Shown in pieces: positions 1 to 34,627 of a stretch of 34,627 bases of DNA. Numbering within the stretch: position 1 is the stretch's first letter; every line of letters starts with the position of its first letter. The position numbers were made by a program, and so were the translations under genes. Source of the stretch: Bordetella parapertussis (lineage in GTDB: Bacteria > Pseudomonadota > Gammaproteobacteria > Burkholderiales > Burkholderiaceae_B); the NCBI GenBank assembly GCA_945865935.1, contig CAMBFI010000024.1, forward strand, positions 1 to 34,627, written 5' to 3'. Below the pieces are notes generated by a model, which saw only the letters and a program-made list of their open reading frames with translations, had not been told where the DNA came from and ran no database searches.

Positions 1-245
1 GGCGATTCACTTGGTTTTAAGAATTTGACGAGTGACCCGGCAAACCCCGATTCTTTGTAAATGACGCTGCTGTGGTTTTACCCACCTGACCCAAAGACAA
101 ATCAGTGCAGCGGCTCACCGCTTAAGCGGCCAGAGCGAAACGCTCGTCGTTGGCGTTTATAGTGTTTCCAGTGGATTTACGAGCGAACTGGTGCTCGGCA
201 TGCCCTGCGCTGTTTCGCGACCCACGTCGAATCCGGATCGGCCCC
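1..245 (-). ncRNA. ssrA: tmRNA (ssrA), 5' part; 3' end beyond window
   Basis: Transfer-messenger RNA, which rescues stalled ribosomes and tags the incomplete peptide for proteolysis. Read on the minus strand, the 5' end starts GGGGCCGAUCCGGAUUCGACG at 245, the typical tmRNA 5' acceptor half. The tag reading frame lies at 154-122: resume codon GCC, then AAC GAC GAG CGT TTC GCT CTG GCC GCT and TAA, giving ANDERFALAA with the usual hydrophobic ALAA end. That tag is, from memory, the one found in Bordetella and relatives. The remaining pseudoknots and the T-arm/acceptor 3' half would lie to the left of base 1, so the gene is truncated by the window edge and not by mutation. Confidence 0.95.
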
Positions 246-254
246 AGTAGTGCG

Positions 255-260
255 ATTGTA
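255..260 (-). promoter_or_regulatory. Probable -10 element of ssrA
   Basis: On the minus strand this reads TACAAT, one mismatch from TATAAT. It ends 9 bases upstream of the mature tmRNA 5' G at 245, so transcription would begin only a few bases before the mature end. No convincing -35 is visible 16-18 bases further up. Confidence 0.5.
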
Positions 261-335
261 GACGAACAATCTGTTGATTCAGACAGATGAGATGTAAAAG
301 AGTTCAGTCTTTGTAACTAAATCGAAGGTGATCTC

Positions 336-1001
336 TTACACGTTCATCAGTTGCTTGATCATTGGCCACATCTCGCGTGCAGACTGCGCCGTGTGATTCG
401 CCTGCCAGGTCTCGACGGGATGATCGGGTCCGCAATAGCCATACGCTGCCGCAATAGAGGGCATACCGGCTGCGCGTGCCGCTTGAATGTCTCGGATGTC
501 GTCACCGACATATAGACAACGGTCAGTACCGTAGCCGGCTTGTTGCGCCGCGTGCAGCAGCGGAAGAGGGTGTGGCTTGGCATGCGCTGTCGTATCGCCA
601 CACACCAGCACAGCGCAGTCCTTATCCAGCCCTAAGGCCGTGACGATGGGTTGCGCTAAGTGCGTGACTTTGTTTGTGACAATGCCCCAAGATAAGCCGC
701 GCGCTGAAATCTGTTCTAGCAACTCTGGCACACCATCAAAGAGGCATGTATCCACTGTCATCGCAGTTTGATAGTCTGCGAGGAATTGCAGACGATGTTG
801 CTCATAAGTGTCGTCGCCCGGGGCAAGGTTCAGCGCACAGCGCAAGAGACCACGTGCACCGGCCGAGGAGTAGGGCCGCAGCACCTCAAGAGGCAAGGGT
901 GGCAAGCCTGCGCGCTCGCGCTGCTTGTTGGCCGCTGCGCCAAGATCAGGTGCTGTGTCGGCAATCGTGCCGTCAAAATCAAACAGAATGAGAGCGCTCA
1001 T
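336..1001 (-). CDS. gph: Phosphoglycolate phosphatase, HAD superfamily
   Basis: HAD hydrolase of 221 aa that removes phosphate from 2-phosphoglycolate, a by-product of DNA 3'-end repair and oxygenase side reactions. HAD motif I is DFDGT at residues 8-12 (nucleophile D8, acid/base D10). Motif II is the Thr in VTN near 108-110, motif III is K142 in AKPHP, and motif IV is GDDIRD at 166-171. The alpha-helical cap lies between motifs I and II, as in the Gph/PGP group. Its ATG overlaps the ubiG stop codon as ATGA (998-1001), so it is translationally coupled behind ubiG. The exact substrate is inferred from family and from the ubiG neighbour; other small phosphomonoesters are possible. Confidence 0.88.
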
Positions 1002-1717
1002 TTGCGGGTAGCCATTAAATAGTTCACGCTCGTATCTTGATTGAGCGAGTACGTTTGTGTGAAAGGGTTGTATCCCATGCCCATTAATTCTTGTGTGGTG
1101 AGGCCATGCGCACGGGCGGACGCTGCGAGTTCGCTTGGACGTACAAAACTGCGCCAGCTATGCGTGCCGCGCGGCAAAAGCCGCAAAATATATTCCGCAC
1201 CAACAATTGCGAACAGAAAGGATTTTGGGTTGCGGTTCAGTGTTGAAAAGAACACCCAACCACCCGGTTTGACGAGTGTGGCACACGCACGCACGATTGA
1301 ACCTGGATCAGGGACGTGTTCAAGCATTTCCATACAGGTCACGATATCAAATGTCTGCGGCTGCTCTAAGGCCAACTCTTCGGCACTGATGCTGCGATAG
1401 GTAACAGGCACCCCTGACTCCAGGCCATGTAGCTTTGCAACCTTCAGCGACTTATCGGCCAAATCAATTCCAGTGACTTTGCCGCCAGCGAGCGCCATGC
1501 TTTCAGCTAGGATTCCGCCGCCGCAACCGACATCAAGTACGGTTTTGTCGTGCAGGCCACCGACTAGCCGCTTGATCCACTCAAGTCGCAGTGGATTGAT
1601 GGCATGCAAAGGCTTGAATTCGCTATTTGGATCCCACCAGCGGGAGGCGAGTGCACTGAATTTATCTAATTCAGCCTGATCGACATTCGAAGTGGGGCGC
1701 GGGGCGTCGGATGACAT
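998..1717 (-). CDS. ubiG: Ubiquinone biosynthesis O-methyltransferase UbiG
   Basis: SAM-dependent class I methyltransferase of 239 aa that carries out both O-methylations of ubiquinone synthesis: 2-polyprenyl-6-hydroxyphenol and 3-demethylubiquinol. SAM motif I is VLDVGCGGG at residues 60-68. The acidic ribose-contact strand follows as GIDLADKS at 83-90, and the UbiG-typical [11 protein letters not shown] stretch lies in the middle. The N-terminal [23 protein letters not shown] segment is diagnostic of UbiG rather than UbiE. Length is normal (about 240). It is the first gene of a two-gene unit with gph, read away from ompA. Confidence 0.95.
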
Positions 1718-1759
1718 GGGTCTAATCGCTCATAACACTGCAGTTAAAACAGCAAAATG

Positions 1760-1788
1760 AAAAAAGGCCCCGCAAGCGAGGCCTTTCT
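1760..1788 (-). terminator. Intrinsic terminator of the OmpA gene
   Basis: In the minus direction this reads AAAGGCC, then a GC-rich loop region, then GGCC followed by TTTTTT (arms 1763-1769 and 1780-1786). It lies about 50 bases after the OmpA-like gene's stop codon and before ubiG, so it separates the two transcripts. Confidence 0.8.
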
Positions 1789-1839
1789 GAGTCGGAATAA
1801 GCGCTGGCAGAGCCAGCCTTACCCAATCAGCGTCAAGAA

Positions 1840-2406
1840 TTACTTCTTGCTGCCGATGATTTCGACGTCTACGCGGCGGTTCTGGGCACGGCCGGCTGCT
1901 GTACGGTTGTCAGCGACTGGTTGTGACTTGCCTTTACCTGAAGCAGTGATGCGGTTAGCAGCAACGCCTTTGGTAACCAAGTAAGCTTTGACAGCTTCTG
2001 CACGGCGAACCGACAGGGCTTGGTTGTAGGCATCAGAACCGATCGAGTCAGTGTGACCGATGGCGATGATGGTTTCGAGGTTGACTGCTTGTGCGCGACC
2101 AACCACTTGGTCAAGCAGCTTGCGGCCTTCAGGCTTGACAATTGCTTTGTCAAAGTCAAACAGAGCTTCGGCTTTGATCGAAACTTTGTCTGCCATTGGC
2201 TTAGTAGCGGCTTTTTTGACGCATTCAGCAGCAGCAGTTGCTGGGGTCCAGAAGTTGTTCTGCCAGCAGAGTTCATTGGAACCGTTCTTCCAGATGAGCT
2301 CGTTAGAGCCGTTCTTCCAATTGTCTACTGTTTGTGCGGAAGCGACGCCGGTTGCCGAAATAGCAGCAAAGGCGAGTGCCAGAGCGAATTTGGAGGGCTT
2401 GTTCAT
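1840..2406 (-). CDS. ompA: OmpA-family outer membrane / peptidoglycan-binding protein
   Basis: Small OmpA-type protein of 188 aa. The start was set at 2406 because GAGGAG sits just upstream and the product then begins with a clean signal peptide (MNKPSKFALALAF..., cleavage after ASA at about residue 24). The longer upstream reading frame adds 37 residues unlike a leader. Residues 78-188 form an OmpA C-terminal domain. GHTD (117-120) followed by the Arg at 135 is the diaminopimelate-binding pair, and NRRVDVEI closes the domain. No eight-stranded barrel is present, so it probably sits in the periplasm or outer membrane, anchored to peptidoglycan. Residues 30-47 are two copies of WKNGSNEL(I/C). 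It has its own strong promoter and terminator. Confidence 0.9.
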   Translation of the reverse strand: MNKPSKFALALAFAAISATGVASAQTVDNWKNGSNELIWKNGSNELCWQNNFWTPATAAAECVKKAATKPMADKVSIKAEALFDFDKAIVKPEGRKLLDQVVGRAQAVNLETIIAIGHTDSIGSDAYNQALSVRRAEAVKAYLVTKGVAANRITASGKGKSQPVADNRTAAGRAQNRRVDVEIIGSKK

Positions 2407-2489
2407 GTTTCTCCTCGATTGAGCTTGAAGCTGGATAAGTGACTCGCAGCGAACTCCCGCCGCAAATGAAAAAAATACATCAGGTAACC

Positions 2490-2517
2490 AGTATAACAAG
2501 GCAGCGAGCACGTTCAA
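2490..2517 (-). promoter_or_regulatory. Sigma-70 promoter of ompA
   Basis: On the minus strand there is TTGAAC at 2517-2512, a 16-base spacer, then TATACT at 2495-2490. Both hexamers are near consensus. Predicted transcription starts about 75 bases before the ATG at 2406, which fits a highly expressed outer-membrane protein with a leader. Confidence 0.75.
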
Positions 2518-2800
2518 AAGAGCTTACTCACTGGGTTTCCTGCGTGCTGATTGGAATCTTACGGCATTTGGGGAACTTTGGCGAAGTTAATGCATCACTT
2601 GAACCCCTGAAAAGCGTATTTCTACCCCTAACGCCTATTTGCTGTTGGTTTTTGGCAACAGTCATGGCTATTTTTGTAGTTTTTTGTACTTTCCCTGAGG
2701 TTGAGGCCTTTTTTTTACCTACGGACGTCGCAGTAAATAGCTTTATTCCAGCATAGCCCAAAAGAAGCATGCTCTGACTAAGAAGGGGTGGCGGCGGTGT

Positions 2801-2806
2801 AGAATC
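2801..2806 (+). promoter_or_regulatory. Candidate -10 element of gyrA
   Basis: TAGAAT lies 61 bases before the gyrA ATG and is the best hexamer in this stretch. The DNA upstream (GGGGTGGCGGCGGTG) is G-rich and offers no clear -35, so the site is tentative. The rplS gene in this window has the same TAGAAT hexamer upstream. Confidence 0.35.
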
Positions 2807-2867
2807 CAAGGTTTACCTTTAGACCCGCTTTTAGGGTTCTCAACCGCTGTCTTTTGTTGCGAAATTT

Positions 2868-5528
2868 ATGGATTCCTTTGCCAAGGAAACTCTTCCGATA
2901 TCCCTCGAAGAAGAAATGCGCCGGAGTTATCTCGACTACGCAATGAGCGTAATCGTGGGGCGCGCCCTCCCGGATGTCCGGGATGGTCTCAAGCCAGTAC
3001 ACCGTCGCGTCTTGTTTGCGATGCACGAACTCAACAACGACTGGAATCGAGCGTATAAAAAATCCGCACGTATCGTTGGTGATGTGATTGGTAAGTATCA
3101 CCCGCACGGCGATCAGGCGGTCTACGACACAATCGTGCGTATGGCGCAAGATTTCTCACTACGCTATATGTTGGTGGACGGGCAGGGTAACTTCGGTTCG
3201 ATCGACGGCGATAACGCTGCGGCGATGCGATACACCGAGATCCGCTTATCCAAGATCGCCCACGAGTTGCTTGCGGACATCGATCAGGAAACCGTTGATT
3301 TCGGGCCTAACTATGACGGAAGCGAACAGGAACCCTTGCTCTTGCCTTCGCGGTTGCCCAACCTGCTGGTTAATGGCAGCTCCGGCATTGCAGTCGGAAT
3401 GGCGACGAATATTCCGCCACACAACCTGGCAGAGGTCGTGGATGGCTGCTTGTATTGCTTGCGCAATCCGGACTGTACGGTGGACGAGCTCATCGAGCTG
3501 ATCCCTGCGCCCGATTTCCCCACAGGCGGCATTATTTACGGCATTGTTGGTGTGCGCGAAGGCTATCGCACCGGACGTGGCCGCGTCATCATGCGCGCCA
3601 AGACTCATTTTGAAGATATGGAGAAGGGCAATCGGCAGTCGATTGTGGTCGATGCCTTGCCCTATCAAGTTAATAAGAAGACCTTGCAAGAGCGTATTGC
3701 TGAGCTCGTCAACGAAAAGAAAATCGAAGGTATCTCTGATATTCGCGATGAGTCAGACAAAGACGGTATGCGTCTTGTGATTGAGCTCAAGCGTGGCGAA
3801 GTGCCTGAGGTCATTCTCAATAATCTATACAAACACACCCAGCTGCAAGACACCTTCGGGATGAACCTGGTGGCACTGGTAGATGGCCAGCCTCGTTTAC
3901 TCAACCTCAAGCAGATGGTTGAGTACTTCTTGTCGCATCGTCGCGAAGTTGTGACGCGTCGCACGGTGTTCCAGTTACGCAAAGCACGTGAGCGGGGCCA
4001 TGTGCTCGAAGGCTTGGCGGTCGCCTTGGCCAATATTGATGAGTTCATCACGATCATCAAAGCGGCACCGACACCGCCGGTTGCGCGTCAAGATTTGATG
4101 GACAAATCCTGGGATTCGTCCTTGGTGCGCGAAATGCTCTCGCGTGCAGATACGGAAGCTGTGGGCGGACGCGTTGCTTACCGGCCAGACAATTTGCCTG
4201 ACACCTTTGGTCTGCAATCAGACGGGCTCTACCGTTTGAGCGAAACGCAAGCGCAAGAAATCTTGAACATGCGTTTGCAGCGCTTGACTGGCCTCGAGCA
4301 AGACAAAATCGTCAGCGAATACAAATCTGTGATGGATACGATCTCTGATCTACTTGATATTTTGTCGCGTCCTGAGCGCATTACGGTCATCATTAGCGAA
4401 GAGCTTCAGGCAATCAAGACTGAGTTCTCAATCAACGCCAAAGATGCACGTCGCTCGGATATCGAACTTAATGCGACTGAACTCGATACCGAGGATCTGA
4501 TTACGCCAGCCGATATGGTTGTGACGCTTTCGCACGGTGGCTATATCAAGAGCCAGCCGTTGTCAGAATATCGCGCGCAGCGTCGCGGTGGACGTGGCAA
4601 ACAAGCTACGGCAACAAAAGAAAACGACTGGGTTGATCAGTTGTTTATCGCAAATACGCACGATTATTTGCTGTGCTTCTCTGATCGCGGACGTGTGTAC
4701 TGGCTAAAAGTTTGGGAAGTGCCGCAGGGAACACGTACCTCACGCGGCAAGCCGATCGTCAACATGTTCCCGCTGATCGACGGAGAGAAAATTACCGTTG
4801 TGTTGCCGATCAAAGCGTTTAGCGATGATCAGACGGTGTTTATGGCGACTTCGCGCGGTACGGTTAAGAAGACACCCTTATCTGATTTCTCGAACCCACG
4901 TAAGGCAGGCATCATCGCAGTCGACCTCGACGAGGGTGACTTCTTGATTGGTGCGGAACTCACCGACGGCAAGCATGACGTGATGTTGTTCTCTGATTCG
5001 GGCAAGGCGGTCCGCTTCGACGAGAACGATGTACGTCCCATGGGGCGGAATGCCCGTGGTGTGCGCGGCATGATGCTTGAGGACGGACAGAATGTGATCG
5101 CGATGTTAGTGTCGGGAGATGAATCCCAGACTGTTCTCACTGCGACACAAAATGGCTTTGGCAAACGCACGCCGATCGCGGAATACACGCGTCATGGTCG
5201 CGGCACAAAAGGGATGATTGCCATTCAGACCTCCGCGCGTAATGGCAAAGTGGTGGGGGCTGTCCTGGCCAATGCGACCGACGAGATCATGCTCATTACA
5301 ACGGGTGGCGTACTCGTGCGCACACGGGTCTCTGAAATTCGTGAGATGGGTCGTGCAACCCAGGGTGTCACGCTAATTAGCGTGGATGATGGCAGTATGT
5401 TGTCTGGTGTGCGTCGTGTGGTTGAAAGCGATGCGGACGATGACGGCGAAGATATTGCTGATTTGGTTGATCCCACAGCACCGGATGGGTTAGCAGGTAC
5501 TGCAGACGGGGCCGATTCGGCGACTTAA
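2868..5528 (+). CDS. gyrA: DNA gyrase subunit A
   Basis: Breakage-reunion subunit of the A2B2 gyrase, which introduces negative supercoils. Length is 886 aa (E. coli 875). The numbering of the N-terminal part matches E. coli exactly: the catalytic tyrosine is Y122 in [12 protein letters not shown], and the quinolone region reads [10 protein letters not shown], with Q83 and D87. The GyrA-box QRRGGRG lies at 571-577, ahead of the six-bladed DNA-wrapping C-terminal domain, and an acidic tail ([14 protein letters not shown]) ends the protein. The ATG has almost no Shine-Dalgarno (GTTGCGAAATTT before it). It is the first gene of the long serC-to-ihfB run; serC starts one base after its stop. GyrA, not ParC, because a canonical GyrA-box is present. 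Confidence 0.98.
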
Positions 5529-5529
5529 T

Positions 5530-6660
5530 ATGGCGCGTCCCTGGAACTTTTCCGCAGGGCCGTCTGCGATGCCGGAGCCGGTACTTGAACAGGCTGCCGC
5601 AGAAATGCTTGATTGGCATGGCTGTGGCATGTCTGTGATGGAGATGTCTCATCGCGGCGAGCAGTTTATTGAAATCTGTTCGCAGGCCGAAACTGATTTA
5701 CGTGAATTGCTTGCAATCCCGCAAGACTATGCTGTGCTCTTTATGCAGGGCGGTGCGACCGCTGAAAACGCCATCGTGCCGATGAACCTTTTGGGTCGGG
5801 TCGCGCAACCCAAGGCTGATTTCGTGATCAGTGGCATATGGGCGACGAAATCCTATCAAGAATGTCAGCGCTATGGCGATGCGCATATTGCCGCGACTAA
5901 CGCAACCGCGACAGCCATCGACGGCGCGCAACAGGCTCCTTATACGTGGTTACCTAAGTCTGATACTTGGCGAGTGCGCAAGGATGCAGCCTATTTACAT
6001 ATCTGCAGCAATGAGACCATTGGTGGCGTCGAGACCATGGACTGGCCGGACATGCAGGCACTTGGTGCGCCCGAGGTGCCGCTGGTGGTTGATGCCTCTT
6101 CGCATTTTCTTTCTAGGCCCATGCAGGTTGATCGTGCAGGGATGATCTTTGCCGGAGCACAAAAGAATGCGGGACCCGCGGGGTTGACGATGGTGATTGT
6201 GCACCGTGATCTGATCGGACACGCGTTGGCAATCTGCCCCTCCGCTTTTGACTATAAAAATGTCGAAGCGCAGCATTCGATGTACAACACGCCCCCAACA
6301 TACGCCATTTACATCGCTGGATTGGTGTTTAAGTGGCTCAAGCAACAGGGCGGGTTGGCCGCGATCGAACAAAGAAATATTCTGAAGGCGCGCGCGCTGT
6401 ATGATTATTTCGACGATAGCGGTTTTTATACCTTGCCGGTTCACCCTTCGGTGCGCTCTCGGATGAATGTGCCGTTCTTCTTACGTAATACTGCTCTGGA
6501 CGACGCTTTTTTAAAGGGTGCCCAGGGACGGGGCTTGATGCAGTTAAAAGGACACAAAAGTGTCGGTGGGATGCGTGCATCGATCTACAACGCGATGCCA
6601 TTAGAGGGCGTGCTGGCCCTCATAGACTATCTTAAGGATTTTGAACGCTCACATGGATAA
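5530..6660 (+). CDS. serC: Phosphoserine aminotransferase
   Basis: PLP enzyme converting 3-phosphohydroxypyruvate and glutamate to phosphoserine (serine synthesis), and the analogous step in pyridoxal-phosphate synthesis. It starts [17 protein letters not shown], the SerC N-terminus. [10 protein letters not shown] at 71-80 contacts the cofactor, and K212 in [10 protein letters not shown] is the Schiff-base lysine. At 376 aa it is a little longer than the usual 360. The ATG comes one base after the gyrA stop, so translation is probably coupled. Placement between gyrA and pheA is the arrangement of the mixed-function supraoperon described in pseudomonads and betaproteobacteria. Confidence 0.96.
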
Positions 6661-7741
6661 GTCACTGCAAGACCAGTTGCTGCCCCTGCGCCAACGTATC
6701 GATCAGATTGATGCTGAGATCCTAGACCTACTCAACCGTCGCGCCTTAACAGCGCAAGAGGTTGGCGAGGTCAAGCATAAGCATAATACGACAGGCCCCG
6801 TGCTGCGTCCCGAACGAGAGTCTCAAGTCATTCGTCAATTGCAAGGGCTCAATCGTGGGCCTTTTCCAACCGAGGGTGTTGCCTCTGTTTGGACTGAAAT
6901 CATTTCTTCTTGCCGCTCGCTTGAGCAATCGCTGACGGTTGCGTTTCTTGGCCCAGCAGGCTCATTTTCTGAGCAAGCTGCGTTTGAACACTTCGGCCGT
7001 GCCGTGATTGGTTTGCCCTGCGCGTCATTTGACGAGGTGTTTCGCTCGGTGGAAGGTGGCGCCGCGCAAGTCGGGATGGTGCCCGTCGAAAACTCCACCG
7101 AAGGCGCGGTGAACCGCAGCCTAGATTTATTGTTGGGTTCGCCTGTCAAAATTTTAGGTGAACGTTCTATCTTGATTCGCCATTGCTTGTTGTCCAAATC
7201 GGGCGACATGAAAAACATCACCAAAATCATGGCGCATCCACAGGCGCTCGCGCAATGTCAAAATTGGCTGAACCGCGAATACCCAAGCATTGCCCGAGAG
7301 TCTGTCTCAAGCAACTCAGAAGCAGCGAGGCTTGCCTCTCTGGATCCAAACTGTGCGGCGATCGCAAGTGATATCGCTGCGCAAGCCTGGGGCCTTAAGA
7401 TCATTGCTCAAGGCATTCAAGACGATTCGCAAAACCGTACACGCTTTTTGGCAATCGGACATATTGAAAACTTGCCGAGCGGTCACGATAAGACCAGTTT
7501 GATTCTCGCTGTACCTAATCGTGCGGGAGCGGTCTATCAGATGCTCGCACCTTTATCTGAGCATGGCGTGTCGATGACGCGACTTGAATCAAGACCGGCG
7601 CGTAACGGCCAGTGGGAATATTATTTCTATGTCGATGTCGAAGGGCATGCGCACGATGAACGTGTAAAGAAAGCGCTGGCTGTGCTCGCTTCGCATTGTG
7701 CGTTTTTCAAGCTCTTGGGCTCCTACCCCGCGCAGTCATAA
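6653..7741 (+). CDS. pheA: Bifunctional chorismate mutase / prephenate dehydratase (P-protein)
   Basis: Converts chorismate to prephenate and then to phenylpyruvate for phenylalanine synthesis. An AroQ chorismate mutase occupies about residues 1-90 ([19 protein letters not shown]). The dehydratase domain follows from 96 ([15 protein letters not shown]), with the catalytic NRTRF at 261-265. A C-terminal ACT domain (281-355), including the ESRP motif at 312-315, provides Phe feedback inhibition. I chose ATG 6653 (362 aa), about 14 bases after AAGGA and overlapping the serC stop as ATGGATAA. An in-frame TTG at 6641 is possible but lies too close to the AAGGA. Confidence 0.96.
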
Positions 7742-7826
7742 GTCTTATGTGACGAGGTGGGTGTAGGTGTCGCGCGACCTCTTCATGCTGTCCTTTTTTT
7801 GAATTAACTTTGTCGGTGCAATCCAT

Positions 7827-8960
7827 ATGTCTTCGAAAGATTCAGTGTTAAATGCGCCCGCGCACATTGCTGCGATCGCGCCTTATCAGGCGGGAAAGCC
7901 CATCGAAGAGCTCGCGCGCGAATTCGGTCTCGATGCGTCAAAGATTGTGAAGCTCGCGTCAAACGAAAACCCCTTGGGAATGCCCGAGTCTGCAAGGCTG
8001 GCATTGAATGCTGCCGTTGCAAATCTTGGTCGCTACCCTGATCCTGCTGGCTTTGATTTAAAGAAAGTGATTTCGCAGCGGTTTGGTGTGGACCAAGGCT
8101 GGCTCACGCTCGGCAATGGGTCGAATGACATTCTTGAGCTGGTTGCTTCGGCTTTGATTGAGCCAGGCAGCGCGGTGGTGTATTCGCAATTTGCTTTTGT
8201 GGTCTATCGTTTGGCCACTCAGGCTCGAGGCGCGAAGCACATCGTCGTGCCGGCCAAAGAGCATGGCCATGATTTGCCTGCCATGATTGAGGCGATTACG
8301 CCCGAGACAAAAATTGTGTATGTCGCGAACCCGAACAACCCGACCGGTACTTACTTGTCCGTTGACGCGATCGAGTCTTTCCTGGCCGGTGTGGCAGCGC
8401 GTCACGGTACGCGTGTGACGGTCGTATTGGATGAGGCGTATAACGAATTCCTCGAGCCCGCGCTGCGCGTCGATGGCGTGGCGCTCGTTAAGCGCTATCC
8501 GAATTTGATCGTATCGCGTAGTTTTTCAAAAGCCTATGGCTTGGCTGGTTTGCGCGTCGGATTTGCGATGGCGCAACCCGTGCTGACCGATCTATTGAAT
8601 CGCGTGCGACAGCCTTTTAACGTGAACTCTCTGGCGCAAGCCGCAGCGATTGCAGCCCTGAACGACAAAGATTTTTTGGCTAAAAGTTTTGCTGTGAATC
8701 GCGATGGTAAAAAGCAGTTGCAGCAGGGTTTCGAAAAACTTGCTTTGCAGTTTGTCCCTAGCTACGCCAATTTTGTATTGGTAAAAGTTGGCGACGCAGC
8801 CCGAATCAATCTTGAACTGCTCAAGCGCGGCGTCATCGTGCGCCCAGTGGCCGGCGATGGTTTGCCTGAGTGGTTGCGTGTTTCGATTGGTTTGCCTCAC
8901 GAGAACCAGATGTTTCTCGATGCATTGACCGCCGTATTGAAAGCGGCGCCCGGGCCATGA
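7827..8960 (+). CDS. hisC: Histidinol-phosphate / aromatic aminotransferase
   Basis: Class I/II PLP aminotransferase of 377 aa, HisC2 type. Landmarks are SNENPLG near 45-51, NPNNPTG at 168-174, DEAY at 202-205, and the Schiff-base lysine K235 in SRSFSKAYGLAGLRVG. The family acts on imidazole-acetol phosphate, but copies in this aromatic cluster usually transaminate prephenate or phenylpyruvate/4-hydroxyphenylpyruvate. Because it sits between pheA and tyrA, I infer aromatic amino acid synthesis as its main role. It is preceded by 85 non-coding bases. Its stop overlaps the tyrA start as ATGA. A separate his-operon hisC may exist elsewhere in the genome. Confidence 0.93.
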   Translation: MSSKDSVLNAPAHIAAIAPYQAGKPIEELAREFGLDASKIVKLASNENPLGMPESARLALNAAVANLGRYPDPAGFDLKKVISQRFGVDQGWLTLGNGSNDILELVASALIEPGSAVVYSQFAFVVYRLATQARGAKHIVVPAKEHGHDLPAMIEAITPETKIVYVANPNNPTGTYLSVDAIESFLAGVAARHGTRVTVVLDEAYNEFLEPALRVDGVALVKRYPNLIVSRSFSKAYGLAGLRVGFAMAQPVLTDLLNRVRQPFNVNSLAQAAAIAALNDKDFLAKSFAVNRDGKKQLQQGFEKLALQFVPSYANFVLVKVGDAARINLELLKRGVIVRPVAGDGLPEWLRVSIGLPHENQMFLDALTAVLKAAPGP

Positions 8961-9832
8961 CAAAGCTAAAAATTGGCACGCTGGCGGTGATAGGCGTGGG
9001 CTTAATTGGTGGCTCGTTTGCCGCTGCCTTGCGTCGTGCTGGAGGTGTTGATCGTATTCTTGGCGCTGGGCGTCGTCCTGAAACGCTCGCGCAGGCGGTC
9101 GCCTTAGGTTTAATTGACGAGGCTGTGAGCCTCAAAGAGGCTGCTGCACAAGCAGATTTCATTTTCATCGCAGCACCTGTTGGTGCATTTGAAGCAATTT
9201 TTTCTGAGATCGCTCCCCATCTTGGCGCTAAAACCATTGTGACCGATGGAGGCAGCACAAAGCGGAATGTGATTGAGGCCGCACGGTCTGGCTTGGGTCC
9301 GCGGATGGCCCAGTTTGTTCCGGGCCATCCGATGGCGGGTTCGCACGAAAAAGGACCTGACGCAGCCGACCCAGATTTGTATGTGGGTCGTCGGGTGATG
9401 CTCACCCCGCTTGTCGAAAATCATCCTGAGGATGTCGCCATGGTTCAGGCCGTATGGCAGCGGTGTGGCGCAAACGTTGTGTGTATTGATTCCAATCAGC
9501 ACGACGGTGTGGTCGCTGCAGTGAGCCATTTGCCCCATTGGGTTGCAGCGTTGTTTATGGAATACATCACGGGTGGCGATGACGCGACCTTAAAACTTGA
9601 AACGGCTGGCTCGGGGTTCAGAGACTTTACGCGTGTCGCGCAGGGCTCGCCTGAAATGTGGCGCGACATATTTGTGGCGAACCGCGATGCGATGCTCGCT
9701 GAGCTCGCCTCCTTGCGTCAGGTGATGGATCGTGCCGAGCATGCCTTGCGTGAACACGACGCGGCGTGGCTTGAAGAGATGCTTGCGCGCGCGGCTCAGG
9801 CACGTGCGGATTGGCCTGGTAACTTGAAATGA
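8957..9832 (+). CDS. tyrA: Prephenate (cyclohexadienyl) dehydrogenase
   Basis: NAD(P)-dependent oxidative decarboxylase of the tyrosine branch, 291 aa when started at the ATG that overlaps the hisC stop (ATGA at 8957-8960). The open frame extends 29 codons further upstream, but that part is antisense-like read-through of hisC. The Rossmann motif is [10 protein letters not shown] at 11-20. [13 protein letters not shown] (121-133) holds the active-site histidines, and SHLPHW lies further along. There is no chorismate mutase or ACT domain, so it is the monofunctional TyrA. It is coupled to aroA by another ATGA overlap (9829-9832). Confidence 0.94.
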
Positions 9833-11145
9833 GTATGGCCTCTAGTCTTGAACTAAGGCACGGTGTCGCGGCCCAAGGCAGCGTGAACTTACCAGGATCA
9901 AAAAGTATTTCGAATCGCGTGTTGTTGTTGTCGGCACTGGCAACCGGCAGCACACGTATCGATGGTTTACTGCAATCGGACGACACCAGCGTGATGTTGA
10001 CGGCACTTCGCGAGCTAGGCGTGCAGATCAGCACGCATGCGACGGACTCCGTGACAGTGCAGGGCGTAGCGCGCTTTCCCGTTGAGCGTGCCAAACTCTT
10101 CATGGGAAATGCCGGCACGGCGATCCGCCCCCTGACTGCGGCGCTTGCCATGATGGGTGGCCACTACACCTTGTCGGGTGTGCCTCGCATGCACGAACGC
10201 CCAATTGGTGATTTGGTTGACGGTTTGCGTGGGATGGGGGCTTGTCTCAGCTATCTTGGACAGGACGGCTACCCACCGCTACACATTGAACCGGCTGGCA
10301 CGCTATTGGATCGGGTCGCCGTGCAAGGTTTCGTCTCTAGTCAATTTTTGACCGCCGTGTTGATGGCAGCGCCGCTCGCTGTTGCGCGCTCTGGGAAGGC
10401 GTTGGTCATTGACGTCGTCGGCGAGTTGATCTCCAAGCCCTATATTGAGATCACCCTTAATTTGATGGCACGCTTTGGTGTGACCGTTGAGCGACATGGT
10501 TGGCAGCAGTTTGTGGTGCCTGTCGGCTCAGTCTATCGCTCACCCAAACAAATCTATGTAGAAGGTGATGCGTCGTCTGCCTCGTACTTTTTGGCGCTTG
10601 GTGCCATTGGGGGCGGGCCAGTCACCATCAACGGCGTCGGGGCGCAAAGCATTCAGGGCGATGTCGCATTTGCTGACACCATTGAGGCGATGGGCGCGCA
10701 GGTCAAACGCGACGCCGCCTCGATCGAAGTGACGGGCTTTCAAGTGGCACGCGGAGAGAAACTCAAAGCCTTTGATGCCGACTTTAATTTGATTCCTGAT
10801 GCGGCCATGACGGCGGCAGCACTTGCCTTGTTTGCGGATGGTCCCTGTACCTTGCGAAATATCGGTAGCTGGCGCGTGAAGGAAACGGATCGTATCGAGG
10901 CGATGCAAACTGAGTTGCGCAAGCTTGGCGCGCAAGTCGAGAGCGGCCCAGACTGGTTGCGCGTGTGGCCGATTGCTTCGGGCAGTTGGCAGGATGCCAG
11001 TATCCATACCTATGATGATCATCGTATGGCAATGTGTTTCTCGCTGGCCGCCTTTGGTCAAAGCCGAGTCACCATTCTGGATCCCGGGTGCGTGAGCAAG
11101 ACGTTTCCGACTTACTTCGACGTGTACGGCAGCCTGACTTCATGA
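9829..11145 (+). CDS. aroA: 3-phosphoshikimate 1-carboxyvinyltransferase (EPSP synthase)
   Basis: Sixth step of the shikimate pathway: shikimate-3-phosphate plus PEP gives EPSP. Length is 438 aa. [18 protein letters not shown] at 21-38 carries the substrate-binding lysine K25. [10 protein letters not shown] at 93-102 is the class I (glyphosate-sensitive type) loop. [10 protein letters not shown] and [14 protein letters not shown] are the other signatures. It starts within the tyrA stop and ends within the cmk start (ATGA at 11142-11145), so tyrA-aroA-cmk should be translated as a coupled unit. With serC, pheA, hisC and tyrA it covers much of aromatic amino acid synthesis. Confidence 0.97.
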
Positions 11146-11828
11146 GTTCAGCCATCCCGGTCATCACGATTGATGGACCAACGGCTTCGGGCAAAGGTAC
11201 CGTGGCGCAGCGTGTGGCCTCAGCGCTCGGTTGGGGAGTGCTTGATAGCGGGGCGCTTTATCGGTTGACGGCACTTGCCGTACAACAGCAAGCGATTGAC
11301 CCAGACAACGAAACAGCTGTCGCCGACGTGGGGGCAACGCTTGATGTTCAGTTCCGACCCGAGCAGATCCTGCTTGGCGGTCAAGATGTATCTGAGGTCA
11401 TCCGACAAGAGCATGTTGGCAATCTGGCATCACGACTGGCCCCTAATCCTAAGTTACGCGCAGCGTTATTGAGCCGTCAGCGAGCGTTTCGCCTGGCCCC
11501 GGGGCTTGTGGCGGATGGCAGGGATATGGGCACCATTGTTTTCCCAGATGCCCAGGTAAAAATATTCTTAATTGCTGACGTACAAGCGCGTGCGCAGCGA
11601 CGTGCTAAGCAGTTGATCGAAAAGGGAATTTCTGCTAATCTACAAGACCTTCTTGCAGATATGCGTGCCCGCGATACCCGAGATACACAGCGCTCGGTCG
11701 CGCCACTCATCGCAGCAAAGGACGCACACGTGGTGGATTCGTCGACGCTGACGATTGATCAAACGGTGCAAAGCATCCTCGGCCTCTGGTCAAGGTTTTT
11801 ATCCACTCCACCCAGTTTGGGTGTGTAA
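11142..11828 (+). CDS. cmk: Cytidylate kinase
   Basis: Phosphorylates CMP and dCMP. Length is 228 aa when begun at the ATG overlapping the aroA stop; the open frame runs 36 codons further upstream through aroA, which I discard. The P-loop GPTASGKGT is at residues 12-20. [15 protein letters not shown] is the cmk-specific nucleotide-binding segment, and the basic [10 protein letters not shown] lid helix follows. The cmk-rpsA-ihfB order is widely conserved in proteobacteria. 32 non-coding bases separate it from rpsA. Confidence 0.96.
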
Positions 11829-11860
11829 CCGGCTCCAAAGGCCATCTGGACTTCCTCTAC

Positions 11861-13573
11861 ATGTCAACTCAACAAACCTCAACCCAAGCCGGCGAAAGTT
11901 TTGCCGCGCTGTTTGCAGAAAGTATCGAAAAGCAGGACATGAAATCCGGCGAGGTTATTTCCGCCGAAGTCGTACGTATCGATCACAACTTTGTGGTCGT
12001 GAACGCGGGTCTCAAGTCTGAAGCGCTCATTCCGCTCGAAGAATTCCTCAACGATCAGGGCGAGCTCGAAGTCAAACCCGGCGATTTTGTGTCGGTTGCT
12101 ATTGATTCGCTCGAAAACGGCTACGGTGACACCGTGCTGTCCCGTGACCGCGCCAAGCGCTTGTCGGCTTGGTTGTCGCTCGAGCAGTCGCTCGACAAAA
12201 ATGAACTCGTCACTGGCACGATTACAGGCAAGGTAAAGGGTGGTCTAACCGTCATGACCGCCGGTATTCGTGCGTTTTTGCCAGGCTCGTTGGTCGACTT
12301 GCGTCCTGTCAAGGACACAACGCCTTTCGAAGGCAAGACCATGGAGTTCAAAGTTATCAAGCTCGATCGCAAGCGTAACAACGTTGTGTTGTCGCGTCGT
12401 GCTGTGCTCGAAGCCAGCATGGGTGAAGATCGTCAGAAGTTGCTCGAAAACCTCCAGGAAGGTTCGATCGTTAAGGGCGTGGTCAAGAACATCACCGACT
12501 ACGGCGCCTTCGTTGACCTCGGCGGTATCGACGGTCTGCTGCACATCACCGATATGGCATGGCGTCGCGTGCGCCATCCTTCGGAAGTATTGACGGTTGG
12601 TCAGGAAGTCGAAGCAAAAGTCCTTAAGTTCGATCAAGAAAAGAGCCGTGTATCGCTTGGCGTCAAGCAGCTTGGCGAAGATCCATGGGTGGGTCTCGCA
12701 CGTCGCTACCCACAGGGTACACGTCTGTTCGGTAAAGTCACGAACCTTACCGACTACGGTTCATTCGTTGAAGTGGAAGCCGGCATCGAAGGCTTGGTTC
12801 ACGTGTCTGAAATGGACTGGACCAACAAGAACGTTGATCCACGCAAGGTTGTGACACTCGGCGAAGAAGTCGAAGTCATGGTCCTCGAGATCGACGAAGA
12901 CCGTCGCCGTATCTCCTTGGGTATGAAGCAGTGCCGTCAGAACCCATGGGAAGAGTTTGCAGCAAACTTCAAGCGTGGCGACAAAGTTCGCGGCGCGATC
13001 AAGTCGATCACCGACTTTGGTGTGTTTGTTGGTTTGGCGGGTGGCATCGATGGCTTGGTTCATCTCTCGGACTTGTCCTGGACTGAAACTGGCGAAGAGG
13101 CTGTGCGTAACTTCAAGAAGGGTGACGAGCTTGATGCCGTTGTGCTCGGAATCGATACCGACAAAGAGCGTATCTCCCTTGGTGTGAAGCAAATGGAAGG
13201 CGATCCCTTCAATAATTTCGTGGGGACCTACGACAAAGGTGCTTTGGTGCCTGGTACTGTGAAGTCGGTTGATGCCAAAGGCGCAACAGTGACCTTGTCA
13301 CTGGAAGTCGAAGGCTACTTGCGTGCTTCCGAAATGGCTTCAGGTCGTGTCGAAGATGCGACAACCGTCATGAAGGCTGGGGACAATGTCGAAGCCATGA
13401 TTATCAACGTTGATCGCAAAACGCGTTCGATTCAGTTGTCGATCAAGGCGCGTGACAGCGCGGATACCGCTGACACCATGCAGCGTATGACTGAAGCAAG
13501 TGCTTCGTCGGGCACAACCAATTTGGGCGCATTGCTCAAGGCCAAGCTCGATCAGGCGCGTGACACTGAATAA
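11861..13573 (+). CDS. rpsA: 30S ribosomal protein S1
   Basis: mRNA-binding protein of the small subunit, 570 aa (family about 557-570). Six S1 OB-fold repeats can be followed: two divergent N-terminal ones that bind the ribosome, then four similar ones with the [10 protein letters not shown]...GLLHITDM and [10 protein letters not shown]...GLVHVSEM pattern, each ending near RISLGMKQ. No good Shine-Dalgarno precedes the ATG (GACTTCCTCTAC). This is typical of rpsA, whose leader structure and S1 autoregulation set the translation rate. The start was chosen because [18 protein letters not shown] matches family N-termini in character. ihfB begins five bases after the stop. Confidence 0.98.
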
Positions 13574-13578
13574 CCTCA

Positions 13579-13902
13579 GTGACTAAGTCAGAGCTCATCG
13601 CAGCGCTTGCGGCCCGTTATTCTCAACTGGCCGCACGCGACACGGATTACGCAGTCAAGACCGTTCTTGATGCAATGACCCAGGCGCTCGCCGAAGGTCA
13701 ACGCATCGAGATTCGCGGTTTTGGCAGCTTTTCTTTGTCCGAGCGCGCGCCGCGCGTGGGCCGTAACCCGAAGTCTGGCGAACAAGTCCTGGTGCCTGGT
13801 AAGCAGGTGCCGCACTTCAAGGCAGGTAAAGAGTTGCGAGAACGTGTTGATTTAGAAGATGAGCAGCCGGTGCTTGAAGCTGCAAATCGAAAAACCGCCT
13901 AA
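13579..13902 (+). CDS. ihfB: Integration host factor subunit beta
   Basis: DNA-bending HU/IHF-family protein, 107 aa, which pairs with IHF-alpha to bend DNA at promoters, origins and recombination sites. It starts with GTG at 13579, five bases after rpsA. The beta-arm reads [33 protein letters not shown], split here by family knowledge into RNP (arm tip, intercalating proline) and the C-terminal helix. IHF-beta, not HU, because of its place behind rpsA and the extended acidic C-terminus ([15 protein letters not shown]). The stop codon lies inside the loop of the terminator. Confidence 0.95.
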
Positions 13903-13916
13903 TTGGCGGTTTTTTT
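13891..13916 (+). terminator. Intrinsic terminator after ihfB
   Basis: Arms AAAACCGCC (13891-13899) and GGCGGTTTT (13905-13913), loop TAATT, then a run of T. The ihfB stop TAA lies at 13900-13902 inside the loop, so the last codons form the 5' arm. It closes the gyrA-to-ihfB run. Confidence 0.9.
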
Positions 13917-13939
13917 ATGAACTCGAGTGGCAGGACGCT

Positions 13940-13945
13940 TACAAT
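13940..13945 (+). promoter_or_regulatory. Candidate -10 of the lapA-lapB-hldA-hldD unit
   Basis: TACAAT lies 28 bases before the lapA ATG and just after the ihfB terminator, where a new promoter is expected. The -35 region (ATGAAC, 17 bases upstream) is weak. GGGAG at about 13961 serves as ribosome binding site. Confidence 0.4.
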
Positions 13946-13973
13946 CTTATTTTGTATATAGGGAGCATCAGTC

Positions 13974-14291
13974 ATGCGTTACATCGTCTGGGCTTTGCGC
14001 TTGATCGTATTTTTAGCTGTCCTGTTATTTGCGCTTAAAAACACGGACCCCGTGGGCGTGACCTTTTATGGTGATTGGGCCATACAAGGCGTGCCGTTGA
14101 TTGTGGTGATGCTGACCACCTTTATTTTGGGAGCGGTATTTGGTTTGTTGCTCACCGTTCCGGGTTCCTTGCGCCGTCGACGTGAGGTAGCGCGTCTGCG
14201 TAAAGAGCTTGAGCGCATTCAGGCGGCTGTTAATCCCCAGTCGGGCGCTCAGACACCTCCGGAATTGTTGATGCCGATGTCACCGCTTTGA
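13974..14291 (+). CDS. lapA: Lipopolysaccharide assembly protein LapA
   Basis: Small inner-membrane protein of 105 aa, DUF1049/LapA family, which works with LapB in coupling LPS synthesis to FtsH-controlled turnover of LpxC. Two transmembrane helices are visible, at about 5-22 and 39-62. ALKNTDPVGVTFYGDWAIQGVPL between them is the conserved periplasmic turn. A basic, coiled-coil-like cytoplasmic tail (RRRREVARLRKELERIQ) follows. The GGGAG ribosome binding site is well placed. It is 44 bases upstream of lapB, the usual pairing. Confidence 0.9.
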   Translation: MRYIVWALRLIVFLAVLLFALKNTDPVGVTFYGDWAIQGVPLIVVMLTTFILGAVFGLLLTVPGSLRRRREVARLRKELERIQAAVNPQSGAQTPPELLMPMSPL

Positions 14292-14335
14292 TGCGTATCG
14301 GCGCATTGTGTGTGTAATTGCTTTAGGAATGACAC

Positions 14336-15568
14336 GTGGATTTTGAAGCTTGGTGGCTGATATTTGTGCCGTTGCTATTTGGCTTGGGGTGGCTGGCTGC
14401 GCGCTTTGATATTAAGCAAATGCTCTCTGAGACGCGCAACCTGCCTGACTCCTATTTCAAGGGGCTTAATTTCCTTCTCAATGAAGAGCCGGATCGGGCG
14501 ATTGACGCCTTTGTGGAAGTGGCCAAACTTGACTCTGAGACAACCGAGCTGCATTTCGCGCTGGGAAGTCTGTTCAGGCGACGCGGTGAAATGGAGCGTG
14601 CGATTCGGGTACATCAGAGCTTGTTGTTTCGCTCAGACCTGCCGCTTGCTCAACGTGATCACGCGCAACATGAACTCGCCCAAGACTATTTGAAAGCAGG
14701 GATGCTGGACCGCGCGGAAGAAGCGTTCGCGGTGCTCAAGCAAACTGCCTTTGCCTTGCCGGCGTTGCGTGCATTGATTCGTATTTATGAGTCGGAACAT
14801 GATTGGGCGCGCGCGATTGACGCAGTTGATAGCCTGCGTACCTTGGTGGACGAGCCTGTCCCGCAACTGGTTCACTATTACTGCGAGCAGGCTCAGGCTG
14901 CGCTGGCAATTAAACCGACTGCTGATGTGCATGCTGCCCAGCAGGCCTTGACCCAGGCGGTTCGGGCAGCGGAGGCGGCGCAAGTCGCACCGGATTCGCC
15001 ATCACTGGTGCGGGTTGCCATGATTCGCGCTGGGATTGCGGGCTCCTTGCAGGACGGGATGACCAAGCGAAAGCATTTAGAGTCGATTCTTAAACAGTCG
15101 CCTGAATTCGCAGGCTTAATTGCGCAGGACTTGCTTGCGCACTACACCGAATCGGGCGATGCGGCCGCAGGGTTAGATTTGTTGCATGCGCATTATCAAC
15201 AGTATCCTTCTCTCGATTTGTTTAATGTTGTGTTTCGCGCAATGCGCGCGCAGCAAAATGCCGCCACCGCTTGGGCGTTCGCGCGTGCGTCGCTCCAGAG
15301 TCATCCTTCCTTGCTTGGGCTGGATCGCTTCCTAGAGGCCGAGCTCGCGCAGACTCAGCAAGAACGTGGGGATAGCGCCAAAGTGCAAGTTGCCGTGCCC
15401 GGTGCAGACTTACTGCTGCTGCGCAGCTTGATTAATCGTCACACACAACGTTTAGATAGATATGTTTGTCGCAGTTGTGGCTTTCAGGCGCGACGTTATT
15501 ACTGGCAGTGCCCGGGGTGCAATGCTTGGGAAACCTACAAGCCCCGAAGACTGGAAGAACTTGAATGA
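14336..15568 (+). CDS. lapB: Lipopolysaccharide assembly protein LapB (YciM), TPR protein
   Basis: Inner-membrane adaptor of 410 aa that with FtsH promotes degradation of LpxC and so balances LPS and phospholipid. A single N-terminal transmembrane helix (WWLIFVPLLFGLGWLAA, about 6-22) is followed by TPR repeats (AIDAFVEVAKLD, ALGSLFRRRGEMERAIRVHQSLL). A C-terminal rubredoxin-like metal site has Cys 378/381 and 392/395 (CRSC, CPGC). The start is GTG at 14336 with AGGA nearby; it puts the membrane helix at the N-terminus as in the family. The stop overlaps the hldA start as ATGA, coupling LPS regulation to heptose synthesis. Confidence 0.95.
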   Translation: MDFEAWWLIFVPLLFGLGWLAARFDIKQMLSETRNLPDSYFKGLNFLLNEEPDRAIDAFVEVAKLDSETTELHFALGSLFRRRGEMERAIRVHQSLLFRSDLPLAQRDHAQHELAQDYLKAGMLDRAEEAFAVLKQTAFALPALRALIRIYESEHDWARAIDAVDSLRTLVDEPVPQLVHYYCEQAQAALAIKPTADVHAAQQALTQAVRAAEAAQVAPDSPSLVRVAMIRAGIAGSLQDGMTKRKHLESILKQSPEFAGLIAQDLLAHYTESGDAAAGLDLLHAHYQQYPSLDLFNVVFRAMRAQQNAATAWAFARASLQSHPSLLGLDRFLEAELAQTQQERGDSAKVQVAVPGADLLLLRSLINRHTQRLDRYVCRSCGFQARRYYWQCPGCNAWETYKPRRLEELE

Positions 15569-16494
15569 AACCATTTCCCAAAGCAGCGATTGAGAAAGCA
15601 CGTGTTCTTGTGGTCGGCGATGTCATGCTTGACCGCTATTGGTTTGGTGAAGTCGAACGCATTTCTCCCGAAGCGCCTGTGCCGGTCGTGCATGTTGCCA
15701 AACGCGAGGACAGGCTGGGCGGTGCCGCGAACGTTGCGCGCAATGTCGCAGCCTTAGGTGCACAGGTAACGCTCGTGGGTCTAGTTGGGCAGGATGAAGC
15801 GGCAACACGCGTCAAAACGTTGCTGAATGAAGCGGGTGTCCAAGCGCATTTGGTGACGGACGCGCATCACCCAACCACACTCAAGATGCGCGTGTTGGGT
15901 CGTCAGCAGCAGCTGTTACGTATCGACTTCGAAGAAAAGCCAACCCCCGCTTTATTAGACTCCCTAGCCGATCGTGTCGCCCCTTTGCTTGCGCAGCATG
16001 ACCTGGTGGTATTCTCAGATTATGCAAAGGGAGCCCTCGCGCAGGTTGAAGCATTAATTGCGATGGCGCGTGAGAAAGGCTTGCCGATTTTGGTGGATCC
16101 GAAGGGCAGTCACTATCAGCGTTATCGTGGTGCAAGCCTCGTGACACCTAACCGCAGCGAAATGCAGCAGGCTGTGGGGCACTGGAAGTCGGAGTCTGAG
16201 CTAAGCGATCGCGCGCAAGCGCTGCGTGCGCAGCTTGAGCTTGAAGCCTTACTCGTGACGCGCTCTGAGCAGGGCATGACTCTCTTCACAGAAGCAGGGA
16301 GTGATCATGTCGAGGCGCAGGCACACGAAGTGTTTGATGTCTCGGGTGCGGGCGACACGGTGTTGGCAACCTTAGCCGTGATGCGCGCGGCGGGTGTGCC
16401 TTGGGCCGAGTCCATGCGCTGGGCCAATCGGGCGGGTGGTATCGTTGTCGGTAAGTTGGGAACCTCTATTGTGACCGCAGGAGAACTCGCATGA
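15565..16494 (+). CDS. hldA: D-glycero-beta-D-manno-heptose-7-phosphate kinase (kinase only)
   Basis: PfkB/ribokinase-family enzyme that phosphorylates heptose-7-phosphate at O-1 for the LPS inner core. Length is 309 aa. [28 protein letters not shown] is the HldE/RfaE N-terminal signature (shown in two halves in the family: GDVMLDRYW and [11 protein letters not shown]). [14 protein letters not shown] follows, and DVSGAGDT at 258-265 supplies the catalytic base D264. The adenylyltransferase domain of E. coli HldE is absent, so an hldC/rfaE2 gene must lie elsewhere. ATGA overlaps join it to lapB before and hldD after. Often annotated rfaE or rfaE1. Confidence 0.94.
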
Positions 16495-17480
16495 TTGTCG
16501 TAACAGGCGCCGCCGGTTTTGTCGGCAGCAACATCGTGCGCGGCTTAAACCGTCGCGGACACACCAACATTCTTGCGGTAGACGATCTGACTGATGGCGA
16601 TAAGTTCGTCAATCTGGTTTCCGGTCAAATTGCTAACTACATGCATAAAGATGATTTTCGGCATGGCGTACTTGAGGGATTTTTGCCGGGTGTGCGTGCT
16701 GTCTTTCATCAAGGGGCTTGCTCTGATACGACTGAGCGTAATGGTCAATTCATGATGGACAATAATTATCGCGTATCGCTTGAGTTATTTGAATATTGTC
16801 AGTCGCACAAGATTCCGTTTATTTATGCATCGTCCGCAGCGGTTTATGGCGCGGGGCCGGTCTATGTTGAAGACCTCGCCAATGAACGCCCCTTGAATGT
16901 CTACGGTTACTCGAAGTTTTTGTTCGATCAGGTTGTGCGTGCCCGCATGAGCTCGCTGACCGCGCAAGTAGTGGGATTGCGTTATTTCAATGTGTACGGT
17001 CCGCAAGAGCAACATAAAGGTCGCATGGCATCTGTTGCGTTTCACAACATGAACCAGTTCTTGGCTGAAGGACATGTCAGGCTGTTCGGTGGTTGGGATG
17101 GCTATGGCGATGGCGGACAGTTACGTGACTTTATCTCGGTCGATGATGTGGTGGATGTCAACCTGCACTTTCTCGAGCATTCTAAAGTCTCCGGTATTTT
17201 CAATTGTGGGACGGGTCGTGCTCAGCCTTTCAATGATGTCGCCAGTGCAGTGGTCAATGCGATGCGTGGCATTCAAGGTAAGCCAGCACTCTCGCTCGAA
17301 GAGCTAGTCAAGCAGGGGATGCTGCGGTATGCGGAGTTTCCTGAAGACCTGAAGGGTCGCTATCAAAGCTACACCCAGGCCGATGTGAGTGCCCTGCGTC
17401 AGGCGGGCTTCACTGCACCGATGCGAGACGTTCAGACGGGCGTCACGCAGTATGTGCAGGCGCTGCACGGACCCCGGTAA
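16491..17480 (+). CDS. hldD: ADP-L-glycero-D-manno-heptose 6-epimerase
   Basis: Extended SDR epimerase of 329 aa giving ADP-L-glycero-D-manno-heptose, the donor for the LPS inner core. The nucleotide-binding motif [10 protein letters not shown] is at 5-14. Catalytic Y138 and K142 lie in NVYGYSK, with the serine in [10 protein letters not shown] at 111-120. [11 protein letters not shown], at about 75-85, is HldD-specific. Length is normal. It is the last gene of the lapA-lapB-hldA-hldD unit; the 120 bases after it hold no T-tailed hairpin, so read-through into the comEA-like gene is possible. Confidence 0.97.
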
Positions 17481-17533
17481 ATTCCGAATGGCTGGAGTCG
17501 TGCACAAGCCACGTGTTGCAACAGTTCATCCCG

Positions 17534-17590
17534 CAAGATAGCGCAACGTAAACAGGACTCATGTCGGGTCTTGTCTGTTCGTTTATCTTG
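17534..17590 (+). repeat. Imperfect dyad in the comEA leader
   Basis: CAAGATA at 17534-17540 is matched by TATCTTG at 17584-17590. Inside these lie AACAG (17551-17555) with CTGTT (17575-17579), and GAC (17556-17558) with GTC (17568-17570). The outer 3' arm abuts the GAGGA ribosome binding site (17590-17594). Folded as RNA it would place a stem directly before the start codon. No poly-U follows, so it is not a terminator. Confidence 0.45.
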
Positions 17591-17600
17591 AGGATGCGCT

Positions 17601-18113
17601 ATGAACCCCTTTCTTGTTGATCCTGTCGCAACACCGATCGCGACGGTGCTGCCTGGTGAATGGAATACTGCGTCACGCGTTCGACGCCCGGGCCGACCTT
17701 TTCGGTATCGTGCGGGGAAGTTGGCGTTGGCGGCCGCAGGCCTCGGCGCTAGTCTGGGCGGAACGTTTGCTGCGTATGCAATAGATGTCAACGTGGCGTC
17801 GGTTGCAGAACTAGAGAGACTCCGAGGGATTGGTCCGCGGACTGCACAAATGATTATTCAAGAGCGTGAGCGTGCAGGCGCGTTTGAGTCATTGACGGAT
17901 CTGTCCGAACGCGTGCGCGGAATCGGTGCGCAACGCGTAAAGGTTTTACACAGTGGGGGGTTGCGTGTTGGGACGTCCGAAAAGACGTCTGTCAGCCTTC
18001 AGACGGGAACTCAGGTCGTTGAGGGCGGCTTCGGGACACCGCGCCAAGCTGGGCGTGACGCAGTCAAGCCTGTGTTGATGCCGGGGGTGATAGCCCCTGC
18101 AGAGCATAAGTAA
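17601..18113 (+). CDS. comEA: ComEA-like helix-hairpin-helix DNA-binding protein
   Basis: 170 aa. The N-terminal 35 residues are hydrophilic. A hydrophobic stretch at about 39-62 (GKLALAAAGLGASLGGTFAAYA) can act as signal or anchor. A ComEA-type double HhH follows (residues about 62-116), with NVASVAELERLRGIGPRTAQMI and FESLTDLSERVRGIGAQRV as its two halves. The tail is polar and of low complexity. In competence systems ComEA binds incoming double-stranded DNA in the periplasm; related proteins of non-competent species have no tested role. The N-terminal extension before the hydrophobic segment is unusually long for a signal peptide, so a later start is possible. GAGGA lies 6 bases before the chosen ATG. 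Confidence 0.75.
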   Translation: MNPFLVDPVATPIATVLPGEWNTASRVRRPGRPFRYRAGKLALAAAGLGASLGGTFAAYAIDVNVASVAELERLRGIGPRTAQMIIQERERAGAFESLTDLSERVRGIGAQRVKVLHSGGLRVGTSEKTSVSLQTGTQVVEGGFGTPRQAGRDAVKPVLMPGVIAPAEHK

Positions 18114-18141
18114 TCGCCATCCAGAGCGCGGCATTTTCTGT

Positions 18142-19068
18142 ATGATTAACCCTATGAAAACCTATCCTACCGTTGAAAATGCCGTTGGGCAGACGCCCCT
18201 CGTTCGACTCCAGCGCCTACCCGGCCCCATTGCAGCCGAGCGCGGCAATATTGTGCTGGGTAAGCTCGAGGGCAATAATCCGGCCGGTTCGGTGAAAGAT
18301 CGTCCGGCCTTGTCCATGATTCTTGGCGCAGAGGCGCGAGGCGACATCAAACCTGGCGACACCCTCATTGAGGCCACGAGCGGGAACACGGGTATTGCCT
18401 TGGCAATGACGGCGGCGATGCGTGGCTACAAAATGATTTTGATCATGCCCGACAATTTGTCTGTTGAGCGTCGTGCCTCAATGGCTGCGTATGGGGCAAA
18501 ACTTATCTTGACCCCAGCGAGTCAAGGCGGGATGGAATACGCACGCGATCTCGCCGGCAAGATGCAAGCGCAGGGGCAGGGCAAGGTTCTGGATCAGTTT
18601 GCCAACCCCGATAACCCGCTCGCGCATTTTAAAACGACCGGTCCAGAGCTTTGGGAGCAGACCGACGGGCAAATTACCCACTTCGTCAGTGCCATGGGTA
18701 CGACCGGGACCATCATGGGTGTTGGGCGTTATTTAAAATTAAAAAATCCGGATATAAAAATTGTGGGTGCGCAACCTGCTGAGGGCTCTCAGATTGCAGG
18801 TATCCGGAAATGGCCGGAAGCGTATCTGCCTGCAATTTACGACCCAAGTGTGGTGGACCAATTTGAGTTGATCGAGCAAAAAGACGCCGAAGCCATGGCA
18901 CGTCGGCTCGCCGCGGATGAAGGGATCTGCGCGGGAGTTTCCGCTGCAGGGGCCTTGGTTGCTGCGCTGCGTGTGGCGCAACAAGCGCGCAACGCCACAA
19001 TCGCTTTTATTGTCTGCGATCGTGGCGATAGGTACTTATCAACAGGCTTGTTTGACGAGCAGGCCTAA
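18142..19068 (+). CDS. cysM: Cysteine synthase B (O-acetylserine sulfhydrylase)
   Basis: PLP-dependent synthesis of cysteine from O-acetylserine with sulfide or thiosulfate. In the 308-aa form, the Schiff-base lysine is K52 in PAGSVKDRPA and the phosphate-binding loop TSGNTG is at 79-84. RKWPEAYLPAIYD and a short active-site loop fit CysM rather than CysK. The start is uncertain. ATG 18142 lies inside a TATGAT hexamer (18141-18146) that looks like a -10 element, and the in-frame ATG 18154 (304 aa, MKTYPTVENAVGQTP) would then sit at the transcription start. Neither has a ribosome binding site. The gene ends 11 bases before the convergent mltB-type gene. Confidence 0.93.
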   Translation: MINPMKTYPTVENAVGQTPLVRLQRLPGPIAAERGNIVLGKLEGNNPAGSVKDRPALSMILGAEARGDIKPGDTLIEATSGNTGIALAMTAAMRGYKMILIMPDNLSVERRASMAAYGAKLILTPASQGGMEYARDLAGKMQAQGQGKVLDQFANPDNPLAHFKTTGPELWEQTDGQITHFVSAMGTTGTIMGVGRYLKLKNPDIKIVGAQPAEGSQIAGIRKWPEAYLPAIYDPSVVDQFELIEQKDAEAMARRLAADEGICAGVSAAGALVAALRVAQQARNATIAFIVCDRGDRYLSTGLFDEQA

Positions 19069-19079
19069 GCGAACCCAAT

Positions 19080-20222
19080 CTATGGCTTGCTAAGTTCTGC
19101 GGCCAAGTCTGCCACCGACGCTGCATAAAAATAGCTACGGTTGTATAACGTGATCGTAAAGAAGTTCGGCGTGGCTGTGCGTAGCTCGACCGTTCCAGCC
19201 GACTCTTCTGGCAGATCAATGACGCCCAGTGCCGCGCGCATCCAAGGGCCTTCCTTCGCTCCAGGCGCAAGGCGTGCACCTGCTGCACGGAGCTGTGGCC
19301 AATCGAGCGTTGGCTTCAACCCCCCATCGACCAGTTTGCTTGCAGAGCTTGGTAGCGTCACAGGAGCAAACACAGGTAAACCACGTTGCCAGCCATGTTC
19401 AACCAAAAAGTTGGCCACCGATACGATGGCATCGGGCACACTGCCTGACAGATTGATTTGCGTTGCACCGCTCGCACTGACCGCGAAGCGCTTGATGCTC
19501 CCTGGCATAAATTGTGGGATGCCGATCGCCCCCGCGTAAGAGGCTTTAATGGTGCGTGCATCGATTCGGCCAGTGAGGTCGAGCTCGATTAAGTCGGCCA
19601 GTTGGTTGCGAAACATGTCTGCGCGGTCTGGTCTTTTGGGATCGGGATAGTCGAAGGCCAGTGAGGTTAACGCGTCTAAGGCCCGAAAATTACCTTGGCT
19701 GCGTCCATATAAGGTTTCGACCCCGATAATCGCAGCAATGATATTCGCTGGTACCCCGTAGCGTTCAGCCGCACGGTCGAGCTCGGCTGCGTATTGCTCC
19801 ATGAAGGCTCGGCCCTGATTGATCCGAATCGGTTCGACGAAACGGCCACGGTATTGTTTCCAGCTGCGGGGGGCACGAGGCTGGCCTATCGCGGGAGGCG
19901 AGACAATACGGATCACCGTTTCGTTATAGCGTGCGTCGTTCAGTAAGGCGAGCACTGCAGGCTCAGAGAGTTTGCGAGACGCCGCAAGCTCCACCCCAAA
20001 GCGTTGAATCGCTGTGCGTCGCGAGGCGGGGGTGTGACCGCCGACCGGAGCAGTGGAGCTGCTGCCTGCTGCACTGGTATCGGTTGGTTTGGCGGGGGTG
20101 GCGGCTGAATTGGTCGTTGAGCTATTGTTTGTCGTCTCAGTCGGCGGGCGAGCAGGGCCCGTGCAGGCGCTAAGAAGCATGGCACAGCTCGCAAGCAAGG
20201 CGAGGCGATACATCGGCAGCAT
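19080..20222 (-). CDS. mltB: Membrane-bound lytic murein transglycosylase B, lipoprotein
   Basis: 380 aa. Cleaves the MurNAc-GlcNAc bond of peptidoglycan with formation of 1,6-anhydroMurNAc. The lipobox LLSAC puts the lipidated cysteine at residue 20 (17 if M4 is the start), followed by a Ser/Thr/Ala/Pro-rich linker to about 66. The SLT family 3 catalytic domain has AAIIGVETLYGRSQGNFRA with catalytic E169. QFMPGSIKRFAV and SVANFLVEHGWQRGLPV are the other MltB signatures. An outer-membrane location facing the periplasm is expected. It is divergent from etfB and convergent with cysM. Confidence 0.92.
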   Translation of the reverse strand: MLPMYRLALLASCAMLLSACTGPARPPTETTNNSSTTNSAATPAKPTDTSAAGSSSTAPVGGHTPASRRTAIQRFGVELAASRKLSEPAVLALLNDARYNETVIRIVSPPAIGQPRAPRSWKQYRGRFVEPIRINQGRAFMEQYAAELDRAAERYGVPANIIAAIIGVETLYGRSQGNFRALDALTSLAFDYPDPKRPDRADMFRNQLADLIELDLTGRIDARTIKASYAGAIGIPQFMPGSIKRFAVSASGATQINLSGSVPDAIVSVANFLVEHGWQRGLPVFAPVTLPSSASKLVDGGLKPTLDWPQLRAAGARLAPGAKEGPWMRAALGVIDLPEESAGTVELRTATPNFFTITLYNRSYFYAASVADLAAELSKP

Positions 20223-20284
20223 AAATATCCCTTATGTTGTGGTGTGTCTATGATACCTGTCCAGCCCAACGGCTTTAGGGCTAT

Positions 20285-20313
20285 CTGAGTAGATTCCGCA
20301 TATCCGGTAAAAT
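20285..20313 (+). promoter_or_regulatory. Candidate etfBA promoter
   Basis: CTGAGT at 20285-20290, a 17-base spacer, then TAAAAT at 20308-20313. The -10 is fair and the -35 poor. A 7-bp inverted repeat (CGGTAAA at 20305-20311, TTTACCG at 20330-20336) overlaps the -10 and could be an operator or leader stem. Confidence 0.4.
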
Positions 20314-20364
20314 CCCAGAGGAATCGGAGTTTACCGAGCTGTTTTTATCTCTGGAGATCGCTGG

Positions 20365-21114
20365 ATGAAGGTGCTTGTGCCTGTTAAACGCGTCGTGGAC
20401 TACAACGTCAAAGTACGCGTCAAGTCGGACCAGTCGGGTGTCGATATTGCAAACGTCAAAATGTCGATGAATCCTTTTGATGAAATCGCGGTCGAAGAAG
20501 CGACGCGTTTGAAAGAAAAGGGTGCTGTCACCGAGGTGGTTGCCGTGTCGTGTGGCGTGGCGCAGTGCCAAGAAACACTGCGTACCGCAATGGCGATCGG
20601 TGCAGATCGCGGCATTTTGGTGCAGACCGATGCTGAGCTTCAGCCACTGGCTGTCGCTAAATTACTCAAGGCGCTTGCCGAAAAAGAACAGCCACAGCTG
20701 ATGATTTTGGGTAAGCAGGCGATTGATGATGACGCGAACCAGACAGGCCAGATGTTGGCTGCGTTGTTGGGTTGGTCGCAGGCCACCTTTGCCAGCAAGA
20801 TCGAACTGCTCGACGGCATCGCGCGCGTTACGCGTGAGGTCGATGGCGGACTCGAGACCATTGATTTGAAATTGCCCGCGATCGTCACAACCGATCTGCG
20901 CTTAAATGAGCCCCGCTACGTGACGTTGCCCAACATCATGAAGGCAAAGAAAAAACAGCTCGATACCTTCACCCCCGAAGATCTAGGCGTGGATGTTGCG
21001 CCGCGCCTCAAGACACTTAAAGTCTGTGAGCCAGCCGGCCGGTCTGCTGGCGTCAAGGTGCCAGATGTTGCGGCACTGGTTGATAAACTCAAGAATGAAG
21101 CTAAGGTGATTTGA
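20365..21114 (+). CDS. etfB: Electron transfer flavoprotein subunit beta
   Basis: 249 aa. Binds AMP and, with EtfA, forms the soluble flavoprotein that collects electrons from acyl-CoA and other dehydrogenases and hands them to ETF-ubiquinone oxidoreductase. It begins [19 protein letters not shown], with [12 protein letters not shown] and [22 protein letters not shown] as group I EtfB hallmarks and [20 protein letters not shown] near the end (quoted in family halves). GGAGATCG lies just before the ATG. etfA follows after one base. The housekeeping type, not the bifurcating FixA type, judging by its etfA partner and the nearby acyl-CoA dehydrogenase. Confidence 0.96.
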
Positions 21115-21115
21115 T

Positions 21116-22042
21116 ATGTCGATACTTGTCATCGCTGAACACGATAATGTTCAACTTAAGGGTGCCACGCATAATGTTGTCGCTGCGGCGACTGAAATTG
21201 GTGGCGATATTCATGTGTTGGTGGCCGGTGCGAATGCCCGTTCCGTCGCGGACCACGCAGCGAAGCTTGCTGGTGTCTCCAAGGTCTTGCTGGCCGAATC
21301 GCCAGCCTTGGCAGACGCTCTGGCTGAGAACGTCGCTGAGCAGGTCTTGGCGCTCGCTCCGGGCTATAGCCATATTTTGTTTGCTGCAACGGCCTCGGGC
21401 AAGAACGTCGCCCCGCGTGTTGCGGCGCGTCTAGATGTTGCGCAGATTTCCGAGATCCAGGCCGTAGACGCTGCCGATACCTTCCAGCGCGCAATCTACG
21501 CTGGCAATGCGGTGGCAACGGTGCAGTCAACGGACGCTACGAAGGTGATTACGGTGCGTACCACCGGTTTTGATGCAGTGGCTGAATCAGGTAGCGCAGC
21601 AGTCGAAGTCGTTGCCTCAGCCGCGGGCGCAGGTCTGTCGACCTTCGTGAGTCGCGAAGTGGCCAAGAGCGATCGTCCTGAATTGGCCGGTGCAAAAGTT
21701 GTCGTGTCGGGTGGTCGTGGCATGGGCAGCGCAGAAAACTTCAAGATTCTGGATCCGCTGGCCGATAAGCTGGGTGCTGCGCTTGGCGCCTCACGCGCCG
21801 CGGTCGATGCGGGTTATGCGCCAAACGACTGGCAGGTAGGCCAAACCGGTAAGATCGTCGCCCCACAGCTTTATGTGGCGATTGGTATTTCGGGTGCGAT
21901 TCAGCACTTGGCTGGTATGAAAGACTCCAAAGTCATTGTGGCCGTGAATAAAGACGCTGAAGCCCCAATTTTCGGTGTGGCGGATTACGGCTTGGTCGCT
22001 GACTTGTTTCAAGCAGTGCCTGAGCTCGTGACGACGCTTTAA
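21116..22042 (+). CDS. etfA: Electron transfer flavoprotein subunit alpha
   Basis: FAD-carrying subunit of ETF, 308 aa. The C-terminal FAD domain contains [16 protein letters not shown] and the ETF-alpha signature [27 protein letters not shown], with [15 protein letters not shown] after it. The N-terminal half is the Rossmann-like domain shared with EtfB. It begins one base after the etfB stop (TGATATG), so the subunits are made together. A strong terminator follows. Confidence 0.96.
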
Positions 22043-22069
22043 TGCGGTGCACTGTCGCTCAGTAGCATT

Positions 22070-22101
22070 AAAATCCCGTCTGTCCTGACGGGATTTTTTT
22101 T
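22070..22101 (+). terminator. Intrinsic terminator after etfA
   Basis: Arms AAAATCCCGTC (22070-22080) and GACGGGATTTT (22087-22097), a six-base loop TGTCCT, then further T. It is a perfect 11-bp stem and ends only about 20 bases before the next start codon. Confidence 0.93.
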
Positions 22102-22121
22102 ACCTTTACGGTTGATCAAAC

Positions 22122-23951
22122 ATGACATTTCGTGCTCCAGTTGAAGATTTTCAGTTTGTGTTTAAACACTTGTCGGGGTTGCCGCAACTATTGACACTAC
22201 CTGTCTTTGCTGAGGCGCAGTTCGACTTGATCGATGCAGTATTAGAGGAAAACGCAAAATTTACCGAAGAGGTGGTCGCCCCGACTAATCGCATCGGCGA
22301 TTGTCAGCCCCCGGTTTGCCAGAATGGTGTCGTGAAGATGCCTGCAGCGTTCCATCAGGCGTTTGAACACTTTACGCAAGGCGGTTGGCAAGGCTTGCGT
22401 CACCCGCAGCAGTGGGGTGGGCAAGGCCTACCGAAAGCCCTTGCGACAGCAACGACTGAAAACCTATACGCCGCTAACGTCGCTTTTTCCTTGTGTCCAA
22501 TGTTGACGGATGGTGTGATCGAAGCACTTTTATTAAGTGGAACAGAGCAACAGAAGCAAACGTATATTGAACCGTTAGTCGCTGGCAAGTGGACGGGGAC
22601 GATGAACCTGACTGAATCACAGGCGGGCTCCGACTTGTCGATGGTCACGACACGCGCGCAACCGCAGGCCGATGGAACGTATCGCTTGTTCGGTCAAAAA
22701 ATATACATCACCTATGGCGAGCACGATCTGGCTGAGAACATCGTTCATCTGGTATTGGCGCGGACCGCTGATGCCCCTCCCGGCGTCAAAGGCTTGTCGT
22801 TATTTGTCGTGCCAAAGTATCTCGTGAAGGCAGATGGCTCACTCGGTGCGCGCAATGATGTGTGGTGTGCGTCAATCGAGCACAAACTGGGTATTCATAG
22901 CAGCCCGACAGCCGTGTTGTTGTTTGGTGACCAGAAGGGGGAGGTTGGAAGTGGTGCGATTGGAACGCTTGTTGGGCAAGAAAATCGTGGGCTGGAGTAC
23001 ATGTTCATTATGATGAACGCTGCGCGCTTTGCAGTCGGCGTTCAAGGTATTGGTGTCAGTGAGGCGGCGACGCAAAAGGCGCTTGCGTATGCTCGAGATC
23101 GTGTGCAGAGCCGTGCAATAGAGGGTTCCGCGGGACCTGTGGCCATTGTGCAGCATCCCGATGTGCAGCGAATGTTGTCGACGATGCGCGCACTGACCCA
23201 AGCCGCGCGTGCGATTGCCTGCGCTGCTGCGGTGGCCGATGATTTAAGCGTCGAGCATCCCGATACGCAGATACGACAGCGTACTCAGGCGCTCTACGAC
23301 TATCTTGTTCCTGTTGTGAAGGGCTTTTCGACGGAGTGCTCTCTCGAGGTCAGTTCGCTTGGCGTGCAAGTGCACGGCGGCATGGGCTTCATTGAGGAGA
23401 CGGGCGCCGCGCAGTTTTATCGTGATGCGCGCATCCTGACGATTTACGAAGGAACAACTGCCATTCAAGCGAATGACTTGGTGGGGCGAAAGACCTTGCG
23501 TGATGGCGGTGCGCAAGCACGCTCGTTGCTCGCAGAGATTCGGAGTTCAGTCGAACAGGTGACAGCCGCCGCGCAGCGGGCTGCAACGTCTGAGCGCGCG
23601 GGGCTTAAGCTGATTGCTGAGCAGCTATCGCTCGCGGCAGATGCCTATGAGCATGCAATTCAGTATCTGCTTGATCAGGCAAAAGAAAATATTCGTGCGG
23701 TGTATGCGGGAAGTGTGCCCTACCTAATGTTGACGGGCTACGTCCTAGGCGGATGGCACTTGGCGCGCGCAGCGCTTGTGTGCGTTGAGGCCCCGCGCAA
23801 TGGTGTTGACGAGCGTTTCGCTCAAGATAAATTTGCAACAGCTGTGTTCTATGCGGCGGTGGTCTTGCCCCGCGTGCAAGCACTGAGCTCTGCGATGCTG
23901 CAAGGTGCGACGATTGATGATGTGCTGAGTCGCTCAGCCTTGCAGCAGTAA
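22122..23951 (+). CDS. Acyl-CoA dehydrogenase, DmdC-like (long form with C-terminal extension)
   Basis: 609 aa FAD enzyme oxidising an acyl-CoA to the 2-enoyl-CoA and passing electrons to ETF. Middle-domain motifs are MNLTESQAGSDLSMV (161-175) and the KIYITYGEHD strand. HGGMGFIEETG (418-428) and IYEGTTAIQANDLVGRK with catalytic base E443 (441-457) lie in the C-terminal domain, followed by about 150 residues of AcylCoA_dh_C extension. This layout is that of 3-methylmercaptopropionyl-CoA dehydrogenase (DmdC) and its relatives, but many such paralogues act on other medium-chain acyl-CoAs, so the substrate is not assigned. It lies directly after etfBA although a terminator separates them. Confidence 0.88.
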   Translation: MTFRAPVEDFQFVFKHLSGLPQLLTLPVFAEAQFDLIDAVLEENAKFTEEVVAPTNRIGDCQPPVCQNGVVKMPAAFHQAFEHFTQGGWQGLRHPQQWGGQGLPKALATATTENLYAANVAFSLCPMLTDGVIEALLLSGTEQQKQTYIEPLVAGKWTGTMNLTESQAGSDLSMVTTRAQPQADGTYRLFGQKIYITYGEHDLAENIVHLVLARTADAPPGVKGLSLFVVPKYLVKADGSLGARNDVWCASIEHKLGIHSSPTAVLLFGDQKGEVGSGAIGTLVGQENRGLEYMFIMMNAARFAVGVQGIGVSEAATQKALAYARDRVQSRAIEGSAGPVAIVQHPDVQRMLSTMRALTQAARAIACAAAVADDLSVEHPDTQIRQRTQALYDYLVPVVKGFSTECSLEVSSLGVQVHGGMGFIEETGAAQFYRDARILTIYEGTTAIQANDLVGRKTLRDGGAQARSLLAEIRSSVEQVTAAAQRAATSERAGLKLIAEQLSLAADAYEHAIQYLLDQAKENIRAVYAGSVPYLMLTGYVLGGWHLARAALVCVEAPRNGVDERFAQDKFATAVFYAAVVLPRVQALSSAMLQGATIDDVLSRSALQQ

Positions 23952-23966
23952 TCTCGCCAGACGTGT

Positions 23967-25598
23967 TTAAGGCAGGATGGCGTCCAGGCTGGTGTTGACT
24001 TCGATCAGGATGGGCGCGCGTTGGTCAAGCGCCGCCTGAATCACGCCATCGATTTCATTTTTGTTGGTAATGCGGGCAGACTGCATCCCAAAGCTCGTGG
24101 CCAGACTCACAAAGTCGGGATTGAACAGACTCGTGCCACTGACTCGTCCTGGGTAACCACGTTCTTGGTGCAGACGGATTGATCCGTAGCTTGCGTTGTT
24201 CGACAAAATGAAGATGATGGGTAGTTTGCGCTCTACGGCAAGAATCATCTCGTTACCGGTCATTAAGAACCCACCGTCACCGACGATGCAAATCGTCGTA
24301 CGTATGGGTTCGCGCAAGGCGCAGGCTAAGGCGGCGGGCGTGCCGTAGCCCATGGCGCCGGCCAGTGGCGCCATTAAGCGTTGTCCTGTCTTGAAGGTGA
24401 AATGTCGGTAGACAGGGGCGGCAAAGGTGCCCGCGTCCAAACAGATCGTTGTGTCCAGAGGTACGCGATCCATCACGGCGTGTACGACCTCGGTAAAGTT
24501 AACGCCTTGTTTGGGGACGCGAGTCGGCCACGCGGCCCATTTTTGTGCGTGTTGACGTAAGCCCGCGAGCCACTCTTGGCGCCCCGCATCGGGCTTGGGT
24601 GCCTGCGCGTTGCTCAATGCGGATACCAAGCCCACGGGATCGCAGACCAGAGGGAAGTCGGCAACGGTATCCCAATTGATGATGCGTGAGTCGGGATAGC
24701 AGTGCAGCAACGTTTGCGGCGCTTGCGCATAGCGTGGGAAGGTAAAGTTTTGTGTGGTGATGTCCCCCAGGCGGGTGCCTAAGGCCAAAATGAAGTCACT
24801 TTGCTGCAGCGTAGCCATTTGCGCCGCTGGGTTGGAAAGACCCAAGTCCCCAACGAAAAGAGGGTCGTCGTTGGCGAAGATGTCGTGACGTCGGAACGAC
24901 ACCATGGTCGGTAGTTGCCAATGGTGAATAAAGGCGCTTAAGGCTTCGCGTCCGCCTGGGCAGTCGAAGCAGCCGCCCACAATAGCGAGGGGGCGTTTAG
25001 CCTGACCCAAGCGCGTGGTGATCTCAGCCATCGTCGCGGCATCGGGCAGTCCAAAGATCTGTGCGTGGTGATGCAGCGCAGGTTTTTCAACAGGCTGCTG
25101 CTGGATGTCTTCAGGGATCACCAAGACGACTGGGCCGGGAACGCCCGAGGTGGCCATGCGTACGGCTTTGAACGCCGCCTCGCCGATTTGCTCGGGTGTT
25201 TGACATTCGAACACCCATTTTGCGATCGAGCCGAACATTTTTTGGTAGTCGATCTCTTGAAACGCCTCTCGGCGTAAGTCGCGCGCGGCAATCTGTCCAA
25301 CAATCAGAATCATCGGCACTGCATCTTGTTGCGCGGTGTGAACAGCGATGGCAGCGTTGGAAGCGCCGGGTCCGCGGCTAACGAGTGCTACACCAGGTTT
25401 GCGCGTGAGGCGACCGTCTGCGACAGCCATATAGCCCGCACCGCTTTCATGGCGACAGGTCACGACATCGATTTCCGGGAAATCAACCACTGCGTCTAAT
25501 AGTCCAAGGTAACTTTCGCCTGGTACTAAAAAAACACGATCCATACCGTGATCGGAAAATACTTGGAAGAGGGCGTGACTCGAAGTGAATGTGCTCAT
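23967..25598 (-). CDS. Thiamine-diphosphate-dependent enzyme, acetolactate-synthase-like, substrate unknown
   Basis: 543 aa after trimming 67 upstream codons that carry no protein-like sequence and would cross the promoter region. Three domains fit the POX/ALS fold. The N-terminal PYR domain has the cofactor-activating E51 in CRHESGAGYMAVADG. The middle domain runs from about 190 to 330. The C-terminal PP domain has the ThDP/Mg motif from GDG (440-442) to NN (467-468). FAD-binding residues typical of true acetolactate synthase are not obvious. No small regulatory subunit or ilvC is adjacent, so branched-chain synthesis is unlikely; a catabolic 2-oxo-acid decarboxylase or carboligase is possible. 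No clear ribosome binding site. Its 5' region is shared with the triple operator at 25695-25746. Confidence 0.85.
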   Translation of the reverse strand: MSTFTSSHALFQVFSDHGMDRVFLVPGESYLGLLDAVVDFPEIDVVTCRHESGAGYMAVADGRLTRKPGVALVSRGPGASNAAIAVHTAQQDAVPMILIVGQIAARDLRREAFQEIDYQKMFGSIAKWVFECQTPEQIGEAAFKAVRMATSGVPGPVVLVIPEDIQQQPVEKPALHHHAQIFGLPDAATMAEITTRLGQAKRPLAIVGGCFDCPGGREALSAFIHHWQLPTMVSFRRHDIFANDDPLFVGDLGLSNPAAQMATLQQSDFILALGTRLGDITTQNFTFPRYAQAPQTLLHCYPDSRIINWDTVADFPLVCDPVGLVSALSNAQAPKPDAGRQEWLAGLRQHAQKWAAWPTRVPKQGVNFTEVVHAVMDRVPLDTTICLDAGTFAAPVYRHFTFKTGQRLMAPLAGAMGYGTPAALACALREPIRTTICIVGDGGFLMTGNEMILAVERKLPIIFILSNNASYGSIRLHQERGYPGRVSGTSLFNPDFVSLATSFGMQSARITNKNEIDGVIQAALDQRAPILIEVNTSLDAILP

Positions 25599-25694
25599 GG
25601 TGTATCTAAGTTTTGTTGAGTTTAATTGTCTTGAAAAGGAATGTCTCAGCAGAAAAATAGCATAAGTTGTTGCAAAAACCCCGCAGCCCTTAAA

Positions 25695-25746
25695 CTGTGT
25701 TTGCAAACAGTGCTGTATACATGTACAGTACTGTTTATGCGTACAA
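25695..25746. promoter_or_regulatory. Three tandem LexA-like dyads (CTGT-N8-ACAR) at 18-bp steps
   Basis: Box 1 (25695-25710) is CTGTGTTTGCAAACAG, box 2 (25713-25728) is CTGTATACATGTACAG and box 3 (25731-25746) is CTGTTTATGCGTACAA. Each starts exactly 18 bases after the previous one, separated by TG and TA. CTGT-N8-ACAG is the LexA-binding consensus of gamma- and betaproteobacteria; box 2 with its flanks matches the E. coli 20-base SOS consensus at all but 3 positions. A GntR-type regulator is an alternative, since GTATAC also occurs in such sites. The array covers the promoter of the small gene at 25777. Confidence 0.65.
25701..25729 (+). promoter_or_regulatory. Promoter of the small membrane protein gene
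   Basis: TTGCAA at 25701-25706, a 17-base spacer, then TACAGT at 25724-25729. Box 1 of the operator array covers the -35, box 2 the -10, and box 3 the expected start site near 25736. Bound repressor would block polymerase at every step. The leader would be about 40 bases. Confidence 0.55.
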
Positions 25747-25776
25747 CTCGTCGTACAACATTTCAGGAGCCCCACC

Positions 25777-25935
25777 ATGACTCGCGAAGTTCGCCACAAC
25801 TACTCCCCAAGCTTTGTCGCTGCACACAGCCAATCCCCAAGTCTTAAAAGCAAAGTCGCAGATGTCTTTCTGCTGGCCTTCTGGGGGGCAATGATCCCTG
25901 CGTTTATGTGGGTGGGAAGCGCTGCCGGATTCTAG
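25777..25935 (+). CDS. Small single-transmembrane protein of unknown function, putatively SOS-controlled
   Basis: 52 aa, MTREVRHNYSPSFVAAHSQS at the start, not matched to a family I can name. AGGAG at 25765-25769 is a perfect ribosome binding site with 7-base spacing. The N-terminal 27 residues are polar and basic. Residues about 28-51 form one hydrophobic helix (VADVFLLAFWGAMIPAFMW, then VGSAAGF), predicting an inner-membrane protein with the N-terminus in the cytoplasm. Upstream are a good promoter and three LexA-like boxes. SOS-controlled small membrane proteins such as TisB (toxin) and SidA (division inhibitor) share this general plan but not the sequence, so such a role is only a hypothesis. 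The stop lies in a 17-bp tandem duplication. Confidence 0.72.
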   Translation: MTREVRHNYSPSFVAAHSQSPSLKSKVADVFLLAFWGAMIPAFMWVGSAAGF

Positions 25936-25954
25936 CCGCTGCCGGATTCTAGCC
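25921..25954. repeat. 17-bp perfect tandem duplication
   Basis: GCTGCCGGATTCTAGCC occurs twice without a gap (25921-25937 and 25938-25954). The first copy encodes the last four residues and the TAG of the small membrane protein. The second lies between it and the convergent EamA gene. It looks like a recent replication-slippage event. Confidence 0.95.
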
Positions 25955-25985
25955 TCCGCTGGGTTCTCAGCAGCTGTATTCTGAC

Positions 25986-26858
25986 TTAGCTCGACGCAAG
26001 CAGCACGACCCCAGCAGCGATACTACAACACCCGAGCAAGCGTCCCCAGCCAACGGGTTCCCGTAGTAAATATAAGCCAGCCACGGTCACGAGCAACATC
26101 GACATTTCGCGGGCAGGGGCCACCAGACTGACTGGGGCTCCATCTCGCAGGGCATACAACACCAAGATATAGCCCAGTGGCGACAACACGCCGATTGCCC
26201 AAGCAAGGTGCCAGTGCCCACGCATCGCTTCCCAGGCTTTTTTGGGATGGCGGGCCGTATGTGGCAGCATAATCAAGGTGCGAGATACGCTGGTTGCCCA
26301 ATCAAATAAAACCGGGGCAATCGCGAGCACTTTGACGCCATAGGCATCCACCAGGGTATAGCCAGCGATAAATATCCCGACAAGCGCACCCCAGCGTACA
26401 CCGACCATCGCTGCAGGTTGCAGCAGCCTGCGAATGTGGCCTTGGGTGGCGATCAGCATGACCCCAAGCACCACACAGAGCATACCGCCCACGCCTGCGA
26501 TGCTCGCAGGCTCGTGCATAAACAGTAAGGCACCAATCGTTGATAAAAATGGCCCCGTACCCCTCGCAATTGGGTACACAACCGACAAGTCTGCTAGTTG
26601 ATAGCCCCGCTGCAGGCAAAGGCTATACGCCAGGTGAAGGATTCCTGACAGCACAATGCACCCAACAATGAGCCAGCTCCACTCGTTTTGTTCAAAGATG
26701 AGTATCCAGACCACCCAGGGCGCATAGACAATCGTGCAGCACAGCCCGTAGGCAAATACAAATGGAGATCCAACATGGGCAGCTCGTTTCGCCAGCAGAT
26801 TCCAAGCGGCGTGGGCAATCGCTGCCGCGATCACTAACAACAGGGCCGAGGCGCTCAT
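25986..26858 (-). CDS. EamA/DMT-superfamily transporter
   Basis: 290 aa from the ATG at 26858, chosen because the first membrane helix (SASALLLVIAAAIAHAAWNLLAKRAA) then starts the protein, as in the family. An upstream in-frame ATG at 26894 would add 12 polar residues, and neither start has a ribosome binding site. About ten transmembrane helices are visible, in two EamA halves (about 1-140 and 150-285). LSVVYPIARGTGPFLS is the conserved end of helix 3/4, and LVAPAREMSMLLVTVAGLYLLREP the corresponding part of the second half. The substrate cannot be predicted. It is convergent with the small membrane protein gene and divergent from rplS. Confidence 0.85.
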   Translation of the reverse strand: MSASALLLVIAAAIAHAAWNLLAKRAAHVGSPFVFAYGLCCTIVYAPWVVWILIFEQNEWSWLIVGCIVLSGILHLAYSLCLQRGYQLADLSVVYPIARGTGPFLSTIGALLFMHEPASIAGVGGMLCVVLGVMLIATQGHIRRLLQPAAMVGVRWGALVGIFIAGYTLVDAYGVKVLAIAPVLFDWATSVSRTLIMLPHTARHPKKAWEAMRGHWHLAWAIGVLSPLGYILVLYALRDGAPVSLVAPAREMSMLLVTVAGLYLLREPVGWGRLLGCCSIAAGVVLLASS

Positions 26859-26960
26859 GGGTCGTTTTGTTTGTGTAAAGGTGGTTTGGACCATAGATTA
26901 GCTTGGATCGTCTCAGCCTGCTGTTGGGGCGCTAGGCAGGCAAAAATGTGAAATATGTTG

Positions 26961-26966
26961 TAGAAT
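26961..26966 (+). promoter_or_regulatory. Candidate -10 element of rplS
   Basis: TAGAAT lies about 110 bases before the rplS ATG. No clear -35 is present. The leader between it and the gene holds a small hairpin, CCTGA (27006-27010) and TCAGG (27016-27020), and has room for L19 or growth-rate control. Confidence 0.4.
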
Positions 26967-27078
26967 CAACGGCTTTGTTAATGCATCCTCTGCCCGGTCG
27001 CGGTGCCTGAATAGGTCAGGTCCCCCACAATATCGATCAAAACAAGATCAACCGAGAGCATGATGATTTGGAGTTCAA

Positions 27079-27456
27079 ATGAACCTAATCGCTATTCTTG
27101 AGCAAGAAGAAATTGCTCGCCTCACTGGCGGCAAGCCCCATCCACAATTTGGACCTGGTGACACCCTCATCGTGAGCGTCAACGTTGTCGAAGGCGCACG
27201 TAAGCGTGCACAGGCATTCGAAGGTGTGGTCATTGCACGTCGCAATCGTGGTTTGAATTCAGCATTCACTGTTCGCAAAATTTCTTCTGGCGAAGCAGTC
27301 GAGCGTACATTCCAACTGTACTCACCGCAAATCGCAAGCATTGAAGTCAAGCGTCGTGGCGACGTGCGCCGCGCCAAGCTTTACTACTTGCGTGATCGCT
27401 CTGGCAAGTCGGCTCGTATTAAAGAGAAGCTTGTCCGTAAAACTGTTGCAGCCTAA
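27079..27456 (+). CDS. rplS: 50S ribosomal protein L19
   Basis: Large-subunit protein at the 30S/50S interface, 125 aa (family 115-130). It starts [47 protein letters not shown], split in the family into GDTV...V and the RxQ.FEG.VI motif, and [25 protein letters not shown] complete the diagnostic segments. GGAG lies about 8 bases before the ATG. In most proteobacteria rplS ends the rpsP-rimM-trmD-rplS operon; here the upstream neighbour is a divergent transporter, so it must have its own promoter. A very strong terminator follows. Confidence 0.98.
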
Positions 27457-27468
27457 CACTGCAACGCA

Positions 27469-27500
27469 AATTAAAAAGCACCTTCGGGTGCTTTTTAATT
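27469..27500 (+). terminator. Intrinsic terminator after rplS
   Basis: Perfect 14-bp stem AATTAAAAAGCACC (27469-27482) and GGTGCTTTTTAATT (27487-27500) around a TTCG tetraloop. A-rich and T-rich arms make it potentially active in both directions. Confidence 0.96.
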
Positions 27501-27533
27501 TTCCAGTCTTATCCTTACGCTTAATAGGCGCTT

Positions 27534-28271
27534 ATGGCTGCTGATAAACCTGACGCATTACGTCCACGACGCGCCCCGGTTCGTCCATCGTTTGATCCGA
27601 TGGCGCAGCCTTGGGCTCCATCGGTACTGCCGTTCGGGTCCGTGCCCGAAAAGTTTCTCACTCCCGAATGGATTAAGCAGGTATTGGCTGGCTCTATCCA
27701 ACGGCCTTTAAATATTCCTGATGAGTCTCTGCGCAGAGCGCCGGGTCGTGAAGGCACGCCCGTTGAGGCCGCCGTGCTTGTGCCTATTGTGATGCGCCCC
27801 GATGGTATGACGGTCCTGTTGACCCAGCGCACGGCGCATTTGAATGACCATGCCGGACAAATCAGTTTTCCCGGCGGGCGCGTTGAGACAAGTGATAAAG
27901 ATGTGCGTGCAACGGCCTTACGTGAGACCGAGGAAGAGACGGGCTTATCGCGAACGTTTGTTGAGTGTTTGGGTGGCTTGCCGCGCTACATCACGGGGAC
28001 AGGCTTCTCTGTCAGTCCAGTGACGGCCTTGGTGCAACCGGGTTTTACGCTCAGTCCTGATGCGTTTGAGGTGGCAGAAGTGTTTGAAGTGCCTCTGCGC
28101 TTTCTGACTAACACATCAAACTATCGGTTTCATCAGGTCAAGCTCGCTGATGGCGCCTTACGACAATACTACTCGGTGCCCTGGAACCAATTTTTTATTT
28201 GGGGTGCGACGGCAGCCATGCTGTTGGGGATGTGCCAGATCTTATCGGAAGCAGCTGAAGCGCAAACGTAG
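27534..28271 (+). CDS. Nudix hydrolase, CoA pyrophosphatase type
   Basis: 245 aa. Residues about 76-240 are a Nudix domain. The NuCoA signature (LLTQRTAHLNDHAG...FPGG, 95-115) lies directly before the Nudix box, whose core RETEEETGL is at 130-138 with the metal-binding glutamates. Proteins of this type hydrolyse CoA to 3',5'-ADP and 4'-phosphopantetheine. The first 70 residues are proline/arginine-rich and not part of the catalytic fold. It starts 34 bases after the rplS terminator and converges on rsgA. The true substrate may be CoA, acyl-CoA or oxidised CoA. Confidence 0.87.
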   Translation: MAADKPDALRPRRAPVRPSFDPMAQPWAPSVLPFGSVPEKFLTPEWIKQVLAGSIQRPLNIPDESLRRAPGREGTPVEAAVLVPIVMRPDGMTVLLTQRTAHLNDHAGQISFPGGRVETSDKDVRATALRETEEETGLSRTFVECLGGLPRYITGTGFSVSPVTALVQPGFTLSPDAFEVAEVFEVPLRFLTNTSNYRFHQVKLADGALRQYYSVPWNQFFIWGATAAMLLGMCQILSEAAEAQT

Positions 28272-28300
28272 TGTGACACCACAACTCGCATCACAGAAAG

Positions 28301-29200
28301 CTAATAGCTCTCATGCGCTGTTTTAGCGTCTAACAGACGAACATACAGGGCGTGTCGTGCGGCATCGATTTCCTGCCGCCCAAGTGCCGCGAGCACGCCA
28401 CAACCTGGTTCGTGTTGATGCGTGCAGTTATAAAACCTGCATTGTGCAATGTGCTCGGTGAACTCAGGAAATCCGCGCTCGATGTCTTCACGGCTAAGGT
28501 GCAGAAGCCCAAAGCCTTGAAACCCCGGTGAGTCAATTAAATCTCCACCCTGATCAGGCAAGTGATAGAGCCTCGTGCTTGTAGTGGTGTGTCGGCCCGC
28601 GCCCAGGGCGACCGAGTGTGTTTGCGTTGCGGCCAGCGCAAGTGGCACTAAGGTGTTGAGCAAGGTTGATTTACCCATCGCACTTTGTCCGAGAAGTAAC
28701 GAGGTTTTTTCGCGCAGTAAAGGCAAAACAACCTCGTTCACGCTATCTGGATCTCGCGCGCACAACTCGAGCACTTCAACCCCTAGCTTGCGAAAGGGGG
28801 CGAGTTTTGCTTGAGCCGCGGGCAGTCCCGCGGCGAGATCAACCTTGTTGAGCAAAATGACGGGAGTGATGTCGGCTGACCAGGCGCCAGCCAGCGCACG
28901 ACCGAGTAAGTCATCTGAAAACGCGGGCTCAACTGCAATCACAATGAGCAGTTGGTCCACATTTGCGGCGAACTGCTTGCTGCGCGTCTCGTCGGAGCGA
29001 AACAAAAGATTTTTACGCGGCTGGATCGACTCTAGTGCTCCCTCCTCTTGTCCTTGTCGCGTGATCTCGACATAGTCGCCCACCGCAGCTTCATTTTTTT
29101 TTCCTCGCGGATAACACTTTAGTAAGGTTTGATCCGCGAGCTCTACGGTGTAGTGGCGCCCGTGCGCCGCAATCACTCGTCCCTGTACGCGCAGGCTCAT
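28301..29200 (-). CDS. rsgA: Ribosome small-subunit biogenesis GTPase RsgA
   Basis: Circularly permuted GTPase of 299 aa that checks late 30S maturation. Order of parts: N-terminal OB fold (1-65), G4 NKVD at 118-121, G1 GQSAMGKST at 171-179, G3 DSPGF at 223-227, then a zinc knuckle with C254, C259, H261 and C267. The G4-before-G1 order is what defines the YjeQ/RsgA family. The start overlaps the stop of the M48 protease gene as ATGA (29197-29200), so the pair is co-translated. Confidence 0.96.
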   Translation of the reverse strand: MSLRVQGRVIAAHGRHYTVELADQTLLKCYPRGKKNEAAVGDYVEITRQGQEEGALESIQPRKNLLFRSDETRSKQFAANVDQLLIVIAVEPAFSDDLLGRALAGAWSADITPVILLNKVDLAAGLPAAQAKLAPFRKLGVEVLELCARDPDSVNEVVLPLLREKTSLLLGQSAMGKSTLLNTLVPLALAATQTHSVALGAGRHTTTSTRLYHLPDQGGDLIDSPGFQGFGLLHLSREDIERGFPEFTEHIAQCRFYNCTHQHEPGCGVLAALGRQEIDAARHALYVRLLDAKTAHESY

Positions 29201-30441
29201 GCGGTCATCAAGCGCTGAATACGAATCGCGGCGGGCGGATGACTGTCGTAAAAAGCAGAGTGCACAGGATCTGGCGTGAGCGTTGATGCGTTGTCGTCCA
29301 TCAGTTTCACCAATGCGTTGACGAGCTCGTCTGCCGAGCTTTGGTCTCGGGCAAAACGATCTGCCTGAAACTCATCGCGACGCGAGAGCCAGCTTTTGAG
29401 TGGAGTCAGCCCAAAGGTAAAAATAGGGACAACCAAGAAAAACAAAAGCAAGGCCATTGCGTCGTTGCGCCCACCCATTTGGGGCGTGACCCCTAGGTCT
29501 GTGTAAAACCAACTCTGTGTCGCAAGCCAGCCTAGTAAGGCAAAAAAGATGAGCGATCCGATAAACATGGTGATCATGCGTTTTAGGATATGCCGATGTT
29601 TGAAGTGACCGAGCTCGTGCGCGAGTACTGCGATGATTTCGTTCGGCGTTAAGCGAGCCAGCAAAGTGTCAAAGAAGACGATTCGGCGTGCGCGACCAAA
29701 TCCAGTGAAATACGCATTGCCGTGCGCCGAGCGCTTGGAGCCATCCATGACAAACAAGCCACTCAGGGTGAACCCACAGCGGTTGGCAAGTTCTTGGATT
29801 CGTTCGGCTAGTACAAGGTCGTCGAGGGGAGTGAACTTGTTAAATACTGGCGCGATCCATGTTGGGTAAATAAATGCGAGCAGAAGTGAGAAGCTAGACC
29901 AAAGTGCCCATGCCCAGAACCACCAAAGACTGCCGGCTTCGGCCATGAGCCACAGCACGGCGGCAATGAGAGGAATACCTAAGAGAGCGCCTAGCAAGGT
30001 CTCTTTAATCGTGTCGCCGACAAACATTTTTAGTGTCATGCGATTAAAACCAAAGTGGGCTTCAAGTTTAAATTGTCGATACAGCGCGAAGGGCATACCA
30101 AGGACGCCTAAGAACGCCATGACAGCAACGATCAGAAGCACTTGGCGCAGCAAATTATGCGAGGTCACACTGCTCGTTAAGGTGTCGATATATTGCAGGC
30201 CGCCAAGTAAAGTCAAACCGATGAGTATGGCAGCATCAAATAGCCTTTCGAAGATGCTCAGTCTGACCTTGGCGACGGTGTAGTCGGCGGCACGCTGATG
30301 GCTAGCCAGCCCGATTTTGGAGGCGAACTCTTTGGGAACGTCATTGCGATGCGTCATAACATGCCTAATTTGGCGGGAAGACAGCCAAATTCGGACGCCC
30401 AACATGCCAAGCAATAACACTACAAAAATAATAGTAAGCAT
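29197..30441 (-). CDS. M48-family membrane metalloprotease, Ste24 endopeptidase type
   Basis: 414 aa. Zinc protease with HELGH at 275-279 in IIAVLAHELGHFKHRH; the third zinc ligand is the glutamate of SRRDEFQADRFA. Several transmembrane helices are visible, at about 2-20, 65-85, 100-120, 150-170, 172-195 and 290-310. The N-terminal Peptidase_M48_N region (MTHRNDVPKEFASKIGL onward) and the length separate Ste24-type proteins from the shorter HtpX. Bacterial members are thought to take part in membrane protein quality control. It is divergent from orn with 58 bases between the starts and coupled to rsgA. Confidence 0.9.
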   Translation of the reverse strand: MLTIIFVVLLLGMLGVRIWLSSRQIRHVMTHRNDVPKEFASKIGLASHQRAADYTVAKVRLSIFERLFDAAILIGLTLLGGLQYIDTLTSSVTSHNLLRQVLLIVAVMAFLGVLGMPFALYRQFKLEAHFGFNRMTLKMFVGDTIKETLLGALLGIPLIAAVLWLMAEAGSLWWFWAWALWSSFSLLLAFIYPTWIAPVFNKFTPLDDLVLAERIQELANRCGFTLSGLFVMDGSKRSAHGNAYFTGFGRARRIVFFDTLLARLTPNEIIAVLAHELGHFKHRHILKRMITMFIGSLIFFALLGWLATQSWFYTDLGVTPQMGGRNDAMALLLFFLVVPIFTFGLTPLKSWLSRRDEFQADRFARDQSSADELVNALVKLMDDNASTLTPDPVHSAFYDSHPPAAIRIQRLMTA

Positions 30442-30499
30442 GTGACCTCGTTGCCTTGAGACAGCATATGAGAAAATCGTGGTTTAACTGGATGATTAT

Positions 30500-31090
30500 A
30501 TGACTAAGACCCCCCCGAAACGCGCAACCCCAGCAGCCATAAAGACCGTACCCAACGAATTCCGTTTGGTGTGGCTCGATATGGAGATGACGGGACTGGA
30601 TCCCGAAAAGGAGCGCATCATCGAGGTGGCGGTGGTGGTCACTGAACCTGATCTCACCATTGTTGCCGAGGGGCCGGTGCTCGTGATTCATCAGCCCGAT
30701 AGTTTGTTGGACGCGATGGATAGCTGGAACCGTTCGACTCACACCAAGAGTGGCTTGACCGCGAAAGTCAAGACTTCCACCCTGACAGAAGACCAGGCGC
30801 AGGATGAACTGATCGCCTTTTTGTCTCAGTATGTGCCGGCGGGTAAGTCACCTTTATGCGGCAATACCGTCAGCCAAGATCGTCGGTTTATGTTCAAGTA
30901 CATGCCCAAACTAGAACAGTTTTTTCATTACCGTACGGTCGATGTGAGTACGCTAAAAGAGCTTGCTCGACGCTGGAAGCCTGAGCTGCTGAAGGGCTTT
31001 GAAAAGCGCAGTAAGCATGAAGCACTGGCTGATATCTATGAATCAATCGACGAGCTGAAATACTATCGCGACGTATTCATTAAACTTTAG
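30500..31090 (+). CDS. orn: Oligoribonuclease
   Basis: 3'-5' exonuclease of the DEDDh class that degrades di- to penta-ribonucleotides, including pGpG from c-di-GMP turnover. Length is 196 aa. The first catalytic pair D27/E29 is in [20 protein letters not shown] (quoted to the family limit). [11 protein letters not shown] carries the second Asp, and [12 protein letters not shown] carries the His and the last Asp. A Lys/Pro-rich extension of about 18 residues precedes the usual start of the fold; no later ATG fits, so I keep it. The stop lies 4 bases before the convergent MATE gene. Confidence 0.96.
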
Positions 31091-31094
31091 GCCC

Positions 31095-32492
31095 TTAGTA
31101 TTTGTGCCGAATAATGTAGCGGTACCAGCTGTGTAACAAGATGGCTGAGGTGCTTAGACCCACGGTCGCCATGAGCCACATGCTACCTGCGCCGACTGGT
31201 GATCCGGCTAAGAGCTGATTACGCAAAGGTTCAATCAAGCCTTTACCCGGACCAAAGCCTAGCCACCAGCCCCCAAACAATCCAATTGTCATCAGAGCCA
31301 CGATTTGTAAAAGCAGGGGCACAACGGCAACCTTGTGTGCGCGCAATAAGTAGCTATTGATACATTGCATCGCGTCGACGATATGGAAGAACGGTAGGAG
31401 CGCTAACAGAGATAGTGCCACAGCAGCAACCGCCAGATCGCTGGTGTAGGTCGCCACGATCATGTCTCGACCAAAATATAGAAAGCAGGCTGTGATCATT
31501 GCACCACACAAGCCCACCACCAAACCCACCATGCTGGTCCGATGGGCTTGCTGCAACTGTCTCGCACCGATTGCTTGGGCGGTGAGGGCGGCAGTGGCTA
31601 CTCCGATCGACATCGGCATCATGTAAGCGAGTGCGGCTAAGTTTGCGGTGATTTGATGGCCGCCAATGACAGCGGTGCCTTCCTGTGCGACGAGCAAGGC
31701 CATAAAGGTAAAGGCACACACCTCGACCAGGTAGGAGCCGCCCATCGGGATTCCCAGACGCAAAATGCTCCATAACGCCTTCATGTCTGGCGCACCGAGT
31801 TTCAGTCCGAACTGTTTGTAGAACGGGGTGTGATAAATAAACCAGAGGCCGATACCAAGGTTGATCCACATGACGATGGCAGAGGAAATGCCTGCGCCTG
31901 TCGCGCCAAGCGCCGGCATACCCCAGTTGCCAAATATCAGTAACCAGTTAAGAAAGATTTTTAATACGATGCCAATTAAGTTAATCGCCATAATCAGCTT
32001 AGGGCGAGAGACGGCGTTAGCGAGCGCATAGACCGTACGGAACATCAGAGCGGCAGGCAGGGCAAAGGTAAGCGCCTGCAGATAACTCTTCATGCCCGCG
32101 CGCACGGCAGGATCAACGTCGCCTGAGTACGATAGCCAGACATCCGGAAACATCATCACCGCGCCACCCACGACCGAGAGTACGAGAGCGACCCAGACGC
32201 CTTGACCCCAAATGTGTCCTACCCGGTCGAGCTCTCCTGCGCCAACGTGTTGAGCTTGAATAGGGATCAGTGCGTGCATGACGCCCATCAGTCCAACAAA
32301 CACGGTGATGTAGATAGAGATGGACAGTGCCATGATGGCCAGATCTACGGATCCGGCATGGCCTGTCATGGCAGTATCCAGTACACCAAAGGCCATGCTG
32401 GCCCATTGACTAATCAAGACGGGCCATGATTGCTTGAGGATTGCTCTAAGGGTTTCGCGGACCGAACGAGGTGTCGTGTCTACTATGCTCAT
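31095..32492 (-). CDS. MATE-family multidrug / metabolite exporter
   Basis: 465 aa with about twelve transmembrane helices in two MatE halves. Typical elements are SWPVLISQWASMAFGVLDTAM at the first helix (quoted in parts in the family), GADSVDLA-like AGSVDLAIMALS, and MPMSIGVATAALTAQAIGA in the second half. The start is the ATG overlapping the stop of the glycosyltransferase gene (ATGA at 32489-32492); the reading frame continues 21 codons upstream inside that gene and is discarded. MATE proteins use proton or sodium gradients to export cations, drugs or lipid-linked intermediates. Coupling to a PMT-like enzyme hints at envelope chemistry, but this is inference. Confidence 0.88.
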   Translation of the reverse strand: MSIVDTTPRSVRETLRAILKQSWPVLISQWASMAFGVLDTAMTGHAGSVDLAIMALSISIYITVFVGLMGVMHALIPIQAQHVGAGELDRVGHIWGQGVWVALVLSVVGGAVMMFPDVWLSYSGDVDPAVRAGMKSYLQALTFALPAALMFRTVYALANAVSRPKLIMAINLIGIVLKIFLNWLLIFGNWGMPALGATGAGISSAIVMWINLGIGLWFIYHTPFYKQFGLKLGAPDMKALWSILRLGIPMGGSYLVEVCAFTFMALLVAQEGTAVIGGHQITANLAALAYMMPMSIGVATAALTAQAIGARQLQQAHRTSMVGLVVGLCGAMITACFLYFGRDMIVATYTSDLAVAAVALSLLALLPFFHIVDAMQCINSYLLRAHKVAVVPLLLQIVALMTIGLFGGWWLGFGPGKGLIEPLRNQLLAGSPVGAGSMWLMATVGLSTSAILLHSWYRYIIRHKY

Positions 32493-34192
32493 TTGACGGG
32501 CACGCGCAAGAGTCGATAACGATCGAAACGGTCGGCGCCACGCGAACCAAGCCATAAGACGTCTGCATTATCGCTATAGCCTGCGAGGCCTTCCGCTAGT
32601 TTTTTGCGCGTCGTCTGCTGTAGAACGAACGGACACTGGGTATCGAAGGTGATCTGTATATTGTCGAAGACATAAAGTGATGCTTGAGGGCCCAAGCTCA
32701 CACCTTGCGAGCGTAGGCAGGCGATCTGCCCAGGCGTGTTTGAAAGGGTCGTCAAGACCTGTTTGATTTCTGCTGACATGGGTCGGTAGCTGCGCACATA
32801 GTCGACCGCAGGCATCCAAAGCAAGACCAGTAATACCCATGTGATGGTCACACCACTGGCGCAAAGCATGGAGCCGCGCCACAACACAGTTGGATTCCAT
32901 CTTAGGCGCCAGATGACGAGACCCACCCAGCACAGCGTGGCGAAAACCGCCGCAAGGACTGACCACCACGCGATATGCGGTTCGTAGCCCGTCGTAAGTC
33001 GGGCGATGTTGAGTGAAATTTGTTTGGGCACCTTGAAGTGCAAGGCAGCCCACCCGCCCCAGACGCATAGGACGGTTACAGAGAAACACATGAGTGCGAA
33101 CCAGTCGAGTGTGTTGATCACGCCTCGTCGCATGGTGGGCAGTGCGAATGCGGCCAACACCGCGAGAGGGGCTGCGAACAGCATGTACTCAGGCTCGCCT
33201 GAGTTTGTCAGCACGGGTAGGGTGAAGAGAACGCCCAAGACGACGGCAAGAGGAACCCAGATGTGTGGGGCAGTGACCCAGCGGCGCCATTGCCAGATTG
33301 CAAGGCATGCGAGTGGCCAGATAGGCCATAGAAACCAGGGGAGGTCGCGTAAGGGACGCAAAGCGGTTTCGTAATCCGGTACACCAAAATGTGCGGCGTT
33401 CCAGTGCGACCAGGCGGTGAACCATGTCGGGTGTAACCGTTGGGTGGGCACCCACCAAAACAGGATGAGCACGCTGGCAAGCGCCACGGCACCCACCACC
33501 CATTTTCGGTGCGGCCATAAGCCACTGCGGGGGTGTAAGGCAAACAGAACGGCAAGAAGAACCGGAATAACGCCTGGCCATGCCCGCGTTAGAAAGCAAC
33601 CCGCAAGGGCAATCGCGAGGCAGGAGGCACCCATTTTGGGTTTGTCCAGCATGCGCGCCAAAGAATAAAACACGAGAGCTTGGAAGGCCACATTGGCCGG
33701 CACGACCGAGGTTTCATGCAAGCGTTGCAAAATACCAATCGTCGCCAGCCACAATAGCGTGGCTGTGTCGGCGAGGAGCCTGCCGTAGTCCTTGACGGTG
33801 GGTTCACCACCAAAGGGGAGAGGCAAGGGTTGTGCTTCAGTCCGGCGCCCCAGCAGATAGGTGCCATACCAAATGGAAGTCATTGTGAGACTGAACCACA
33901 GCACGTTGACAACACGCGATGCGGAAATCTCGCCTAACAAAGGGCCTAAAACGTAGATGAAGAACGCACCAACCCAACTAACGAGTGGCCCGTCTTGGGG
34001 TAGATCTAGTGCGCCGACATGCGCAACGAGCCAGCCGGCTCCATCACCCCGCAGGGCGGAGATCATGGTGGCTAGGCTCAGTACGTCATCTGTTTTCCAG
34101 GGGTCGCGACCAAACAATCCTGCGACGATGTACGCCGCTGCTAAAGCAAATAGCACCAACCTGGGCAACTTTAATGTTGCCGGAGCGGTCAT
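32489..34192 (-). CDS. ArnT/PMT-like integral membrane glycosyltransferase (GT83 type)
   Basis: 567 aa from ATG 34192; a GTG at 34225 (578 aa) is the alternative and has no better ribosome binding site. A dozen or so transmembrane helices are visible. The first periplasmic loop contains GRDPWKTDDVLS, in the position of the PMT/ArnT catalytic acidic residue. A soluble C-terminal segment of about 90 residues ends the protein (LRSQGVSLGPQASLYVFDNI... to VPVK). Such enzymes transfer sugars from polyprenyl phosphate to lipid A, LPS or proteins on the periplasmic side. Donor and acceptor cannot be told from sequence. It is translationally coupled to the MATE gene. Confidence 0.8.
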   Translation of the reverse strand: MTAPATLKLPRLVLFALAAAYIVAGLFGRDPWKTDDVLSLATMISALRGDGAGWLVAHVGALDLPQDGPLVSWVGAFFIYVLGPLLGEISASRVVNVLWFSLTMTSIWYGTYLLGRRTEAQPLPLPFGGEPTVKDYGRLLADTATLLWLATIGILQRLHETSVVPANVAFQALVFYSLARMLDKPKMGASCLAIALAGCFLTRAWPGVIPVLLAVLFALHPRSGLWPHRKWVVGAVALASVLILFWWVPTQRLHPTWFTAWSHWNAAHFGVPDYETALRPLRDLPWFLWPIWPLACLAIWQWRRWVTAPHIWVPLAVVLGVLFTLPVLTNSGEPEYMLFAAPLAVLAAFALPTMRRGVINTLDWFALMCFSVTVLCVWGGWAALHFKVPKQISLNIARLTTGYEPHIAWWSVLAAVFATLCWVGLVIWRLRWNPTVLWRGSMLCASGVTITWVLLVLLWMPAVDYVRSYRPMSAEIKQVLTTLSNTPGQIACLRSQGVSLGPQASLYVFDNIQITFDTQCPFVLQQTTRKKLAEGLAGYSDNADVLWLGSRGADRFDRYRLLRVPVK

Positions 34193-34265
34193 TCGTGCGG
34201 GAGTAGATCGACTTAGGGGTGACACGCTTTAACAATAACCTGTGCTTAAAGACCGGGGAAGCGAT

Positions 34266-34289
34266 AAAAAAAGGCAGCCAACGGCTGCC
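34266..34289 (-). terminator. Intrinsic terminator of rpmE2
   Basis: In the minus direction GGCAGCC (34289-34283), loop GTT, GGCTGCC (34279-34273), then seven T. It lies 34 bases after the rpmE2 stop and insulates it from the glycosyltransferase gene. Confidence 0.92.
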
Positions 34290-34322
34290 TCGGTTCGCGC
34301 GAGATGATCTTGGAGGATCAAA

Positions 34323-34589
34323 TCAGGCGGAGGCCTTTTTAGCACCGCTCGTACGTGCGAAACGCGCGCGGAATTTCTCGACCCGACCGGTTTCAACGAT
34401 ACGCGTTTGAGCGCCCGTGTAAAACGGATGCGATTCGGATGTCACGTCGCATTTGAAGAGAGGGTAGCTCTTGCCATCAATTTCGATCTTCTCACGGCTG
34501 TTGAGCGTAGAACGTGTCACAAACTTGTTGCCAGTTTGTAGGTCGACGAACACGACGTCGCGGTATTCTGGGTGGATGCCATCTTTCAT
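34323..34589 (-). CDS. rpmE2: 50S ribosomal protein L31, type B
   Basis: 88 aa. MKDGIHPEYRDVVFVDLQTG and the SESHPFYTGAQ segment are typical of L31. The paired CxxC/C zinc ligands of type A are absent; only one Cys, in LFKCDVTSESHPF, remains, which marks the zinc-independent type B form. The basic tail (RVEKFRARFARTSGAKKASA) is normal for this group. AAGGA lies about 8 bases before the ATG. It has its own terminator. In many bacteria the type B paralogue is Zur-controlled, but in Alcaligenaceae it may be the only L31; no Zur box can be judged in the 38 bases left. Confidence 0.95.
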   Translation of the reverse strand: MKDGIHPEYRDVVFVDLQTGNKFVTRSTLNSREKIEIDGKSYPLFKCDVTSESHPFYTGAQTRIVETGRVEKFRARFARTSGAKKASA

Positions 34590-34627
34590 TGGAAGTCCTT
34601 AGGTTTGGGCGGGTCGCCAGCCAACAT

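What the first reader, a model, noticed from the sequence alone, without database searches (positions are those of the whole stretch)
25695..25746. Triple LexA-like operator array with strict 18-bp period
Three CTGT-N8-ACAR dyads follow each other with exactly 18-bp spacing (25695, 25713, 25731). Two are perfect CTGT-N8-ACAG and the third ends ACAA. They cover the -35, -10 and start region of a promoter reading into a small membrane protein. Most LexA targets carry one box. Two or more side by side is known for lexA itself and for tightly held toxic products such as colicins. Three in register suggests very tight, cooperative control. A GntR-type repressor is the main alternative.
Basis: partly seen in the sequence, partly recalled or inferred. 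Interest (0 to 1): 0.78.

Follow-up and report, generated by a model that had tools for sequence, protein, structure and literature searches.

The report
Triple LexA operator, SOS membrane protein
Three DNA-damage (SOS) repressor sites lie side by side over the promoter of a tiny, unnamed membrane protein gene that many relatives in one bacterial family keep under the same kind of control, making it a good candidate for an SOS brake on cell division in these bacteria.

Summary
In detail: three CTGT-N8-ACAR dyads at 25695, 25713 and 25731, exactly 18 bp apart. They are very probably LexA operators. The same genome has lexA, whose promoter carries the same motif, two boxes 18 bp apart among them; recA and imuA carry it too. 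The predicted -35 (TTGCAA) lies in the centre of box 1, the -10 (TACAGT) over the end of box 2, box 3 near the start; this promoter stands in 24 of 25 same-genus loci. The gene is a 52-aa single-helix protein without Pfam or NCBIfam match. Orthologues were found in 79 of 101 family genomes, and outside the family in none of 386 order genomes at E 0.01 with the best profile, though few candidates per genome were scored. Of 79 loci read, 59 have LexA sites at their own promoter, 19 lie behind a LexA-boxed PA0069-family radical SAM gene, 1 has only degenerate dyads. Best reading: an undescribed LexA-repressed small membrane protein, most likely an SOS cell-division inhibitor working like SidA or YneA. 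LexA control is strongly supported; the division role is inference. Nothing was measured.

The parts
25695..25710 (.). LexA box 1, CTGTGTTTGCAAACAG
   Evidence: 16.2 bits; conserved in same-genus loci
25713..25728 (.). LexA box 2, CTGTATACATGTACAG (strongest)
   Evidence: 21.2 bits, 0 random positions as high in 3.29 Mb
25731..25746 (.). LexA box 3, CTGTTTATGCGTACAA (weak right half)
   Evidence: 11.2 bits; perfect in L004, L005, L017, L020, L024, altered in the other same-genus loci
25701..25706 (+). predicted -35 element TTGCAA, in the centre of box 1
   Evidence: TTGCAA-N17-TACAGT in 24 of 25 same-genus loci and in L110 and L112 of another genus; no start site mapped
25724..25729 (+). predicted -10 element TACAGT, overlapping the end of box 2
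   Evidence: inference from conservation
25765..25769 (+). ribosome-binding-site-like AGGAG
   Evidence: direct reading
25777..25935 (+). 52-aa single-transmembrane protein gene (stop TAG included), the regulated gene
   Evidence: orthologue in 25 of 25 same-genus genomes searched and 79 of 101 family genomes; 19-residue hydropathy peak 1.74 at residues 30-48

Best explanation
The array is a triple LexA operator built into the promoter of a 52-aa single-pass inner-membrane protein. LexA dimers on boxes 1, 2 and 3 cover the -35, the spacer with the -10, and the start, so the promoter is shut while LexA is intact. DNA damage activates RecA, LexA cleaves itself, and the gene is released. The protein, with a hydrophilic N-terminus in the cytoplasm and a strongly conserved C-terminal helix in the membrane, most likely halts cell division during the SOS response by binding a septal wall-synthesis protein through its helix, as described for YneA and as SidA is thought to do. 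Supported by sequence evidence: LexA present, shared motif, promoter geometry, conservation of operator and gene. Inferred: LexA occupancy, induction by damage, membrane topology, and the division target.
For: Same motif and same 18-bp tandem at this genome's lexA, and the motif at recA and imuA. The exact double box occurs at 42 places in 28 of 32 same-genus genomes, 0 control hits; by position 5 places are at lexA, the other 37 are box pairs of 31 arrays of the type seen here (the gene behind was read in the loci, not for G042, G044, G429, G041, G043, G045). Promoter TTGCAA-N17-TACAGT in 24 of 25. Wider family, 79 loci of 78 genomes: 59 with a site of at least 12 bits within 450 nt of the stop, 52 of them with two or more, against 4 of 1580 shuffled regions. 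19 lie behind a radical SAM gene (found in just these 19 of 79) with a LexA box before it: 16 (box threshold 10 bits), three in longer fetches (L149 and L148; L266). The last, L245, has three degenerate dyads in 18-bp register. So SOS control comes in two arrangements, own boxes or an SOS operon. Division role: single helix whose residues are the conserved part (D29, W36, A38, P41, G47, G51, F52 invariant in 22 sequences); PF03846 (SulA) hit 1 of 101 family genomes, and that ORF is ImuA by NCBIfam; no phage match; damage-induced small integral membrane division inhibitors are described in several bacterial groups, acting on FtsW or FtsN in Bacillus and Caulobacter (PMC13396833, passages read).
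Against: No expression, binding or phenotype data. Box 3 of this window judged alone is at chance level for a genome (42 random positions as high). Five other perfect-half places in G000 also lie outside genes (see full report). 18 of the 22 family genomes without a detected orthologue do have lexA, so SOS does without the gene there. No sequence likeness to known inhibitors by Pfam or NCBIfam. Single-helix SOS proteins are not all division inhibitors: DinQ depolarises the membrane and did not change filamentation (PMC3567139, passages read).
Confidence: 0.6

Rival explanations
1. LexA operator as above, but the product is a TisB/DinQ-like membrane-depolarising peptide that slows growth or favours dormancy, with translation held down by a structured leader or an antisense RNA.
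For: Small single-helix SOS protein under several LexA boxes, like DinQ, whose promoter overlaps two LexA operators (PMC3567139, passages read). In 20 of 32 same-genus genomes a two-hairpin leader with covarying stems sits between the boxes and the start, recalling the highly structured tisB start region named in the same paper.
Against: The leader was not found in 12 of 32 same-genus genomes, the window's own among them (one of the 12 has a weak hit at E 0.07). The protein has a helix of fixed sequence at one chromosomal place across a family, unlike scattered type I toxins (the last recalled). No antisense RNA was looked for beyond Rfam in six loci (no match).
Confidence: 0.2
2. LexA operator, but the product does something else at the membrane during SOS, for example helping repair, the envelope, or the SplB-like radical SAM enzyme.
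For: In 19 of 79 loci the gene follows the radical SAM gene, apparently in one SOS operon; that gene is PA0069 family in L148. LexA control of a beta-proteobacterial splB is already predicted in print (PMC3323433, section 8 read).
Against: In the other 60 loci no radical SAM gene was found in the stretch held (about 0.4 to 2 kb upstream), so no fixed pairing is required. Whether it lies elsewhere in those genomes was not tested.
Confidence: 0.16
3. The dyads bind a different repressor, for example GntR-type, and the likeness to LexA boxes is accidental.
For: The single motif is not enriched genome-wide (32 against 45); box 1 has an unusual TTGCAA core; a perfect dyad also lies before a GntR/MocR-like gene (L031, named by eye).
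Against: lexA, recA and imuA carry the same motif; lexA has the same 18-bp tandem; the TTGCAA core is explained as the -35 element; LexA-type boxes persist in family genomes that keep neither this spacing nor this neighbour.
Confidence: 0.03
4. The array serves the divergent TPP-enzyme gene (start 25601, minus strand) rather than the small gene.
For: It lies in the shared intergenic stretch.
Against: In relatives read for this the upstream neighbour is a peroxiredoxin-like gene (L110, L112, L150) or the radical SAM gene (L146-L149), while boxes stay with the small gene or its operon; the -35/-10 reads towards the small gene.
Confidence: 0.01

Closest known systems
SidA (Caulobacter) and YneA / SosA / ChiZ, small damage-induced membrane division inhibitors
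   Same: Small single-helix membrane protein under LexA-type control, in a family where no SulA was found in 101 genomes.
   Different: No Pfam or NCBIfam likeness; no LysM domain as YneA and ChiZ have (PMC13396833); division effect untested. The Caulobacter LexA motif is GTTC-N7-GTTC (PMC12700426, passages read), here CTGT-N8-ACAG.
Colicin operators with two overlapping LexA boxes
   Same: More than one LexA dimer on one promoter, said to keep a lethal product off (PMC2994835, passages read).
   Different: Three abutting boxes 18 bp apart; chromosomal gene kept across a family; no match of the 361-bp stretch in the plasmid collection.
TisB and DinQ, LexA-controlled single-transmembrane toxic peptides of E. 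coli
   Same: Small membrane protein, more than one LexA operator at dinQ (PMC3567139), leader structure in part of the relatives.
   Different: Longer N-terminus, conserved helix sequence across a bacterial family, no antisense RNA identified.
Beta-proteobacterial SOS regulon with splB and the hypothetical genes hypA and hypB (PMC3323433)
   Same: A splB-type radical SAM gene under LexA.
   Different: That study took beta-proteobacteria with several chromosomes (Burkholderiaceae and Comamonadaceae); section 8 and passages read. The gene here was found only in the window's family. Whether hypA or hypB resembles it could not be checked, as their sequences were not at hand.

Membership tests
LexA (SOS) operator, CTGT-N8-ACAG type | Genome encodes LexA | tested here: met
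   G000:C7:886-1563, E 5.2e-70, over cut-off
LexA (SOS) operator, CTGT-N8-ACAG type | Same motif at lexA and recA of the same organism | tested here: met
   in the genus recA 20 of 21 loci, lexA 25 of the 25 loci parsed out of 26 given (L065 not parsed; two fragmentary lexA loci not given)
LexA (SOS) operator, CTGT-N8-ACAG type | Overlaps a promoter of the gene it controls | tested here: met
   conserved TTGCAA-N17-TACAGT in 24 of 25 loci; by sequence only
LexA (SOS) operator, CTGT-N8-ACAG type | Conserved upstream of orthologues | tested here: met
   of 79 loci 59 at the own promoter, 19 before the radical SAM operon, 1 degenerate
LexA (SOS) operator, CTGT-N8-ACAG type | LexA binds; transcript rises on DNA damage | not testable with these tools
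   needs footprint and RNA measurement
SOS-induced small membrane division inhibitor (SidA/YneA class) | LexA control | tested here: met
   as above, by sequence only
SOS-induced small membrane division inhibitor (SidA/YneA class) | Short protein with one transmembrane helix | tested here: met
   52 aa, one hydropathy maximum; the structure job had not finished at the last look
SOS-induced small membrane division inhibitor (SidA/YneA class) | Filamentation on expression; divisome partner | not testable with these tools
   needs experiment
SulA | SulA domain (PF03846) | tested here: not met
   no Pfam match for the protein; the single hit among 101 family genomes is an ImuA ORF
Type I toxin (TisB/DinQ) | Antisense RNA to the mRNA | not tested
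   no Rfam match in 6 loci, which does not exclude an unknown RNA

The most novel reading that the evidence does not exclude
The gene is the founding member of an undescribed SOS checkpoint protein family of the Alcaligenaceae: a single-helix division inhibitor with no relation to SulA or SidA, held by up to three abutting LexA dimers and, in part of the family, by a second lock, a new two-hairpin leader RNA that gates its translation.
Probability: 0.35. Interest if true: 0.72.

Novelty: new member of a known kind. Interest (0 to 1): 0.52.

Why it matters
No SulA was found in 101 genomes of this family, and the papers found here do not say how its members stop dividing after DNA damage. A LexA-repressed small membrane protein kept across the family is a concrete candidate that one deletion and one expression experiment could test in a freshwater strain (Zwartia hollandica carries it). 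If right, the 'small helix' type of SOS brake arose in one more lineage. Three abutting operators with the predicted -35 inside one of them is also a clear case for measuring how operator number sets the threshold of a possibly toxic SOS gene.

Tried and rejected
Plasmid (blastn) and phage (tblastn) searches gave no match, so a mobile origin is not supported. Rfam on six loci gave nothing. The apparent SulA in G438 was first taken as a lone SulA beside lexA; NCBIfam shows the ORF is ImuA, so the idea that SulA replaces the small gene there was dropped. The idea that the gene goes strictly with lexA holds only in part: 18 of 22 family genomes without a detected orthologue have lexA, and G480 (82% complete) has the orthologue without a found lexA. 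The first order-wide profile gave three weak hits outside the family (G154, G216, G248, E 0.004 to 0.007; two partial, one with a stop inside); the better profile did not return them and gave one broken hit instead (G310, E 0.048, two stops); all four are taken as chance. Limits of absence: at most 16 and 11 candidates per genome were scored, at most 42.

Redone steps: minus-strand loci were first read in the wrong direction (redone in 11); the first parse of the lexA loci picked a neighbouring aminotransferase-like ORF (redone in 19); four family loci were mis-parsed (L236, L245, L246, L250) and placed by coordinates. The 15-sequence protein alignment and the family one search had wrong coordinates and were repeated.

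The four same-genus genomes without the exact double box (G015, G046, G023, G012) were read at the locus (L012, L010, L011, L188) and have the array with an altered half-site.

Papers: PA0069 with LexA and SOS, 0 papers; Alcaligenaceae with LexA and SOS response, 0 papers; the other listings, judged by titles and abstract starts, showed nothing on this gene. A paper on a beta-proteobacterial LexA motif was not held (its existence is recalled).

Full report
What is there. The window holds CTGTGTTTGCAAACAG, CTGTATACATGTACAG and CTGTTTATGCGTACAA at 25695, 25713 and 25731, 2 bp between each, period 18. Behind them stand an AGGAG and a 52-codon gene at 25777. The genome lies in one genus (as grouped by the tool) with Zwartia and Sheuella: named records with this locus are Zwartia hollandica, Z. 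panacis, Z. vadi and Sheuella amnicola, besides many MAGs. NCBI places Zwartia in Alcaligenaceae, Burkholderiales. 'The family' below means the tool's family f1, which I take to be Alcaligenaceae.

Is it LexA. lexA is present. Its promoter in G000 has boxes at C7:751, 806 and 824; the last two are 18 bp apart, as in the array. Such a perfect double box at lexA is seen in 5 of 32 same-genus genomes only (by position). recA carries CTGTTTTTATATACAG in G000 and a like box in 20 of 21 same-genus recA loci. imuA (NCBIfam NF033429) has CTGTATATTTGTACAG beginning 46 bp before its start. A matrix from 25 distinct lexA/recA/imuA boxes gives 16.2, 21.2 and 11.2 bits for the three boxes.

Against this, or neutral: the bare motif is not enriched in the genome (32 places, reversed control 45). 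Of these 32, seven are the lexA, recA, imuA and array boxes. Most of the rest lie inside ORFs, but five do not: L031 (before a GntR/MocR-like and an aminotransferase-like gene, 14.9 bits), L073, L077, L084 and window 271 (16.35 bits); they were not followed. Box 3 alone would be matched 42 times in a genome-sized random sequence. The weight rests on the tandem and on conservation.

Promoter geometry. In 24 of 25 same-genus loci TTGCAA is followed after 17 bp by TACAGT (L004 has TTGCCA). TTGCAA is the centre of box 1 and TACAGT ends box 2. In another genus, where the box over the -35 is missing (L110, L112), the same TTGCAA-N17-TACAGT stands, with LexA-type boxes from the -10 on; L111 has TTGCAT. 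So the odd core of box 1 looks like a -35 element and box 1 like an extra operator laid over it. This is inference from conservation.

Conservation. The orthologue was found in 25 of 25 same-genus genomes (own included) and 0 of 16 from other families in the first search. With a 15-row profile it was found in 79 of 101 family genomes, 35 of 43 genera. With a 22-row profile over 399 order genomes it was found in 8 of the 13 family genomes listed and in none of the other 386 at E 0.01 (one broken hit at 0.048; at most 11 candidates per genome scored, so absence is lightly tested). The neighbourhood was read in the window and four relatives: an EamA-type transporter (window, L108), rplS (window, L106, L110, L112) and a NUDIX gene (window, L110, L112) follow, while the upstream neighbour changes between the TPP enzyme, a peroxiredoxin-like and a radical SAM gene (names by eye except the Pfam ones).

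Family tally. One search lists 80 places in 79 genomes; 79 places (78 genomes) were tallied, the 80th (G382) had been read as L150 and shows two dyads. 59 of 79 have a site of at least 12 bits within 450 nt of the stop, 52 of them two or more, 7 one. Among neighbouring sites the commonest spacing is 18 bp (17 intervals in 15 loci), then 32 (11) and 33 (6). Shuffled regions gave 4 of 1580. The other 20: 19 have a radical SAM gene just upstream by tblastn, with a LexA box before it in 16 (threshold 10 bits; several begin CTGG) and in three longer stretches (L149, L148; L266). L245 alone has no site over threshold; its longer stretch L267 shows three degenerate dyads in 18-bp register. The radical SAM gene of L148 is PA0069 family (NF033668). 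LexA control of splB-type genes in beta-proteobacteria was predicted in 2012 (PMC3323433, section 8 read), so that part is known.

The protein. 52 aa here; in relatives the N-terminal part varies, up to about 165 aa if the first ATG is used. The last 25 residues are the conserved part: D29, W36, A38, P41, G47, G51, F52 are invariant in 22 sequences. Hydropathy shows one membrane helix. No Pfam or NCBIfam model matches. Conservation of particular helix residues, not of hydrophobicity alone, fits binding to a membrane partner better than pore formation; this is inference.

Function. Small damage-induced membrane proteins stop division late in several bacterial groups, through FtsW or FtsN where known (PMC13396833, passages read). 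No SulA was found in 101 family genomes; the one PF03846 hit is ImuA. I therefore commit to a division inhibitor that works like SidA or YneA, at about 0.6 for the full statement; LexA control by itself I hold at about 0.95. It is not filed as a member of any known inhibitor family, as no sequence likeness was found.

A second feature in relatives. In 20 of 32 same-genus genomes a two-hairpin leader lies between boxes and start; the 22 strong model hits (E below 1e-10) all lie next to an array, and two weak ones (E 0.003 and 0.07) do not. Six of 14 pairs change on both sides (reached by 10 of 500 shuffles), no shuffle of 500 reached the covariation score, and slid partners score much lower; two pairs never vary. 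The alignment rows are closely related and the shuffles do not allow for that. Another genus (g189) has a hairpin with a like TAGGGTCC loop and a second hairpin (partly by eye). The window's genome has no hit.

Verdict. The finding is real and correctly read. LexA operators are a known kind, and two overlapping boxes on colicin genes are known (PMC2994835, passages read); in Caulobacter about 97% of SOS promoters have one box (PMC12700426, passages read). New, as far as the searches listed under Tried and rejected go, is the gene: an SOS-controlled gene kept across a bacterial family, without a name in Pfam or NCBIfam.

Noticed in passing
L013:1361-1437 and like places in L007-L009 and L014-L024 (upstream of the small gene): A two-hairpin leader RNA (TTTTGCCGGTTCTAGGTCCCCGGC-AACCACC...GGTGGTT) with covarying stems between the LexA boxes and the start codon in 20 of 32 same-genus genomes; no Rfam match in the loci tested; no hit in the window's genome.
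   Followed up: partly
L249, L251, L253 (genus g189), about 310-340 nt before the stop of the small gene: A hairpin with a TAGGGTCC-type loop followed by a second GC-rich hairpin, perhaps the same leader element in another genus (partly by eye).
   Followed up: partly
L146-L149, L266 and 14 further family loci: LexA box before a PA0069-type (SplB-like) radical SAM gene with the small membrane gene next.
   Followed up: yes
window 271-286: A further perfect CTGT-N8-ACAG dyad (CTGTTGATTCAGACAG, 16.35 bits) beyond the end of the ORF at 336-1001; what it belongs to was not looked at.
   Followed up: no
L031:1501-1516 (G000:C2:193082): Perfect dyad CTGTTTACCAGTACAG between a GntR/MocR-like regulator and an aminotransferase-like gene (named by eye), probably that regulator's own site.
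   Followed up: no
L117, L129, L131, L142: MAG contigs titled Bordetella parapertussis that carry this Zwartia-type locus; probably mislabelled records (titles only).
   Followed up: no
window 25668-25678 and like places upstream of box 1 in many same-genus loci: A recurring TGTTG(C/T)AAAAA stretch some 6 to 27 bp before box 1, of unknown role (by eye).
   Followed up: no
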